64,000 nt of DNA from Pareuzebyella sediminis. Its GTDB lineage: Bacteria; Bacteroidota; Bacteroidia; Flavobacteriales; Flavobacteriaceae. Below the pieces are notes generated by a model. That model was given only the letters and a program-made list of their open reading frames with translations, was not told the origin of the DNA and did no database searches. The position numbers and the translations under genes are program-made. Shown one piece after another: positions 1 to 64,000 of the stretch. The stretch is taken from contig NZ_VTZS01000001.1 in the NCBI RefSeq assembly GCF_008367235.1, forward strand, positions 620,001 through 684,000, written 5' to 3'. Every line of letters starts with the position of its first letter. Position 1 is the stretch's first letter.

Positions 1-200
1 TTTTTCTTGATACAGGCCTCTACTTTTATATAGATTTGAATGTGATAAAATATAATACTTATATTATTGATAATCAATATTTTATGTAAATAATATAGGT
101 ATTGGCTTTAGATAGGTTAGAACTGTTAAAATAAATCGGAGCTATAAATCTATATTTTTGATATGATATAATAAAAGTATACCAAACACATCTACATTTC
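1..200 (+). promoter_or_regulatory. Upstream region of ilvD, probable promoter
   Basis: This very AT-rich stretch holds no gene I can support. A TATTTTTG at 153-160 fits the Bacteroidota -7 box TAnnTTTG, 41 bases before the ilvD ATG, but no clear TTG box sits at the right distance. I looked for a leader peptide rich in Ile, Val or Leu codons, as in enterobacterial ilv attenuators, and found none. Confidence 0.3.
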
Positions 201-1877
201 ATGGAATTGAATAAGTATAGTAAAAATGTGACCCAAGACCCAACCCAACCGGCTTCACAGGCCATGTTGTATGCTCTCGGGCTTACTGAGGAAGATTTGA
301 AAAAACCTTTTATAGGTATTGGAAGTACGGGCTACGAAGGCAATCCCTGCAATATGCACTTGAACGATTTGGCGCAAGAAGTAAAGAAGGGAACCCACGA
401 AGAAAATTTAGTCGGTTTAGTTTTCAATACAATCGGGGTAAGTGACGGTATATCGATGGGTACGTATGGCATGCGTTATTCCCTACCTTCCCGAGATCTT
501 ATTGCTGATTCAATGGAAACTGTTGTTCAGGCAATGAATTATGATGGACTGGTAACTGTGGTAGGTTGTGATAAAAATATGCCCGGTGCCCTTATGGCCA
601 TGATTCGCTTGAATAGACCTTCCGTGTTGGTTTATGGGGGTACCATTGCCTCAGGTTGCTATAAAGACAAGAAGTTGGATGTGGTCTCAGCTTTCGAGGC
701 ATGGGGCGAGAAGGTGGCAGGAACTATGAGCGAAACCGATTTTAAGGGAGTGATTCAAAACGCTTGTCCAGGAGCGGGAGCTTGCGGGGGTATGTATACC
801 GCAAACACTATGGCCTCGGCCATTGAGGCCTTGGGTATGGCAATGCCCTATAATTCGTCCAATCCGGCTACGGGAAAGGAAAAACAACAAGACGCCATTA
901 ATTCCGGTAAAGCTTTACGTTATTTACTGGAAAACGACATAAAACCAAGTGATATTATCACGAAAAAATCTTTCGAGAATGCGATACGTTTGCTCACACT
1001 TTTAGGGGGGTCGACCAACGCGGTACTGCATTTTTTGGCTATCGCTAAAGCTGCGAATGTCACCTTTGGCTTAGATGATTTTCAAAAAATAAGTGATAGT
1101 ACTCCTTTTTTAGCTGATTTAAAACCGAGCGGAAAATATTTAATGGAAGATCTTCACCGTGTGGGCGGTACCCCCGCAGTCATGAAGTTCATGCTAGATA
1201 ACGGAATGCTACATGGCGATTGTTTGACCATTACAGGAAAAACGGTAGCGGAGAATTTGGCTGAATTGCCCGGTTTACAGGAAGGACAGGAAGTGGTGAA
1301 GCCCTTAAGCGCCCCTATCAAGAAAACGGGACATTTAAGAATCCTTTATGGCAATTTGGCCGAAAAAGGAGCGGTTGCAAAAATAACCGGTAAGGAGGGA
1401 CTTTATTTTTCAGGTCCGGCCAAAGTGTATGACGATGAGTTCAAGGCCAATGCCGGTATAGGTAAAGGCGAAGTAAAAAAGGGTGATGTAGTCGTAATTC
1501 GCTATGAAGGCCCCAAAGGAGGCCCGGGCATGCCGGAAATGTTAAAACCTACTTCTGCCATAATGGGTGCTGGTTTGGGAAAGGATGTGGCGCTGATTAC
1601 CGATGGAAGATTCTCTGGAGGCACCCATGGGTTTGTGGTAGGTCACGTCTGCCCAGAGGCACAGGAGGGAGGTACGATAGGTCTTTTAAAAGATGGTGAT
1701 ATGATCACTATCGATGCTGAGCTAAACAAAATCTCAGTGGATTTGACGGATGAGGAACTGACGGAAAGGCGAAAAAATTGGAAGCAACCTGATTTAAAGG
1801 TCAAAAGAGGAAGTCTCTATAAATATGCAAAAACGGTATCATCAGCTTCTGAAGGCTGTGTTACCGACGAAATCTGA
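201..1877 (+). CDS. ilvD: Dihydroxy-acid dehydratase
   Basis: IlvD dehydrates 2,3-dihydroxy-isovalerate and 2,3-dihydroxy-3-methylvalerate to the 2-oxo acids that precede valine and isoleucine. It is a cytoplasmic iron-sulfur enzyme. The 558 residues match the usual family length. The cluster-binding region GCDKNMPG (about residues 121-128) and the [16 protein letters not shown] motif are both present, as is the C-terminal GRFSGG segment. The ATG start is well placed. It is the first gene of the operon, 56 bases before ilvB, and is likely co-transcribed with everything through ilvA. Confidence 0.97.
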
Positions 1878-1933
1878 TAATACGAACGAGAAAGTGGACG
1901 GTAATACCCCACACTCGCATTTGAAATTTGCTT

Positions 1934-3667
1934 ATGGAAACATTGAAAATTAAAACAGAGGAAACCCCAAAGAAAACAAAAATGAAGATAACTGGTGCGG
2001 AGGCGATTATACATTGCCTGGTGGCGGAAGGGGTAGACCTATTATATGGATATCCCGGCGGAGCCATTATGCCTGTTTATGACGAGCTTTACAAGTTTCA
2101 AGACAAGTTGACTCATGTCTTGACCCGACACGAACAAGGGGCCACGCATGCGGCCCAAGGCTATGCCAGGGTTTCGGGAAGGGTCGGTGTAGCCATGGCC
2201 ACATCTGGTCCGGGAGCTACGAATTTGGTTACAGGCTTAGCAGATGCCCAGATCGATTCCACGCCAATGGTGTGTATAACGGGTCAGGTGGCAAGGCATT
2301 TGTTAGGTTCAGATGCCTTTCAGGAAACCGATATTATTGGCATTTCCACCCCGGTGACAAAATGGAATTATCAAATAACCAAGGCTACGGAAATACCGGA
2401 GATTATGGCGAAAGCCTTTTATATTGCCAAATCGGGCAGACCAGGGCCGGTTCTCATCGATATTACCAAAAATGCACAGTTCGACGAGTTTGAGTTCAGT
2501 TATCAAAAGTGTACTGCCGTACGTAGTTACAAACCGGTACCCAAACCGGACATACCGGCTATTGAGGCTGCTGCAGCATTGATCAACAACGCTAAAAAAC
2601 CATATATCATTTGGGGCCAAGGGGTCATTTTAGGCAAAGCTGAAAAACAGTTGAAGGCCCTAATCGAAAAAGCGGGTATTCCTGCTGCTTGGACCATTAT
2701 GGGAGCCTCTGCCATTGAAAGCGACCATCCCTTAAACGTGGGTATGGTGGGCATGCACGGTAATTATGGACCGAACGTATTGACCAATGAGTGTGATTTA
2801 CTATTGGCCATTGGCATGCGTTTCGATGATAGGGTAACGGGTGACCTGAACACGTATGCAAAGCAGGCCAAAGTGGTCCATTTTGAAATCGACAAGGCCG
2901 AAGTCAATAAAAATGTACATGCCGACATCGCTGTTTTAGGAGATTCTCGAGAAACACTTGAATTGTTACTTCCTTTTGTAAACGAAAATAAGCACGAAGC
3001 GTGGGTCAATGAATTTAAGAAGAAATATGAAATTGAATTTAACGAGGTAATCCAAAAAGATATCCATCCGACGAAAGAAGGGTTGACCATGGGCGAGGTA
3101 ATCGAAGAGATTAATTTAGCTTCAGGTCATGAAGCCGTAATCGTCACCGATGTGGGGCAGCATCAAATGATTAGCTGCCGCTATGCCAAATTCAAGCACT
3201 CTAAGAGTAATATCACTTCAGGTGGATTGGGAACCATGGGCTTTGCCCTTCCCGCAGCCATTGGGGCCAAAATGGGGGCGATGGACCGGGAGGTCGTTGC
3301 CATCATAGGGGATGGAGGCCTTCAGATGACCATTCAGGAGCTAGGCGTTATCTTTCAGCACAACCTTCCGTTGAAAATAGTGGTTTTGAACAACGATCAT
3401 TTGGGAATGGTTCGCCAGTGGCAAGAGCTTTTCTTCGATAGGCGGTATGCATCGACCGTGATGGTAAACCCTGATTTTGTGAAAATAGCCGAAGGATATC
3501 ATATTGAAGCCAAAAAAGTAAGCCAAAGAAAGGATTTGAAGGCTACCATTCAAGAAATGATCGCTTCTGACAAACCGTACTTCTTGGAAGTAAAGGTAGA
3601 GAAGGAAGATAATGTATTTCCTATGATTCCAAGTGGAGCATCGGTTACCGATATCCGTCTCAAGTAG
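1934..3667 (+). CDS. ilvB: Acetolactate synthase, large catalytic subunit
   Basis: This ThDP- and FAD-dependent enzyme condenses two pyruvates, or pyruvate and 2-ketobutyrate, in the first common step of branched-chain synthesis. RHEQGA near the N-terminus supplies the conserved cofactor-activating glutamate, and the GDGG...VVLNN segment (about residues 455-485) is the ThDP/Mg motif. The protein is 577 residues from the ATG at 1934; a TTG six bases upstream is in frame but less likely. The regulatory subunit gene ilvN is not adjacent but 1.5 kb downstream, behind two methyltransferase genes, which is unusual for this pair. Confidence 0.96.
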   Translation: METLKIKTEETPKKTKMKITGAEAIIHCLVAEGVDLLYGYPGGAIMPVYDELYKFQDKLTHVLTRHEQGATHAAQGYARVSGRVGVAMATSGPGATNLVTGLADAQIDSTPMVCITGQVARHLLGSDAFQETDIIGISTPVTKWNYQITKATEIPEIMAKAFYIAKSGRPGPVLIDITKNAQFDEFEFSYQKCTAVRSYKPVPKPDIPAIEAAAALINNAKKPYIIWGQGVILGKAEKQLKALIEKAGIPAAWTIMGASAIESDHPLNVGMVGMHGNYGPNVLTNECDLLLAIGMRFDDRVTGDLNTYAKQAKVVHFEIDKAEVNKNVHADIAVLGDSRETLELLLPFVNENKHEAWVNEFKKKYEIEFNEVIQKDIHPTKEGLTMGEVIEEINLASGHEAVIVTDVGQHQMISCRYAKFKHSKSNITSGGLGTMGFALPAAIGAKMGAMDREVVAIIGDGGLQMTIQELGVIFQHNLPLKIVVLNNDHLGMVRQWQELFFDRRYASTVMVNPDFVKIAEGYHIEAKKVSQRKDLKATIQEMIASDKPYFLEVKVEKEDNVFPMIPSGASVTDIRLK

Positions 3668-3713
3668 GTAGGGGACGACTTTTCTAGTTTTCAAGGCCAC
3701 CAGCAATATATAA

Positions 3714-4301
3714 ATGAACGACACTGAAATCTTAAAGCAACCTGAACTATATCAAGACCTTTGTCTGAAATCGAAGGAAATCGGATTTACGATGCCTTCC
3801 GATGTCTATGTGGGAAACTTGCTCAAAACTTTGGTAAGCTCAAAGCCTAAAGGGCATTTTCTGGAATTGGGTACCGGTGTGGGACTAAGCCTATCGTGGA
3901 TGGTCGACGGTATGGATTCGGATTCGACTTTGGTTTCGATAGACAATGAGGATGAACTCATAGCGATAGCCCAAGATTTTTTTGGATACGATGACCGGGT
4001 AACCCTTATATGTGAAGATGGTATCGAATGGATCAATAGTTATTCGGGTAAAAGTTTCGATTTGGTTTTTGCCGATGCTTGGCCTGGAAAATACAGTGAG
4101 ATAGAGAAGGTTTTGAGTTTGATCGCTTTAGGTGGATTTTACATCATCGATGATATGGCCCGCCAGCCGAATTGGCCCGAAGGCCATGAAAAAAATGTGA
4201 ACCGGCTTGTGCACTATTTAGAACATAGAAGCGATTTTACCCTTACCAAAATGAACTGGTCCACGGGTTTAATTATAGCGGTTAGAACAAATAAAATGTA
4301 G
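3714..4301 (+). CDS. Class I SAM-dependent methyltransferase, O-methyltransferase-like
   Basis: A 195-residue protein with a Rossmann methyltransferase core. Motif I reads LELGTGVGLSLSW (about residues 50-62), an acidic SAM-ribose contact follows in VSIDNEDE, and the post-core motif is FDLVFADAWPGKY. The layout resembles small O-methyltransferases (Methyltransf_24 or caffeoyl-CoA-OMT-like). The substrate cannot be read from the sequence. It lies between ilvB and the second methyltransferase gene with short gaps (46 and 22 bases), so co-transcription with ilv genes is likely. No frameshift or foreign base composition is evident, so it looks like a stable operon member. Confidence 0.8.
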   Translation: MNDTEILKQPELYQDLCLKSKEIGFTMPSDVYVGNLLKTLVSSKPKGHFLELGTGVGLSLSWMVDGMDSDSTLVSIDNEDELIAIAQDFFGYDDRVTLICEDGIEWINSYSGKSFDLVFADAWPGKYSEIEKVLSLIALGGFYIIDDMARQPNWPEGHEKNVNRLVHYLEHRSDFTLTKMNWSTGLIIAVRTNKM

Positions 4302-4323
4302 GTTTTCGAGCATCGAAATCCAA

Positions 4324-5103
4324 ATGAAAATTATGAGACAAGTAGCTCAAGACTGGAATGTTGAACTTTATAATTCGAAACACGCCTTTGTATTTGATTA
4401 TGGGCGTTCCCTTATCGATGCATTGCAGCCTCAAAGCCACGAAAGAATTTTGGATTTGGGCTGCGGTTCCGGCATCTTGACCAAAGAAATTGCCGATAGT
4501 ACAGGTAATGTCATAGGGGTAGACAAGTCGGCCGATATGATTGCAAGCGCACGTGCTAGTTTCCCTGAAATCTCATTCGAAATAGGCGATGTAGGTGATT
4601 TTAGTTTTAAAGCTCCGTTCGATGCTATTTTTTCGAATGCAACTTTACATTGGGTATTGCAGTCCGATCAAGCAATTGAGAATATGTATGCCAACTTGAA
4701 AAAAGGAGGTAGAATCGTATTGGAATTTGGAGGTAAAGACAATATTAAAACTATTATCCAAGCCTTACGCCATGTCCTGTCTGAAAAAGGCTTTGAGAAA
4801 CAGGCAAGGGTCACGCCTTGGTTTTTTCCGTCTATCGGTGAATACACACATGCTTTGGAGCACTACGGGTTTAGGGTGACCTTCGCCCACTTGTACGACA
4901 GGCCAACGGCCCTTGTCGATTCTGAAACAGGAATTGTAGATTGGTTAATGATGTTCGCTACGGCGTTTTTTGAAGGTATGGAGGAAGATGAGGTACTTGA
5001 TGTAGCGAAAGAAGTACAAAATCAGTTGAGACCAGAGCTTTTCAAATCGGGAAAATGGTATGCTGATTATAGAAGAATACGAATAATAGCCCATAAAGAT
5101 TGA
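4324..5103 (+). CDS. Class I SAM-dependent methyltransferase, trans-aconitate methyltransferase-like
   Basis: A 259-residue methyltransferase. Motif I is ILDLGCGSG (residues 42-50), motif II is VIGVDKSADMI, and FDAIFSNATLHWV is the motif IV region typical of the Tam/UbiE-like group. The similarity to trans-aconitate 2-methyltransferase (a C-terminal Trp-rich lid region and the NATLHW motif) is a family-level impression, not a substrate assignment. It sits 22 bases after the preceding methyltransferase and 36 bases before ilvN, inside the branched-chain operon. Two adjacent but different methyltransferases here suggest a linked function not explained by valine or isoleucine synthesis. Confidence 0.8.
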   Translation: MKIMRQVAQDWNVELYNSKHAFVFDYGRSLIDALQPQSHERILDLGCGSGILTKEIADSTGNVIGVDKSADMIASARASFPEISFEIGDVGDFSFKAPFDAIFSNATLHWVLQSDQAIENMYANLKKGGRIVLEFGGKDNIKTIIQALRHVLSEKGFEKQARVTPWFFPSIGEYTHALEHYGFRVTFAHLYDRPTALVDSETGIVDWLMMFATAFFEGMEEDEVLDVAKEVQNQLRPELFKSGKWYADYRRIRIIAHKD

Positions 5104-5139
5104 TACGACCTTTTAAAATAAATATTTTAGTGTAGAAAG

Positions 5140-5670
5140 ATGAAAATAAAATGGTTCACCATTTCGGTATATTCCGAAAATAACGTAGGTCTGCTGAATA
5201 GAATATCCGGTATATTCTTAAAACGACATATCAATATTGAAAGCCTGAACGTCTCCAAATCGGAGATTGATGGGGTTTCGAAATTCACCATTGTTGTGAA
5301 TACCACGGAAAAATGGGTTCATAACATCGTTGGACAGATTGAAAAACAAATTGAAGTAATCAAGGCGTTTTATCACACCGATGAAGAAACTATTTACCAA
5401 GAATCGGCCTTGTTTAAAATTGCTTCTAGCCTATTGTTCGATGAACGTCGGATTCAAAATATCATAAAAGAGAACAATTCGCAAATCGTTACTGTAGCGC
5501 GTGAGTTTTTTGTTATTGCAAAGACAGGAAGAAGAAATGAAATTGATGAAATGCATGAACAGTTAAAACCGTTCGGTATTATGCAGTTTGTTCGTTCCGG
5601 TCGTATATCCGTATCCAAAGACGAAATGCAGATTACCGCTTTACTCAATGAATTCTATCAAGACAAATAA
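5140..5670 (+). CDS. ilvN: Acetolactate synthase, small regulatory subunit
   Basis: The 176-residue protein opens with an ACT domain (FTISVYSENNVGLLNRISG, about residues 7-25), followed by the second conserved domain of AHAS small subunits. In this family the subunit stimulates IlvB and confers feedback inhibition by valine. An AGAAAG lies just before the ATG. It precedes ilvC by 66 bases. The length is close to enterobacterial IlvH, though the two-domain form is also called IlvN in many annotations. Confidence 0.93.
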   Translation: MKIKWFTISVYSENNVGLLNRISGIFLKRHINIESLNVSKSEIDGVSKFTIVVNTTEKWVHNIVGQIEKQIEVIKAFYHTDEETIYQESALFKIASSLLFDERRIQNIIKENNSQIVTVAREFFVIAKTGRRNEIDEMHEQLKPFGIMQFVRSGRISVSKDEMQITALLNEFYQDK

Positions 5671-5736
5671 CTAAATAATAATCAATACATAAATAAATTT
5701 TTCCAGTAGGGGAAATTACAATTAAAGAGCACACTT

Positions 5737-7212
5737 ATGGCAAATTACTTTAATACACTATCGTTGCGAGACCAATTAAATCAACTTGGCAAATGTCGCT
5801 TTATGGAAGCGGCGGAATTTGCCGATGGTGTATCGGCTTTAAAGGGAAAGAAAATTGTTATCGTTGGATGCGGGGCGCAGGGGTTAAACCAAGGTTTAAA
5901 TATGCGTGATTCAGGTCTTGATATCTCGTATACCCTTAGGGAAGGGGCGATCAAAGAAAAAAGACAGTCGTATATCAATGCTACTGAAAACGGTTTTACG
6001 GTAGGAACCTATCAAGAATTAGTACCTACGGCCGATTTGGTCATTAACTTAACCCCGGATAAACAGCATACCAGCGTCATCAATGCCGTTATGCCTTTAA
6101 TGAAAGAAGGGGCGACACTATCCTATTCGCATGGTTTCAACATTGTAGAAGAAGGTATGCAGATTCGTGAAGACCTCACCGTGATTATGGTAGCGCCAAA
6201 ATGTCCGGGCTCTGAAGTGAGGGAAGAATATAAAAGAGGTTTTGGGGTGCCTACGCTAATTGCGGTTCATCCTGATAATGACCCTCAGGGTAAGGGTCTT
6301 GAACAAGCAAAGGCCTATGCCGCCGCAACTGGTGGGCATCGTGCTGGAGTACTTGAATCTTCGTTCGTCGCAGAGGTTAAATCCGACTTAATGGGAGAGC
6401 AGACTATTCTTTGCGGGTTATTGCAAACCGGTAGTATTCTTTGTTTTAATAAAATGATAGAGAAAGGCATTGATCCAGGGTATGCTTCCAAATTGATTCA
6501 GTATGGTTGGGAGACCGTTACGGAAGGGATGAAATATGGTGGAATCACCAATATGATGGATCGTCTTTCCAACCCGGCCAAGATTAAGGCGTTCGAACTA
6601 TCAGAAGAATTGAAGGATATTATGCGCCCTCTCTTCCATAAGCATATGGATGATATTATGACCGGCCATTTTTCTAAAACGATGATGGAGGATTGGGCGA
6701 ATGATGATAAAAATTTATTGAAATGGCGTGCGGAGACCGGGGAAACCGCCTTCGAAAAGACGCCAGCATCCGATGATAAAATTTCAGAACAAGAATTTTA
6801 TGATAATGGAGTCCTAATGGTCGCTATGGTCAGGGCCGGTGTAGAATTGGCCTATGAAAGTATGACCGAATCGGGTATTATCGGTGAATCGGCCTATTAC
6901 GAATCTTTGCACGAAACACCTTTGATTGCCAACACGATTGCAAGGAAGAAACTTTTTGAAATGAACCGCGTGATTTCCGATACAGCAGAGTATGGCTGTT
7001 ACCTCTTCGATCATGCCTGTAAACCACTATTGGCCGATTTTATGAAAAAGATAGACACGGATGTCATCGGCAAAAAGTACGGCGAGGGTAAAGGCAATGG
7101 TGTCGACAATGCAAAACTAATTGCAGTAAACAAAGCATTGAGAAATCACCCCGTAGAAGTCGTCGGATCAAGATTACGGGCTTCCATGACAGCAATGAAG
7201 CCTATTGTGTAA
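5737..7212 (+). CDS. ilvC: Ketol-acid reductoisomerase, class II
   Basis: IlvC isomerises and reduces acetolactate or acetohydroxybutyrate using NADPH and magnesium. At 491 residues it is the long class II form with a duplicated C-terminal knotted domain, the same length as the E. coli enzyme. The N-terminal Rossmann motif [13 protein letters not shown] is followed by a basic loop, [11 protein letters not shown], that fits binding of the NADPH 2'-phosphate. Downstream, a perfect 11-bp inverted repeat separates it from ilvA. Confidence 0.97.
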
Positions 7213-7222
7213 TACATTTTAT

Positions 7223-7285
7223 AGACCCTATGGACCTTTGAGGTGGTGAAGAGCCATCCTAATTATTCCCATAGGGTCTTTTCTT
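7223..7285 (+). terminator. Long hairpin with T-rich tail between ilvC and ilvA, terminator or attenuator
   Basis: AGACCCTATGG (7223-7233) pairs perfectly with CCATAGGGTCT (7269-7279), followed by TTTCTT. The 35-base loop contains a small ACCT/AGGT hairpin (7234-7244). The structure ends six bases before the ilvA ATG, so it could end ilvDBNC transcription, reduce read-through into ilvA, or mask the ilvA start region. Confidence 0.65.
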
Positions 7286-8536
7286 ATGCCATATTTTCCA
7301 GACATCATTGATATCCGTAAAGCGGCAGAGGCTATCGCCAAAGTGGCCTCAATAACGCCCCTTACCCCAAGTATTCGTTTGTCGAAGCGATACGGGGCCG
7401 ATATAGTATTGAAAAGGGAAGACTTACATAGGGTTCGTTCTTATAAAATTCGGGGAGCGTTTAACAAAATTAATTCGCTTACAGCTGCGGAAAGAAAAAA
7501 GGGGGTGGTTTGTGCCAGTGCAGGCAACCATGCACAAGGCGTAGCCTTCGCCTGCAACCATTTGGGGATTCCGGGTACTATTTATATGCCTTCCGTTACC
7601 CCAAAACAAAAAATCGAACAGACCAAGATGTTCGGAGGGGATTGGATTAATGTGGTTTTGGAAGGCGATACCTTCGATGATGCCTCTGATAGGGCAAAAC
7701 AATACGCGCTGCACACCGATAAAAACTATATCCACCCTTTTGACGATTTTAAAGTAATCGAGGGGCAGGCCACAGTGGGTCTCGAACTTCTCGATCAAGT
7801 TGAAAAGCCTATCGACTATATATTTGTGGCTGTCGGAGGAGGAGGATTAGCTTCTGGTTTGATCGGGGTTTTTGATCAATTGTCACCGGATACAAAAATC
7901 ATTGGAGTAGAACCCTTGGGTGCCCCCTCCATGAAAACATCCATTGAAAAGGGCAAGAATACAGAGCTTTCCGCGATTGATAAGTTCATAGATGGTGCAG
8001 CGGTCAAGAAGGTAGGAGACCTCACATTTAATATCTGTCGCCATGGCTTATTTGATATGGTTACCGTGGCAGAGGGCAAGGTCTGCCAGACTATTTTAGA
8101 GCTTTACAATCGCGATGCCATAGTGGTCGAACCAGCAGGAGCCTTGACCATTGCCGTTCTTGATGCGTATGCCGAGGAAATAAAAGGCAAGACAGTGGTT
8201 TGTATTCTTAGTGGCAGTAACAACGACATTACGAGAACCGCTGAAATTAAGGAAAGAGCATTGCTCTATGCCAGATTGAAACATTATTTTATTGTGCGTT
8301 TTCCGCAGCGGCCGGGTGCGCTAAAACAATTCGTAGTTGAAGTTTTGGGTCCAGATGATGATATCACCCATTTTGAATACTCAAAAAAATCAAGTCGTGA
8401 AAATGCGCCGGCCGTAGTGGGAATCGAACTGAAGGATCCGGAAGACCTTCAACCCTTAATAGAAAGAATGAAAGCCGGCAATTTTTTTGGTGAATACCTG
8501 AATGACAAACCCGATCTTTTTCAATATTTGATTTAG
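7286..8536 (+). CDS. ilvA: Threonine dehydratase (biosynthetic)
   Basis: IlvA deaminates threonine to 2-ketobutyrate, the entry to isoleucine synthesis. It is a PLP enzyme of 416 residues. The PLP lysine lies in RSYKIRGA (Lys54), the phosphate-binding glycine loop is VGGGGLASG (about residue 183), and NHAQGVA is the usual asparagine-containing motif. The C-terminal quarter (YFIVRFPQRPGALKQF onward) is a single ACT-like regulatory domain, shorter than the two-domain E. coli form. It is the last gene of the ilv cluster and starts directly behind the hairpin at 7223-7285. Confidence 0.95.
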   Translation: MPYFPDIIDIRKAAEAIAKVASITPLTPSIRLSKRYGADIVLKREDLHRVRSYKIRGAFNKINSLTAAERKKGVVCASAGNHAQGVAFACNHLGIPGTIYMPSVTPKQKIEQTKMFGGDWINVVLEGDTFDDASDRAKQYALHTDKNYIHPFDDFKVIEGQATVGLELLDQVEKPIDYIFVAVGGGGLASGLIGVFDQLSPDTKIIGVEPLGAPSMKTSIEKGKNTELSAIDKFIDGAAVKKVGDLTFNICRHGLFDMVTVAEGKVCQTILELYNRDAIVVEPAGALTIAVLDAYAEEIKGKTVVCILSGSNNDITRTAEIKERALLYARLKHYFIVRFPQRPGALKQFVVEVLGPDDDITHFEYSKKSSRENAPAVVGIELKDPEDLQPLIERMKAGNFFGEYLNDKPDLFQYLI

Positions 8537-8553
8537 AATAACTAAATTATCGT

Positions 8554-8600
8554 CCTTACGCTCATGAAATTGAGATGGATTCGTAAGGTCTGATTTTTTA
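8554..8600 (+). terminator. Probable terminator after ilvA
   Basis: CCTTACG (8554-8560) pairs with CGTAAGG (8582-8588). Inside it CTCA and TGAG form a second short stem, and a T-run (8593-8598) follows. It separates ilvA from the next gene. Confidence 0.5.
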
Positions 8601-8651
8601 TTCCTTACTTTCGTCTAAATCGCTACTAAAAATCAACAACATAGAATTAAA

Positions 8652-10232
8652 ATGAAAACCATTCCTGAAGAATTTAAAATAGTACAACCGATAGAACAAA
8701 AAGAATATCTAATCCATGGGGAGCTTAGAAAATGGACTGGAAATCGAACCGAAGTATATTCTTCCATTTCATCTACTGAAAACTATGCACCTACTCTCTT
8801 AGGCAGTATTCCAGATATGGGCGAAACCGAAGCCTTGGAAGCTTTAGATTCAGCTATGAAAGCCTATGGTCGGGGTCAAGGGGTTTGGCCGACAATGCAT
8901 GTAAAGGACCGGATTGAATGCATGGAGAACTTTGTTGAGCAGATGACGACAAAGCGTGACGAAATTGTCAAGCTACTTATGTGGGAAATCGGAAAATCAT
9001 TGCCCGACTCCCAAAAGGAATTCGACCGGACTGTAGATTATATATATGATACTATCGAAGAATATAAGGACCTTGATAGGAATTCAGCAAAATTTCAGAA
9101 AAATGACGGGGTCTATGCCCATATTAAACGAGGACCTCTTGGTGTGGTACTTTGCTTAGGCCCTTATAATTATCCTTTAAATGAAACCTTCGCATTGTTG
9201 ATTCCGGCAATCATAATGGGTAACACCACCATTTTCAAACCTGCAAAACACGGGGTTTTACTGATTACTCCATTGCTGGAAGCTTTTAAGAACAGTTTCC
9301 CTAAAGGGGTGGTCAATATTTTATTTGGAAGGGGTAGGGCGGTTGCCGCACCAATTATGAAGACCGGTAAGGTAGATGTGCTCGCACTGATCGGAAATAG
9401 CAAATCGGCAAATGCGCTTCAAGATCAGCACCCGAAGAGCAATCGGCTGAGATTGGTGCTAGGGCTGGAAGCCAAAAACCCGGCAATCATATTACCGGAT
9501 GCTGATCTTGACTTGACCATTAATGAATGTATTACAGGAACTTTGTCTTTTAACGGCCAACGTTGTACGGCATTAAAGGTATTGTATGTACACGAAGACA
9601 TTAAAGAGGAATTCCTAAAGCGGTTTTCCCAACAAGTCGATGCACTTACATTCGGTAATCCGTGGGACGATGGTGTAAAATTGACCCCGTTACCCGAACC
9701 CGGAAAGCCGGCTTACATTCAAGAACTTATAGATGATGCCGTTCAGAAAGGAGCCAAGATCCTCAACAAAAAAGGAGGGCAGCATTTTGACAATTACATC
9801 TGGCCCGCGGTATTATATCCGGTCACCAAAGAGATGCGCGTATACCAAGAAGAACAGTTTGGGCCCGTTATACCCATACTTTCTTTTGCCGACATTGAGA
9901 AACCTCTTGATGATATGGCCGAAAGTAATTACGGGCAACAAGTGAGTCTATTTGGTAAGGATGTTTATACACTTTCCCCATTGATAGATACGTTGGTCAA
10001 TCTGGTCTGCAGGGTGAATCTGAACAGCTCATGTCAGCGGGGCCCTGATGTGTATCCTTTTACAGGAAGAAAAGATTCGGCGCAAGCGACCTTGAGCGTG
10101 CACGACGCCCTTCGTTCTTTTTCGATACGCACCTTTGTCGCCTTTAAAGACAATGAGTTGAACAATGAAGCCATACAACAACTGTTAGAGGCCAAATTGT
10201 CAAACTTTGTAAGTACGGATTATATACTATAA
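8652..10232 (+). CDS. gapN: NADP-dependent non-phosphorylating glyceraldehyde-3-phosphate dehydrogenase (GapN-type ALDH)
   Basis: An aldehyde dehydrogenase superfamily protein of 526 residues, somewhat longer than streptococcal GapN (about 475). The catalytic set is visible: Asn in LGPYNYPLN, Glu in LGLEAKNP and Cys in NGQRCTALK. The C-terminal [16 protein letters not shown] stretch is characteristic of GapN and plant ALDH11. The expected reaction oxidises glyceraldehyde 3-phosphate directly to 3-phosphoglycerate and makes NADPH without ATP. A possible promoter box, TACTTTCG (8606-8613), lies upstream. It appears to be a single-gene unit between two terminator-like hairpins. Another sugar-phosphate or general aldehyde substrate is possible. 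Confidence 0.82.
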
Positions 10233-10238
10233 CGACTT

Positions 10239-10276
10239 GAGTGCTACGAAAAACATAATTCATAAAGCACTTTTTG
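10239..10276 (+). terminator. Weak terminator-like hairpin after gapN
   Basis: AGTGCT (10240-10245) pairs with AGCACT (10266-10271) across a 20-base loop and is followed by TTTT. The stem is short, so this is a tentative call. Confidence 0.35.
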
Positions 10277-10377
10277 GTTTACTTGCTTGATTTGGCCATA
10301 ACATTTGATGAAAAATCGAGTATTCTATGAAATATTAACGTTTTTTTTACGTTGGCCCGATTTTAGGGGTAATATAC

Positions 10378-10432
10378 CACATAAATGTGATAATGGCGTA
10401 TAGTGTTGTGGCCATTAAGCATTCTAACTTTG
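10378..10432 (+). promoter_or_regulatory. Promoter and operator-like inverted repeats before the MFS gene
   Basis: TAACTTTG (10425-10432) is a perfect TAnnTTTG box, with TTG at 10406-10408, 16 bases upstream. Two inverted repeats lie in the same stretch: CACAT-AA-ATGTG (10378-10389), and TAATGGC (10391-10397) with GCCATTA (10411-10417), which straddles the TTG box. The arrangement suggests a repressor or activator site. Confidence 0.45.
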
Positions 10433-10510
10433 TATCGACTAATTAAAGCTTTCACAAATCGTAATACCTTTTGTCGGAAGCAGGTATGAACCGCTAAAAA
10501 TTAGGAGAAT

Positions 10511-11713
10511 ATGAAGACAGAAAACACAAATAAAAAAGCTTTGACGGCCTTGGCGATTGGTGGATTTGGTATTGGATTGACCGAATTCGTGATTATGGGT
10601 ATCTTACCCGATGTGGCCAACGGATTGGGTATCACCATCCCTCAAGCAGGGCATTTTATCGCCGCTTATGCCCTGGGGGTCGTGGTGGGAGCCCCATTGT
10701 TGACCAAATTCAGCTCAAAAATGGATGCCCGTAAAATCCTATTGTTACTTATGGGCTGGTTTACGGTGTTCAATACCGTATCGGGATTAGGGGAAAATTA
10801 CCTCACCCTGCTTGTAGCCCGATTTTTATCAGGACTTCCCCATGGGGCATTTTTTGGAATAGGAGCGGTCGTTGCGGGAAAATTGGCCCGGGAAGGTAAG
10901 TCGGCCAAAGCTATTGCGGTAATGTTCTCAGGCTTGACAATTGCGAATGTAATCGGTGTTCCTGTTGGAACGTATATCGGACATCACTATGATTGGAGTA
11001 TTTCATTCTATATGGTCGGCTTAGTAGGTCTGTTGGCCGTGGCCAGCATCTTTCTTTGGATGCCCAAATTGGTATCTGAAGCCCCAGAACCGTATTCAAA
11101 AGAAAACAAAGGCTTAAAAAATGGAGAACTCTGGGCGCTGATCTTGCTTACCACTATTGGTACGGGAGGGTTTTTCGCCTGGTACAGCTATATCGCCCCT
11201 TTGATTACCGATGTGGCCGGTTGGGGCGACTATATGGTGGGCTATGCGATGATATTGGCGGGTCTCGGAATGGTATTCGGAAATTTTATAGGAGCGAAAA
11301 TGGCCGAGTTATTTTCTCCCCTTAAAGCAGTGGCAATAAGTTTAAGCCTGATGGTGGTCTTGCTACTGATCAATTCGATGCTGGCTTTCAACCCATATAT
11401 TGTGCTTGCCATGACATTCTTGATCGGTGTGGCGGCTTTCACAGTCTCTACCCCGATTCAGATGGCTATTATCAATACCTCAAAAGGAAATGAGATGCTG
11501 GGCTCTTCGATGAACCAAAGCGCTTTCAATATGGGGAACGCCTCCGGTGCTTATTTAGCAGGACTACCCATAGCCTTTGGATACGGGGTCGTATATGCCG
11601 GGGCCGTAGGAGCTGTATTGGCCGGTCTTGGAGTGTGTATGGCCTTGGGCATTATTTTCTATCGAAGAAAGAAAGCAGGATTCAGTTTTAGAAAAATGGC
11701 CTTTAATGGTTAA
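10511..11713 (+). CDS. MFS transporter, DHA1/AraJ-like exporter
   Basis: A 400-residue integral membrane protein with about 12 hydrophobic segments in two halves joined by a basic loop (around residues 195-210). Family signs are the N-terminal GGFGIGLTEFVIMGILPDVA segment, as in AraJ-like sugar or drug exporters, and the ARFLSGLPHGAFFG motif in the fourth and fifth segments. It is presumably a proton-driven exporter, substrate unknown. The start has an AGGAG sequence six bases before the ATG, a stronger Shine-Dalgarno site than most genes here. No regulator gene is adjacent, although the promoter carries inverted repeats. A strong terminator follows. Confidence 0.85.
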   Translation: MKTENTNKKALTALAIGGFGIGLTEFVIMGILPDVANGLGITIPQAGHFIAAYALGVVVGAPLLTKFSSKMDARKILLLLMGWFTVFNTVSGLGENYLTLLVARFLSGLPHGAFFGIGAVVAGKLAREGKSAKAIAVMFSGLTIANVIGVPVGTYIGHHYDWSISFYMVGLVGLLAVASIFLWMPKLVSEAPEPYSKENKGLKNGELWALILLTTIGTGGFFAWYSYIAPLITDVAGWGDYMVGYAMILAGLGMVFGNFIGAKMAELFSPLKAVAISLSLMVVLLLINSMLAFNPYIVLAMTFLIGVAAFTVSTPIQMAIINTSKGNEMLGSSMNQSAFNMGNASGAYLAGLPIAFGYGVVYAGAVGAVLAGLGVCMALGIIFYRRKKAGFSFRKMAFNG

Positions 11714-11738
11714 AAAATGCAAAAGTGATGTGACTTTG

Positions 11739-11767
11739 AAGCCCTGAACCAAGTTCGGGGCTTTTTT
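11739..11767 (+). terminator. Rho-independent terminator of the MFS gene
   Basis: An 11-bp stem, AAGCCCTGAAC (11739-11749) with GTTCGGGGCTT (11753-11763), has a 3-base loop and is followed by T residues to 11767. It lies between the convergent MFS and GH28 genes. The T-tract is on the plus strand only. Confidence 0.85.
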
Positions 11768-11771
11768 CTAT

Positions 11772-13682
11772 CTAGTGAAGACTGACCTTAAATCGTGATG
11801 CTTCCTTTTCTATTTCTAGCACTCCTTTGCGTTTATCATAATGCCATTGGTCGGCACCCTTGACGGAAGAGGGAGCTGTATCCCTTTGTATCCAAAAACG
11901 CCATTTGTGGTTTTTCTCTCCGGAAACTTCAAGGGTCTCCGTACCCTTATCGAAGCTAATTGTAACAGGAGTCATATAAAAGCCGTCACCCAGGGGTTCG
12001 ACATAGGTCATTTTCTTGGCTTTTTCCGATAAAATATAGACGGTCACTTCTTCGGTAAAAGAAATCGAGTCCCCTTCCATGATGGGCTCCTCTGTCACCC
12101 CATGAACAGGAATAATACCTAATTCAAGTCGCTGTGCTACCAGCTTTTCAATCTTTTGCTTCATGCGCGCATCTATATCCGCTTTGTTGCTAGGCTGAAC
12201 TTCCAATGTCAGATCCTCAGGAAGCATAATGTTCTTACTGCCTTTCAATACGATATGCTCATCGTCGGGTATACTAATGGTTACGTTCTTCATTTGCCAA
12301 TCTTTGCCATAATTGATTTCCCCGCCTTTTTCAGCTTCGATGGAAATAGAGTTCCATCGTAGGTCATGCATCGGCTTTTGGGCGTAGGCGTTGGCATAGA
12401 TGGCCGTCGTAGCCCCTTTTACATCGATATTTGATAGTGATATATTTTTGAATTCAGGGATACCGCGTTCGGGGGGCGTTACTTTTTGTGTCATTAACCT
12501 CCAGGTATCGGGAATCTCATCTTCTGGAATTTCATCCGGTATTTCAGGGTAGCTGTACTCAGGATACCAATTCAGTTCAAATTGAAACGGACTTTTTACA
12601 TTATGCATGGTAATATCGTGAAAACTGATGTTCTCAATAACCCCGCCCCGTACTTGGGCTGATTTAAAGCGAATTCCAGTATTTGTTCCTTCGGCTTTTA
12701 GCCCATAGACTTCAATATTCCGCATACCCCCCGACGTTTCACTGCCGATGGTAAAAAGTCCGTGTCCGGATCGGGTAATGCAATTGCGGTAGACAATATT
12801 TTCTGCCGGACGGTTTACCCGCAAGCCATCGGCATCCCTACCTGATTTGATACAGAGGTTATCGTCATTACAGTCGATATCACAATTTTCGACGAGTATC
12901 TCCGAGGAAGAATCGGTGTTGATACCGTCTGAACTGGGCCCATAACCCCCGATATTGTTTCGAATGGTGACGCCGTTGACATGAACCCTCTCGCTGTAGG
13001 TCAGTGAAATAGTCCAAAAGCCTGAACGATGCACCGTAAAGTCTTTTAAAAGAACATCGGAAGATTTGTAGACCACAAGGGCCCTTACCCTTTTGCAATC
13101 ATAATCTACGGCCCAGCGTACATTTTTACGCTCATAGTCTACCCACATACCGCCACTTCTTGGTGGATCTCCCCAAAATTTATCCCACCAGTATTTTCCG
13201 TTCCCATCAATAATTCCTTTTCCGGTGATACGCACATTGTGCTGTTCGTACACATTGACCAGAGCCGATGGCCAATCCATTTCAAATCCAGCAACCCGAG
13301 TAGGCCTTTCGGGATAGTGGCTATCATTTTGAATCGCTTTTATTTTTACCCCTTCATCGAGGTGAAGCTCTACATTTGATTTTAAAAAGAGGGCACCCGA
13401 CAGATAAGTGCCGGGGGTAAATTCGACGCGGCCTCCACCTGCCTTTGCAGCCGCATCAATTGTATTCTGAATTGCCGAAGTATTTAAGGTAGTACTATCA
13501 CCCACGGCCCCGAAATCAGTAACCCAAAAAGTCTTATCGGGTATACTGGTAAAATTATCAGCATAGAAAATAGTTTCAAGTTGATCGACCAAAGCACTTT
13601 TTTTAGGCTCTTGATCCGAACAACCTAGATAGACGAGAGCTAGGGTAAATACAACTGAAGTGTTTTTGATAAACTTTGCCAT
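11772..13682 (-). CDS. Glycoside hydrolase family 28 lipoprotein (polygalacturonase-like)
   Basis: A 636-residue protein with a lipoprotein signal ending VYLGC (Cys21), so it is probably anchored in an outer or inner membrane leaflet. A right-handed beta-helix typical of pectate-degrading GH28 enzymes follows. The active-site motifs are in order: NTD (in GINTDSS), DD (in CNDDNLCIKSG), GHG (in SGHGLFTIGSE) and R-x-K as RFK. The start DFGAVGDSTTLNT is the usual beginning of the GH28 domain. About 160 residues after the helix are not assigned. Substrate could be galacturonan, rhamnogalacturonan or another uronate-containing glycan. No SusC/SusD pair or other carbohydrate enzyme is nearby, so it is not in a visible utilisation locus. 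Confidence 0.88.
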   Translation of the reverse strand: MAKFIKNTSVVFTLALVYLGCSDQEPKKSALVDQLETIFYADNFTSIPDKTFWVTDFGAVGDSTTLNTSAIQNTIDAAAKAGGGRVEFTPGTYLSGALFLKSNVELHLDEGVKIKAIQNDSHYPERPTRVAGFEMDWPSALVNVYEQHNVRITGKGIIDGNGKYWWDKFWGDPPRSGGMWVDYERKNVRWAVDYDCKRVRALVVYKSSDVLLKDFTVHRSGFWTISLTYSERVHVNGVTIRNNIGGYGPSSDGINTDSSSEILVENCDIDCNDDNLCIKSGRDADGLRVNRPAENIVYRNCITRSGHGLFTIGSETSGGMRNIEVYGLKAEGTNTGIRFKSAQVRGGVIENISFHDITMHNVKSPFQFELNWYPEYSYPEIPDEIPEDEIPDTWRLMTQKVTPPERGIPEFKNISLSNIDVKGATTAIYANAYAQKPMHDLRWNSISIEAEKGGEINYGKDWQMKNVTISIPDDEHIVLKGSKNIMLPEDLTLEVQPSNKADIDARMKQKIEKLVAQRLELGIIPVHGVTEEPIMEGDSISFTEEVTVYILSEKAKKMTYVEPLGDGFYMTPVTISFDKGTETLEVSGEKNHKWRFWIQRDTAPSSVKGADQWHYDKRKGVLEIEKEASRFKVSLH

Positions 13683-13849
13683 ACGTAAAATTTTTCGCCT
13701 ATTAAATCTAGTCTATGAAAATAAACCATGCAGTTTAAGCTGTAATATACATAACTAAGCCAAATACGAAAAGCGAAACCATTCTGTGGTTTGGCAATCT
13801 AAATTCTTAATAAAGCTATGAATGCAGCCACTCAAGCTTTATGGATAGA

Positions 13850-13882
13850 AAAGAGGCCCTTAGATAAATATCTAAAGGCCCT
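13850..13882 (-). terminator. Terminator of the leuC-leuD-cimA-leuB unit
   Basis: On the minus strand a 12-bp stem with two G-U pairs (arms 13870-13881 and 13854-13865, loop 13866-13869) is followed by a T-rich tail, TTTTC. It lies 23 bases beyond the leuB stop codon. Confidence 0.75.
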
Positions 13883-13903
13883 GACTTATTATTTGCTTAA
13901 ATT

Positions 13904-14959
13904 TTAAATTTGTTGCGCTAACCAATCACCCACTTCACTCGTTTTGAATGATTTACCATTTTCTGCCAGGTCTTCGGTGACCATCCCTTCGGCCAAAGAT
14001 TTATTGACCACTCGACGAATATGTTCCGCTTCTTCAGTCAAATTCATATCTTCAAATAGCATGGCCGCAGAGAGCACGGTAGCCAGCGGGTTGGCAATAT
14101 TCTTTCCGGCTGCTTGCGGATAGGAACCATGAATGGGCTCATACAATGAAACCTTACTACCTACAGAAGACGAAGGCATCAAGCCCATAGATCCTGAAAT
14201 TACCGAAGCTTCATCGGTTAATATATCTCCAAAAAGATTAGCGGTTATAATTACGTCATATCCTTTTGGCCATTGTATCAAACGCATGGCTACGGCATCG
14301 ATAAACTCATAGGATACTTCCACCTCCGGATAATCCTTTTCCAAGGCCTGGACGGTTTCGCGCCATAAGCGAGAAGATTCCAATACATTGGCCTTATCCA
14401 CACAGCATAACTTTTTAGATCGTTTCATGGCCATTTCAAAACCTTTTCGTGCCAGTCGTTCCACTTCAAAGCGTTGATACGTCATCGTATCAAAGGCCGT
14501 GTTTCCATCGTCTTTCCTTCCTCTTTCCCCGAAATAGACACCTCCGGTCAACTCACGAAGGATAATAAGGTCGGTTCCTTCGATTCTATCCCGTTTCAAT
14601 GGGGATTTGTCGATAAGGGATGGAAAAGTAAAAGTAGGCCGTACATTCGCGAAAAGACCCAGCTTTTGCCGCATTTTCAATAATCCTTGTTCTGGTCGAA
14701 CTTTGGCCGATGGGTCGTTATCAAACCTTGGATGACCGATAGCACCAAAAAGAACGGCGTCGGCATTCGCACAAATTTCATGGGTCTCATCAGGATAAGG
14801 TTCTCCCACCGCATCGATAGCAGCTGCCCCAGTTAATGCCGGTTGCCATTTGATATCGTGATTGTATTTTTTAGCAACAGCATCACAAACTTTTACCGCT
14901 TGGTCAATTACTTCGGGTCCTATACCATCTCCTGCCAATAGGGCAATGTTTAGTTTCAT
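13904..14959 (-). CDS. leuB: 3-isopropylmalate dehydrogenase
   Basis: LeuB oxidises and decarboxylates 3-isopropylmalate in leucine synthesis, and 3-methylmalate to 2-ketobutyrate in the citramalate route. The NAD-linked beta-decarboxylating dehydrogenase signature is clear: LLAGDGIGPEVI at the start, LRELTGGVYFGERG, and the NAD site GSYPQAAGKNIANP near the end. I chose the ATG at 14959 (351 residues, MKLNIALL) because it follows a purine-rich AAAAAGAAAA; the open frame reaches a TTG 14 codons upstream without family similarity. It is the last gene of the unit. Confidence 0.95.
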   Translation of the reverse strand: MKLNIALLAGDGIGPEVIDQAVKVCDAVAKKYNHDIKWQPALTGAAAIDAVGEPYPDETHEICANADAVLFGAIGHPRFDNDPSAKVRPEQGLLKMRQKLGLFANVRPTFTFPSLIDKSPLKRDRIEGTDLIILRELTGGVYFGERGRKDDGNTAFDTMTYQRFEVERLARKGFEMAMKRSKKLCCVDKANVLESSRLWRETVQALEKDYPEVEVSYEFIDAVAMRLIQWPKGYDVIITANLFGDILTDEASVISGSMGLMPSSSVGSKVSLYEPIHGSYPQAAGKNIANPLATVLSAAMLFEDMNLTEEAEHIRRVVNKSLAEGMVTEDLAENGKSFKTSEVGDWLAQQI

Positions 14960-15016
14960 GTTTTCTTTTTGTTTGGTTATTTGCCTCTTGATAGAAGACA
15001 ATATATTCAGATCTAT

Positions 15017-16528
15017 TTAAATAATGTTCAACATTTTTTCAGTAGCCTTGATCGCGGAAACCGTTTGGTCGGAGTCTAGCCCCCTTGAAGTGAATTCTTT
15101 TCCATCTGTTTCCCATGTAATTATGGTTTCGCATAAGGCATCAGAGTTGCTTCCAGGAGGTATGCGTACCGCATAGTCCACTAATAACGGAAGCTTCATG
15201 TTTTGGGATTTGTAAATTTTGCGGAGGGCGTTCATAAAAGCATCGTATTGCCCATCTCCCGGTGCATTTTCCTCAAAAAGCTTTCCATTGATTTCCAAGG
15301 AAAGGGTAGTGGACGGTTTCAATCCCTTTGAGTGGGTCAAGACATACGATTTAACGAATACCTTTTGTTGGAAATCGGTATCCAAGACATCAGAGATAAT
15401 GTAAGGCAGGTCATCTTTGGTAACCCTTTCCTTTTTATCGCCCAATTCAATGATTCTAGCCGTGACCTTTTTAAGCTCTTCATCGTTCAAGGTAAGTCCC
15501 AATTCTTGAAGGTTTTTCAAAATATTGGCCTTACCGGACATTTTTCCAAGGGCATATTTACGTTTTCTACCAAAACGCTCGGGCATTAAATCACTGAAGT
15601 AAAGGTTGTTTTTACTGTCTCCATCTGCATGAATTCCAGCGGTTTGAGTAAAAACATTATCCCCGACAATCGGTTTGTTCGCTGGTATGCCTACCCCAGT
15701 AAAGGCCGAAACCAATTTACTGACCTTAAAAAGCGCCTTTTCGTTTACCGAAATTTCCACTTCAGGTAAAAAATCATTGATTACGGCAATAGCGCTTGCC
15801 ATGGGTGCATTTCCCGCACGCTCTCCCATGCCGTTAACCGTAAGATGTAAGCCGTCACAGCCTGCCTTAACGGCCTCCATAATATTCGCGACACCAAGAT
15901 CGTAATCATTATGACCATGGAAATCTATATGCATCTCAGGATACCGATCGCGGATTTCTGAGATAAATTCAAAAGTTTCCCTATGTGTTAGAATACCAAG
16001 AGTATCGGGCAAAAGCACTCTTTTTATAGGTTGTGTAGTCAGAAAATCAAGGAACTGAAAGACGTAATCCTTGGAATTTCTCATGCCGTTACTCCAATCC
16101 TCAAGGTAGATATTATTGATGAATCCGTTCTTTTTAGCACCTTCAAAGACTTGGGCTATCTCTTCAAAATGCTGCTCTGGTGTCTTTTTTAGTTGATGTT
16201 TAAGGTGGTTCAAGGAGCCTTTCGTGAGCAAGTTTTGAACTTTGGCGCCTGCTGTCCTCATCCAATCTAGAGAGACACCCCCGTCAACAAAGGTCAGCAC
16301 CTCTATCATTTCAAGGAGATTTTTTTCCGAAGCCCATTGGGTTATTTGTTGCACAGCCTGTAGTTCACCCTCAGAAACCCTTGCAGATGCAACTTCAATG
16401 CGGTCGACCTTAAGTTCCTCCAGCAACAATTTGGCCAAGGTCAGTTTTTCGGATATGGAAAAGGACACCCCTGACGTCTGTTCACCGTCACGAAGGGTCG
16501 TGTCCATGATTTCCAGCTTCTTAGCCAT
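15017..16528 (-). CDS. cimA: (R)-citramalate synthase (CimA-like), alpha-isopropylmalate synthase superfamily
   Basis: This is a 503-residue DRE-TIM metallolyase with a C-terminal LeuA dimer-type regulatory domain. TLRDGEQTSG (Arg13, Asp14) and FHGHNDYDLG are the catalytic and metal motifs. The sequence lines up closely, from memory, with Leptospira CimA, and the residues reported there to shape the pyruvate pocket (Leu81, Leu104, Tyr144) are matched by Leu78, Leu101 and Tyr141. I therefore prefer citramalate synthase (pyruvate plus acetyl-CoA) over isopropylmalate synthase, although automatic annotation would often say leuA. It starts 11 bases after leuD, so it is in one operon with leuC, leuD and leuB, the enzymes that complete this route. 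Confidence 0.8.
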   Translation of the reverse strand: MAKKLEIMDTTLRDGEQTSGVSFSISEKLTLAKLLLEELKVDRIEVASARVSEGELQAVQQITQWASEKNLLEMIEVLTFVDGGVSLDWMRTAGAKVQNLLTKGSLNHLKHQLKKTPEQHFEEIAQVFEGAKKNGFINNIYLEDWSNGMRNSKDYVFQFLDFLTTQPIKRVLLPDTLGILTHRETFEFISEIRDRYPEMHIDFHGHNDYDLGVANIMEAVKAGCDGLHLTVNGMGERAGNAPMASAIAVINDFLPEVEISVNEKALFKVSKLVSAFTGVGIPANKPIVGDNVFTQTAGIHADGDSKNNLYFSDLMPERFGRKRKYALGKMSGKANILKNLQELGLTLNDEELKKVTARIIELGDKKERVTKDDLPYIISDVLDTDFQQKVFVKSYVLTHSKGLKPSTTLSLEINGKLFEENAPGDGQYDAFMNALRKIYKSQNMKLPLLVDYAVRIPPGSNSDALCETIITWETDGKEFTSRGLDSDQTVSAIKATEKMLNII

Positions 16529-16539
16529 GAACGTGAAAT

Positions 16540-17136
16540 TTATAAAGGTCGATCCGAAGCAAATTCGGTGATCTGATCGGTAATGTTCAGTAGGTAATCG
16601 ATATCATCAAAACCATTAAGTAGATTAGCTTTCTTGTAGGCATTGATATCAAAACTTTCTTGAGCGCCCGTAGATTTAATAGTAATGGTCTGGTTAGGAA
16701 GGTTAACTTCAAACTGGGTATTCGGGTCTTTTTCGATGGCCCTAAAAACATCATCCAGAAAATCGGCACTCACTTGTACAGGAAGTACCCCGATGTTCAA
16801 ACAGTTATTGCGAAAGATATCTGCAAAAAAGCTCGATACTACGCATCGAAAGCCGTAATCATAAACTGCCCAAGCCGCATGTTCCCGGGATGAGCCGGAA
16901 CCGAAGTTTTTACCTCCTACCAAAATACGACCGCTGTATATGGGGTTGTTCAACACGAAATCTTTTTTCTCGGAGCCGTCGTTGTTGTAACGCCAATCCC
17001 TAAAGAGATTGTCACCGAATCCTTTTCGCTCCGTGGCCTTAAGAAACCGGGCGGGAATGATTTGATCCGTATCGACGTTTTCGATAGGAAGTGGTACTGC
17101 TGAAGAGGTAAGTATATTGAATTTATCGTACGCCAT
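16540..17136 (-). CDS. leuD: 3-isopropylmalate dehydratase, small subunit
   Basis: LeuD carries the swivel domain of the aconitase-type isomerase that works on isopropylmalate and, in the citramalate pathway, on citramalate. The 198 residues have the usual length. DTDQIIPARFL and GKNFGSGSSREHA are the conserved substrate-contact motifs. It lies between leuC (56 bases) and cimA (11 bases), and its partner is the LeuC subunit upstream. Confidence 0.96.
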   Translation of the reverse strand: MAYDKFNILTSSAVPLPIENVDTDQIIPARFLKATERKGFGDNLFRDWRYNNDGSEKKDFVLNNPIYSGRILVGGKNFGSGSSREHAAWAVYDYGFRCVVSSFFADIFRNNCLNIGVLPVQVSADFLDDVFRAIEKDPNTQFEVNLPNQTITIKSTGAQESFDINAYKKANLLNGFDDIDYLLNITDQITEFASDRPL

Positions 17137-17192
17137 TTTGGTATTGCTTTGCGTTTATTGATTGTATAGGTTCGTAATCGGATTTTTAAGTC

Positions 17193-18608
17193 TTAGGCGG
17201 TTTGCATTTCCATGAGTTCTCTAGGATCTGTCACCTTACCTGTCACGGCAGCTGCAGCCGCCACTAAAGGACTTGCTAAAAGTGTACGTGCTCCGGGGCC
17301 CTGCCTTCCTTCAAAATTTCGGTTCGATGTACTGACCGCATATTTTCCGGCAGGCACCTTATCATCGTTCATTGCCAGACAAGCAGAACAACCAGGTTCT
17401 CGAAGTTCAAAGCCCGCTTCATTGAGAATATCCAACAAGCCTTCGTCTTTTATAGCCTTTTCTACCTTGTGAGACCCGGGGACGAGCCAAGCAGTAACAT
17501 TATCGGCCTTTTTTCTGCCTTTTACTAAAGAGGTAAACAATCTGAAATCTTCAATGCGTCCGTTGGTACAACTGCCCAAAAATACGAAGTCGATTTTTTT
17601 CCCCATCATGCTATCGCCCTCGTTAAAGTTCATATACTGCAACGATTTTTGATAGGTAGCGACACCACCCTCTAGTGAATCTGCTTTTGGGATACCACTG
17701 GAAATTCCGATGCCCATACCAGGGTTCGTACCATAAGTTATCATGGGCTCTATATCTGATGCATTGAAGGTTATTTCTTTATCAAAGGTAGCGCCTTCAT
17801 CTGTTGGCAAGGTTTTCCAGTACGCCATTGCCTTTTCCCATGCTTCACCTGTTGGGGTGAATTCCCTTCCTTTTACATAATCAAAGGTTTTCTCGTCAGG
17901 AGCGATCATACCACCGCGGGCACCCATTTCGATACTTAAATTGCAAACGGTCATTCGGCCTTCCATACTCATATCACGGAATACCTGACCTGCATATTCA
18001 ACAAAATATCCGGTAGCCCCAGAGGTAGATAATTGTGATATTATATAAAGAGCGACATCTTTGGGCGTTACGCCGAAGTTCAGTTGACCTTCTACATTAA
18101 TTCGCATACTTTTGGGTTTGGTCTGCATGATACATTGCGTGGCCAGAACCATTTCTACCTCTGAAGTACCTATACCGAATGCAATGGCCCCGAACGCCCC
18201 ATGTGTAGACGTGTGCGAGTCACCACAAACAATGGTTGCCCCGGGTTGGGTGATTCCATATTCCGGTCCCACCACATGCACAATTCCGTTTTTTTCATGA
18301 CCTAAACCCCAGTATGAGATACCGAATTCATTGGCATTTTCTTCCAACATTTTTAATTGATTGGCGGAAAGGGGGTCTTCAACGGGCAAATGCTGATTGA
18401 TGGTTGGGGTATTGTGGTCTGCAGTGGCAAATGTTTTTTCGGGGTACATCACTTTGATACCCCTGTTTTTAATGCCCAAAAATGCAACGGGACTAGTTAC
18501 TTCATGTACCATATGGCGGTCAATGAATAATACGTCGGGACCATTTTCGATGTGCTGAACCACATGCGAATCCCAAACCTTATCGAACAATGTTTTTTTA
18601 GCGGTCAT
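17193..18608 (-). CDS. leuC: 3-isopropylmalate dehydratase, large subunit
   Basis: The 471-residue catalytic subunit carries the 4Fe-4S cluster. The cluster cysteines lie in LGSCTNGR and in GCSACLAMN, and [12 protein letters not shown] is the aconitase-family signature. It is the first gene of the minus-strand leuCD-cimA-leuB unit. A TAGCTTTG on the minus strand (18630-18637), 21 bases before its ATG, fits a -7 box. The Crp/Fnr gene is divergent across a 172-bp gap. Confidence 0.97.
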
Positions 18609-18629
18609 AGTCTTTCAATTCTAAGCTTA

Positions 18630-18637
18630 CAAAGCTA
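18630..18637 (-). promoter_or_regulatory. Possible leuC -7 promoter box
   Basis: The minus strand reads TAGCTTTG, a perfect TAnnTTTG match close upstream of the leuC ATG. No convincing TTG box lies 17-20 bases further upstream, so this is only half of a promoter and might depend on an activator. Confidence 0.35.
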
Positions 18638-18780
18638 ATGAATGTAACCCTTTTTAGAAATTTTTGAGCGTATAATTTACGATGTTCAACGGTGGTTCGA
18701 GAAAACATGTAGAAAGAATCGTTACCTTTTTAATCTAGAAGAGCGATTATAGTATTTTTAGACAGAAAATTAATTCCCTT

Positions 18781-19359
18781 ATGAAGAACAATGGCCCTTT
18801 ATTGCATTATATTTCAAAGTATATACAGCTAACTCAAGACGAAAAAGAGGAATTCGAAAGCATTCTTATCCGAACCTGCGTTCAGAGAAAGTCATATCTC
18901 GTGCAGCCAGGAGATATGGTCAATCATATATATTTTGTATTGAGTGGCTGTTTGAAGGCTTATTATCAAGACGAAATGGGAAACATGCATATTCTTCAAT
19001 TTGCCGTGGAAGATTGGTGGATTACAGATTTTGATGCCATGCACCATAAAGCTCCTGCTGCATTGTACATAAGAGCTATTGAAGATAGTTCTCTGGTCGG
19101 AATAGATATGAGATCTTTAGAACTTCTCTTTGCCCGCATTCCTAAGTTCGAGCGTTTTTTTCGAATATTATATACAAAGGCTTTTATCGCTCTACGGAAG
19201 AGGGTAATGTCCTCTTTACAGAAAAGCTGTGCAGACCGGTATTTGGAATTTTGCGAGAAATATCCTGGAATTCAAAAACGTGTAACCAATTACCATATAG
19301 CCAATTATCTAGGCGTCACGGCAGAAAGTCTTAGCAGGATTCGTAGAGTGTTAAATTGA
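18781..19359 (+). CDS. Crp/Fnr family transcriptional regulator
   Basis: A 192-residue regulator with an N-terminal cyclic-nucleotide-type beta-barrel (QPGDMVNHIYFVLSGCLKAYY, about residues 39-59), a long dimer helix, and a C-terminal winged helix. The recognition helix lies in YLGVTAESLSRIRRVL at the end. The barrel lacks the RGE phosphate-binding motif of true cAMP receptors and the cysteines of Fnr, which is usual for the many flavobacterial members whose ligand is unknown. It is divergent from leuC and could regulate that operon, but it may equally act elsewhere. A pseudogene follows. Confidence 0.85.
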   Translation: MKNNGPLLHYISKYIQLTQDEKEEFESILIRTCVQRKSYLVQPGDMVNHIYFVLSGCLKAYYQDEMGNMHILQFAVEDWWITDFDAMHHKAPAALYIRAIEDSSLVGIDMRSLELLFARIPKFERFFRILYTKAFIALRKRVMSSLQKSCADRYLEFCEKYPGIQKRVTNYHIANYLGVTAESLSRIRRVLN

Positions 19360-19449
19360 ATTTTAACTCTTTTTAACAAAATTACTTAACATTTATCAAT
19401 CGAAATTTAGAGGGTCTTCACTTAAATTTGAACTATCAGTAATATATGT

Positions 19450-19860
19450 AGTATACTGAACACTAACCATTTACATGTTTAGCATAGAATCAAAGAGCTG
19501 ATTGCTGTGGATAAAGAAAAGGCGGAGAAAATCGATGTTAAGATGAGCATATCTTTCGTCGACTCTGGGGTCAACCAAGTTGTATTCGTAAGAATGGATG
19601 GAACTTGGTTGTAATCTGCCGATATAGCCTAACGAGGTCAATAACTTCACGGTTTAAAAATAAATTCGAACAATATTGAAAAACTTTCGAGATTTGAGAC
19701 CAGTGATTACCCCATTGAAGAGTCGAATGGTGGTCTCATTAACTTTCTTTTAGATATATTATTAAAGGATGAATCCAAGATAACCATTACAGGCGTTGGT
19801 TTAAGTAGTCGGTAAAGGAGAAAGATTATGAATTGGCTCAGGGAAAGAGGATCTGTAATA
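19450..19860 (+). pseudogene. Decayed GlcG/HbpS-family (heme-binding-like, DUF336) gene
   Basis: The 518-base gap between the Crp/Fnr gene and recG contains broken coding sequence. One frame (19492-19611) reads KAEKIDVKMSISFVDSG and RMDGTWL, then a stop at 19612, then SADIA and a second stop. The same frame resumes at 19672 with YPIEESNGGLINF and ITITGVGLSS before a stop at 19813. A frameshifted piece, KDYELAQGKRI, follows at 19812. This order and spacing matches GlcG/HbpS proteins (VVDAGGNLVAF-RMDGAWLGS-IEHSNGGL-IGVSG). There are at least two nonsense codons and one frameshift, and no usable start, so I call it a relic. The rest of the gap shows nothing I can name. Confidence 0.62.
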
Positions 19861-19877
19861 GTGTCGTGCGAGCCTAC

Positions 19878-21983
19878 TCAACTTATATAATTCCATTGGG
19901 CTTTGTGCTTCATCAATTGAGTATAGGTGTGGCGTATAACCAAGTTTTCGGGACTTCCCAAGTTCGGGTCTTCTCGAAGAAGTTCCATGGCATGAAATCG
20001 GGCAGCTTTTAAAATATCATTGTCCTTCACGATATCTGCTATTCTAAGATTGAGAATTCCACTTTGTTGGGTACCCATCAGATCACCTGGTCCACGTAAC
20101 TTCAAATCGACCTCTGCAATTTCAAACCCATCACTGGTACTAACCATGGTTTCTAACCGTGTTTTGGCATCGGAAGAAAGTTTTTGACCAGTCATCAATA
20201 TGCAATAGCTTTGATCGGCACCACGACCTACGCGACCTCTCAATTGATGAAGTTGGGAAAGACCAAAACGTTCCGCACTTTCAATAACCATAACAGAGGC
20301 ATTAGGCACATTAACACCGACTTCGATGACTGTAGTAGCTACCATAAGTTGTGTTTCTCCGCTTACGAAACGCTCCATCTCATAGTCTTTATCCGACGGC
20401 TTCATTTTTCCATGTACAATCGAAACCTGATAGTCTGGCATTGGAAATTCGCGTACAACGCTTTCATATCCATCCATTAGATCTTTATAGTCCATCGCTT
20501 CCGACTCCTGAATTAAGGGATACACGATGTACACCTGTCTTCCCTTCTTGATTTCCTCCTTAAGAAATCGAAAAACTTTAAGGCGGTTCGAATCGAACCG
20601 ATGTACGGTTCTGACCCTTTTTCGTCCTGGGGGTAGTTCGTCGATTACCGAAATATCAAGGTCTCCGTACAAGCTCATGGCCAAGGTTCTAGGTATAGGC
20701 GTTGCGGTCATAACTAAAATATGGGGCGGAATATTATTTTTATGCCAGAGCTTAGCGCGCTGCGCGACTCCGAAGCGATGCTGTTCATCTATAATTGCTA
20801 ATCCTAAATTCTGGTACTTCACTTTATCTTCAAGAAGGGCATGGGTGCCTACAAGAATGTCAAGTTCTCCATTTTCAAGTTGCTCATGAATGGGTTTGCG
20901 TGCCGACTTTTTTATAGAACCGGTCAATAGCGAACAAGTGACACCCGTATGCTCTAACAGGGCCGAGATACCTTGATAATGCTGATTAGCAAGAATTTCG
21001 GTGGGGGCCATCAAACAGGCCTGATATCCATTATCGATGGCCAAGAGCATGGTCATTACCGCAACAATGGTCTTCCCGGAACCGACATCACCTTGAAGTA
21101 AACGGTTCATTTGGGCGTTGCTTCCTAAGTCCCAACGAATTTCCTTGATCACACGTTTTTGTGCTTCCGTAAGTTCAAATGGCAAATGGTTCTTATAAAA
21201 ATTATTGAAGCGTTCGCCTACGTGATTGAAATTATGGCCTTTGATTTTTTGTCTACGGCTTATTTTCTTGGAAATCAATTGCAGTTGCACATAAAAGAGT
21301 TCTTCGAACTTTAACCGAAATTGGGCCTTCGCCAATGCTTCCTGATTTTTGGGAAAATGTATGTTAAATAGAGCCTCGTTTTTAGATACTAATTTCAACT
21401 TATGAATCATATCATTCGATAAGGTTTCTGAAAAGCTCCCTTTTGTATCAAGAAAGAGTTGCTGAATCCATTTGTTGATGACCCGATTGGTAATCCCTTT
21501 ATTGTTGAGTTTCTCGGTAGACGGATATACGGGTTGCATACTTATTTTCAATCCTTTCTCATGCTCCTTGAGCAGCTCCATTTCAGGGTGGGGCATCGAA
21601 AAAGTTCCGTTAAACCAATTGCAGCGACCAAAAATAACGTAAGGCTCGTTCACTTTTATATGCTCCCGTATCCACTTATGACCCCGAAACCATACCAGTT
21701 CCATTTCTCCACTATCATCAATAAATTTGGCCACAAGTCGTTGACCCCTTTTTTGCGCTACTGTTTTGAGATGAACGATTTTACCGATCAATTGTACATC
21801 GGCATTACTTCGCTGAAGTTCTGAGATTTTGTAATAGTGTGTTTTGTCAATATAACGACTGGGAAACAAATTCAAAAGATCTTGAAAGGTCTGAATACCT
21901 AGTTCAGATTGTAAAATTTCCGCGCGATGGGGGCCGACTCCCTTTAAATAGACGATAGGGGTTTGTAAGGTATTGCCGTTCAT
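19878..21983 (-). CDS. recG: ATP-dependent DNA helicase RecG
   Basis: RecG remodels stalled forks and Holliday junctions. The 701 residues give the family layout: an N-terminal wedge/OB domain (VQLIGKIVHLKTVAQ onward), then superfamily 2 helicase motifs, Walker A GDVGSGKT (about residue 302), DEQH box, TATPIPRT, and the C-terminal QLRGRVGRG motif VI. It is a single gene divergent from the M1 peptidase gene by 79 bases. Confidence 0.97.
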   Translation of the reverse strand: MNGNTLQTPIVYLKGVGPHRAEILQSELGIQTFQDLLNLFPSRYIDKTHYYKISELQRSNADVQLIGKIVHLKTVAQKRGQRLVAKFIDDSGEMELVWFRGHKWIREHIKVNEPYVIFGRCNWFNGTFSMPHPEMELLKEHEKGLKISMQPVYPSTEKLNNKGITNRVINKWIQQLFLDTKGSFSETLSNDMIHKLKLVSKNEALFNIHFPKNQEALAKAQFRLKFEELFYVQLQLISKKISRRQKIKGHNFNHVGERFNNFYKNHLPFELTEAQKRVIKEIRWDLGSNAQMNRLLQGDVGSGKTIVAVMTMLLAIDNGYQACLMAPTEILANQHYQGISALLEHTGVTCSLLTGSIKKSARKPIHEQLENGELDILVGTHALLEDKVKYQNLGLAIIDEQHRFGVAQRAKLWHKNNIPPHILVMTATPIPRTLAMSLYGDLDISVIDELPPGRKRVRTVHRFDSNRLKVFRFLKEEIKKGRQVYIVYPLIQESEAMDYKDLMDGYESVVREFPMPDYQVSIVHGKMKPSDKDYEMERFVSGETQLMVATTVIEVGVNVPNASVMVIESAERFGLSQLHQLRGRVGRGADQSYCILMTGQKLSSDAKTRLETMVSTSDGFEIAEVDLKLRGPGDLMGTQQSGILNLRIADIVKDNDILKAARFHAMELLREDPNLGSPENLVIRHTYTQLMKHKAQWNYIS

Positions 21984-22062
21984 AGCACTAAAATAGAGGA
22001 TAGGGCCAAGTACGACAAACTAAAATGGTAAATTTGGCCTACTATTTGTTTTCGACGACTAC

Positions 22063-24141
22063 ATGAGGTATTTCATTCTGTTTTTAAGTATTTGCTTTTC
22101 TTCATTGGCCCAGCATCAAGAGAAAATAGACTTTGTTCGTGGTGACGTATACATCCAGCCTGTCCCGAAAGAAAAGGAAATTCACGGAACGGTGATATAT
22201 GAATTCGATGTACTTAAAGAGGCTGATTCCCTCTTTTTAGATGCCAAGAATATGGATTTTTCCGTAGTTCTATTGAACGGACAAGAAGTCGACTATAGCA
22301 ATAATGGTAAAACTCTTTCCATCAGAAATACATTTAAGAAGATGAAAGGGGCTACGTTAAAACTTGTATATACCTGTAGGCCTAAGCAAACCGTCTATTT
22401 TTTGGGATGGGACGATAGTATTTCGGGAAATGAACAAATATGGACACAAGGTCAGGGAAAATATACGAGCTATTGGCTACCCAGTTTCGATGACATGGAA
22501 GAAAAGATCGAATTTGATGTAAGCCTTGCCGTTGATTCAAATTACCAAGTCGTGGCCAATGGTAGGCTTGTTGAGGAACGTCCTAAAGTAAACGGTATGC
22601 ATCAATGGGTATTTGATATGCAAAGCCCTATGAGTAGTTACCTCTTGGCTTTTGCAATCGGTACGTACGCTAAAGAGACATTGGTCTCTACTTCTGGAAT
22701 ACCCATTGAAAATTTTTATTACCCCAAAGATAGCTTACGAGTTGAACCTACCTATCGGTATACTAGTCAAATTTTCAATTTTATGGAAAAGGAAATCGGG
22801 TTGCCTTACCCATGGCAGAACTATAAGCAAATACCTGTTCGGGATTTTCTCTACGCCGGTATGGAAAATACCGGAACTACAATTTTTTCTGATGGGTACG
22901 TAGTCGATTCTGTGGCCTTTATCGACAAGAACTACGTGAATGTCAATGCCCACGAATTAGCACATCAATGGTTTGGAAATTTGGTGACTGAAGCCAGTTC
23001 GGAACATCATTGGCTGCACGAAGGTTTCGCCACCTACTATGCTTACTTGGCAGAAAAAGAGGTTTTTGGAGATGAACATTTCTACTGGACCTTGTTGCGC
23101 ACGTCGATCGAATTAAAAAGCGCTATGGAAATGCGAGATGGCCAAAGTTTACTAGATCCTAAAGCTAGCAGTCTTACTTTTTATGAAAAAGGAGCCTGGG
23201 CCCTATTCGCTTTACGGGAACGAATAGGGGAGGAGGCCTTTAAAAAAGGAATTAGAAACTATCTCGCCACCTACAGTTTTAAGAACGTTAGAGTGAATGA
23301 CTTTCTGAAAGAGATGGAAGAGGCCAGCGGCACGAAATTGAAAAATTTTAAGGAAAACTGGCTTGAAAGCGATAGATTTCCTATAAAAGAAGCCGAAATG
23401 CTTCTTAAGCAAAAGGAACGATCGATAGCACTTCTCTATGAAATGAAAGCTAAATTGGAACAAGTTAAAAATCCTTTGCCACTTTCTTTGGACTATTGGA
23501 GACGTTCGAATTCCAGTGCTTTGAAGCAATATATTATCACAAATTATAATGGGACACTCCCCGCTGAGCTTATAACTTTGGCATTGGCTTCCGACGAGAT
23601 TCCTATTCGTCAAAGCCTAGCTATTAAATTGGATAATATACCTTTAAACTTCAAGGCCGATTACGAATCACTATTACAAGATAAGAGTTATATCACCATA
23701 GAAAATACCCTTCTAAAACTTTGGATGTCTTTTCCACGAGACCGAAATCGTTATTTAGATAGTACAAGGGATATGATAGGGCTTCCCAACAAAAATATAC
23801 GCATACTCTGGTTGACCTTGGCGATTTTGACTCAAGATTATCATCCGGAACGCTCACAACAATATTTTCTCGAACTAACGGAATATACCGGTCCTCAATT
23901 TTCATGGGAAGTTCGATTAGAGGCTTTTAGGTATCTGGGTGAGATCGGATTGTCAAAGCAAGGCCTGAAAAATTTGATTCAAGCTACGACGCACCATAGT
24001 TGGCAATTTAAAAAATATGCCCGAAATTTAGTGGATAAGCTCTTGGAGCAACCCGACTATAGAAAAAATATTGAAGACTTGGTAGAAGAACTAAAAGGTG
24101 ATGAATTGCGTTATATTAAGGCGAAACTTCTGAATAAATGA
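22063..24141 (+). CDS. M1 family metallopeptidase (aminopeptidase N-like), exported
   Basis: A 692-residue zinc aminopeptidase with an N-terminal signal peptide ending SSLAQ (about residue 17), so probably periplasmic or surface-exposed. The exopeptidase motif is present as GMENTGTT, the zinc site as HELAHQWFGN with a second glutamate in HEGFA. The C-terminal half is helical and repetitive. The length is shorter than E. coli PepN and typical of flavobacterial members. A TAAATTTG box lies at 22029-22036. Its last four bases (ATGA) overlap the start of the patatin gene, so the two are translationally coupled. Confidence 0.93.
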   Translation: MRYFILFLSICFSSLAQHQEKIDFVRGDVYIQPVPKEKEIHGTVIYEFDVLKEADSLFLDAKNMDFSVVLLNGQEVDYSNNGKTLSIRNTFKKMKGATLKLVYTCRPKQTVYFLGWDDSISGNEQIWTQGQGKYTSYWLPSFDDMEEKIEFDVSLAVDSNYQVVANGRLVEERPKVNGMHQWVFDMQSPMSSYLLAFAIGTYAKETLVSTSGIPIENFYYPKDSLRVEPTYRYTSQIFNFMEKEIGLPYPWQNYKQIPVRDFLYAGMENTGTTIFSDGYVVDSVAFIDKNYVNVNAHELAHQWFGNLVTEASSEHHWLHEGFATYYAYLAEKEVFGDEHFYWTLLRTSIELKSAMEMRDGQSLLDPKASSLTFYEKGAWALFALRERIGEEAFKKGIRNYLATYSFKNVRVNDFLKEMEEASGTKLKNFKENWLESDRFPIKEAEMLLKQKERSIALLYEMKAKLEQVKNPLPLSLDYWRRSNSSALKQYIITNYNGTLPAELITLALASDEIPIRQSLAIKLDNIPLNFKADYESLLQDKSYITIENTLLKLWMSFPRDRNRYLDSTRDMIGLPNKNIRILWLTLAILTQDYHPERSQQYFLELTEYTGPQFSWEVRLEAFRYLGEIGLSKQGLKNLIQATTHHSWQFKKYARNLVDKLLEQPDYRKNIEDLVEELKGDELRYIKAKLLNK

Positions 24142-25049
24142 GAGCATTGGTTATATCTGGCGGCGGTAGTAAAGGGGCCTTTGCAGGCGGGGTAGCACAA
24201 TACCTCATGCAAGAGCTAAACTTCTCTTACGATCTATTTCTGGGCACTTCAACAGGAAGTTTGCTTATTTCCCATTTGGCCCTTCAAAAGATTAAAAAAA
24301 TAAAAGAGGTATATACCTCTGTAAATCAAGATAGTATTTTTAGTAACTGTCCCTTTACCATCCAAAAGAGATATGGCATTCAAACCATTGGCATAGACCA
24401 CTGGAACGTGCTCAAGAATTTTTACAAGGGGAGTAAGACTTTCGGCGAAAGCCATAATCTATTGGCATTAATTAAAAATACACTTACAAAAAGTGAGTTT
24501 CGAACCTTGAAGCATGGCCCAAAGGAAATTATTGTCACCGTTTCGAATCTTTCGCTAAATCAGGTGGAATACAAGAGTATCAACGACTATTCCTATGAGG
24601 AGTTCTGTGAATGGATTTGGATTTCTTGCAATTACACCCCGTTCATGAGCCTTGTTCGTAAAGACGGCTGTGAATATGCCGATGGTGGATTAGGAAATAT
24701 GGTACCCATTGAAGAGGCTATTAAAAGAGGTGCCAAGGAAGTCGATGTAATTATACTTCAGACTGAAATCAGTCACCTGAATAGGCTGCCTTCAAAAAAT
24801 CCGTTTTCGCTCTTGACAACCATGTTTGAGTACATGCTTGATAGAATCGAGCATCAAAACATCCGTATTGGCAAATATGTCGCCAACCATAATGATGCTA
24901 TAATTAATTTTTATTACACGCCCACAGTACTCACTACAAATTCACTGATTTTCGACAAGGATAAAATGACAGCCTGGTGGGAAAGTGGGTATAATTTCGC
25001 AAAATACAAAAACACCGAGCTCAACCAGATAGAACCAGAGTTCGAGTGA
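24138..25049 (+). CDS. Patatin-like phospholipase
   Basis: A 303-residue patatin-domain lipid acyl hydrolase. The oxyanion loop is GGGSKGAFAGG (residues 8-18), the nucleophile serine is in GTSTG (about residues 42-46), and the partner aspartate is in DGG (about residues 180-182). No signal peptide is visible, so it appears cytoplasmic or membrane-peripheral. The start overlaps the stop of the M1 peptidase gene by four bases. The substrate is probably a phospholipid or lysophospholipid, which the sequence does not decide. Confidence 0.88.
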   Translation: MRALVISGGGSKGAFAGGVAQYLMQELNFSYDLFLGTSTGSLLISHLALQKIKKIKEVYTSVNQDSIFSNCPFTIQKRYGIQTIGIDHWNVLKNFYKGSKTFGESHNLLALIKNTLTKSEFRTLKHGPKEIIVTVSNLSLNQVEYKSINDYSYEEFCEWIWISCNYTPFMSLVRKDGCEYADGGLGNMVPIEEAIKRGAKEVDVIILQTEISHLNRLPSKNPFSLLTTMFEYMLDRIEHQNIRIGKYVANHNDAIINFYYTPTVLTTNSLIFDKDKMTAWWESGYNFAKYKNTELNQIEPEFE

Positions 25050-25064
25050 CAGCCTGTTTACGTT

Positions 25065-25583
25065 TTACCAAATTTCGCCAATTTCTTTTTTGACAAAAGA
25101 AAGTGCAGTGGATGATGGGGATTGTTTGTCCATGGTTTCGGTTAAAATGTCTTCGCGAAGTTTGTCGGCAGAATCGGTCTCGCTCATGGCAGCCTTTCGA
25201 ATCATCTGAATCGTGGCACTTTTGGCCGCCTTTATAACGTTCCAACACTCATCGGTCATGTAAATCTGCTGAGAAAGGTTATGGTCGAACTCGTTTTCGA
25301 TACTTTTAATGAGCAGTGCCTCATAGGCATTCTTGTCTGCGGTCTTGGGTGCGACACGAACGACTAGGCTCGGTATGGCAATCCTTTCGAGAAAAAGCGC
25401 CATCCTTTCGTAGGCTTGCAACCTGATGGGCAATGCATTCTTTTGAGCTTCTTTGTGAAGCAAGAACCTTCTGCGGCCATCTTCGTTTTTGGTATGTAGT
25501 TTAAAAAAATAGAAAGCGACCACCCCGGTGACGACGGCAGGCAATAAAAATCCGAACATTTGTAAAATAGCTTCTCCTGACAT
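25065..25583 (-). CDS. Conserved Bacteroidota membrane protein (DUF7935-like)
   Basis: A 172-residue protein with one N-terminal membrane segment (about residues 8-28) and a soluble, mostly helical tail with basic and acidic stretches (KNEDGRRRFLLHKEAQKNALPIRLQAYERM). I recognise it as a small conserved flavobacterial family, I believe DUF7935, of unknown function. It ends 15 bases from the convergent patatin gene and lies downstream of the minus-strand OmpA-like gene (69-base gap). Confidence 0.65.
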   Translation of the reverse strand: MSGEAILQMFGFLLPAVVTGVVAFYFFKLHTKNEDGRRRFLLHKEAQKNALPIRLQAYERMALFLERIAIPSLVVRVAPKTADKNAYEALLIKSIENEFDHNLSQQIYMTDECWNVIKAAKSATIQMIRKAAMSETDSADKLREDILTETMDKQSPSSTALSFVKKEIGEIW

Positions 25584-25652
25584 GGTTTTTGTATTTATGT
25601 TGGAGATAGAACGAAGTATTTTAGCAAAAAGTATATCGAATAATACTAGCGC

Positions 25653-26423
25653 TTATCCTTTCATATTCTCTCGAACCATTAAATAAAACCCTGTATAATT
25701 TGGGTGGATGCTAATCTGAACACCTTCTTTAAGATTTCCATCTCGGCCCAAGGTCATGATGCGTTCGGGGGCAATATCAAACTTACTTTGTAGTAGAGTG
25801 GCTACCGCCATGGCCTGCTGCGCAGGTATTTCAAGGTTACCCGTCATACTTAGCCCCTCGATGGTAACCGCCGTGTTTGGGTTAGCTTTTAAAATATTGG
25901 CGATTTTTTCTACCCATGCCTCAGATTCGGCAGTAATCGTAGTTCCTGTATCCTTTCCAAAAAGGGCTTCAAGTTTCGATAAAATAGTCACCGAACCCTC
26001 AGAAACACCAATTTTGGCATTTTCGCCTAGGGTTTGTTTGGCGTTTGTCAGAACGACGATGGTAGTGGAATCATTACTTGAAATGGCATCCTTAATAAAC
26101 TTTAGTTGGCGCTCTTTGGCTTCAAGACTTTCCATCGCACTATTGACGATATTGGAATTTTTGTTAGATACCTCTGCAAAACTGTTGAGGTTTTGCATGA
26201 GCGTATTGTTGGCATCTTGGAGTTCAGTAACTTGAGATTCAAAGGATTCGGCTTTCGCTTGGGCAACCTTTTCATTTTTTCTCGCATCGAAAACCTCGGC
26301 ATTAAGAGAATCTACCTGCGATTTAAGGTGGTCTATTTCAGCGATAAGATCGCTCTTTCGTTGTGCATGTAGGGAGAAGGACGCTAATAGAAAAAAGAAT
26401 ATAAGGGGTAATGATCTTTTCAT
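25653..26423 (-). CDS. OmpA-like coiled-coil protein with degenerate peptidoglycan-binding domain
   Basis: A 256-residue exported protein: signal peptide to about residue 20 (SLHAQ), coiled coil with a heptad-like run to about residue 115, then an OmpA-like fold (VTILSKLEALFGKDTGTTI...). Compared with the intact paralogue at 32930-33787, the GHTDD motif is replaced by GLSMTG, the LSxxRA arginine by glutamine (PAQQAMAVATLL), and the final NRRTRI by KEGVQI. These are the residues that hold diaminopimelate in OmpA domains, so binding to peptidoglycan is doubtful. A TACTTTTG box lies at 26480-26487 on the minus strand. Confidence 0.75.
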   Translation of the reverse strand: MKRSLPLIFFFLLASFSLHAQRKSDLIAEIDHLKSQVDSLNAEVFDARKNEKVAQAKAESFESQVTELQDANNTLMQNLNSFAEVSNKNSNIVNSAMESLEAKERQLKFIKDAISSNDSTTIVVLTNAKQTLGENAKIGVSEGSVTILSKLEALFGKDTGTTITAESEAWVEKIANILKANPNTAVTIEGLSMTGNLEIPAQQAMAVATLLQSKFDIAPERIMTLGRDGNLKEGVQISIHPNYTGFYLMVRENMKG

Positions 26424-26489
26424 ATATAGGGGGTTAATTTTTTATCGTTTAAGATGTTTAACAAATTACTGTTCTAGGACAAAAGTATA

Positions 26490-28064
26490 CTATTTCATCG
26501 TTTTTTCTAAATTCTTGTTTCCAAGGTACTGACATTCAAACAATTTTTGCGCATCTTCAAAAGGTACTTTAGCTTTGGTATACCCGTATAGAGAAGCCAG
26601 ATTTCGATTCAATTGGTCATCATCAATATTGACCTGTATGTCTTCCATAGTAAACTGACATGGATGTTCGTACCCAGAAGCATGGGTAATTTCAAGAAGT
26701 TCCTTTCTGAACGTTTTAAAATATTGTGCGAGCCTTTCTGACTTAATTGGAATGTCGATACCGTTTTGCAACCATTTGTTCTGTGTGGCGACCCCGGATG
26801 GACATCGGTTCGTGTGGCATACTTGTGCCTGTATGCAGCCGATACTCATCATCGCTTCCCTTGCCACATTGATACAATCGACTCCCATGGCAAAAGCCAT
26901 CGCCGCCTTGGCCGGAAAGCCAAGCTTACCACTTCCTATAAAAACGATTCTATCGGTAATTTTCCTTTTTAAAAAGACTTTGTACAAACTTGAGAATCCA
27001 TAGACCCAGGGGAGCGAGACGTGATCTGCAAAGGAAGGAGGGGCTGCACCGGTTCCGCCTTCACCTCCGTCAACGGTTATAAAATCGGGACCTTTTCCAG
27101 TTTTGACCATTAAATCGGCAAGTTCTTCCCATTGATCCAGCTTTCCAATTGCCGCCTTGATTCCTACGGGAAGCCCAGTTTCTTCAGCGATTTCCTCAAT
27201 GAGTAACATAAGTTCTGAAACTGTATCGAATGCCTTGTGGGTAGCTGGTGAAATAACATCTTTACCGACCTCGACTCCTCTTATTTCAGCGAGTTCCGGG
27301 GTGATTTTAGCTCCGGGCAAGACCCCTCCTTTACCTGGTTTGGCACCTTGCGACAATTTAATTTCAACTGCCTTGATACAGTTATTTTGCTCTACCAACT
27401 TCTTTAATTTTTCCATGGAAAAGTTTCCATCGGGCGTCCTGACTCCAAAATAACCTGTTCCGAAATGAAAAATGACATTACCACCTTGTTGATGATAGGG
27501 AGAGAGTCCGCCTTCACCCGTGTTATGGTATGCACCGGCTTTTTGAACACCTCGGTTTAAGGCCTCTATAGCCCTTGCCGACAACGATCCGAAACTCATA
27601 GCAGAAACATTGATTACCGATGCGGGTCTATATGGTTTTCTTCGTTGATTATATTGCCCCATTACTTTCGCGCAGGGAATGAAGGTCTTATCTGTGTAGT
27701 TAGGGTGCCCCTCACCGATTTTAAACGCCATCATTTGGTTCTTTACGAAAATATACTGATGATCGTATATATCACGTTCGGTTCCGAAACCTTCATAATT
27801 ATTCTCTTTTTTTGCTGAAGCATATATCCACCCTCTTTCGATACGATTGAATGGTAACTCTTCGCGGTTATTAGCCACAAAGTACTGGCGCATTTCCGGG
27901 CCGATACTTTCTAACCAGTACCGTAAGTGCCCTACAATGGGATAGTTGTGCGAGATGGTATGAGCACGCTGAAAAAAGATGTCACGAAGGGCGACTAGCA
28001 ACAAGAAAAGTAAGATCCAAATCCACCAAGGGATATTTCCTATAAAAGACAAGGCTTGCTCCAT
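26490..28064 (-). CDS. Membrane-anchored FMN-binding glutamate synthase-related protein
   Basis: A 524-residue protein that has only the FMN/iron-sulfur domain of glutamate synthase (Glu_synthase, GltB2-like), with an N-terminal membrane segment (WWIWILLFLLLVAL, about residues 12-25). FMN-site motifs NVSAMSFGSLS, VEIKLSQGAKPGKGG and TVDGGEGGTGAAPPSF are present, as is the cysteine cluster CIQAQVCHTNRC. The glutaminase domain and the small NADPH subunit are absent, so it probably is not a full glutamate synthase; the actual reaction and electron donor are unknown. It is 37 bases downstream of the M20 hydrolase gene. Confidence 0.85.
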   Translation of the reverse strand: MEQALSFIGNIPWWIWILLFLLLVALRDIFFQRAHTISHNYPIVGHLRYWLESIGPEMRQYFVANNREELPFNRIERGWIYASAKKENNYEGFGTERDIYDHQYIFVKNQMMAFKIGEGHPNYTDKTFIPCAKVMGQYNQRRKPYRPASVINVSAMSFGSLSARAIEALNRGVQKAGAYHNTGEGGLSPYHQQGGNVIFHFGTGYFGVRTPDGNFSMEKLKKLVEQNNCIKAVEIKLSQGAKPGKGGVLPGAKITPELAEIRGVEVGKDVISPATHKAFDTVSELMLLIEEIAEETGLPVGIKAAIGKLDQWEELADLMVKTGKGPDFITVDGGEGGTGAAPPSFADHVSLPWVYGFSSLYKVFLKRKITDRIVFIGSGKLGFPAKAAMAFAMGVDCINVAREAMMSIGCIQAQVCHTNRCPSGVATQNKWLQNGIDIPIKSERLAQYFKTFRKELLEITHASGYEHPCQFTMEDIQVNIDDDQLNRNLASLYGYTKAKVPFEDAQKLFECQYLGNKNLEKTMK

Positions 28065-28101
28065 TACTTCTAATTATGATTTTGAAAATGAACAGACAAA
28101 G

Positions 28102-29382
28102 CTATTTTTCCTGATTTAAGTAGTCCAAACTCATTTCTGTCAGTGCCCGAACCCCTAAGAGAAGGCCGCTATCATCAATACTAAAATCTGGTGTATGATG
28201 GGGAAAGGATTCTAGGGTTCCCGGAGTCATTCCCCCTAAAAAGAAAAAGAAACCGGGGACTTCGTTTTGAAAGTATGAAAAATCTTCCCCTCCGGTATCG
28301 GCATTGCGTATTTGAACATTCGCATTCCCAGCAACCTTTTGCAGAGTAGGAAGCATTTTAGCGACCAATTCAGGATCATTGTAGGTAATATCGGTATTAC
28401 TTTTGATTTCGATTTCAGCTGCTCCACCGTAAGCCTTTGCTATTGCCGGAACCATTTCTTTCATCCTGTTCGTAATCAGTTTCTGCATATCATAGTCTAA
28501 AGTACGTATCGTTCCAATCATTTCAGCTTGTTCGGGTATAATATTGAACCTTACCCCGCTAGTGATCTTCCCTACTGAAATAACAGCGGCTTCTTTGGTC
28601 AAATCCGTTTCGCGGCTAATAATGGTCTGCAGGCCGTCAATTATTTTGGCGCTGATCAAAATGGGATCGATTCCCTTCCATGGTTTAGAACCATGGGTTT
28701 GTTTTCCTTTAACGGATATAACGAAACGTTGTACGGCGGCCATAGTGCCCCCTGACTTATATTTTAGGACTCCTGTGGGAATACCTGAATTAATATGAAG
28801 GCCGAAAATAGCATTGACATCAGGATTTTTGAGCACGCCCTCTTTTACCATTAACAACGCCCCACCTTCTTCCCCGGGAGGCGGTCCCTCTTCTGCAGGT
28901 TGAAAAATAAACTTCACGGTGCCTCTTATGGCATCTTTATGCTTCGAAAGTACTTCGGCCACGCCCATCAAAATAGCCATGTGTGCGTCGTGCCCGCAGG
29001 CATGCATTACCCCTACTTCTTGACCTAGAAAAGTCGATGTAACGGTTGATTTAAAAGGAAGGTCATTTCGTTCGGTAACTGGAAGGGCATCCATATCGGC
29101 CCTTAAGGCGATTACTTTTCCCGGCATATTTCCCTTCAGGATGCCGACTACACCGGTATGTGCGACACCCTGCTGTAATTCTAAGCCCAAACGCTGAAGG
29201 TGGGCAGCGATTTTCTCTGCAGTTTTGAACTCCCGGTTCGAAAGCTCGGGATTTTCGTGAAAATGCCTGCGCCATTCGATTACCTTATTTTCAACTTTCT
29301 TATAATCCTTCTTTAAATCCGGTTTTTGTGCAGTAACGTAGTGGCTACAACATACTAATATCGTTAATAAAAATGCTTTCAT
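28102..29382 (-). CDS. M20D family amidohydrolase, exported
   Basis: A 426-residue zinc hydrolase related to hippurate and N-acyl-amino-acid hydrolases, with a signal peptide ending HYVTAQ (about residue 19). Conserved motifs are RRHFHENPELS, RADMDALPV, CGHDAHMA (metal ligands) and QPAEEGPPPGEEGG with the catalytic glutamate. The middle lid domain is intact. Substrate is an N-acyl or peptide bond of small molecules, not defined here. It is the first gene of a minus-strand run with the glutamate-synthase-like gene. Confidence 0.88.
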   Translation of the reverse strand: MKAFLLTILVCCSHYVTAQKPDLKKDYKKVENKVIEWRRHFHENPELSNREFKTAEKIAAHLQRLGLELQQGVAHTGVVGILKGNMPGKVIALRADMDALPVTERNDLPFKSTVTSTFLGQEVGVMHACGHDAHMAILMGVAEVLSKHKDAIRGTVKFIFQPAEEGPPPGEEGGALLMVKEGVLKNPDVNAIFGLHINSGIPTGVLKYKSGGTMAAVQRFVISVKGKQTHGSKPWKGIDPILISAKIIDGLQTIISRETDLTKEAAVISVGKITSGVRFNIIPEQAEMIGTIRTLDYDMQKLITNRMKEMVPAIAKAYGGAAEIEIKSNTDITYNDPELVAKMLPTLQKVAGNANVQIRNADTGGEDFSYFQNEVPGFFFFLGGMTPGTLESFPHHTPDFSIDDSGLLLGVRALTEMSLDYLNQEK

Positions 29383-29591
29383 TTCTTAGAGTTTGATAAA
29401 TATAGGGGAATACACCATGAAGTTCCAAATTACTGACCAGCTATGGTACGCTATAAAATTTAATAAGCTTCACTTATCTTTTTAAGGAAACGACCGCTCA
29501 TAATCTTGGACAATGTTTATAAATGCGGCGAAGTACATTTTTCGATAAGCTGATTTATGGCTAAATTCACGTTTTGCTAAAGACGATGTAA

Positions 29592-31919
29592 TTGAAGAAT
29601 TTTATAGAACAGTTGAATGATGCCCAAAAGGCCCCCGTACTGCATAAAGACGGACCTTTAATGGTAATTGCCGGTGCCGGTTCTGGAAAGACGCGGGTAC
29701 TGACCTACCGTATAGCACATCTAATGGAACAAGGTGTTGATGCTTTTAATATTCTTGCTTTGACATTCACGAACAAGGCTGCACGGGAAATGAAAAAACG
29801 AATTGCCGATATCGTCGGGAATTCCGAGGCCAAAAACTTGTGGATGGGTACTTTTCACTCAGTGTTCGCCAAACTATTGCGTTTTGATGGTGACAAGTTG
29901 GGCTATCCCAGTAATTTCACCATTTATGACACCCAAGACTCGCAGCGTCTCATTGCTTCCATTATTAAGGAAATGGGATTGGACAAGGATATTTACAAAT
30001 ACAAGCAAATACAGAACCGAATTTCTTCCTATAAGAATAGCCTGATTACCGTTAAGGCTTATTTTCAAAACCCGGAACTCGTAGAGGCTGATGCCATGGC
30101 CAAGCGGCCCAGAACCGGAGAAATATATCAAAATTATGTAGATCGCTGTTTCAAGGCGGGGGCTATGGACTTTGATGATTTACTCTTACGCACCAATGAA
30201 CTTCTGACCCGCTTTCCGGAAGTGCTAATGAAATACCAGGACCGCTTTCGATATATACTCGTTGACGAGTACCAAGATACCAATCATTCTCAATACTTGA
30301 TTGTCAAGGCTTTATCAGATCGCTACCAAAATATATGTGTCGTTGGCGATGATGCCCAAAGTATATACTCGTTCAGGGGAGCCAATATCAGCAATATTTT
30401 GAATTTTCAGCGTGACTATGACGATGTGGCCGTGTATCGTCTGGAGCAAAATTATCGCTCTACAAAAAATATTGTAAATGCGGCCAACTCGATTATTGCC
30501 AAGAACAAGAATCAATTGGAAAAGGTAGTTTGGACTGCCAATGACGAGGGTGCAATGATCAAGGTACACCTGAGTCCGACAGATGCCGAAGAGGGCAGGT
30601 TCGTTGCCGGCTCGATCTGGGAAAACAAAATGAACCATCATTTACCCAACGGAAATTTTGCGGTACTTTATCGAACGAACTCACAATCAAGGTCGATTGA
30701 AGATGCCTTGCGTAAGCGCGATATACCTTACCGAATCTATGGTGGCCTATCATTTTATCAACGTAAGGAAATAAAGGATGTGCTAAGCTACCTACGGTTG
30801 GTGATCAACCCTAAAGATGAAGAGGCGTTGAAACGCATCATTAATTTTCCGTCACGTGGTATTGGGCAGACCACCTTGGATAGATTGACGGTAGCTGCCA
30901 ATCATTACAATCGCTCTATTTTTGAGGTTATTGAGAATCTTGACAAAATCGACCTAAAGATCAACTCCGGTACAAAACGAAAATTAGAAGATTTTGCCAA
31001 TATGATCAAGAGCTTCCAAATTATGAATGAAGGCTCAGATGCTTTCACCTTGGCCGAACATGTTTCCAAAAAGACCGGTATTCTTTTGGAGTTCAAAAAG
31101 GATGGTACTCCTGAGGGTATTGCCCGTATGGAGAATATTGAAGAGCTGCTAAACGGTATCAAGGATTTTGTGGAAGGTCAGAAGGAATTGGCGGATGCTA
31201 CGGGCAACCTCCAAGAATTTTTGGAAGATGTAGCCCTCGCCACCGATTTGGATAAAGATACCGGCGATGAAGATAGGGTGGCTCTGATGACCATACATCT
31301 TGCTAAGGGACTTGAATTTCCGTATGTATATGTTGTGGGTATGGAAGAAGATCTTTTCCCTTCTGCGATGAGCATGAATACACGTAGCGAACTCGAGGAA
31401 GAACGCAGACTGTTCTACGTGGCGCTGACACGGGCCGAAAAACAGGCGTACTTGACCTATACGCAAAATCGATACCGGTGGGGCAAACTCATCGATGCGG
31501 AGCCGAGCAGGTTTTTGGAGGAAATAGATGAAAAATTTGTAGAAAACCTCACCCCTATAGATACCGGCTATCGGTATAAACCCTTGATAGATTCCGATAT
31601 TTTCGGTGATGTCGATAAGAGCAGGTTACGAAAGGAAAAACCGGTGAACGGCGTGCCCCCTAGCGTAAGAAAACCCAATGAGAACCAATTACGGAAATTA
31701 CGCAAGTTAAAACCACAATTGGCCGAACCGGTAGACCACAAAATAATCATTGACCCTAATCTTTCCGAAGGCAGTCTGGTCAACCATTCGAGATTTGGAC
31801 GGGGAAAAGTTCTCAAAATTGAAGGAATCGGTAATGATAAAAAGGCCGAAATCAAATTTGATCATGGTGACGTTAAAAAGCTTTTATTACGGTTTGCCCG
31901 ACTCGAAATAATCGAATAG
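29592..31919 (+). CDS. UvrD/PcrA-type DNA helicase
   Basis: A 775-residue superfamily 1A helicase: Walker A AGAGSGKT (about residues 27-34), DEYQDTN motif II, GDDAQSIYSFRGA motif III, and the motif VI region VALTRAEKQ. The last 50 residues (GSLVNHSRFGRGKVLKIEG) form the Tudor-like domain that contacts RNA polymerase in UvrD/PcrA. The start is a TTG, MKNFIEQLNDAQKAPV, because this matches the family N-terminus; directly upstream in the same frame is ATG-TAA (29586-29591), so no earlier start is possible. Its roles are nucleotide excision repair, fork repair and removal of RecA. Confidence 0.94.
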   Translation: MKNFIEQLNDAQKAPVLHKDGPLMVIAGAGSGKTRVLTYRIAHLMEQGVDAFNILALTFTNKAAREMKKRIADIVGNSEAKNLWMGTFHSVFAKLLRFDGDKLGYPSNFTIYDTQDSQRLIASIIKEMGLDKDIYKYKQIQNRISSYKNSLITVKAYFQNPELVEADAMAKRPRTGEIYQNYVDRCFKAGAMDFDDLLLRTNELLTRFPEVLMKYQDRFRYILVDEYQDTNHSQYLIVKALSDRYQNICVVGDDAQSIYSFRGANISNILNFQRDYDDVAVYRLEQNYRSTKNIVNAANSIIAKNKNQLEKVVWTANDEGAMIKVHLSPTDAEEGRFVAGSIWENKMNHHLPNGNFAVLYRTNSQSRSIEDALRKRDIPYRIYGGLSFYQRKEIKDVLSYLRLVINPKDEEALKRIINFPSRGIGQTTLDRLTVAANHYNRSIFEVIENLDKIDLKINSGTKRKLEDFANMIKSFQIMNEGSDAFTLAEHVSKKTGILLEFKKDGTPEGIARMENIEELLNGIKDFVEGQKELADATGNLQEFLEDVALATDLDKDTGDEDRVALMTIHLAKGLEFPYVYVVGMEEDLFPSAMSMNTRSELEEERRLFYVALTRAEKQAYLTYTQNRYRWGKLIDAEPSRFLEEIDEKFVENLTPIDTGYRYKPLIDSDIFGDVDKSRLRKEKPVNGVPPSVRKPNENQLRKLRKLKPQLAEPVDHKIIIDPNLSEGSLVNHSRFGRGKVLKIEGIGNDKKAEIKFDHGDVKKLLLRFARLEIIE

Positions 31920-32221
31920 AACGCTTTGAAACAAACTGTCTGCGACCATTGTACCTTATGGGGTTGATCGCTAATGGATTACTTGACTTCCCAATTCCCC
32001 TCAATGATGGCCGCCCTCGTTATATCCTTCATTTCTTTTTTAAATTACAATGAAATACTTTTGTATTACGGCTTTTTCAATACCTTTTAAAGAAAGGGAA
32101 AGGTATTCTGATGTTCATTATATTTATAATATGATCTTGATACTATCAGTAGTCCATAAATCGGTAGCGGTTCTACGCGGCATCAATTTTATGGCTTACA
32201 TTTAGACCCAAATCAGTTGGT
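31920..32221 (+). other. 302-base non-coding gap between uvrD-like gene and sua5-like gene
   Basis: No gene is evident. A TACTTTTG -7 box lies at 32056-32063. AATACCTTT (32079-32087) and AAAGGTATT (32099-32107) form a perfect 9-bp inverted repeat with an 11-base loop but no T-tract. The segment is otherwise AT-rich, with no further structure I could support. Confidence 0.5.
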
Positions 32222-32845
32222 ATGGCAGATTTCATAAAATTATATGAGGAAAATCCTGAACCGCGTTTTGTCAAAAGGGTAGTGGAAGTGCTTCGAAAAG
32301 GTGGCCTGGTCATTTATCCGACCGATACAGTATATGGCCTAGGTTGCGATATTACCAATTCTAGAGCTTTAGAAAAGATTGCCAGAATAAAAGGTGTAAA
32401 ATTGGCCAAAGCGAATTGGTCGTTTATTTGTGCCGATTTGAGTAATCTTTCCGATTATGTCAAGCAAATCGATACGCCTACCTTCAAAATACTAAAGAGG
32501 GCTCTTCCTGGTCCGTATACCTTCATTCTTCCCGGCAATAATAATTTACCCAAAGATTTTAAAAAGAAAAAGACGGTCGGTATACGTGTACCTGACAACG
32601 GTATAGCACACTCTTTGGTAGAGGGCTTGGGAAATCCTATCGTTTCGACATCGATTCACGATGAAGATGAAGTATTGGAATATACTACCGATCCTGAATT
32701 AATATTTGAAAAATGGCAAAATTTGGTAGATGTGGTCATCGATGGAGGGTATGGGGATAACGTGGCCTCTACGGTAGTCGACCTTTCAGGACCACAACCT
32801 GTTATTGTAAGGGAAGGTAAAGGCGATACCGACATTTTTTACTGA
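32222..32845 (+). CDS. L-threonylcarbamoyladenylate synthase (Sua5/YrdC/YciO family)
   Basis: A 207-residue YrdC-domain protein that makes threonylcarbamoyl-AMP for the t6A37 modification of ANN-reading tRNAs. The YPTDTVYGLGCD motif (about residues 32-43) contacts substrate and KRALPGPYTFIL is the usual central motif. It lacks the C-terminal Sua5 domain, which makes the short TsaC/YciO form. YciO paralogues are less certain in function. A strong terminator follows. Confidence 0.88.
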   Translation: MADFIKLYEENPEPRFVKRVVEVLRKGGLVIYPTDTVYGLGCDITNSRALEKIARIKGVKLAKANWSFICADLSNLSDYVKQIDTPTFKILKRALPGPYTFILPGNNNLPKDFKKKKTVGIRVPDNGIAHSLVEGLGNPIVSTSIHDEDEVLEYTTDPELIFEKWQNLVDVVIDGGYGDNVASTVVDLSGPQPVIVREGKGDTDIFY

Positions 32846-32881
32846 AGACTAAAATTCAGACCTATTAAAATACAAGCAAAT

Positions 32882-32914
32882 AAAAAACCGCGGTCGCAAG
32901 GCCGCGGTTTTTTT
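32882..32914. terminator. Bidirectional terminator between convergent genes
   Basis: AAAAAACCGCGG (32882-32893) pairs with CCGCGGTTTTTT (32902-32913), loop of 8 bases. The A-tract and T-tract let it work for the plus-strand Sua5-like gene and for the minus-strand OmpA gene that ends at 32930. Confidence 0.9.
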
Positions 32915-32929
32915 AATTGTAAGATGGAA

Positions 32930-33787
32930 TTAGTTATTGATCGCTGGATCTTTCATTCCTTCTTCGATCATGCTATAGAACTGATCGATTTTTGGAAGCA
33001 CTACGATACGGGTTCTTCTATTTTTGGACTTTTCGGTCTGCGATACCGGAATATATTCAGATCTACCAGCGGCGGTCATACGCTTGGGATCAACACCGTA
33101 ATCTTTCTGCAAAATACGGACTACAGAGGTAGCGCGTTTTACACTAAGGTCCCAGTTGTCCAAAAGCACTGGCCTTCCCGCAGTGTAAGGTACATCATCG
33201 GTGTGACCCTCGACCATGAATTCAAAATCGGGCTTGTTGTTGACCACTTGTGCCACTTTGCCTAAAACTTCCTTGGCCCTATTGGTAACCGTATAGCTTC
33301 CGCTGCTAAACAATAACTTATCGGAAATCGATACAAAAACAACGCCTTTTTCAACGCTAATTTCAATATCCTCGTCATCTAAATTACCCAAGACCCCTTT
33401 TAAACTCTGCACCAAGGCCAGGTTCACAGAATCTCTTCTTGTGATGGCATCTTGAAGTTTACGAATTGTTAAATCCTTTTCCTTGAGACTTTCCAAAGAT
33501 TTTTCCAGGTTCTCGGCCCCTTTGGTGGTCAAAGTAGTGAGATTACCCATATTATTGATCAACTCTTGGTTGTTGGCCTTTAAGAAGGCATTCTGATCTT
33601 GTAAAGTTTTCATTCTCGAAGTAGCCGTTGCTTTCTCCTCCAGACAATCGTTTAGTTTAACCGTTGCAGAATTAAGAAGATCCTGTGTTTCTTTTTGCTT
33701 GGCCTCTAAATCAGCATATTTTTTCTGGGATACACAAGAAGATAATAACAGTGTGATACCCAAACAGCCTAAAATGATTCTTTTCAT
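32930..33787 (-). CDS. OmpA family lipoprotein (peptidoglycan-binding)
   Basis: A 285-residue outer-membrane lipoprotein: lipobox LLSSC (Cys18), long coiled coil (about residues 24-130), then an OmpA-type domain. Peptidoglycan-binding motifs are intact: VEGHTDDVPY, LSVKRATSVVRIL and NRRTRIVVLPK. It probably tethers the outer membrane to the cell wall, like Pal or MotB-type proteins. A second protein of the same layout at 25653-26423 has lost these residues. The 110-base upstream gap contains TAAATTTG (33874-33881) and TAATTTTG (33857-33864) boxes on the minus strand. Confidence 0.9.
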   Translation of the reverse strand: MKRIILGCLGITLLLSSCVSQKKYADLEAKQKETQDLLNSATVKLNDCLEEKATATSRMKTLQDQNAFLKANNQELINNMGNLTTLTTKGAENLEKSLESLKEKDLTIRKLQDAITRRDSVNLALVQSLKGVLGNLDDEDIEISVEKGVVFVSISDKLLFSSGSYTVTNRAKEVLGKVAQVVNNKPDFEFMVEGHTDDVPYTAGRPVLLDNWDLSVKRATSVVRILQKDYGVDPKRMTAAGRSEYIPVSQTEKSKNRRTRIVVLPKIDQFYSMIEEGMKDPAINN

Positions 33788-33897
33788 AAGTGATGTATTG
33801 AAATTGATAAGTATTAAATTATTTGTTTTATAACATTGGTCCGTGTAAATAAGCTACAAAATTATGTATCACGCAAATTTACTATTTGTAAAATTAG

Positions 33898-34899
33898 TTA
33901 ATCTTTTACTAAAACGTTAAAATTATTTACATGATGTACGAAATGAGACCATACAATGGACTTTGTAATATAATATTTTAATATAAAATTAGCCTTTTCC
34001 CTTTTGCGATACATTTTCCGGAAATTTCGATAGAAACTAAGATGTGCTTTCAAAATGGCTGCACAATGACTAAATTTTAGTTGAAAAATAAAGCGTAATA
34101 CCGCAATTCCATCCAGCAAAAGCCGTACCAGGATTATTATCAATGCCTTTCTTCTAGGAAGATTTTTAGTTATTGAGAACAAAGAATTCCTAAAATTAAG
34201 ATATGTTTTTCTAGGGTTCATATTACTTAGGGTCGATCCGCCCAAATGATATACTTTGGATAGACCCACATAGTAGACTTTGTGCCCTTCGTTTTTTGCC
34301 CGCCAACACAGATCGACCTCCTCTTGGTGGGCAAAATAGTCTTCGTCAAAGCCATCAAGTTCCCAAAAGACCTCCTTTTTAATAAACATACAGGCCCCAG
34401 TGGCCCAAAATATCTCGGTAATATCGTCGTATTGACCTGTATCTTTTTCTAAAGACTGAAAAATGCGACCTCGGCAAAGGGGATAGCCAAGTTGATCGAT
34501 AAAGCCCCCGGCAGCTCCGGCATATTCAAAATGATCTTTATTCATCAAATCAAGTATTTTTGGCTGTATGATTGCCACCTCGGGTTTTTCCGAAAAAACC
34601 TTCAAAATAGGATCTATCCAACCTTCGGTCACTTCAACATCGGAGTTTAGAAGACAAAATAGGTCCGCTTCAATATGTTTTAGACCTTCGTTATAGCCTT
34701 TTGCAAATCCGCCATTTTCTTTGTTCTGAATAATTTGGACCGTAGGGAAGTTTGATTTAATGAAATTGACCGAGTCGTCAGTAGAGGCGTTGTCCACGAC
34801 ATAAACCGGGACGCCTTTTGACCAACGTATAACAGATGGGAGGTACCGTTCTAAAAGTACTTCCCCGTTCCAATTCAATATGACGATGGCTGTGCGCAA
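33898..34899 (-). CDS. Glycosyltransferase family 2
   Basis: A 333-residue GT-A-fold transferase. AIVILNWNGEVLLERYLPSV and VVDNASTDDS are the nucleotide-sugar motifs, LLNSDVEV carries the metal-binding DxD-type aspartate, and FDEDYFAHQEEVDLCWRA is the catalytic ED region of rhamnosyl- or other GT2 enzymes. Two hydrophobic stretches near the end suggest membrane association. The start is TTG at 34899 (MRTAIVILNWNG), because an in-frame stop (the stop codon of the upstream gene) lies just before it. It forms an operon with the HsdR_N-like gene, with a 12-base gap. Confidence 0.87.
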   Translation of the reverse strand: MRTAIVILNWNGEVLLERYLPSVIRWSKGVPVYVVDNASTDDSVNFIKSNFPTVQIIQNKENGGFAKGYNEGLKHIEADLFCLLNSDVEVTEGWIDPILKVFSEKPEVAIIQPKILDLMNKDHFEYAGAAGGFIDQLGYPLCRGRIFQSLEKDTGQYDDITEIFWATGACMFIKKEVFWELDGFDEDYFAHQEEVDLCWRAKNEGHKVYYVGLSKVYHLGGSTLSNMNPRKTYLNFRNSLFSITKNLPRRKALIIILVRLLLDGIAVLRFIFQLKFSHCAAILKAHLSFYRNFRKMYRKREKANFILKYYITKSIVWSHFVHHVNNFNVLVKD

Positions 34900-34911
34900 A
34901 ACGATGGCAAA

Positions 34912-35358
34912 TTAACGGCTAAAATCAGGAATATCCTTTAAAAAGCGATACTTTTCGTGCTCAAAATCCATTTTACAATAGAAATGTTCTCGTCCATTGG
35001 TGACCATGAGATACTTGGCTCGTAACTGCAAGTTATACCGTGCAATTTGATCGAAAGTATTTTGATCTATGTTGATATCGGGAGATTTGCACTCCACCAA
35101 GATAGCTATAGCTCCCGTATTGGAAAAGACTACAACATCATAACGCTTTTTTAATCCGTTAACCGAAAGTTGCTTTTCGACATTGATGAGGCTTTTGGGA
35201 TAGCCCTTTTGATCCATTAAGTATCTTACCGTATGCTGTCTTACCCATTCTTCAGGTTGGAGTACCACAAACTTTTTGCGGATAACATCAAAAATAAGGA
35301 TGTTATTTTGGTTATTTTTGAACCTAAAGTCATATTCGGGAAAGTTAAGTGGCTGCAT
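34912..35358 (-). CDS. Stand-alone HsdR_N-like (type I restriction R-subunit N-terminal) nuclease-fold protein
   Basis: A 148-residue protein whose core, VNGLKKRYDVVVFSN ... AILVECKSPDINIDQNTFDQI, has the PD-(D/E)xK arrangement (Asp, then Glu-x-Lys) of the HsdR N-terminal nuclease domain. It has no helicase domain and no hsdM/hsdS nearby, so it is not a restriction system. The ATG at 35358 (MQPLNFPEYDF) is used; the frame extends upstream without family similarity. Orthologues are widespread single-domain flavobacterial proteins of unknown role. It is divergent from holA with 46 bases between the starts. Confidence 0.75.
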   Translation of the reverse strand: MQPLNFPEYDFRFKNNQNNILIFDVIRKKFVVLQPEEWVRQHTVRYLMDQKGYPKSLINVEKQLSVNGLKKRYDVVVFSNTGAIAILVECKSPDINIDQNTFDQIARYNLQLRAKYLMVTNGREHFYCKMDFEHEKYRFLKDIPDFSR

Positions 35359-35382
35359 TCTAGCGGTTCGATTTTCTGAATA

Positions 35383-35390
35383 CAAATTTG
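35383..35390. promoter_or_regulatory. Palindromic CAAATTTG between divergent holA and HsdR_N-like genes
   Basis: CAAATTTG reads the same on both strands and differs from the -7 consensus TAnnTTTG by one base in each direction. With only 46 bases between the two ATGs, it may serve overlapping back-to-back promoters. Confidence 0.3.
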
Positions 35391-35404
35391 ATGATTTTAT
35401 TTGG

Positions 35405-36406
35405 ATGGAGGAAGCACGACAAATCGTTACGGACATACGCAATGGAAATATCAAACCTATCTATTTCTTGTATGGCGAAGAAGCCTATTATATCGACGCC
35501 ATCTCCGGATATATTGAAAAAAATATCTTAACCGAAGAAGAAAAGGGCTTTAACCAAATGGTGTTATATGGCCGGGACGTTACCATCGATGAAATCGTTT
35601 CAAACGCGAAAAGATATCCTATGATGGCGGAGAGACAAGTGGTCATAGTTAAAGAGGCACAAGATCTTTCAAGAACCATGGAACAGTTGGCCAACTATGC
35701 CAAAAATCCGCAACACACTACCGTACTCGTAATCTGTTACAAATACAAAAAACTCGATAAGCGAAAGCCCTTATATAAGGCGATACGTGAATTGGGGGTA
35801 GTGTTTGAGAGCAAGAAACTCTATGACAACCAAGTTTCGGATTGGATTCGAAAGAGCCTTCAAGGTCGGGGTTATAGTATATCGCATAAAGCGGCCATTC
35901 TTTTGACGGAGTATTTAGGAACGGATTTGAGTAGAATAAACAACGAGCTTGAGAAATTACAACTCATATTACCTAAACACACAGAAATCACCCCGGCCCA
36001 TATTGAAGCGCATATAGGAATAAGCAAAGATTACAACAATTTTGAACTAAAAAAAGCGATAGGGGAGCGCAATATTGTAAAAGCCACGCGTATCATAAAT
36101 TATTTTGCACAAAATCCTAAAGAAAACCCATTTGTACTTACCGTAGCATTGCTACACAATTTTTTCACCCAGTTGTTGCAGTACCACGGTCTGAACGACC
36201 ACTCCCCAAAAAATGTGGCTAAAGTCTTGCGCATCAATCCCTATTTTGTCGGAGAGTTTCAAACCGCTGCCAAGAATTATCCCATGAAAAAAGTCAGTAG
36301 CGTCATCTCCAATCTACGTGAAATGGATTTAAAGGGAAAAGGAGTGGGTGGTAGTGCCCTTCCTCAAGCAGATCTATTAAAAGAGCTTTTGGTAAAGATT
36401 CTCTAA
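35405..36406 (+). CDS. holA: DNA polymerase III, delta subunit
   Basis: HolA opens the beta clamp as part of the clamp loader. The 333-residue form starts at the ATG at 35405 (MEEARQIVTDIRNG). GNIKPIYFLYGEEAYYIDAI (about residues 13-32) is the family N-terminus, and FELKKAIGERN and NPFVLTVALLHNFFTQLLQ are typical of the C-terminal part. The open frame extends upstream into the divergent gene but without family similarity. It abuts the convergent DoxX gene with no gap. Confidence 0.9.
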   Translation: MEEARQIVTDIRNGNIKPIYFLYGEEAYYIDAISGYIEKNILTEEEKGFNQMVLYGRDVTIDEIVSNAKRYPMMAERQVVIVKEAQDLSRTMEQLANYAKNPQHTTVLVICYKYKKLDKRKPLYKAIRELGVVFESKKLYDNQVSDWIRKSLQGRGYSISHKAAILLTEYLGTDLSRINNELEKLQLILPKHTEITPAHIEAHIGISKDYNNFELKKAIGERNIVKATRIINYFAQNPKENPFVLTVALLHNFFTQLLQYHGLNDHSPKNVAKVLRINPYFVGEFQTAAKNYPMKKVSSVISNLREMDLKGKGVGGSALPQADLLKELLVKIL

Positions 36407-36781
36407 CTATTTCCTATCGACACTATATTTACCGGGCCCTAAAAGAATTATAGATACAAAAACGATCAAGTAAAGCAAAGAAAGTTCTTTTCTTTGAAAG
36501 GGATCGCTAGCATGTACAATAAAAAATGCGACCATCATAGTAATCGCGGTCGGTATAGCCGCCCATCGGGTCTTAAAGCCGAAAATAATCAATATCGGAC
36601 AAACAAATTCACCGAGAGTTGCCAAAAACAGGGATGGCATGGCCCCTAGGCCTATGGGGTCCCCGAATTCATCCCCATTGAGGAGCATTTGTAGTTTTCC
36701 ATATCCGTGAGTCATTATTGTTATTGAAGCCCCTATTCTTAATAATAGAAGGCCTACGTCCCTTACTAATGCATTTTGCAT
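36407..36781 (-). CDS. DoxX family membrane protein
   Basis: A 124-residue protein with four hydrophobic segments. LLLRIGASITIMTHGYGKL at the start and the GEFVCPILIIFGFKTRWAA segment are DoxX family features. DoxX proteins are associated with quinone or redox functions, but their role in flavobacteria is unknown. It is 40 bases downstream of the fused kinase/aminotransferase-type gene on the same strand, so co-transcription is possible. Confidence 0.85.
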   Translation of the reverse strand: MQNALVRDVGLLLLRIGASITIMTHGYGKLQMLLNGDEFGDPIGLGAMPSLFLATLGEFVCPILIIFGFKTRWAAIPTAITMMVAFFIVHASDPFQRKELSLLYLIVFVSIILLGPGKYSVDRK

Positions 36782-36821
36782 ATGTTCTTTGTTTTGTTTG
36801 TTTCCAAAAATATTGATTTTT

Positions 36822-39089
36822 TTAAGAACTGGTTAAAATGGTGAGGATAGTTTCAACCAATACATCGCAATCGGATTTTGTGAATGTAAGGGGAGGTTTA
36901 ATTTTAAGTACATTGTCATAAGGACCATCGGTACTGGTCAAAATGTTATTTTTTCTGAGCAGATTCTTTATATGTGACGCTAAGCCGGTATTGGGTTCCC
37001 CTTCTTTATTCACAAATTCGACACCTAAAAATAGTCCGCTACCTCTGACATCCCCGATTTCAAAATGATCGTTTTGAATCATTCTTAAAAGGTTGATGAG
37101 ATAATCACCGGTCTCCTTGGCATGTTGTTGCAGGTTCTCCTCTTCAATGACCTCCAAGACGGCTTTTCCAATAGCACATGAAACGGGATTTCCTCCAAAG
37201 GAGCTAAAAAATTCAGGGCCATTCTCAAAGCTTTTGGCTATTTCATGGGTTGTAACTACAGCGCCAATAGGATGTCCGTTTCCCATAGGCTTCCCTAAGA
37301 TAACAATATCAGGTAAGACCCCATGCATTTCGAAGCCCCAGAAGAAATCGCCCAATCTTCCGAAACCGACCTGTACTTCGTCACTGATACATACTCCCCC
37401 TTGCTCTCTGATTTTTGGATATATCTTTTTCAGATATCCTTTGGCCAATGGAACTTGACCTCCGCAACCCACGATGGGCTCGGCAATGAAAGCGGCTATC
37501 TGATTTTTGTTTCGGTCCATTTCCGAAATGGAAAGATCGGCAAAATAAGCGCCCGCCCGTCCATCATCTTTTAAGTTTGAGTCAAAGGCATTCGGTAATG
37601 GTACTTGAACCACATTTTCTTGACGGCCAGGTCCTTCATTATGGTTGTACTTATAAGCACTTATGGAAATTCCTAGTTGAGTATTTCCATGATACCCGTG
37701 CTCTAAAACCATCAGTTTGTTTTTTCGGGTATGGTTCATCGCCAGACGAATGGCCAAATCGCTCGCTGCACTACCGGAATTCAAATAGAATACCTTGTTC
37801 AGCGAATCGGGAAATTTGGACAGAAGTTTTTCGCTATATGCTAAAATCTCCTCATAAATGTAACGCGTGTTCGTATTGAGCCTTGCCATAGCTTTTTGTC
37901 CTGCCCGAACCACTTTCGGATGGCAATGCCCCGATAACATAATATTATTATAGGCATCTAGAATGGCATTTCCTTGGCTATCATACATATATTGAAATGC
38001 CGAGCGAGACATGGCGATGGGTTCTTCGTAGCTCAAGGAAAGCGCGCTACTCAGTAGGGTGTTTCGCCTTTGTAGCTGACCGGCAGTATCAATTTTTTTG
38101 GTGGGAGGAAATCCTGCGGCCCTACGAAATTCATCTTGTGCCCTAATGGGATTTATAGTGATCATTTTCCGCAAAAGCCTCCAAGCAGGGCGTTCACTTA
38201 TAGTAATATATTCGGAATGTGGCTTTTGGGTTTTAGTATAGGCAGAATTACAGACACTGGTACAAAGGCGGGCGGCGATTAGATAATAGAGAATATCCAA
38301 CTCAAGTTGACGGAGCGGAAAAATTTCATGATACCCCTTGATCAATACAGTGGCGGTCTCCAATGGGTTTACCTTATCCATCATCACATAGGTGAGCGCA
38401 ACCGCTATTTCGTTAACGATCCATGTATAGCACATATCACCGAAATCAATGATACCTGTAACCTTTCCGTTTTTAGTTAGCACATTCCAATCATTGGCAT
38501 CATTATGAATAATTCCCTTTCGTAACAAATGCTGTACCGGATAGATGAGTTCATCATACTGTAGAAAGAAATAGTCGACCAAGCTTCTTTCTTTTGGATC
38601 TTTAATATACGGCAGGTATGCGAGGTTATTTTTAAAATGTTGTAAGTCCCATTGAATTTCCTTACTGGCAATAGCAGGCTCATAGCAGGCAACCGTCACT
38701 TTGTCCATATTGCCCAAGAAGTGCCCTAATGAATAGATCAGATGCGTATTATGGTCAACATCTCCCAAAAACTCTCCCTCTATAAAAGTCAAAAGCCTGT
38801 ACAATTTCCCATCTTTGATGATAATTTTATCGCCCTCGATCGAAGGTATTACGGTGGGAAAATCAGAACTCGAATTTTTTGATAAAATACTTAAGATTTG
38901 GTCTTCACCCTTTAAAAGGGTTCTTGTAGATTCCTTATCCTCATATTCTTTTAAAATAAATACATTTTCGGTACAGCTAACTTTATAGTTGCTACTATCG
39001 TAACCCTCCAGTTCTTCAAGCTGCATTTTTTCTATACCGTAAAAGGTTTTGAGTAGGTCTTGTATCAATTCTTTAGTATGCACATTCAT
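36822..39089 (-). CDS. Fused APH-type kinase and class III PLP phospho-lyase-like protein
   Basis: A 755-residue bifunctional protein. Residues 1 to about 320 form an APH/choline-kinase fold, with catalytic [10 protein letters not shown] and metal-binding IDFGD. The C-terminal part (about residues 350-755) is a class III aminotransferase fold with [27 protein letters not shown] and the PLP lysine in [11 protein letters not shown]. This motif set resembles ethanolamine-phosphate and phosphohydroxylysine phospho-lyases (AGXT2L1/2), whose vertebrate partner AGPHD1 is a hydroxylysine kinase. I infer that a hydroxylated amine is phosphorylated and then eliminated within one polypeptide. It could still act as a conventional transaminase. 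The gene precedes DoxX. Confidence 0.82.
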
Positions 39090-39170
39090 CTCTGGTAAAA
39101 CTTGAGCTTAAATGTAATAATTATACGGATGGTAAACATTGACTTTTCTTCTTCAGAATATGCAAAAGAA

Positions 39171-39201
39171 TTGCACTTTAGTCTAAGTTAGATTATATTT
39201 A
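39171..39201 (+). promoter_or_regulatory. Promoter of the M16 peptidase gene
   Basis: TTG (39171-39173) lies 20 bases before TATATTTA (39194-39201), one mismatch from the Bacteroidota -7 box. The distance to the ATG is 35 bases. A tandem repeat of AAAATTCATCA lies in the leader (about 39210-39232). Confidence 0.5.
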
Positions 39202-39236
39202 ATACTACAGAAAATTCATCACAAAATTCATCAATC

Positions 39237-42023
39237 ATGAAACAATCGTTAGCAATCATTTTTTTAGTACTCTTGGGAACTCATTATATGGTGGCCCAAA
39301 ATTTTGAGTTTAATCCCAATGACATAAACATCGCTTATGAGCGTTTTGTGCTACCAAATGGTTTAAAACTTTTGGTTCATGAAGACCATAAAGCTCCTAT
39401 AGTTGCCGTAAACGTATGGTACCACGTTGGTTCAAAAAACGAAAAGCCAGGTAAAAGTGGTTTTGCGCATCTCTTTGAGCATCTTATGTTCAATGGAAGT
39501 GAAAATTTCAACGATGATTATTTTCAGGCCCTCGAACGTATTGGCGGAACCGATTTAAACGGTACAACGAATAGCGATCGCACCAATTATTTTCAAAATG
39601 TACCCGTCTCTGCGCTAGATCAAGTTCTCTTTTTGGAATCGGATCGGATGGGGCATTTACTGGGTGCTATTGATCAGGAAAAGCTAGACGAACAGCGAGG
39701 GGTAGTACAGAACGAGAAACGACAGGGAGAAAATCAACCCTATGGCAGACAACGTAATTTACTGACGAAGGCGATGTACCCTAAGGGGCATCCTTACTCA
39801 TGGACGGTTATTGGGGAAATGGAAGATCTCAATGCCGCATCCCTTGAAGATGTACAAGAATGGTTTAAATCGTATTATGGGGCCGCCAATGCTGTAATTG
39901 CAATTGCAGGTGATGTAGATTCCAAACAAGTCTATCAAAAGGTGCTATCTTATTTTGGGGATATCCCCTCTGGCCCGACAATTATTAGACCTAAGGTTGA
40001 CATTCCTAATTTTGATCACGATAGATATGACGTCTATGAAGACCGAGTACCTGAAACCCGAATACTTTTTGCTTGGAACACGCCACAATACGGCGCGAGG
40101 GAAGATATTCACCTCGATTTGATTTCTTCTATTTTAACCAATGGTAAGAATTCAAGGTTGTATAAAAAATTAGTGTACGAAGATCAAACCGCAAGTTCAG
40201 TGGTTTCTTATCAAGGCTCAAGTGAAATAGCTAGTACCTTCATAAGTTGGGTCAACGTAAAAGCTGGTGAAGATCCCGATAAGGTACAAGCCGTGTTCGA
40301 ATCTGAAATTAACCGTCTTGTAAACGAAGGGCCTACCGAACGAGAATTAGAACGAGTGAAGGCCGACTACTATGCGGGATTTCTAAAGGGTCTGGAACGC
40401 ATAGGGGGATTCGGTGGTATATCTGATAAATTGGCCTCAAATGAAACCTATTTTGACGATGCGGATCATTTCAAGACGACCTTAGGTTTCGTACAGGAGG
40501 CCACCGCGGATGATATCAAAAATACCGCTCAAAAATGGTTGTCGAAGGATAAAGGGAAATATACATTGATCTGTAAACCTTTTCCTGAATATACCATTGA
40601 GAAATCTTCGGTTGACCGCTCTAAACTTCCAGAACTCGGTGCACCTAAAGTTTCTAAGTTCCCAGAATTGGAAAGGGCGAAACTCTCAAACGGACTCGAT
40701 ATAGTTTTGGCAAAACGCAAAGGAGCCCCGACCGTAGTCATGAACTTAATGTTCGATGCAGGCTATAAAACAGATTTTCTTACCAGTGCCGGAACAGCCT
40801 CTTTGGCCATGAATCTTATGGATGAGGGCACAAAAAACCTCGACGCCCTTGAAATAAGTGAACAGCTACAATTATTGGGTGCAGATATCTATACCTATTC
40901 CAGCCAAGATAATTCAAACCTATATCTCAATACGCTAAAGCCAAGCTTAGATGCAAGTATTGATCTTTTTGCCGATGTGTTATTGAATCCATCCTTTGAA
41001 CAAAACGAATTTGACCGCCTTAAAAACGAGCAGATCAATGCTATAAAGAGAGAAAAATCCCAACCTTTTTCTATGGCGCTACGGGTCATGAACAAATATT
41101 TATACGGAGAAGATCATCCCTATAGCAACCCTTATTCTGGTACCGGTTATGAAAAAACCGTTGAAAAATTAACACGCAAAGATGTTCAGAAATTCTATGA
41201 TACTTGGATCAAACCCAACAATGCAACTTTGGTGGTTAGTGGCGATATTGATATGATCGACCTAAAGGCCAAGTTGGAAAAATCTCTTGGAAAATGGAAA
41301 AGGGCCAATGTTCCGAGTATACCTTTTAATAGGTCAAAGCTCAATTCAAAGAACACCTTATATTTGATAGATAGACCAGAGTCGCAGCAATCGGTCATTA
41401 TCGCTGGACACTTGACTAAAAAGTACGGTGATGTTTCTGAAATAGCCCTCGAACAGATGGTGAGTATATTAGGCGGTAATTTCACCTCGCGTATCAACAT
41501 GAATTTAAGGGAAGACAAGCATTGGGCCTATGGGGCAGGGGGGCTGGTACTGGGTGCCAAAGAAGAGCGGCCTTTTATTGTTTATGCCCCTGTTCAAACG
41601 GATAAATCTGCGGAATCGGTCACGGAACTTCGAAATGAAATTTCAGATTTTGTAACAAACAGACCTGCGACACAGGCAGAACTAGATAAAGTGAAGACCA
41701 ATCAGGTGTTAAAACTTCCAGGACAGTGGGAGACCAATGCCTCTGTGAATGGTTCCTTGGTCAACCTTGTAAAATACGGATTGCCAGATGATTACTATCA
41801 GAAATACGACAGCAAGGTTAGAAATTTATCCTTAGAAGAGGTTCTGGATGTAAGCAAAGAGGTGGTACATCCCGAAGAAGTCAACTGGTTCATTGTCGGT
41901 GACCGGGCGAAAATTATTGATAACTTAGATGCACTGAACTTTGAGGAAATTATTGAAATTGATGCCGATGGCAACCCTGTTAAATCGGCTTTAAAGAAGA
42001 CTCAAGTGGATTTGAAGAACTAA
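39237..42023 (+). CDS. M16 family metallopeptidase (two-lobed insulinase type), exported
   Basis: A 928-residue zinc peptidase with an N-terminal signal ending MVAQ (about residue 21). The inverted zinc motif is HLFEH (in GFAHLFEHLMFNGS, about residue 80) with the third ligand glutamate in the EQRGVVQNEKRQ region. The second half (RAKLSNGLDIVLAKRKGAPTV onward) is the non-catalytic lobe of the clamshell. It is probably periplasmic and degrades peptides. It is convergent with the E1 gene with 13 bases between. Confidence 0.92.
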   Translation: MKQSLAIIFLVLLGTHYMVAQNFEFNPNDINIAYERFVLPNGLKLLVHEDHKAPIVAVNVWYHVGSKNEKPGKSGFAHLFEHLMFNGSENFNDDYFQALERIGGTDLNGTTNSDRTNYFQNVPVSALDQVLFLESDRMGHLLGAIDQEKLDEQRGVVQNEKRQGENQPYGRQRNLLTKAMYPKGHPYSWTVIGEMEDLNAASLEDVQEWFKSYYGAANAVIAIAGDVDSKQVYQKVLSYFGDIPSGPTIIRPKVDIPNFDHDRYDVYEDRVPETRILFAWNTPQYGAREDIHLDLISSILTNGKNSRLYKKLVYEDQTASSVVSYQGSSEIASTFISWVNVKAGEDPDKVQAVFESEINRLVNEGPTERELERVKADYYAGFLKGLERIGGFGGISDKLASNETYFDDADHFKTTLGFVQEATADDIKNTAQKWLSKDKGKYTLICKPFPEYTIEKSSVDRSKLPELGAPKVSKFPELERAKLSNGLDIVLAKRKGAPTVVMNLMFDAGYKTDFLTSAGTASLAMNLMDEGTKNLDALEISEQLQLLGADIYTYSSQDNSNLYLNTLKPSLDASIDLFADVLLNPSFEQNEFDRLKNEQINAIKREKSQPFSMALRVMNKYLYGEDHPYSNPYSGTGYEKTVEKLTRKDVQKFYDTWIKPNNATLVVSGDIDMIDLKAKLEKSLGKWKRANVPSIPFNRSKLNSKNTLYLIDRPESQQSVIIAGHLTKKYGDVSEIALEQMVSILGGNFTSRINMNLREDKHWAYGAGGLVLGAKEERPFIVYAPVQTDKSAESVTELRNEISDFVTNRPATQAELDKVKTNQVLKLPGQWETNASVNGSLVNLVKYGLPDDYYQKYDSKVRNLSLEEVLDVSKEVVHPEEVNWFIVGDRAKIIDNLDALNFEEIIEIDADGNPVKSALKKTQVDLKN

Positions 42024-42036
42024 AGGATCTAATGAC

Positions 42037-44448
42037 TTAGCGAAGCTCAGGATATTCTTCCGGGTTACTCTCGTGAAGAATCGCATAAACGCGTTCAAAT
42101 ATATCCTCAAGGTTCGGTTTAGAGAAATAATCACCGTCGGTACCGTAGGCTGGCCGATGTGCTTTAGCGGTCAAGGTTTGGGGAGCACTGTCTAAATATT
42201 TGTATGCCCCTTGTTTTTCAATTATCTCATTTAAAATATAGGCTGCACAACCTCCTGGAACATCTTCGTCAATAACCAATAATCGATTGGTCTTTTTAAC
42301 ACTTTCCAAAGTGTCGTGATTTATATCGAAGGGTAAAAGGGTCTGGGCATCGACTACTTCGGCATCGATTCCTACTTCCTTTAACTCTTCTGCGGCCTGC
42401 AAAACGATACGAAGGGTAGACCCGTAAGAGACGAGTGTGATATCGGAGCCTTTCCTTAAGGTTTCTACCCGACCTATGGGGGTACAGAATTCTCCTAAAT
42501 TCAAAGGTTTTTCCTCTTTTAAACGGTATCCGTTTAAACTTTCAATAATCACTGCTGGCTCGTCGCTCTTTAGAAGTGTGTTATAAAAACCAGCAGCTTG
42601 GGTCATGTTCCTTGGTGAAAGAATATACATTCCGCGAAGCGAATGGATTAGACTCCCCATTGGTGAGCCCGAATGCCAAATACCTTCCAATCGATGGCCC
42701 CTGGTTCGAATAATCAACGGCACTTTTTGCTTGCCAAAAGTCCTATATCTCAAGCAGGCTACATCATCTGTAAGTGTGGCAAGGGCATAATATATATAAT
42801 CTAAATACTGTATTTCGGCTATAGGCCTAAGTCCGCGGAGGGCCATGCCTGTACCTTGACCTACAATGGTCGTTTCACGTATACCTGTATCTGCAATTCG
42901 CAGTTTACCATATTTTTTCTGAAGGCCTTCAAGACCCTGGTTCACATCTCCGATGGCGCCAGTATCTTCCCCAAATACAAGAGCATTAGGATATTTCTCG
43001 AAAAGCTTGTCGAAATTGTCCCTTAAAATGATACGGCCATCTACTTTTTCTGGGTGCTGCCCATAAATGGGTTTAATTTCAGAAATATTAGTAGCACTGT
43101 TGGATGCCTCACTATAAAGGTTTGTACTGTACTTCGGTTGTGTCGTATTCAGAAAATCGTCAGTCCATCGAACAAGGGCATCTTTAGCAGTTGATTCTTC
43201 GCCCAAAAGATACCGAAGTGCTTTGCGTGAACTTACGGCCAAATCTTTTTTAAGGGGTTCTTCAATTGCAATAAGATCATTTTTGATTTTATTGATAAAG
43301 TTTTTGTTCGGGCTTTTAGCACTTACTTCGTTTAAAAGTCTCACCAATACTTTTTTCTGTTCTTTATGAATAGTCAAGTATTCGGACCACGCTTCTTTTT
43401 TGGCAGACCTTACCTCTTTTGAAATATTCTTTTCAATGTTCTTGAGTTCTTCTTCGGAAGTAATGCCCGTTTCCAAAATCCATTCCCTGAAACGTTTGTT
43501 ACAATCGTTATTCTTTTCCCATTCTAGACGTTCCTGACTTTTATAACGTTCATGTGACCCTGACGAAGAATGACCTTGAGGCTGGGTAAGCTCGGTAACA
43601 TGTATAATGACGGGGACGTGTTCTTCACGAGCTATATCGGAAGCATTTTCATAGGCGTGCATCAAAGCGGTATAGTCCCAACCTTTTACTTTGATCATTT
43701 CGTATCCTTGCTTTTCTTCGGTGCGCCGAAAACCTTCGAGCATCTCTGAAATATCTTCCTTGGTTGCATGATATTCTGCAGGCACTGATATTCCATAACC
43801 ATCATCCCAAATACTAATAACCATGGGAACCTGGAGTACGCCTCCGGCATTTATCGTTTCCAAGAACATTCCTTCGCTGGTACTGGCATTGCCAATGGTA
43901 CCCCACGCCACTTCATCGCCGTTGTTGGAGAATTTTGAGCTATCAATATTCTTCAGATGACGATACATTTTTGAAGCTTGGGCCAGTCCCAGTAATCGTG
44001 GCATTTGACCTGCCGTGCAAGAAATATCCGCACTACTATTTTTTTGCTTAGTCAAATCACGCCAGCTTCCATCTTCATTTAAGCTATAGGTAACATAATG
44101 TCCACCCATTTGACGACCAGCACTCATAGGTTCCATTGCGATATCGGTAGTCGCATAAAGTGCGTGAAATAGATCTTTGGGCGTCAAAAGTCCCAGTGCC
44201 ATCATAAATGTTTGGTCTCTGTAGTAACCACTTCTAAAATCTCCATCCTTGAAAGACCTAGCCATGGCCAATTGGGGAAGTTCCTTACCGTCCCCAAAAA
44301 TTCCGAACTTCGCTTTGCCCGTTAATACCTCTTTACGGCCCATTAAGCTACAGGTCCTGCTCAGTACAGCAATTTTATAATCATTCAAGATTTGTGTCTT
44401 GAAATCGTCAAAGGAAATATCATTGCTTGTCTGGGGCGAAATATCCAT
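42037..44448 (-). CDS. 2-oxoacid dehydrogenase E1, fused alpha and beta subunits
   Basis: An 803-residue ThDP enzyme. The N-terminal E1-alpha part has GYYRDQTFMMALG, the GNASTSEGMFLETINAGG ThDP site and WDDGYGISVP; the beta part begins about residue 475 with ALVFGEDTGAIGDVNQG and contains the conserved IRETTIVGQGTGMALRG. A charged linker of about 130 residues separates them. The acids used are probably branched-chain (BCDH), given the alpha/beta signature, but pyruvate or another acid cannot be excluded, as E2 and E3 genes are not in the window. A TTG-ATG pair marks the start; ATG at 44448 is preferred. Its promoter is at 44469-44499. Confidence 0.88.
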   Translation of the reverse strand: MDISPQTSNDISFDDFKTQILNDYKIAVLSRTCSLMGRKEVLTGKAKFGIFGDGKELPQLAMARSFKDGDFRSGYYRDQTFMMALGLLTPKDLFHALYATTDIAMEPMSAGRQMGGHYVTYSLNEDGSWRDLTKQKNSSADISCTAGQMPRLLGLAQASKMYRHLKNIDSSKFSNNGDEVAWGTIGNASTSEGMFLETINAGGVLQVPMVISIWDDGYGISVPAEYHATKEDISEMLEGFRRTEEKQGYEMIKVKGWDYTALMHAYENASDIAREEHVPVIIHVTELTQPQGHSSSGSHERYKSQERLEWEKNNDCNKRFREWILETGITSEEELKNIEKNISKEVRSAKKEAWSEYLTIHKEQKKVLVRLLNEVSAKSPNKNFINKIKNDLIAIEEPLKKDLAVSSRKALRYLLGEESTAKDALVRWTDDFLNTTQPKYSTNLYSEASNSATNISEIKPIYGQHPEKVDGRIILRDNFDKLFEKYPNALVFGEDTGAIGDVNQGLEGLQKKYGKLRIADTGIRETTIVGQGTGMALRGLRPIAEIQYLDYIYYALATLTDDVACLRYRTFGKQKVPLIIRTRGHRLEGIWHSGSPMGSLIHSLRGMYILSPRNMTQAAGFYNTLLKSDEPAVIIESLNGYRLKEEKPLNLGEFCTPIGRVETLRKGSDITLVSYGSTLRIVLQAAEELKEVGIDAEVVDAQTLLPFDINHDTLESVKKTNRLLVIDEDVPGGCAAYILNEIIEKQGAYKYLDSAPQTLTAKAHRPAYGTDGDYFSKPNLEDIFERVYAILHESNPEEYPELR

Positions 44449-44468
44449 CAAAGAGGTTTGAGTTTCTA

Positions 44469-44499
44469 CAAAAATAGGAAACGAGTAGCAGTTTTACAA
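44469..44499 (-). promoter_or_regulatory. Promoter of the E1 gene
   Basis: On the minus strand TTG (44497-44499) is followed after exactly 20 bases by TATTTTTG (44469-44476), a full match to the Bacteroidota consensus. The transcript would start a few bases before the ATG at 44448, leaving a leader of about 15 bases. Confidence 0.7.
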
Positions 44500-44611
44500 C
44501 GTAAAAAAGACATCCTAAATTGAAAAATCAACACCAAAATAAAGTAATCATTGAAAAAAATTCAATATCAAACTATCAGATTACTTGATTTTAAGAATTT
44601 GATAGAACTCA

Positions 44612-47464
44612 TCAAAACCACTTACGTGTGAAGAGACCTATTAAGGTTTTAGGGCTTACAGTTACAATAAAGCGGATTTTCTCCCCATAGTCTGGCTGGG
44701 AAATTTCCCAGCCGTTATTGGAATACACAGGAAAATAAAGTTCAAAATAATCGGTCAATAAGTTTAACCTAACCCCTGAATCGTATACGAACTTACCATT
44801 TTGTCCCTTGTTCTTAACATATCCAGCATCGCCGTATACCTCTATCCAACGCCATAGGTTGACACTAGTATTGACTGTAGCCAAATAATCATTGGCAAAA
44901 CGATAGCGTTCATCAAGGAATGACTTGAAACCACCTTCGGCAATTATGATTTGTTGACTGTATAATCCTGAATCTTCCGAACGACCTAAATAGCCATAGT
45001 CAAATAAATAATCTGTGGGTCTGTCTAAAGCAAAACTGAAATAATTAGGATCGGTATAGTCTGTTGTTTTGTTTTGAATAAATTTACCGAAGAAGAGCCT
45101 TAGGTTGAACTGCCGATTATTCTCGAACAACTTACGATATTCAAGCTCAAAAGACAATTTTGAAAAATCCTTGGCATATTGTACATCGGCAAACCAAGAA
45201 AAGAAATTAATTATGCCCGGGTTTCTGAAGGTGTACCTTGCATTGAAAACACTGTAGTCGGGTGGGGTCTCAAATTCGGTAAGACTTTCGTCTTTGTCCC
45301 TAAATACATTGACGTATCTGAAAGAAAGAAACTCCCTAGTATTCGAAATCAAATTATCAGGTCTCCATCCGAAGGAGAGAGAAGGAGTAATGGTAGAATA
45401 TCTTGAATTTTCTTGAAAATGATACGTAGAACCGCCAATACCGTAGTTTGCAATATATAGCCCGCTCTTACTAAGATATTTTCGGTACTGTAGTTTTCCT
45501 GATCCTACAAAGGCCTTCTCCCTAAAAGAATACGATGGGGAAAAGTCATACACAAACGGCCGTTCTAAAAAGGTTTTATTATAGAGTCTAAGGCCGGGGG
45601 TCCATCCGTCATAAATATTAAAATTAAGAACCGGAACATAAAAAATCTGATTGTAATAAGGGTTTTCTGAGTCACGGAAGAAAGTGAACTTCATTTTTTT
45701 GTTACTTGAAAAGAATCCACCTAAAGACTTCCAATTATCGCGTTGATTGAATTCAGGAATTTTTTGGTCGTAATTCAGAACCAGTCGTTTTTCACCATTT
45801 TTCGGAATGGTCACCGTTTTTTCGGTTTCAATATTGGAAAACCAATATTTTGACACCACAGTATCGTTTTTGAGACCGAATAACGATATGGGTACATTGG
45901 TGCCGTTTTTGTTTTTTAGAGTTATTTCTAAAGAGTCTTCAGACTTGATTACCTTTTTTATTTTGAAATCGATTTTTCTATCGGTCGAAACATAATCTTC
46001 GAAGAACCAGTCGATGTCAGCATCAGTAGATCTTTTTAAGATTGATTCGAAATCAAAGGTTTTAACTTGGCTAAGTTTATAGTGTTCGTAAAACGTCTTG
46101 ATGCTTTTGTCGACTTTATCTCTGCCGATATAACTTGCCAAATAGCTAAGGCCTAGTCCTGCCTTATATTTATTTGCAATCTTTTGATTGAATTTAATCA
46201 ATGAATCGTTGGGAGTGCTCAGAGGTTGGTCAAGATTTCTTCGCGCCGCCAGCATGTATAAAAAGGGATACTGTTCATTGAAATCCATTTTGGCCAGATT
46301 GAAGCTACGGAGTCCCCATATTCTGGATAGTTTACCCAAAAGCTTTTGATCGGGGTAATAATCTTCCACGTAAGCTATCATTAGATAGTTGGCTATTGCA
46401 TCGACCAACCACTGATCTTTTCTTGGATCAACGAAGAGGGTTTCTTCCAATATATTGATCAATGCGGTCTTCAGAAATTTCATTTCAAATTGAAATTGCT
46501 CCTCGTATGGCCTTATAAATGCCGGTAGCTGGTTGATACCGTAGAGTGGGTTCTTTTGGTAGTCAATTTCACTGACCAATAATTGAGAGTGCGGATATTT
46601 TCCCAGATTATTTTCGATAAACTCGGTTATTCTGCTAATGGAAATACTACGTAGAACTTGATCGTATTTGGAAGCTTCGATATCAGTAATTACCGTCATT
46701 TCAGGGGTGACATGGGTCATAAACCGTTTGTTGTTCGTCAAAATTATTTCACAGCTTTTTTGACGATTCCCTACCAGTTGTGTCAAATTACCTTGCGGAA
46801 ATGTGCTTGTACCCAATATTCGAAAATTAGATGCCAAATACAAACTGTCAGGATATGAAAAGTTGACCGTCGTATTGGTCATTTCCGTATATAGATCCTC
46901 TAAATTTTTATTGGAGTATAAGCGCCAAGTACCATCAAAATAGGCCGGGGTGAGATACCAATCTTTCAGGTAGTAATTGTTCCTTTTATCGTAGCCGAAG
47001 GGCGTAAATTTATTTTCTGGGAGTTTAACGGAATAGGTTAGGAACAACTTGGCGGATTCCCCTGGTCGTAAGGGAGCGTTCAGGTATACCTTTAAGATGT
47101 CTTCTTCAGCCGTTCGTTCCCAATGAAGCCCCCTATAAGCATCATCTACCGCGCTTAGTATAGTGGTGAATCCTCGTTCTTCCTTTTTGGCCAAATGAAG
47201 ACTTTTTTTGAACTCTTCGGCATACCGTTTGGCCAGACCGGTACTTTTACTGGAATAGGCGTTGGCCCAATCGTTGAAATAAATGGCCTCTAAAGTAACT
47301 TCGGAGCTGTTCCTGTAGCGCAATTCTTGTTGAATTCGTAGCTCTTTCGTATCCTCATCAAGATTCACTGTTAGTACATTCTCATGCTGACCGGTCATGT
47401 TTTCGAAGTAAAGAAAACTCACCAGAACAAGGCAAAAAGAAAGTATGGGGGAATTACTTCTCAA
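44612..47464 (-). CDS. Catalytically inactive-looking M1-peptidase-like domain fused to outer-membrane beta-barrel
   Basis: A 950-residue protein with a signal peptide (ends about residue 25), an M1-type N-terminal beta domain, a helical gluzincin-like region and, from about residue 610, a beta-barrel ending in the aromatic residue F (KTLIGLFTRKWF), as outer-membrane proteins do. In the position of HExxH and the later glutamate the sequence reads LEETLF and WLVDAIANYL, so both zinc histidines are missing. The barrel half has many aromatic-alternating strands (FSFALDRPTDYLFDYGYLG). It starts with a TTG at 47464, 9 bases after the LOG gene, so it is in an operon with it. A surface receptor or chaperone role is possible. 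Confidence 0.75.
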   Translation of the reverse strand: MRSNSPILSFCLVLVSFLYFENMTGQHENVLTVNLDEDTKELRIQQELRYRNSSEVTLEAIYFNDWANAYSSKSTGLAKRYAEEFKKSLHLAKKEERGFTTILSAVDDAYRGLHWERTAEEDILKVYLNAPLRPGESAKLFLTYSVKLPENKFTPFGYDKRNNYYLKDWYLTPAYFDGTWRLYSNKNLEDLYTEMTNTTVNFSYPDSLYLASNFRILGTSTFPQGNLTQLVGNRQKSCEIILTNNKRFMTHVTPEMTVITDIEASKYDQVLRSISISRITEFIENNLGKYPHSQLLVSEIDYQKNPLYGINQLPAFIRPYEEQFQFEMKFLKTALINILEETLFVDPRKDQWLVDAIANYLMIAYVEDYYPDQKLLGKLSRIWGLRSFNLAKMDFNEQYPFLYMLAARRNLDQPLSTPNDSLIKFNQKIANKYKAGLGLSYLASYIGRDKVDKSIKTFYEHYKLSQVKTFDFESILKRSTDADIDWFFEDYVSTDRKIDFKIKKVIKSEDSLEITLKNKNGTNVPISLFGLKNDTVVSKYWFSNIETEKTVTIPKNGEKRLVLNYDQKIPEFNQRDNWKSLGGFFSSNKKMKFTFFRDSENPYYNQIFYVPVLNFNIYDGWTPGLRLYNKTFLERPFVYDFSPSYSFREKAFVGSGKLQYRKYLSKSGLYIANYGIGGSTYHFQENSRYSTITPSLSFGWRPDNLISNTREFLSFRYVNVFRDKDESLTEFETPPDYSVFNARYTFRNPGIINFFSWFADVQYAKDFSKLSFELEYRKLFENNRQFNLRLFFGKFIQNKTTDYTDPNYFSFALDRPTDYLFDYGYLGRSEDSGLYSQQIIIAEGGFKSFLDERYRFANDYLATVNTSVNLWRWIEVYGDAGYVKNKGQNGKFVYDSGVRLNLLTDYFELYFPVYSNNGWEISQPDYGEKIRFIVTVSPKTLIGLFTRKWF

Positions 47465-47473
47465 GAGAAATTA

Positions 47474-48160
47474 TTAAAAATTAGGGCTTAGTGCGTGACC
47501 ATTATAAAAAGCATCAATTATTTCAACAACCTCAGATTCAGAGTCAACGATTTGTATTAAGTCTAGATCGTGCGGACTAATATTCTTTACTTTCAACATG
47601 GTATTCCGAATCCAGTCTAACAGACCGCCCCAAAACTCAGTTCCTACTAAAATTATGGGAAACTTCTCAATTTTATGGGTTTGAATCAAAGTTATGGCCT
47701 CGAATAGTTCGTCTAAAGTGCCAAAACCGCCTGGCATTACCACAAAGCCTTGGGAATATTTGACGAACATAACCTTGCGAACAAAGAAATAATCGAAATC
47801 CAAGCTTTTATCTGCATCGATGAATGGGTTATCGTGTTGCTCGAAAGGCAAGTCTATGTTCAAGCCTACCGAGGTACCACCTGCAAAGTTCGCTCCTTTA
47901 TTGCCAGCTTCCATAATACCGGGTCCCCCTCCGGTGATAATGCCGTATCCTGCTTCGGCAATGCTTTTGGCTATGTTTACAGCTAATTCATAGTATTTGT
48001 CCCCAGGTTTGGTACGGGCCGAACCAAATACCGAAACACAAGGGCCTATGGTGCCCATTTTTTCAAAACCATTGACGAATTCTCCCATAATCTTAAAAAT
48101 AGCCCAAGAATCATTGGTTTTAATTTCGTTCCATCCTTTATGGTGTTGTTGTTTTCTCAT
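47474..48160 (-). CDS. LOG family protein (TIGR00730-type, cytokinin-riboside phosphoribohydrolase-like)
   Basis: A 228-residue Rossmann-type protein with the LOG motifs GGGPGIMEAGNKGA (about residues 78-91) and PGGFGTLDELFEAIT (about 140-154). Many LOG proteins cleave nucleoside 5'-monophosphates, releasing ribose phosphate. The ATG at 48160 (MRKQQHHKGWNE) is preferred; the frame runs 12 codons further upstream to a TTG, with a segment I do not recognise from the family. It is the first gene of a pair with the M1-like barrel protein. Confidence 0.87.
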   Translation of the reverse strand: MRKQQHHKGWNEIKTNDSWAIFKIMGEFVNGFEKMGTIGPCVSVFGSARTKPGDKYYELAVNIAKSIAEAGYGIITGGGPGIMEAGNKGANFAGGTSVGLNIDLPFEQHDNPFIDADKSLDFDYFFVRKVMFVKYSQGFVVMPGGFGTLDELFEAITLIQTHKIEKFPIILVGTEFWGGLLDWIRNTMLKVKNISPHDLDLIQIVDSESEVVEIIDAFYNGHALSPNF

Positions 48161-48250
48161 AGTTGTACCATTGCATTTTGCTGCTTGTTCATTCAAGCAC
48201 AGGACCTTGCGTGCCTTTTAGAACCTATAAAGTTCGTATCATTTTAATAT

Positions 48251-51100
48251 TTAGTGGTCTACAGGGGCCATATGAAGTTCTTTTTTCAAATAATGGGCGG
48301 TATAGCTCTTCTCCTCGTTGGCTATTTCTTCTGGAGTACCTTTTGCAACAATCATGCCGCCAGCACGACCGCCCTCATAACCAATGTCAATAATGTAATC
48401 CACCATCTTGATCACATCCATATTATGCTCAATGACCAGCACTGTATTCCCTTTATCTACCAAACGGTTTAAAACTTCCATTAATACACGTATATCTTCA
48501 AAGTGAAGTCCGGTTGTCGGCTCGTCCAAGATATAAAAAGTATTTCCAGTATCACGTTTTGATAGTTCGGTGGCCAGTTTTATACGTTGTGCTTCACCAC
48601 CCGATAAGGTTGTCGACTGTTGCCCTAATGATATATAACCCAACCCGACATCCTGTATAGTTTTCAACTTACGGTATATTTTAGGAATAGCCTCAAAAAA
48701 ACCTACTGCTTCATTGATGGTCATCTCTAAAACATCTGCTATTGATTTTCCTTTGTATCGTATTTCCAAGGTTTCCCGATTAAACCTTTTTCCATTGCAT
48801 GTTTCACATTCTACATATACATCGGGTAAAAAATTCATTTCGATCACTCGCAGCCCCCCACCTTGACAAGTTTCACAACGGCCTCCTTTCACATTAAAAC
48901 TGAAACGTCCCGGTTTATAACCACGGATTGCCGCCTCTGGGGTTTTTGTAAACAAAGAGCGGATTTCACTGAAAACACCGGTGTACGTCGCAGGGTTTGA
49001 GCGAGGCGTCCGCCCGATGGGAGATTGATTAATATCGATTACCTTGTCGATAAACTCCAAGCCCTCAATCTTTTTGTAGGGCATTGGTTTTTTGACCCCA
49101 TTGAAGTAGTGAGCATTCATAATGGGATACAGCGTTTCATTTATCAATGTTGATTTTCCGCTACCTGAAACGCCCGTTACCCCTATCATTTTACCCAATG
49201 GAAATTGTACGGTTATATTTTTGAGGTTGTTACCTGAACAGCCCGATAGGCGTATTATCTTTCCGTTACCTTCACGCCGGTTTTGAGGTATGGCGATTTC
49301 TTTTTTACCTGAAATGTAATCTGCCGTTAAGGTGTTGTGTTTTTTTAAATCTTCCGGGGGTCCCTCTGAGATGATTTCGCCTCCATGCTTACCTGCTCTT
49401 GGACCAATGTCAATGACATAATCGGCTTGCTCTATCATATCTCGGTCATGCTCTACCACAATAACAGAGTTGCCTATATCCCGAAGCGACTGCAAGGAAT
49501 GGATCAATCTATTATTGTCTCGCTGATGTAAACCTATACTTGGTTCGTCGAGAATATAAAGAACCCCTACCAGTTGGGAGCCTATCTGGGTTGCTAGGCG
49601 AATACGCTGTGCCTCCCCACCTGAAAGGGATTTTGAGCTTCGGTTTAGCGAAAGGTAGTCAAGGCCTACGTCGAGTAAGAATTTAATTCTTGTCTTAATC
49701 TCCTTGATGATTTCTTCTGCGATTTTAAGTTGATTTCCTTTCAACTTATTCCCAAGGTCTTCAAAAAAAGCGGCCAGTTCAGCGATATCTAGATTAGCTA
49801 ATTCGGCAATGTTTTTTTCTCCGACCTTAAAATTGAGCGATTCCTTGCGCAAGCGTGAGCCTTCACATTCAGGACAGGCAACTTTATCCATGTATTCTTT
49901 GGCCCAACGTTTAATCGACGTTGTACCCGCCTCTTTATATTGGTTTGATATAAAATTCGCTATACCTTCATAATCAATTTTATACGTACGTTTTACCCCA
50001 AGTGTTTTAGAGTTCACCTCAAAGCTTTCATTGCCACCATAAAGCAATATTTGCATGGCTTCTTCGGGTATTTTCTTGATAGGGTCTGTAAGCTCAAAGT
50101 TATATCGTTGACCAATAGTCTGAATTTGTTTAAACGCCCAAGAATTTTTATAGGCCCCTAGAGGTGCTATTCCACCTGATTTAATGGAAAGTTTTTTGTT
50201 CGGGAATATCTTTTTTTCATTGACCTGATAGACATGTCCTAGGCCATTACAATTAGGGCACATACCCTTTGGAGAATTAAAGGAAAAGGTGTTGGGCTCG
50301 GGTACCGGATAGGATATTCCAGTGGTCGGACACATTAAATTTCTACTAAAGTAACGGGCTTCCTCCAGACCTTCTTCCAACACCATAAGTACGTCGCCTC
50401 CGCTATACATGGCAGTATTAATAGATTCGGTCAACCGTTTGTCGATTTCTTCTGAAGGATTGACCTTAAGCCGATCAACTACAATTTCGATATCATGGGT
50501 TTTGTACCGATCTATTTTCATTCCCTTGACGATATCGGTTATTTCACCATCAATTCTGACCTTTACAAAACCTTGTTTAGCAATCTGCTCAAAAAGTTCC
50601 CGATAATGGCCTTTTCGAGATTTGATTACAGGTGCCAAAATATTGATTTTCTTGTCTTCGTAATCGCTCTTTATCAACGATTTAATTTGGTCATCACTAT
50701 AACTTACCATCTTTTCGCCAGTGTTATAACTGTAGGCATCGCCGGCACGGGCAAAAAGTAAACGTAAAAAATCATAGATTTCCGTAATGGTGCCCACCGT
50801 AGAGCGCGGAGACTTTGATGTGGTCTTTTGTTCGATTGCGATAACTGGGGATAGACCGTCGATTTTATCTACATCGGGGCGCTCAAGTCCCCCCAAAAAT
50901 TGACGGGCGTAGGCAGAGAAGGTCTCTATATACCTGCGTTGCCCTTCGGCGTATATAGTATCAAAAGCTAAAGAAGACTTACCGCTGCCCGAAAGGCCGG
51001 TAATTACGACCAATTTTTCCCTAGGGATGGTCACATCGATGTCTTTGAGATTGTGTACCCGGGCCCCTTTAACTTCTATATTTTCCTCGTAATTTATCAT
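48251..51100 (-). CDS. uvrA: Excinuclease ABC subunit A
   Basis: UvrA finds bulky DNA damage and loads UvrB. The 949 residues contain two ABC ATPase modules: GLSGSGKSSLA (first Walker A, about residues 31-41), SLSGGEAQRIRLATQ with YILDEPSIGLHQRD, then GVSGSGKSTLI, a CETCQGGGLRV zinc finger and TLSGGEAQRIKLATEL with YILDEPTTGLH. Zinc-finger cysteines of the first module (CPNCNGLGH) are also present. The ATG at 51100 (MINYEENIEVKGARVHNLKD) is chosen over an in-frame TTG upstream. The -7-like TACCTTTG (minus strand, 51118-51125) sits just upstream. Confidence 0.97.
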   Translation of the reverse strand: MINYEENIEVKGARVHNLKDIDVTIPREKLVVITGLSGSGKSSLAFDTIYAEGQRRYIETFSAYARQFLGGLERPDVDKIDGLSPVIAIEQKTTSKSPRSTVGTITEIYDFLRLLFARAGDAYSYNTGEKMVSYSDDQIKSLIKSDYEDKKINILAPVIKSRKGHYRELFEQIAKQGFVKVRIDGEITDIVKGMKIDRYKTHDIEIVVDRLKVNPSEEIDKRLTESINTAMYSGGDVLMVLEEGLEEARYFSRNLMCPTTGISYPVPEPNTFSFNSPKGMCPNCNGLGHVYQVNEKKIFPNKKLSIKSGGIAPLGAYKNSWAFKQIQTIGQRYNFELTDPIKKIPEEAMQILLYGGNESFEVNSKTLGVKRTYKIDYEGIANFISNQYKEAGTTSIKRWAKEYMDKVACPECEGSRLRKESLNFKVGEKNIAELANLDIAELAAFFEDLGNKLKGNQLKIAEEIIKEIKTRIKFLLDVGLDYLSLNRSSKSLSGGEAQRIRLATQIGSQLVGVLYILDEPSIGLHQRDNNRLIHSLQSLRDIGNSVIVVEHDRDMIEQADYVIDIGPRAGKHGGEIISEGPPEDLKKHNTLTADYISGKKEIAIPQNRREGNGKIIRLSGCSGNNLKNITVQFPLGKMIGVTGVSGSGKSTLINETLYPIMNAHYFNGVKKPMPYKKIEGLEFIDKVIDINQSPIGRTPRSNPATYTGVFSEIRSLFTKTPEAAIRGYKPGRFSFNVKGGRCETCQGGGLRVIEMNFLPDVYVECETCNGKRFNRETLEIRYKGKSIADVLEMTINEAVGFFEAIPKIYRKLKTIQDVGLGYISLGQQSTTLSGGEAQRIKLATELSKRDTGNTFYILDEPTTGLHFEDIRVLMEVLNRLVDKGNTVLVIEHNMDVIKMVDYIIDIGYEGGRAGGMIVAKGTPEEIANEEKSYTAHYLKKELHMAPVDH

Positions 51101-51220
51101 TTTCAATAGCAAAGGCGCAAAGGTACGGTTTTGACAAATAATAATGAACTCGCTCCCTTTCTTATGTTTGATAATAGAAGATATACTCTTATTTTAGCCT
51201 TTCGTTAAAATAATGAAATA

Positions 51221-51748
51221 ATGAAAATTTTGGGTATTGGTTCTCGGATAGAACATAAAGATTATGGAAAAGGAGTTGTAACGAATGTGTCTTCAAACTA
51301 CTATTGGGTCACTTTTATGGAAAAGGGTTTGGAAACTATTGCCATAGATTCTGAATTTGATATCATTGAAGCACTTCAAAGTGATGTGGATACCGTTAGT
51401 TTTTTTGATATCGAAACCTCCTTGACCAAAATTTTACGCAAATGGGGCGACACCCACGAGAAGGTTGCACTGGCCGATAAATGGCGTGGGGGCAAATTAA
51501 TACTCGAACCTAATGACGGTTTGGCGAATAAAGAAATTCCAATCGACACTTTTTTCCATAAAATTGTGATGGTACGCGACCGTATTCGAGTAATGGAACA
51601 AAAAATAAACAGCAGCAAAAATTTGGATGATCAAGAAAAGGTGGACTTGCAACAATACATTACGCGAATCTATGGTAGTCTCACTAGTTTTAATGTACTT
51701 TTCAAGAATAAAAGTGACCAGTTCGTTGGGGACCGTAGTAAAGGGTAA
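51221..51748 (+). CDS. Conserved hypothetical protein with Tudor-like N-terminal segment
   Basis: A 175-residue protein of a flavobacterial family I do not know by function. The first 45 residues (GSRIEHKDYGKGVVTNVSSN ... WVTF) follow the GS-x-V-x-H-x-x-F/Y-G-K/R-G-x-V pattern of the C-terminal Tudor-like domain of UvrD/PcrA; in this window the UvrD-like helicase has GSLVNHSRFGRGKV. The rest is charged and helical, with a coiled-coil-like segment at about 120-150. The gene is divergent from uvrA (120 bases between starts) and convergent with the DUF4130-type gene, so a link to DNA repair or transcription is plausible but unproven. Confidence 0.7.
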   Translation: MKILGIGSRIEHKDYGKGVVTNVSSNYYWVTFMEKGLETIAIDSEFDIIEALQSDVDTVSFFDIETSLTKILRKWGDTHEKVALADKWRGGKLILEPNDGLANKEIPIDTFFHKIVMVRDRIRVMEQKINSSKNLDDQEKVDLQQYITRIYGSLTSFNVLFKNKSDQFVGDRSKG

Positions 51749-51808
51749 GCCATTTCAAACCTTTTTTTGAGGATATTTCTATTTAATTAAAAGCACGGTT
51801 CAAAAAAA

Positions 51809-52585
51809 TTATACCACTTGCTTCTTTTCGCTCAAGTACTTCCAATAGCGTCGGGGTACATGTTGTGCGTGTAGTTTCGGATTAATTCTCGACCTGATAT
51901 TCGTGCTTTTGAAGTAATTAGCCCATAATTCTTGATAGCTATATTCTTCAGTGATGAAGCAATCATTTCTTAAGATACTGTTCGCAAAAACTCCCTGTAA
52001 ATCAAGGGAAACAATTTCCACTCCCGTTAGGTTATAAAAAATTCCATATTTACGTTTTACATCATAAATAAGCCAGTGTTGGTCTGCGTATCGAGAACGA
52101 AAATGTTTAGAAATAAGTGGTAATACATCAAAATCGGGTTCTATAGTAGCAAAATAGATGTCATCTTTGGTCAATTGAAAACGCACAAAGGCCTCCATTC
52201 GGTGTTTTTCGCGCCCCACACTTTTTGCTAATTGTACGATTTTCAAAACTATATCATCCGAGTAATCGGACTGTATCGCGAATCTTTTCGCAAAGAGCTT
52301 CCTGATGTAACGATAAAGCAACAGTTCTACATTTTTAGATTCGCTCATGAACGCAAAATATATATTTTTCAGGGCCCTATGACTTTTCTTGTCGATACCG
52401 TTCCAAACGCGCTTGGCCTTTTCTACATGGGTGAAAATAATTGTTGAATCAGAAAATAGTCCGTTTTGTTGAATGGAACTTCTTTGAATATCGACCACTT
52501 GAATTTTCTCTTCGAAGGCTACGAAGACACTGGTCAAAAATCCGTTAAAACTTCCATCGTAGATTAAAATTTTTGAGTTGTCCAT
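51809..52585 (-). CDS. TIGR03915-type (DUF4130) putative DNA metabolism protein
   Basis: A 258-residue protein matching the DUF4130/TIGR03915 family: the N-terminal ILIYDGSFNGFLTSVF and the C-terminal HWLIYDVKRKYGIFYN and ARINPKLHAQHVPRRYW-like region (RSRINPKLHAQHVPRRYW) are typical. The family is found next to, or fused to, TIGR03916 radical SAM proteins and UdgX-type uracil-DNA-binding proteins, and its biochemical role is unknown. The stop of the radical SAM gene is next to this start (2 bases), so they form a tightly coupled pair. Confidence 0.82.
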   Translation of the reverse strand: MDNSKILIYDGSFNGFLTSVFVAFEEKIQVVDIQRSSIQQNGLFSDSTIIFTHVEKAKRVWNGIDKKSHRALKNIYFAFMSESKNVELLLYRYIRKLFAKRFAIQSDYSDDIVLKIVQLAKSVGREKHRMEAFVRFQLTKDDIYFATIEPDFDVLPLISKHFRSRYADQHWLIYDVKRKYGIFYNLTGVEIVSLDLQGVFANSILRNDCFITEEYSYQELWANYFKSTNIRSRINPKLHAQHVPRRYWKYLSEKKQVV

Positions 52586-52587
52586 AA

Positions 52588-53850
52588 TTAATTGAATAAT
52601 CGTAGTTGCGTACTAAACTTATCTCTAAACTTTCCTGAAGAATTTTGAAGGATCAGCCCTTTTATTTTAGAGGCATCCAAATCTTGATGTTTCCAACCTT
52701 GGGTGTCACAAACGATGAAATATTTTGCCCTGTTCAAAGCCACGCCTATTTTCTTCAGATGTTCCCAGTTGAGTTTTCTAAATCGTCGAGCGCTAATAAT
52801 TTTGTGAATCGATTGAATGCCTAACCCTGGAACCCTAGCCAATACAATTTTATCGGCCCTGTTAATATCAACCGGAAAATAACTCAAGTTTCGCAAGGCC
52901 CACCCCAACTTTGGGTCCACATCAATATCTAAATTCGGGTGGTTTTTATTTAGCAGTTCAGCCACCCTAAAACCGTAAAAACGCAATAACCAGTCAGTCT
53001 GATATAATCTATTCTCGCGCAGCATGGGCACACTGCTTCCCATAGGAGGCAATCTCTTATCTTCTGCCACTGGAACATACCCCGAATAATACACGCGTTT
53101 CATACCATACTTCTTATAGTAATAATCAGCGGAATACATGATATCTTTGTCGGTTTCACCGGTCGCTCCGATAATCATTTGGGTACTCTGACCTGCAGGG
53201 GCATATTTGGGGGTGCTTTTAATGATTTTCTTCTCTTCTTGGTATCGCAGGATTTCATTTCTTATCTTCTGCATCGGTTTGATAAAATCTTCATGTTTCT
53301 TCTCGGGCGCCAATAGTTTCAGACCTGATACGGTCGGAACTTCAATATTAACGGAAATACGATCGGCATATAAACCGGCCTCTTTCATCAATTCTTCACT
53401 GGCTCCCGGGATTGATTTGAGATGAATATATCCATTAAAGTTTTCCTCCGTTCTTAATTTTTTGGCTACGGATACCAGACGCTCCATGGTATAATCAGGA
53501 CTTTTAAAGATACCAGAGCTGAGAAAAAGACCTTCGATATAATTACGCCTGTAAAAGTTAATGGTAAGATCGACGATTTCCTGAATTTTAAAGGCGGCCC
53601 GTTCAATATCATTGCTTCTACGCGAAACGCAGTAGGCACAATCAAAAATGCAGTAGTTGGTCAGTAAGACCTTTAAAAGGGATATGCATCTACCATCTTC
53701 GGAATAACTGTGGCAAATTCCCATGCCCGAGCTATCGCCCAGACCTTTATTTGTATTGGTTCTTTTGCTTCCACTACTTGAACACGATACATCGTATTTA
53801 GCGGCATCGGCCAATATGTTGAGTTTTTGCTTTATCCTTTCAAATTGCAT
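52588..53850 (-). CDS. TIGR03916-type radical SAM protein with C-terminal helix-hairpin-helix, putative DNA repair or modification
   Basis: A 420-residue radical SAM enzyme. The cluster motif CIFDCAYC (Cys67, Cys71, Cys74) is the family CxxxCxxC. Further cysteines at positions 23, 46 and 55 could hold another cluster. The last third has a helix-hairpin-helix segment, DINRADKIVLARVPGLGIQSIHKII, which in this family suggests DNA binding. The reaction is unknown: photoproduct lyase-like repair and base modification are both possible. It is transcribed with the DUF4130-type gene and is divergent from the LexA-like repressor, sharing an operator-rich 138-base gap. Confidence 0.84.
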   Translation of the reverse strand: MQFERIKQKLNILADAAKYDVSCSSSGSKRTNTNKGLGDSSGMGICHSYSEDGRCISLLKVLLTNYCIFDCAYCVSRRSNDIERAAFKIQEIVDLTINFYRRNYIEGLFLSSGIFKSPDYTMERLVSVAKKLRTEENFNGYIHLKSIPGASEELMKEAGLYADRISVNIEVPTVSGLKLLAPEKKHEDFIKPMQKIRNEILRYQEEKKIIKSTPKYAPAGQSTQMIIGATGETDKDIMYSADYYYKKYGMKRVYYSGYVPVAEDKRLPPMGSSVPMLRENRLYQTDWLLRFYGFRVAELLNKNHPNLDIDVDPKLGWALRNLSYFPVDINRADKIVLARVPGLGIQSIHKIISARRFRKLNWEHLKKIGVALNRAKYFIVCDTQGWKHQDLDASKIKGLILQNSSGKFRDKFSTQLRLFN

Positions 53851-53863
53851 AATAGATGTAATT

Positions 53864-53945
53864 ATTCCAAAAATATGGATATATTCCTAAATATGGAAAT
53901 ATTCCATAAAATATTTTGGACTTATTCCAAATACAATTATATTTG
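53864..53945. promoter_or_regulatory. Operator array and divergent promoters between radical SAM and XRE-S24 genes
   Basis: ATTCC occurs four times in the same direction (53864, 53883, 53901 and 53924), each followed at 13-17 bases by GGA in the first three. The best pair is ATTCC-TAAATAT-GGAA (53883-53898). For the plus strand, TTTG (53915-53918) lies 19 bases before TATATTTG (53938-53945), a consensus promoter for the repressor gene. For the minus strand TATTTTTG (53868-53875) lies 17 bases before the radical SAM ATG. Both promoters overlap the repeats, as expected of a repressor's operators. Confidence 0.75.
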
Positions 53946-53988
53946 AGAGCCGTTGAATGTAGTTTCACTTAAAAACACACATATTTCG

Positions 53989-54780
53989 ATGGTGGAAGAC
54001 AATAAAATAGCAATTATGGAAAATGAGCTTACGGTGAAGCGTTTTACTGAAGTAAGAAGGAATTTGGGATTTACCCAAGCGGAATTTGCAAAACTTCTTG
54101 GTGTTTCCAATACGACCGCAGACATTGAGCGTGGGCGTACCAAACTATCCGGAATGGTAGTCGCACAGCTCTTGAAGCAGTTTAAGATAAATCCGTTATG
54201 GCTTTTTGGAGAAAGCGAGAATCAATATTTGGAAACGTCCAAGACCAGCGTTATACCTAAAGTTATAACCGTTGATTCGGAAGACAGGGAGAATATGGTA
54301 CTTGTGAACGCAAAGGCGGCTGCAGGATACCCCCAAAATATTCAAGATACCAGTTGGTATCGTCAATTACCGGCGTTCGACCTTCCTATTCCGGAATTTC
54401 GCAATGCCACTTACAGAGGTTTTCAGGTAGAGGGCGATAGTATGTTGCCCAATTTAAAACCAGGGGAATGGGTTTTGGCGCGTGCCATCGAACATATCGA
54501 CGATGTGAGTCCTAATAAAATGTATGTCGTGGTCTTAGAAGACGCCGTTCTGGTTAAAAAAGTGGAAAAGCGTCCCAATTCAAACAATATCACCTTGGTT
54601 TCGCTGAACGAGGCGTATCCGCCTTATGAGATTAAGCCTTTTCAAATTCAGGAAATTTGGCAGGTCAGTAGTAGAATTACATTTGGCGAAGATGCCAATA
54701 CCGAAAAAGGCCTGCTAAAGCAACTGCAAGAATCGATGGATGAGCTTAAAAGCCAACTCAAGCACGTCAAAAAAGTATAG
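53989..54780 (+). CDS. LexA-like XRE-S24 transcriptional repressor
   Basis: A 263-residue regulator from the ATG at 53989 (54016 is a second possible start). The N-terminal helix-turn-helix is FTQAEFAKLLGVSNTTADIERGR (about residues 28-50). The C-terminal S24 domain has a self-cleavage site AAAGYP (Ala112-Gly113), nucleophile Ser151 in GDSMLPN, and lysine in VLVKK (Lys190). This is the LexA/UmuD autoprotease arrangement, so RecA-stimulated cleavage is possible. It has a promoter inside the operator array and probably represses itself and the divergent pair. No phage genes are present, so a prophage CI repressor is unlikely. It ends 2 bases from the convergent GNAT gene. Confidence 0.82.
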   Translation: MVEDNKIAIMENELTVKRFTEVRRNLGFTQAEFAKLLGVSNTTADIERGRTKLSGMVVAQLLKQFKINPLWLFGESENQYLETSKTSVIPKVITVDSEDRENMVLVNAKAAAGYPQNIQDTSWYRQLPAFDLPIPEFRNATYRGFQVEGDSMLPNLKPGEWVLARAIEHIDDVSPNKMYVVVLEDAVLVKKVEKRPNSNNITLVSLNEAYPPYEIKPFQIQEIWQVSSRITFGEDANTEKGLLKQLQESMDELKSQLKHVKKV

Positions 54781-54782
54781 GA

Positions 54783-55223
54783 TTAGGGGACTTCGGTCAA
54801 TTTCAACGTGTAGAGGCCGCTATCTTTTAACGCAAATCCGAGGCTTTGATATAGGTTGATGGCGGGGGTACGATGATGTCCCGTAAACAACAAAACTTCG
54901 TCAAGGTTTTTTTGCCTTGCTTCCTGTAACAATTTTTCCATAAGCTTTCTACCGATTCCCTTCCCCCTATAGGCGGAATCTACGACCACATCCTCCACCA
55001 TGCCTTTATACCCGGATATTACCGTATAGATGGCCATGGATGCAATTCCGATAATCTCATCCTTATCTCTACAGCATACAATGAATACGTCGTTTCCCTG
55101 TTCGAAAATTTCACGTAAAGGTCGCTGTTTCAGCGTTGCGTTCAGTTGGGTAAAGAGCGTGTTCACTCGTTTTTGCACCATCTCGTCAATTTGGGAGGCC
55201 TTTAAAGGTTCAATAGTCATCAT
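54783..55223 (-). CDS. GNAT family N-acetyltransferase
   Basis: A 146-residue acetyl-CoA-dependent acetyltransferase. The pyrophosphate loop is RGKGIGRKL (in VVDSAYRGKGIGRKLMEKLL, about residues 79-98), and the tail INLYQSLGFALKDSGLYTL is the motif B region. Substrate is unknown. The ATG at 55223 is the first of two consecutive ATG codons; a TTG lies two codons upstream. It is on the same strand as, and 49 bases after, the gamma-glutamyltransferase gene. Confidence 0.87.
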   Translation of the reverse strand: MMTIEPLKASQIDEMVQKRVNTLFTQLNATLKQRPLREIFEQGNDVFIVCCRDKDEIIGIASMAIYTVISGYKGMVEDVVVDSAYRGKGIGRKLMEKLLQEARQKNLDEVLLFTGHHRTPAINLYQSLGFALKDSGLYTLKLTEVP

Positions 55224-55272
55224 AATCAAATATACTAAACTATTCGGCTTGATCTTGCGCTACCTCCTAAGG

Positions 55273-56964
55273 TCAATATCCGACCGCCATATCGTCCCCA
55301 CGCTTATCCGCACCACCTTCAAGACTCCCATCAGGTAAGACGCGAATAGCATCAACCTTACCTATGATGGGCGTATATTCTTCGTTAATATGGTATCCTT
55401 TGGATTTTAATCCTTCCTTTAGCCCCGTTGTAAAACCCTCTGGTTCAAAAATAATAACATCAGGAAGCCATTGATGATGAAATCGGGGAGCGTTCACGGC
55501 CTCTTGCATACTCATATTGAACTCGTACGCATTCAATATCGTTTGAGCAACTGCGGTGATAATGGTCGAACCTCCCGGAGTACCCACTACTAGCCATAGT
55601 TTGCCGTTCTTTTCAACGATTGTCGGCGTCATGCTACTTAACATCCGTTTTTCAGGGGCGATACTATTGGCTTCGGCACCGATAAGTCCGAACATATTGG
55701 GTACACCGGCCTTTGCGCTGAAATCATCCATTTCATTGTTCAAGAAAAATCCGAGTTCATCACAATATAGTTTGGAGCCATAGGCTCCGTTAAGTGTTGT
55801 GGTGGCTGCAACCGCATTTCCATATTTGTCCACAATGGAATAGTGTGTTGTTTCCATGCTTTCTGAGATTTCTACGCTTCCTTCTTTGATTTCAGAGGAT
55901 GGAGTAGCTTTTGCGAATGAAAAATTTTCCATACGTTCCTTGAGGTAACTTTGGCTCAGCAATACATCCAAAGGAATATCTACAAAATCAGGGTCCCCTA
56001 GAAAATAGTTACGATCGGCATATGCCCGTCGGGCAGCCTCGGTGAACAGCTGGATGGCCTCTTCCGAATTATGGTCAAAATCTCCAATTTGATAGGGTTC
56101 GATCATTTTAAGGATCTGATTGATAGTAACCCCACCACTGCTGGGTGGGCTCATCGAAATGATGCGCAACTCTTTGTAAGAAAATATAATGGGCTGTCTC
56201 CATTTGGCTTCGTAGTTCGCAAGATCTTCTTCAGTGACAAAACCACCTTTTTCCTGAATAAAATCAGCCAACACCTTTGCGGTTTCCCCTCTGTAGAAAC
56301 CATCTTTTCCTTCCCGGACGATACGTCGCATGGTTTGTGCAAGAGCAGGGTATCTAACGGTATCGAAGGCTTTGGCCATGATAGGAAAAGTCGTCGTACT
56401 ATCGTTTACCTCTAGGATCAAATCTCTGGACCTTTCAAAGCTTTTAGCTTGGTTTTCGGTCACAACGACCCCTTTTTCTGCCAGTTCGATTACGGGCTCA
56501 AAAATAACAGCTAACGGAAGAGAGCCGAATTTTTTGTGAACGGCCAGTATTCCTGCTACCGTGCCGGGCACTCCTATGGCCGTTGCTCCTTTTGTACTCA
56601 TGTCCGGAATGACCTTACCCAAAGAATCCAAATACATATCCTTATGTGCCGCCAAAGGTGCTTTTTCCCTGTAATCTAGTCCGCCGACATCACCATCGTT
56701 CTTCCGGTAGACCATAAACCCACCGCCTCCCAGATTACCTGCGAAAGGGAAGGCCACCACAAGTGCCATTTCGGTAGCGACCATGGCATCGAAGGCATTA
56801 CCTCCTTTTTTCAGGATTTCAATTCCGATTCGAGAGGCCTCTTCCCGGGCGGAAACGACCATCGCTTCCGGCGTAACAAGACCCGTAGGGGTGGCTGGCT
56901 GCTTTTTACAATGAACAAAAAATAGGAATGTCCCAATTAGAAAATAGAGGTGTGAGAGTTTCAT
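55273..56964 (-). CDS. ggt: Gamma-glutamyltransferase, lipoprotein
   Basis: Ggt hydrolyses or transfers the gamma-glutamyl group of glutathione and similar peptides. The 563 residues from ATG 56964 begin with a lipoprotein-like signal, Cys19 in FVHCKK, so it is probably anchored at the periplasmic or outer face. The self-processing threonine is in METTHYSIVD (about residue 380), preceding the C-terminal small subunit, and GNLGGGGFM is the large-subunit motif. An alternative upstream frame start at 57000 would lack a signal. It lies between acpH-like and GNAT genes on the same strand. Confidence 0.93.
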   Translation of the reverse strand: MKLSHLYFLIGTFLFFVHCKKQPATPTGLVTPEAMVVSAREEASRIGIEILKKGGNAFDAMVATEMALVVAFPFAGNLGGGGFMVYRKNDGDVGGLDYREKAPLAAHKDMYLDSLGKVIPDMSTKGATAIGVPGTVAGILAVHKKFGSLPLAVIFEPVIELAEKGVVVTENQAKSFERSRDLILEVNDSTTTFPIMAKAFDTVRYPALAQTMRRIVREGKDGFYRGETAKVLADFIQEKGGFVTEEDLANYEAKWRQPIIFSYKELRIISMSPPSSGGVTINQILKMIEPYQIGDFDHNSEEAIQLFTEAARRAYADRNYFLGDPDFVDIPLDVLLSQSYLKERMENFSFAKATPSSEIKEGSVEISESMETTHYSIVDKYGNAVAATTTLNGAYGSKLYCDELGFFLNNEMDDFSAKAGVPNMFGLIGAEANSIAPEKRMLSSMTPTIVEKNGKLWLVVGTPGGSTIITAVAQTILNAYEFNMSMQEAVNAPRFHHQWLPDVIIFEPEGFTTGLKEGLKSKGYHINEEYTPIIGKVDAIRVLPDGSLEGGADKRGDDMAVGY

Positions 56965-57059
56965 TGGCTTTTGAATATTAAAAGGTGGCTTACCTAACAA
57001 AAATAGGACGGCAAGTCATGCCAAATTCCTAAAAATTAGTAGCTTTTATTTTCGTTTTG

Positions 57060-57647
57060 CTAATCTAGGGAGATAAATTTTTGCCTTGAGAAAACAATCA
57101 ATTCTTCAAAAAAATCCGTGAACTCTTTTTCAAAAGAGCCATAATGTGCTTCAAGATCTAAGATGGCGAAATTCATTTTTGATTTATTTTGGGTACGTCT
57201 ATTCATGCCGTTTAATACCTTACTGATTCCTTCCTTTGTAGCGTAGTTAAAAATCCAATTATCTGCAATCATATACGGCATCATTCTTTTAACTCCTATG
57301 GGAAGGATATCATAATTATCCTCCAGTAGATCATAGAAACTGTCGACAAAATCACCAAGCGGAGTGTCGGAATAGTGTTTCCAGTTCTTGGCTAAAAAAT
57401 GATCGTAAAAAATGTCAACAATTACCCTACTGTAATGACTATAGTTATGGTGCAAACGCTTACTGCTTATCCTAGGAATCGGGTGGGCATCGGTAAAAGT
57501 GTCAATCTCTCGGTGCAACAAAATACCCTGTTGAATGCGTTGGGGAAGGTGGCCGAATTTGTTGCCACGGATACTGTCGGCAATGAAATTCCCAAGTGTA
57601 ATATCCGTATCCTCAAAAGAGAGGTAAATATGTGCCAAAAAGTTCAT
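57060..57647 (-). CDS. Acyl carrier protein phosphodiesterase-like (AcpH/DUF479)
   Basis: A 195-residue protein of the AcpH family, which removes the phosphopantetheine arm from ACP. MNFLAHIYLSF is the characteristic start, and GILLHREIDTFTDAHP carries the conserved His and Asp residues. LGNFIADSIRG and YDHFLAKNW are also family motifs. Divergent from glmM, 71 bases between ATGs. Whether it acts on ACP in vivo here is inferred only from the family. Confidence 0.85.
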   Translation of the reverse strand: MNFLAHIYLSFEDTDITLGNFIADSIRGNKFGHLPQRIQQGILLHREIDTFTDAHPIPRISSKRLHHNYSHYSRVIVDIFYDHFLAKNWKHYSDTPLGDFVDSFYDLLEDNYDILPIGVKRMMPYMIADNWIFNYATKEGISKVLNGMNRRTQNKSKMNFAILDLEAHYGSFEKEFTDFFEELIVFSRQKFISLD

Positions 57648-57671
57648 GGTCTGAATTTACAAATTGCAGGA

Positions 57672-57700
57672 TTAGTATTCACGCCAGACCCTTATATTTG
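57672..57700 (+). promoter_or_regulatory. Promoter of glmM
   Basis: TATATTTG (57693-57700) is a perfect -7 box 18 bases before the glmM ATG. A TTAG (57672-57675), rather than TTTG, lies 17 bases upstream. The leader is very short, about 12 bases. Confidence 0.45.
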
Positions 57701-57718
57701 CAAAAACTTTTTCACAAC

Positions 57719-59107
57719 ATGACCTTAATCAAATCGATTTCAGGAATTAGAGGAACCATTGGTGGTGAACCCGGCAACAATTTAACTCCGTTAGACGCTG
57801 TAAAGTTTGCAGCATCTTATGGCAGTTGGCTAAAGGATTATTCCAAAAAAGAAAAGCTTAAGGTGGTGATTGGTAGAGATGCTCGATTATCAGGTGAAAT
57901 GATTCAAAATCTAGTGGTCTCTACTTTGGTCGGTCAGGGTATCGATGTAATCGATCTAGGCCTTTCGACGACACCAACCGTAGAAATTGCGGTTCCGATG
58001 GAAAAAGCAGATGGTGGTATCATATTGACAGCTAGTCATAACCCGAAACAGTGGAACGCCTTGAAATTGCTCAACGAAAAAGGAGAGTTTTTAAATGCCG
58101 AACAAGGGGCTAAAATTCTTGAAATAGCAGAGGAGGAGGGTTTTGAGTTCGCGGAGGTCGATGATCTGGGCCGTATTACCAATAACGATTCCTATATCGA
58201 TATTCATATCGATGAAGTATTGAACCTTGACTTGGTAGACGCGGACACCATCAGAAAAGTAGGTTTCAAAGTGGTGGTCGATGGAGTTAATTCTACGGGG
58301 GGGATAGCTATTCCCAAATTATTGGAGGAGTTAGGAGTAGAGGTAGTGAAGCTCTATTGTGATCCTACCGGTCATTTTCCGCACAACCCGGAACCTTTGA
58401 AGGAGCATTTGGGTGATATTTCTTCTAAAGTAATTGAAGAAGGGGCCGATTTTGGCATCGTAGTCGATCCGGATGTGGACCGTCTCGCGTTTATCGACAA
58501 TATAGGGGAGATGTTCGGGGAAGAATATACGTTGGTCGCATGTGCGGATTACGTCTTGGGTAAAACTAAGGGGAACACCGTTTCAAATCTTTCTTCTTCG
58601 AGGGCCTTACGTGATATAACCGAAAAGCATGGCGGAACCTATGAGGCGGCGGCCGTGGGGGAAGTGAACGTGGTTACCAAAATGAAAAAAAACAAAGCTA
58701 TTATTGGAGGAGAGGGCAATGGTGGAATCATATATCCAGCGAGCCATTACGGTCGTGATGCCCTGGTAGGCACCGCGTTGTTCTTAATGCTCATGGCTGA
58801 AAAGGGAGGCACCGTTGCCGAACTGCGGGCCAGCTATCCGTCTTATTTTATGGGCAAGAAGAAAATACAGCTTACTCCAGATTTAGATGTCGATGGGCTA
58901 TTAAAAGCCATGGCGCAAAAATACGCCAAAGAGGAAATTTCGACCATTGACGGTGTAAAGATCGATTTCGCTGAGAATTGGGTGCATTTAAGAAAATCGA
59001 ACACCGAGCCGATTATCCGAATTTATACGGAAGCCAAAAGTCAAGAAGAAGCGGATAGGCTAGGAGACCGTATAATTTCCGAAATAAAGGAAATAGCAGG
59101 CTTTTAA
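57719..59107 (+). CDS. glmM: Phosphoglucosamine mutase
   Basis: GlmM converts glucosamine 6-phosphate to glucosamine 1-phosphate for peptidoglycan and lipopolysaccharide. It is a 462-residue alpha-D-phosphohexomutase. Catalytic serine is in ILTASHNPKQ (about residue 101), metal ligands are in VDPDVDRLA (about residues 242-250), and the sugar-binding GEGNGG is present. The start is ATG 57719 (MTLIKSISGIRGTIGG); the frame extends upstream into the acpH-like gene without similarity. Another hexose such as phosphomannose is possible. The EEP gene follows with a 20-base gap. Confidence 0.88.
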   Translation: MTLIKSISGIRGTIGGEPGNNLTPLDAVKFAASYGSWLKDYSKKEKLKVVIGRDARLSGEMIQNLVVSTLVGQGIDVIDLGLSTTPTVEIAVPMEKADGGIILTASHNPKQWNALKLLNEKGEFLNAEQGAKILEIAEEEGFEFAEVDDLGRITNNDSYIDIHIDEVLNLDLVDADTIRKVGFKVVVDGVNSTGGIAIPKLLEELGVEVVKLYCDPTGHFPHNPEPLKEHLGDISSKVIEEGADFGIVVDPDVDRLAFIDNIGEMFGEEYTLVACADYVLGKTKGNTVSNLSSSRALRDITEKHGGTYEAAAVGEVNVVTKMKKNKAIIGGEGNGGIIYPASHYGRDALVGTALFLMLMAEKGGTVAELRASYPSYFMGKKKIQLTPDLDVDGLLKAMAQKYAKEEISTIDGVKIDFAENWVHLRKSNTEPIIRIYTEAKSQEEADRLGDRIISEIKEIAGF

Positions 59108-59127
59108 CAAGTTAGAAAAGAAACATA

Positions 59128-59913
59128 GTGGTGCGCATTGTAATCTTTACATTTTTATTCTTTTTCACCCATATCAAGGGCCATTCCCAAAACGGGAAGG
59201 ATACCCTTCGAGTAATGACATTCAACATACTTCATGGGGCAACGGTTAAGAATGACTTTAATTTAGACACTATTGCTGGCGTAATCCAAAGCTTCCAACC
59301 GGATCTAGTGGCACTTCAAGAGGTAGATTTCAAAACCAAGAGGGCAAAAGGCTATGACCTACCCACCGAATTGGGTTTTCGGACCGGAATGGTTTCCCTT
59401 TTTGCTAGGGCCATGTACTACGATGGTGGTGAGTACGGGGAAGCCATATTATCACGATATACTTTAGTTGGTAGCGAAAACCTTGATTTGCCCCATTTAC
59501 CGGCTTCCGAACCTAGAGCAGCCCTTGTTGCACGTATAAAGACAAGTAAGGGAAACACAATTCAATTTGTGGGGACACATTTGGATCATCTGAATGAAAA
59601 TACGGATCGAAAAATGCAGGCCAAGGCCTTAATAGATAAGCTGGGCGATACGCCGTACCCTACCATTATTGCCGGTGATTTGAATGATGGCGCTCACAGC
59701 GAGACCCTGCAAATTTTAAAAACGAAATTTTCAAAACCACAAATTTCTGAAGCCCTTGTGAATACTTGGCCTTCCGATGCACCAAAGCGAAACCTAGATC
59801 ATATATTGTTCAACAGAACTGAACAGTGGGAGGTGTTAGATTACACCGTTCACTGCGAAAATTATGCCTCCGACCATTGTGTTGTCACAGCGACCCTCGT
59901 TTTCACTCCTTGA
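59128..59913 (+). CDS. Endonuclease/exonuclease/phosphatase family protein, exported
   Basis: A 261-residue EEP-fold protein with an N-terminal signal peptide (ends KGHSQ). Metal and catalytic motifs: MTFNILHGA, LQEVDFK with the metal-binding glutamate, GTHLDHL, AGDLNDG, and SDHCVV at the end. It starts at GTG (59128); no ATG is suitable upstream. Substrate could be DNA, inositol phosphates or lipids such as sphingomyelin, which the sequence does not settle. It overlaps the convergent desaturase gene by 11 bases. Likely in an operon with glmM. Confidence 0.87.
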   Translation: MVRIVIFTFLFFFTHIKGHSQNGKDTLRVMTFNILHGATVKNDFNLDTIAGVIQSFQPDLVALQEVDFKTKRAKGYDLPTELGFRTGMVSLFARAMYYDGGEYGEAILSRYTLVGSENLDLPHLPASEPRAALVARIKTSKGNTIQFVGTHLDHLNENTDRKMQAKALIDKLGDTPYPTIIAGDLNDGAHSETLQILKTKFSKPQISEALVNTWPSDAPKRNLDHILFNRTEQWEVLDYTVHCENYASDHCVVTATLVFTP

Positions 59914-60898
59914 TAGCAGTTTTGTTCAGAAAGTGTGCACGATTTAGTTTTGCGGTCTTGTGGTTCCCCGTATGATGCCACCCAGGTGGATTGAAGATAT
60001 ATTTGATTTTGTTGAAAAATCCTGGAGCGTTCGCCACGTCTCTGGCCAAAGCTACAATTTCACCAAAATAGACGTCGAAAAAATTACCTGAGTTCATTTC
60101 ACGTGTAATACCGTATTCAATTTCAATGTCCTTTTCTTCCTCTTGATAGGTTCCAAAAACTTTATCCCAGATGTTAAGTAAATTGCAAAAGTTGGTATCC
60201 ATATACAACGGATTTCTCGCGTGATGTACCCTATGATGTGAAGGAGTCAGTATCACTTTATTCAAAAAGCCAAGTCTTCCATCTTTCAAAAGGTTTTCTC
60301 CGATGTGAATGAACGCTCTCCAGGTACCATCGATGAACATAATTAAAAAAAGCAGTTCAGGTTGTACCCCTAATAAAATACAAACTGTAGTTCTAATGGA
60401 ATCAGCGTACGGAGCTTCTAGGAAAAAATGGGCATGGGTCACCGACAAATTCATATCCTCAGGGGCGTGATGCGTAGAATGAAGACACCAGAATAGACGT
60501 ACCTTATGGCCCCAGTAGTGGTATAGAAAATGTCCGAATTCCCAAACGATGTATCCGTAAATAAACCAATACCACGTCAGTTCTGTTTGAAAGGGAGCCA
60601 TGGGCTGCAATAAACCAATAAGATAGGTGACCATGGCAATGGCAATAAACCTGCCTATAAATCTGTTGAAAACATATATTAAAAAATTGACCTTATAAAC
60701 CTTAGTTTGCGGTTTTTTATAAATAAAACCCAAAACTAATTCCAACAATAAGAGTAAGGGAATAATCGGGTAGATTAATGAAGCTATACCATCATAGGTT
60801 CGGAACTGGGAAAAATCTCCGGATTTCAAAATATCCCATGCTTGTTGTATCCCTAAAAAAATCGCGATCTCATTAAAAAAGGTTTCGATAAACTCCAT
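59903..60898 (-). CDS. Sterol desaturase / fatty acid hydroxylase family membrane protein
   Basis: A 331-residue di-iron membrane enzyme. Histidine boxes are HFLYHYWGHK, HSTHHAPEDM and SHHRVHHARN (HxxxH and HxxHH patterns). There are four to five hydrophobic segments. The substrate (a fatty acid, hopanoid or carotenoid) is undecided. The ATG at 60898 is preferred over a TTG three codons upstream. It follows the LpxL-like gene (65 bases), so the two may be co-transcribed, both acting in envelope lipids. It overlaps the 3' end of the EEP gene by 11 bases. Confidence 0.88.
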   Translation of the reverse strand: MEFIETFFNEIAIFLGIQQAWDILKSGDFSQFRTYDGIASLIYPIIPLLLLLELVLGFIYKKPQTKVYKVNFLIYVFNRFIGRFIAIAMVTYLIGLLQPMAPFQTELTWYWFIYGYIVWEFGHFLYHYWGHKVRLFWCLHSTHHAPEDMNLSVTHAHFFLEAPYADSIRTTVCILLGVQPELLFLIMFIDGTWRAFIHIGENLLKDGRLGFLNKVILTPSHHRVHHARNPLYMDTNFCNLLNIWDKVFGTYQEEEKDIEIEYGITREMNSGNFFDVYFGEIVALARDVANAPGFFNKIKYIFNPPGWHHTGNHKTAKLNRAHFLNKTAIKE

Positions 60899-60963
60899 AT
60901 CGTTCAATTTGGTAGTTCGAAATTATGTAAAAATAAAAAAAGGTAAATCTGATATCCAAAGGT

Positions 60964-61851
60964 CTATCGAAACTTCTCGGGAACGTCGTTCCTATGTTTC
61001 CACCTTCTGTGGGTCCATAAATAGTGTTCAGGCTTTTCTGAAATTTGCTGTTCTACCAGTCTCAGAAACTTATCTGTTATTTCGTGAGCTTCAGTTGTCG
61101 CCCCGGCATAAGTAATAGGTATGAGTTCAGCTTGATAATAGCCTCTTTTGACTTTCGAAACCTTTAGAAAAAAAACGGCTAGATCTAGTTTTCGTGCCAA
61201 AATCTCTCCTCCACCGATAACAGGCACGGTGACTCCCATGAAATCCGTCCAATAGTAAGCGAGATGCTTTTGCGGCGATTGATCGCTAACCATTCCGTAA
61301 GTACTTCTTACCTCATTTTTTTGGTTTAAAATGGCAGTTTTAACGACTTGCTTTTGAGTCAATAAGGTCGTGTTCCATTTGGCCCTTACTTTTCTAACCC
61401 AACGGTCAAAATAGACATTGCCGATTTTTTGGTATACCGCATACCCTTTGGATTCTACATAATTGTTAATGCTTACGTTCCATTCCCAGTTTGCGTAGTG
61501 GGCACAAAGTATAATAATACTCTTTGTTTTTTCTATTTCCTTTATTTCTTCAATGTTTTGTATGGCATAGCGCTTTTCTACTTCAGCTTTTGAAAGATTC
61601 ATGGTCTTGACCATCTCAATGAACATATCACACATATGCCTAAAAAAACTCTTTTGGAGCGTGTCGATCTCTTTTTTCGATTTTTGAGGGAAGACCAGTT
61701 CAAGGTTCTCACGAACTACGTTTTTTCGATAACCCACCACATGGTACACGATAAAAAAAACGAAATCCGAAAAAGCATAAAGCAAAGGTTGGGGAAGAAT
61801 AGATATAAGCCATAGTAGGGGATAGGCTAAAATGAAAACGAGCAACTGCAT
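60964..61851 (-). CDS. LpxL/LpxM-like lysophospholipid or lipid A acyltransferase
   Basis: A 295-residue acyltransferase of the LpxL/HtrB superfamily with one N-terminal membrane segment. The catalytic HxxxxE is HYANWE (about residue 120), and FLRLVEQQISEKPEHYLWTHRRWKHR is the conserved end with the HRRWK motif. It could add acyl chains to lipid A or to other lipids; I cannot identify which. It shares a 56-base palindromic promoter gap with the rhomboid gene. Confidence 0.88.
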   Translation of the reverse strand: MQLLVFILAYPLLWLISILPQPLLYAFSDFVFFIVYHVVGYRKNVVRENLELVFPQKSKKEIDTLQKSFFRHMCDMFIEMVKTMNLSKAEVEKRYAIQNIEEIKEIEKTKSIIILCAHYANWEWNVSINNYVESKGYAVYQKIGNVYFDRWVRKVRAKWNTTLLTQKQVVKTAILNQKNEVRSTYGMVSDQSPQKHLAYYWTDFMGVTVPVIGGGEILARKLDLAVFFLKVSKVKRGYYQAELIPITYAGATTEAHEITDKFLRLVEQQISEKPEHYLWTHRRWKHRNDVPEKFR

Positions 61852-61868
61852 AGTTGATTTTTACTGGG

Positions 61869-61886
61869 CAAATATAGCTATATTTG
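61869..61886. promoter_or_regulatory. Perfect 18-bp palindrome forming back-to-back -7 boxes
   Basis: CAAATATAGCTATATTTG is its own reverse complement. It contains TATATTTG on the plus strand (61879-61886) and on the minus strand (61869-61876), both perfect TAnnTTTG matches. They serve, respectively, the rhomboid gene (ATG 61908) and the LpxL-like gene (ATG 61851). A TTG on the plus strand at 61854-61856 is 22 bases from its -7 box. Confidence 0.65.
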
Positions 61887-61907
61887 AACCGATAATAAGA
61901 GAATTTC

Positions 61908-62558
61908 ATGTATGACATACACCTGGCGACCATTGGGATTATCGCCGCCAATATTTTGACTTCCATTAAGGGTTTCAATGATTCATCATTTTTCGAACGG
62001 TATAAATTCAATATTTCTGCCATCAAGGCAGGACAAAAAGACCGAACCATAACAAGTGGTTTCTTGCATGTTGATTTTGCCCATCTTTTCTTCAACATGT
62101 TTACCTTATATTTTTTTGCCAATGTTGTCATTTTTTGGTTTGGAGCCATTAAATTTCTAGGAATCTATCTGGTAAGTTTGGGTGCGGGAAGCTTATTGGC
62201 TCTATTTTTCCATCAAAAGGAACCCTATTATAGTGCCGTTGGAGCTAGTGGTGCAGTTACTGGAATCCTATATTCTGCTATTCTGCTGCAGCCTAATATG
62301 CAACTTGCCCTCATGTTCATTCCGATACCTTTGCCCGCTTACGTTTTGGGCATTGGCTATTTATTGTACTCTATCTATGGCATGAAGAATCGCCTAGGAA
62401 ATATTGGACATACCGCACACTTCGGTGGCGCAGTAGGGGGGTACGTTAGTACCCTTTTATTCAAGCCCGATCTTATTTTTACCGATACTTGGATGGTATT
62501 ACTGCTTGCCCTTCCTATTATTATCCTGTTTGTTATGGAAAAAATGGGAAAGATTTAA
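61908..62558 (+). CDS. Rhomboid family intramembrane serine protease
   Basis: A 216-residue protein with about six membrane segments. The catalytic serine is Ser114 in SAVGASGAVTG, the catalytic histidine is His171 in HTAHFGGAVGG, and the HLFFNM motif in the second segment (about residue 59) is the expected HxxxN. The substrate is unknown. The gene is divergent from the LpxL-like gene. Confidence 0.92.
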   Translation: MYDIHLATIGIIAANILTSIKGFNDSSFFERYKFNISAIKAGQKDRTITSGFLHVDFAHLFFNMFTLYFFANVVIFWFGAIKFLGIYLVSLGAGSLLALFFHQKEPYYSAVGASGAVTGILYSAILLQPNMQLALMFIPIPLPAYVLGIGYLLYSIYGMKNRLGNIGHTAHFGGAVGGYVSTLLFKPDLIFTDTWMVLLLALPIIILFVMEKMGKI

Positions 62559-62633
62559 TTCAAAAAAATAACATAGCATCATATTTTTTAGGCTATTCAT
62601 CGAAAAAACGAAGGTGCCAGTATACCTAAATGT

Positions 62634-62641
62634 TAATTTTG
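62634..62641 (+). promoter_or_regulatory. -7 promoter box before the LVIVD lipoprotein gene
   Basis: TAATTTTG is a perfect TAnnTTTG match 45 bases before the ATG at 62687. No clear TTG box lies 17-20 bases upstream. Confidence 0.35.
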
Positions 62642-62686
62642 TCGTTTAGTTAGAACCCAAATCTAATTGAAGTAAACCTACTTAAC

Positions 62687-64000
62687 ATGAAAAAAGTTTC
62701 ACTTGTCGCCGTGGCGGCAACTTTCTTTGCACTTTCCTGTAGTGATGAAACCACAATTTATAAAGATACTGAAGATGATATTTCAATCGAAGGAAGTTCG
62801 TCCGTTCTTGAAAGCAGCATACTTTTAGACGAGGCCGGTGTTATAGAGATCGCCGACGAAAACCGTATTACCGGAAAAACGGCCAAAGGGGCTGCAGAGG
62901 AAATGGCCGGTGACTATCCCTTGACCTTGGTGGCCCGAATCGATCCGCCATCGTATAGCGGAGGTGAGAACCTTACGGCGTCGCACGTATATATCGACGG
63001 GGATTTTGCCTATGTATCTTACAATACCGTGGAGGATGGGTACGCGGGAGCGATTGATATTGTTGATGTAAGCGACCCTAACGAACCACGTGTAACTTCA
63101 AGATTATATTACACTAATGCCGATATCAATTCAATAGCATATTCTGATAGTTACGTGTATGCTGTAGGAGGCGTAGATTCCGAAAAATCCGTACGGGCCA
63201 CCGCCAATTCATTTGTGGTCAAAATTCCTGCCTCCAATGGAAGAATGAACGTTAGTGGGGATTTGCTCTACGGCTTTCAAGAAGGTTTCAATGCTACCGA
63301 CATTAAGGTAACATCGAATGCGGTTTTAGTAACGAGTGGAAAAGACGGGCTGTTAACCGCCTACAACAAATCAGACCTGACCATATTGAACGATGTTTCC
63401 TTCGCTGACTTGCGCTCTGTGGCTGTCGATAACAACACTATAGCCATATTGGATGGTAGTACCGGTGTTAGTCTTTTAGACAACAATCTTAATCTCACCA
63501 AAGAAATTGCTATTGATTCAGACTTTGGGCTTTACAGCAAAAGGACCTTAGCCCTTAGCACTGACGAAATTGTGGTCTCAGAGGGTTCGAAGGGAGCTGG
63601 AATATATAATAGGTCGACAGGTGCCCTATTAGAGCATGTACCTATACTTATAAACCCCGAAGGGGTCGCACCGAGCGACATTGTAACGAATGCCGTTGCA
63701 ATCAATGAAAATGTCTTATTAATGGCCAACGGAGGGGCGGGCCTTAGTCTATCGGAAGATCAAGGTGATAATACCGATTTAGTCGGGGTTATTGAGCTGA
63801 CCGGTTCTATAAACTACGTGGCATCGAAAGGAGATTATATTTTCGCCGCTTCCGGGAAATCGGGACTACAGATCGTAAAATTAAACAGACCAAGTGAGAG
63901 CTTGGCGACACGATGCTCATCGCTACCCTTCTATTTCGGTAGTTCAAATCTCAACGTAAATACGGGGGAAACCAAAGAATATAGCGGAGCGAAATGGTTT
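62687..64000 (+). CDS. LVIVD-type beta-propeller lipoprotein, 3' end outside window
   Basis: The frame is open from the ATG at 62687 to the window end (438 codons, no stop), so the product is partial. A lipoprotein signal with ALSC (Cys18) is followed by about 65 residues without known motif. Then come repeats of a beta-propeller: HVYIDGDFAYVSYNTVEDG and AIDIVDVSDPNEPRVTS are the LVIVD-like unit, and similar units (YVYAVGGV, AVLVTSGKDGLL, YIFAASGKSGLQIVKL) follow. A different segment with a cysteine begins near residue 405. It is presumably surface-exposed; function is unknown. Confidence 0.82.
   Translation, partial: MKKVSLVAVAATFFALSCSDETTIYKDTEDDISIEGSSSVLESSILLDEAGVIEIADENRITGKTAKGAAEEMAGDYPLTLVARIDPPSYSGGENLTASHVYIDGDFAYVSYNTVEDGYAGAIDIVDVSDPNEPRVTSRLYYTNADINSIAYSDSYVYAVGGVDSEKSVRATANSFVVKIPASNGRMNVSGDLLYGFQEGFNATDIKVTSNAVLVTSGKDGLLTAYNKSDLTILNDVSFADLRSVAVDNNTIAILDGSTGVSLLDNNLNLTKEIAIDSDFGLYSKRTLALSTDEIVVSEGSKGAGIYNRSTGALLEHVPILINPEGVAPSDIVTNAVAINENVLLMANGGAGLSLSEDQGDNTDLVGVIELTGSINYVASKGDYIFAASGKSGLQIVKLNRPSESLATRCSSLPFYFGSSNLNVNTGETKEYSGAKWF

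Follow-up and report, generated by a model that had tools for sequence, protein, structure and literature searches.

The window analysed here, a stretch of 64,000 nucleotides from the flavobacterium Pareuzebyella sediminis, encodes a self-cleaving repressor that, in all likelihood, is the SOS master repressor of its genome and controls, via three operators, both its own gene and a divergently oriented pair of genes for a clamp-tagged DNA repair or damage tolerance system. The regulatory part of this idea is correct but already published (PMC8565304), so that a little-known SOS circuit is confirmed in a further genome. Two points go beyond that earlier study: the glycosylase label attached to the circuit's two-gene operon does not fit the operon of the window, which corrects the idea of a uracil-DNA glycosylase system, and the radical SAM enzyme TIGR03916 carries a QLxLF tail. 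Recruitment to the replication clamp would offer a specific starting point for work on this orphan pair of enzymes. The evidence for the genes of the window, their critical residues, the operators, the regulon sites and the QLxLF tail is sequence-based throughout.

The pair consists of a TIGR03916 radical SAM protein of 420 amino acids (positions 52588..53850, minus strand) and, as its second gene, a TIGR03915/DUF4130 protein of 258 amino acids (51809..52585, minus strand). In family profile searches, these proteins scored 668.6 bits (cut-off 343.5) and 268.1 bits (cut-off 112.25), respectively, and the ORF coordinates bear out the coupling of the two genes by a 2-base gap that had been noticed from the sequence alone. 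Gene order, near-zero gap and scores far above the cut-offs are shared with the TIGR03915/TIGR03916 pairs of other Bacteroidota, from which the pair of the window differs by its head-to-head position with the repressor. The repressor gene lies on the plus strand (54016..54780). Its ORF is also open from position 53989, and the gap of 138 bases between repressor and pair given by the sequence-only reading holds if the ATG at 53989 is the start; since the homologues mostly align from residue 8-10 onwards, the start is probably the ATG at 54016 and the gap is then 165 bases. The uvrA gene does lie about 700 bases away, as had been pointed out, but no GGA-N5-TCC site is present in front of it. Its nearness is therefore no evidence of co-regulation, and uvrA was ruled out as a regulon member. 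A 175-codon ORF without a Pfam or NCBIfam match (window positions 51221-51748) is kept beside uvrA in related genera (loci L064, L065 and L074).

Like E. coli LexA, the protein encoded at 54016..54780 has the make-up of a self-cleaving S24 repressor of SOS genes, but its DNA-binding domain and its operator are different, and it is not a member of that group. Peptidase_S24 was matched with 52.8 bits and HTH_19 and HTH_3 above their cut-offs; the DNA-binding part matched HTH_19, HTH_3 and HTH_31 only, and a winged-helix domain of the LexA type was not found. The cleavage residues previously read from the sequence, Ala112-Gly113, Ser151 and Lys190 (numbered from the ATG at 53989), are present and invariant in 61/61 homologues. 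The protein is orthologous to the "non-canonical LexA" of the Flavobacteriaceae, a class of repressors that run the SOS response in flavobacteria (Sanchez-Osuna et al. 2021, PMC8565304). Two groups of these regulators have been described, one of which recognizes GGA-N5-TCC, an operator that has been tested by experiment; binding was demonstrated by EMSA with mutated sites in relatives, RT-qPCR after mitomycin C treatment revealed induction of the regulator and of several predicted SOS genes, likewise in relatives, and the tested non-canonical LexA protein was derived from S. agarivorans (PMC8565304). The repressor of the window combines an HTH_3-type domain with Peptidase_S24, and GGA-N5-TCC sites are present both in the promoter of the repressor gene and at SOS genes of P. 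sediminis, as in the GGA-N5-TCC group. By domains, Ala-Gly and Ser-Lys residues, operators in its own promoter and target genes, which include the COG1573-COG4277 operon, we found no feature that would distinguish it from the published repressors (PMC8565304). This operon is among the predicted targets of the published regulon (PMC8565304), and the pair of the window corresponds to it, an equation of TIGR03915/TIGR03916 with the COG families made in this analysis.

The "operator repeats" anticipated for the divergent gap turned out to be three GGA-N5-TCC palindromes, located at 53877..53887 (GGATATATTCC), 53895..53905 (GGAAATATTCC) and 53918..53928 (GGACTTATTCC), with their starts 18 and 23 bases apart. 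The 15 matches to this pattern in the whole window equal the number predicted by chance, whereas three palindromes in the gap were obtained in none of 20,000 shuffles of the gap.

Promoters of Bacteroidota follow the consensus TTG-N19-TAnnTTTG. On the repressor side, a well-formed promoter of this type, TTG-N19-TATATTTG, can be recognized at 53916..53945 (plus strand), and its -33-like TTG is overlapped by the third operator; on the side of the pair, a -7-like TAnnTTTG element is present at 53868..53875 (minus strand), and the first and second operators lie just upstream of it. Such an overlap of operators and promoters on both sides would be expected for repression by occlusion. Very probably, the repressor controls the back-to-back two-gene repair unit. 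Bound to the three operators, it would hold down both itself and the pair; RecA filaments formed upon DNA damage would trigger its self-cleavage at the Ala-Gly bond, and transcription of both sides would be released, along with that of dinB, SRAP and further SOS genes.

The sequence-only reading had treated the repressor as the regulator of a local cassette, and one may imagine it to be derived from a prophage or another mobile element rather than to be the SOS master. Its DNA-binding domain is indeed of the phage CI type (domain search; PMC8565304), and no other arrangement is as common as its position next to the pair. Nevertheless, identical sites accompany further SOS genes in this genome, no second homologue of the protein was found there at E<=1e-20, and many genera possess the repressor without the pair; we consider a purely local regulator highly unlikely, and the protein is better read as the SOS master repressor of its genome. 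Homologues detected in viral contigs were weak only. The tight form of the operator, TGGAW5TCCW, occurs 28 times in the genome versus 13 and 11 times for the control pattern. Intergenic sites precede an SRAP/dinB locus, a second dinB, a second SRAP gene, a radical SAM gene and an RNase_T/GIY-YIG gene, a set that matches the published regulon (PMC8565304); as the regulon was assembled from pattern matches and selected genome stretches, it may be incomplete. A scan of genome contigs with one protein as the query recovered no more than four loci. The other sites listed lie within genes and are probably chance occurrences. A possible further SOS gene encodes a DUF763 protein (L120:1278-2489), 10 bases before whose ATG the site TGGAATTATTCCA is found. 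In addition, two similar 86-codon ORFs (L126:2803-3063 and L127:2861-3121) are each located about 320 bases from tandem GGA-N5-TCC sites; for the one in L127, a match to a Pfam family was not found.

How far this arrangement is conserved was assessed in 149 Flavobacteriaceae genomes, one per genus. Close orthologues of the repressor (E 1e-69 or better, the next group being at 1e-31 and weaker) are present in 54 of them, and GGA-N5-TCC precedes the repressor gene in 51-52 of these 54, mostly with spacings of 18-19 and 22-23 bases. TIGR03916 was detected in 33/149 genomes and is hence lacking in the majority of the genera. Repressor and TIGR03916 co-occur in 24 genera; they are arranged head-to-head in 19 and lie within about 6 kb of each other in two more. 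All 19 adjacent pairs have GGA-N5-TCC sites in front of them. Where the repressor is encoded elsewhere, sites were found before two of the five pairs and none was seen before the other three; in the nine genomes with TIGR03916 that lack a repressor orthologue, the pair is never preceded by such a site. In Zunongwangia, too, GGA-N5-TCC sites precede the pair. Among 26 genomes of more distant relationship, six have the other published motif, CTAA-N5-TTAG, instead of GGA-N5-TCC (0.3 expected). Operators, cleavage residues, genome-wide sites and this conservation together lend good support to the earlier proposal that the repair pair is induced by DNA damage and controlled by a repressor that cleaves itself.

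In the literature, the operon goes by the name of a COG1573-COG4277 uracil-DNA-glycosylase system for base excision repair (PMC8565304), and a fusion of TIGR03915 with UdgX is in fact the partner of TIGR03916 in the Alphaproteobacteria examined (among them Agrobacterium, Phaeobacter and Azospirillum). These operons share TIGR03916 and a TIGR03915 domain with the window; there, however, TIGR03915 is fused to a UDG domain of the UdgX type, while the protein of the window is unfused, matches DUF4130/TIGR03915 only and contains no UDG domain. The partners in Spirosoma and Bacteroides are annotated in the same way as the window protein, and no UdgX above the cut-off is encoded in the genome of P. 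sediminis, where the only stretch detected reached 27.8 bits against 189.95. Since the protein lacks the domain and no UdgX of the genome passed the cut-off, the label does not fit, and we rejected the glycosylase reading as hardly tenable for this pair. The name of the TIGR03916 family, "putative DNA modification/repair", invites another interpretation, namely a system that modifies DNA bases, which had also been entertained from the sequence alone. It gains no support from our data and is very improbable: the gene remains subject to a damage repressor, with which it shares its promoter region, and TIGR03916 is found in only 33 of the 149 genera. A unit for repair or damage tolerance, composed of a radical SAM enzyme with a putative clamp-binding tail and its TIGR03915 partner, is the reading that we prefer, and the TIGR03916 enzyme might reverse or process a DNA lesion.

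The radical SAM triad CxxxCxxC of the TIGR03916 protein is formed by C67, C71 and C74. Outside of it, C23, C46 and C55 are each conserved in 70 of 71 TIGR03916 proteins, and they perhaps constitute a second metal site. A structure model of this enzyme was unusable (pLDDT 37), and searches by sequence found no solved relatives of either member of the pair. The C-terminus of the TIGR03916 protein reads QLRLF-N (tail KFRDKFSTQLRLFN; QLRLF codons at 52594..52608, minus strand), a candidate beta-clamp-binding motif. QLxLF is the beta-clamp-binding consensus and is usually found at C-termini (PMC4549789), the place that it also takes in TIGR03916. Of the 71 proteins of the TIGR03916 set, 69, with alphaproteobacterial ones among them, carry this sequence or a near form of it at their C-terminal end or close to it, compared with one of about 700 other ORF tails, that of the DUF763 protein mentioned above; the two dinB proteins of the genome, inspected as a positive control, do not end in QLxLF. 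We found no description of this tail of TIGR03916 in the literature searched. The conserved C-terminal motif suggests that TIGR03916 is recruited to the replication clamp, with the proviso that QLxLF is a short motif from which we infer binding to DnaN. The tail might instead serve protein turnover or the binding of another partner, in which case the pair would not visit the clamp: the clamp evidence comes from sequence only, and two members of the set lack QLxLF. We regard this as unlikely, given that the consensus sits at the usual C-terminal place of clamp-binding motifs (PMC4549789) and that QLxLF persists in a small ORF after the loss of the whole catalytic part.

This small ORF is found among 13 genera whose genomes lack TIGR03916 but still have TIGR03915 opposite the repressor (e.g., L062, L063, L065 and L091). 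Such lone TIGR03915 proteins keep D10, G15, F44, W171, D175 and R178, but mostly lack residues that never vary in paired proteins, such as F133, R135, R165, R233, P244 and W248, and they are more diverged than paired ones at equal repressor distance. They are not dead genes: intact copies are present in 10 of 12 genomes of one genus, the two without being genomes of about 68% completeness, and dN/dS amounts to 0.17 and 0.13 in the two close pairs. On the best repressor tree, the lone state requires eight changes, at least four of which are forced by well-supported branches; as this is a gene tree of the repressor, transfer may be involved.

Seven of these 13 genera have, in the place of TIGR03916, an ORF of 53-62 codons with QLxLF at its end; it is flanked by the operators on one side and, at a distance of a few bases, by TIGR03915 on the other (loci L171-L180, L064, L066, L067, L069, L070 and L073). 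Across the ten genomes available from a single genus, conservation is seen at the beginning (IQDxLxFFAxAGT) and at the end (QLSLF) of this ORF but not in its basic middle part. Similarity of the start to that of TIGR03916 is clear in two genera (0/500 shuffles each), varies in degree within the one-genus set and was not detectable in four other genera; descent from TIGR03916 is likely for some of these ORFs and is based on position and tail for the others. Three of these ORFs were tested and are covered by no Pfam or NCBIfam family. The small ORF is a candidate for an SOS-induced, clamp-binding microprotein, and such clamp-tagged ORFs would represent a new kind of damage-induced microprotein. 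Tentatively, and as a plausible rather than a probable course of events, we propose that TIGR03916 acts as a radical SAM repair enzyme docked on the clamp and that it was reduced in several flavobacterial genera to an SOS-induced microprotein of about 60 residues (first helix, basic linker and QLxLF). Combined with an altered TIGR03915 devoid of the residues invariant in pairs, this microprotein would make up a unit without catalytic activity that targets the sliding clamp in the course of the damage response.

For TIGR03915 itself, a weak model (pLDDT 65) gave a list of structure matches filled by RecJ, Cdc45 and PAP phosphatase, with Z scores up to 8.8. The hhalign comparison of the family yielded probabilities of 0.18 for RecJ and 0.4 for NrnA, no better than the 0.11 obtained for an unrelated control, so that a DHH/DHHA1 fold, lacking sequence support, is to be taken as a lead only. 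Small hydrophobic pairs of residues (mostly AV, AM or AI) form the C-termini of lone TIGR03915 proteins and of the near relatives of the window protein: they are present in 11/13 lone copies, in 10/10 genomes of one genus, in 9/19 paired proteins beside the repressor, and in 3/42 other TIGR03915 proteins. These ends are possibly a degradation or docking tag, or they reflect only shared ancestry.
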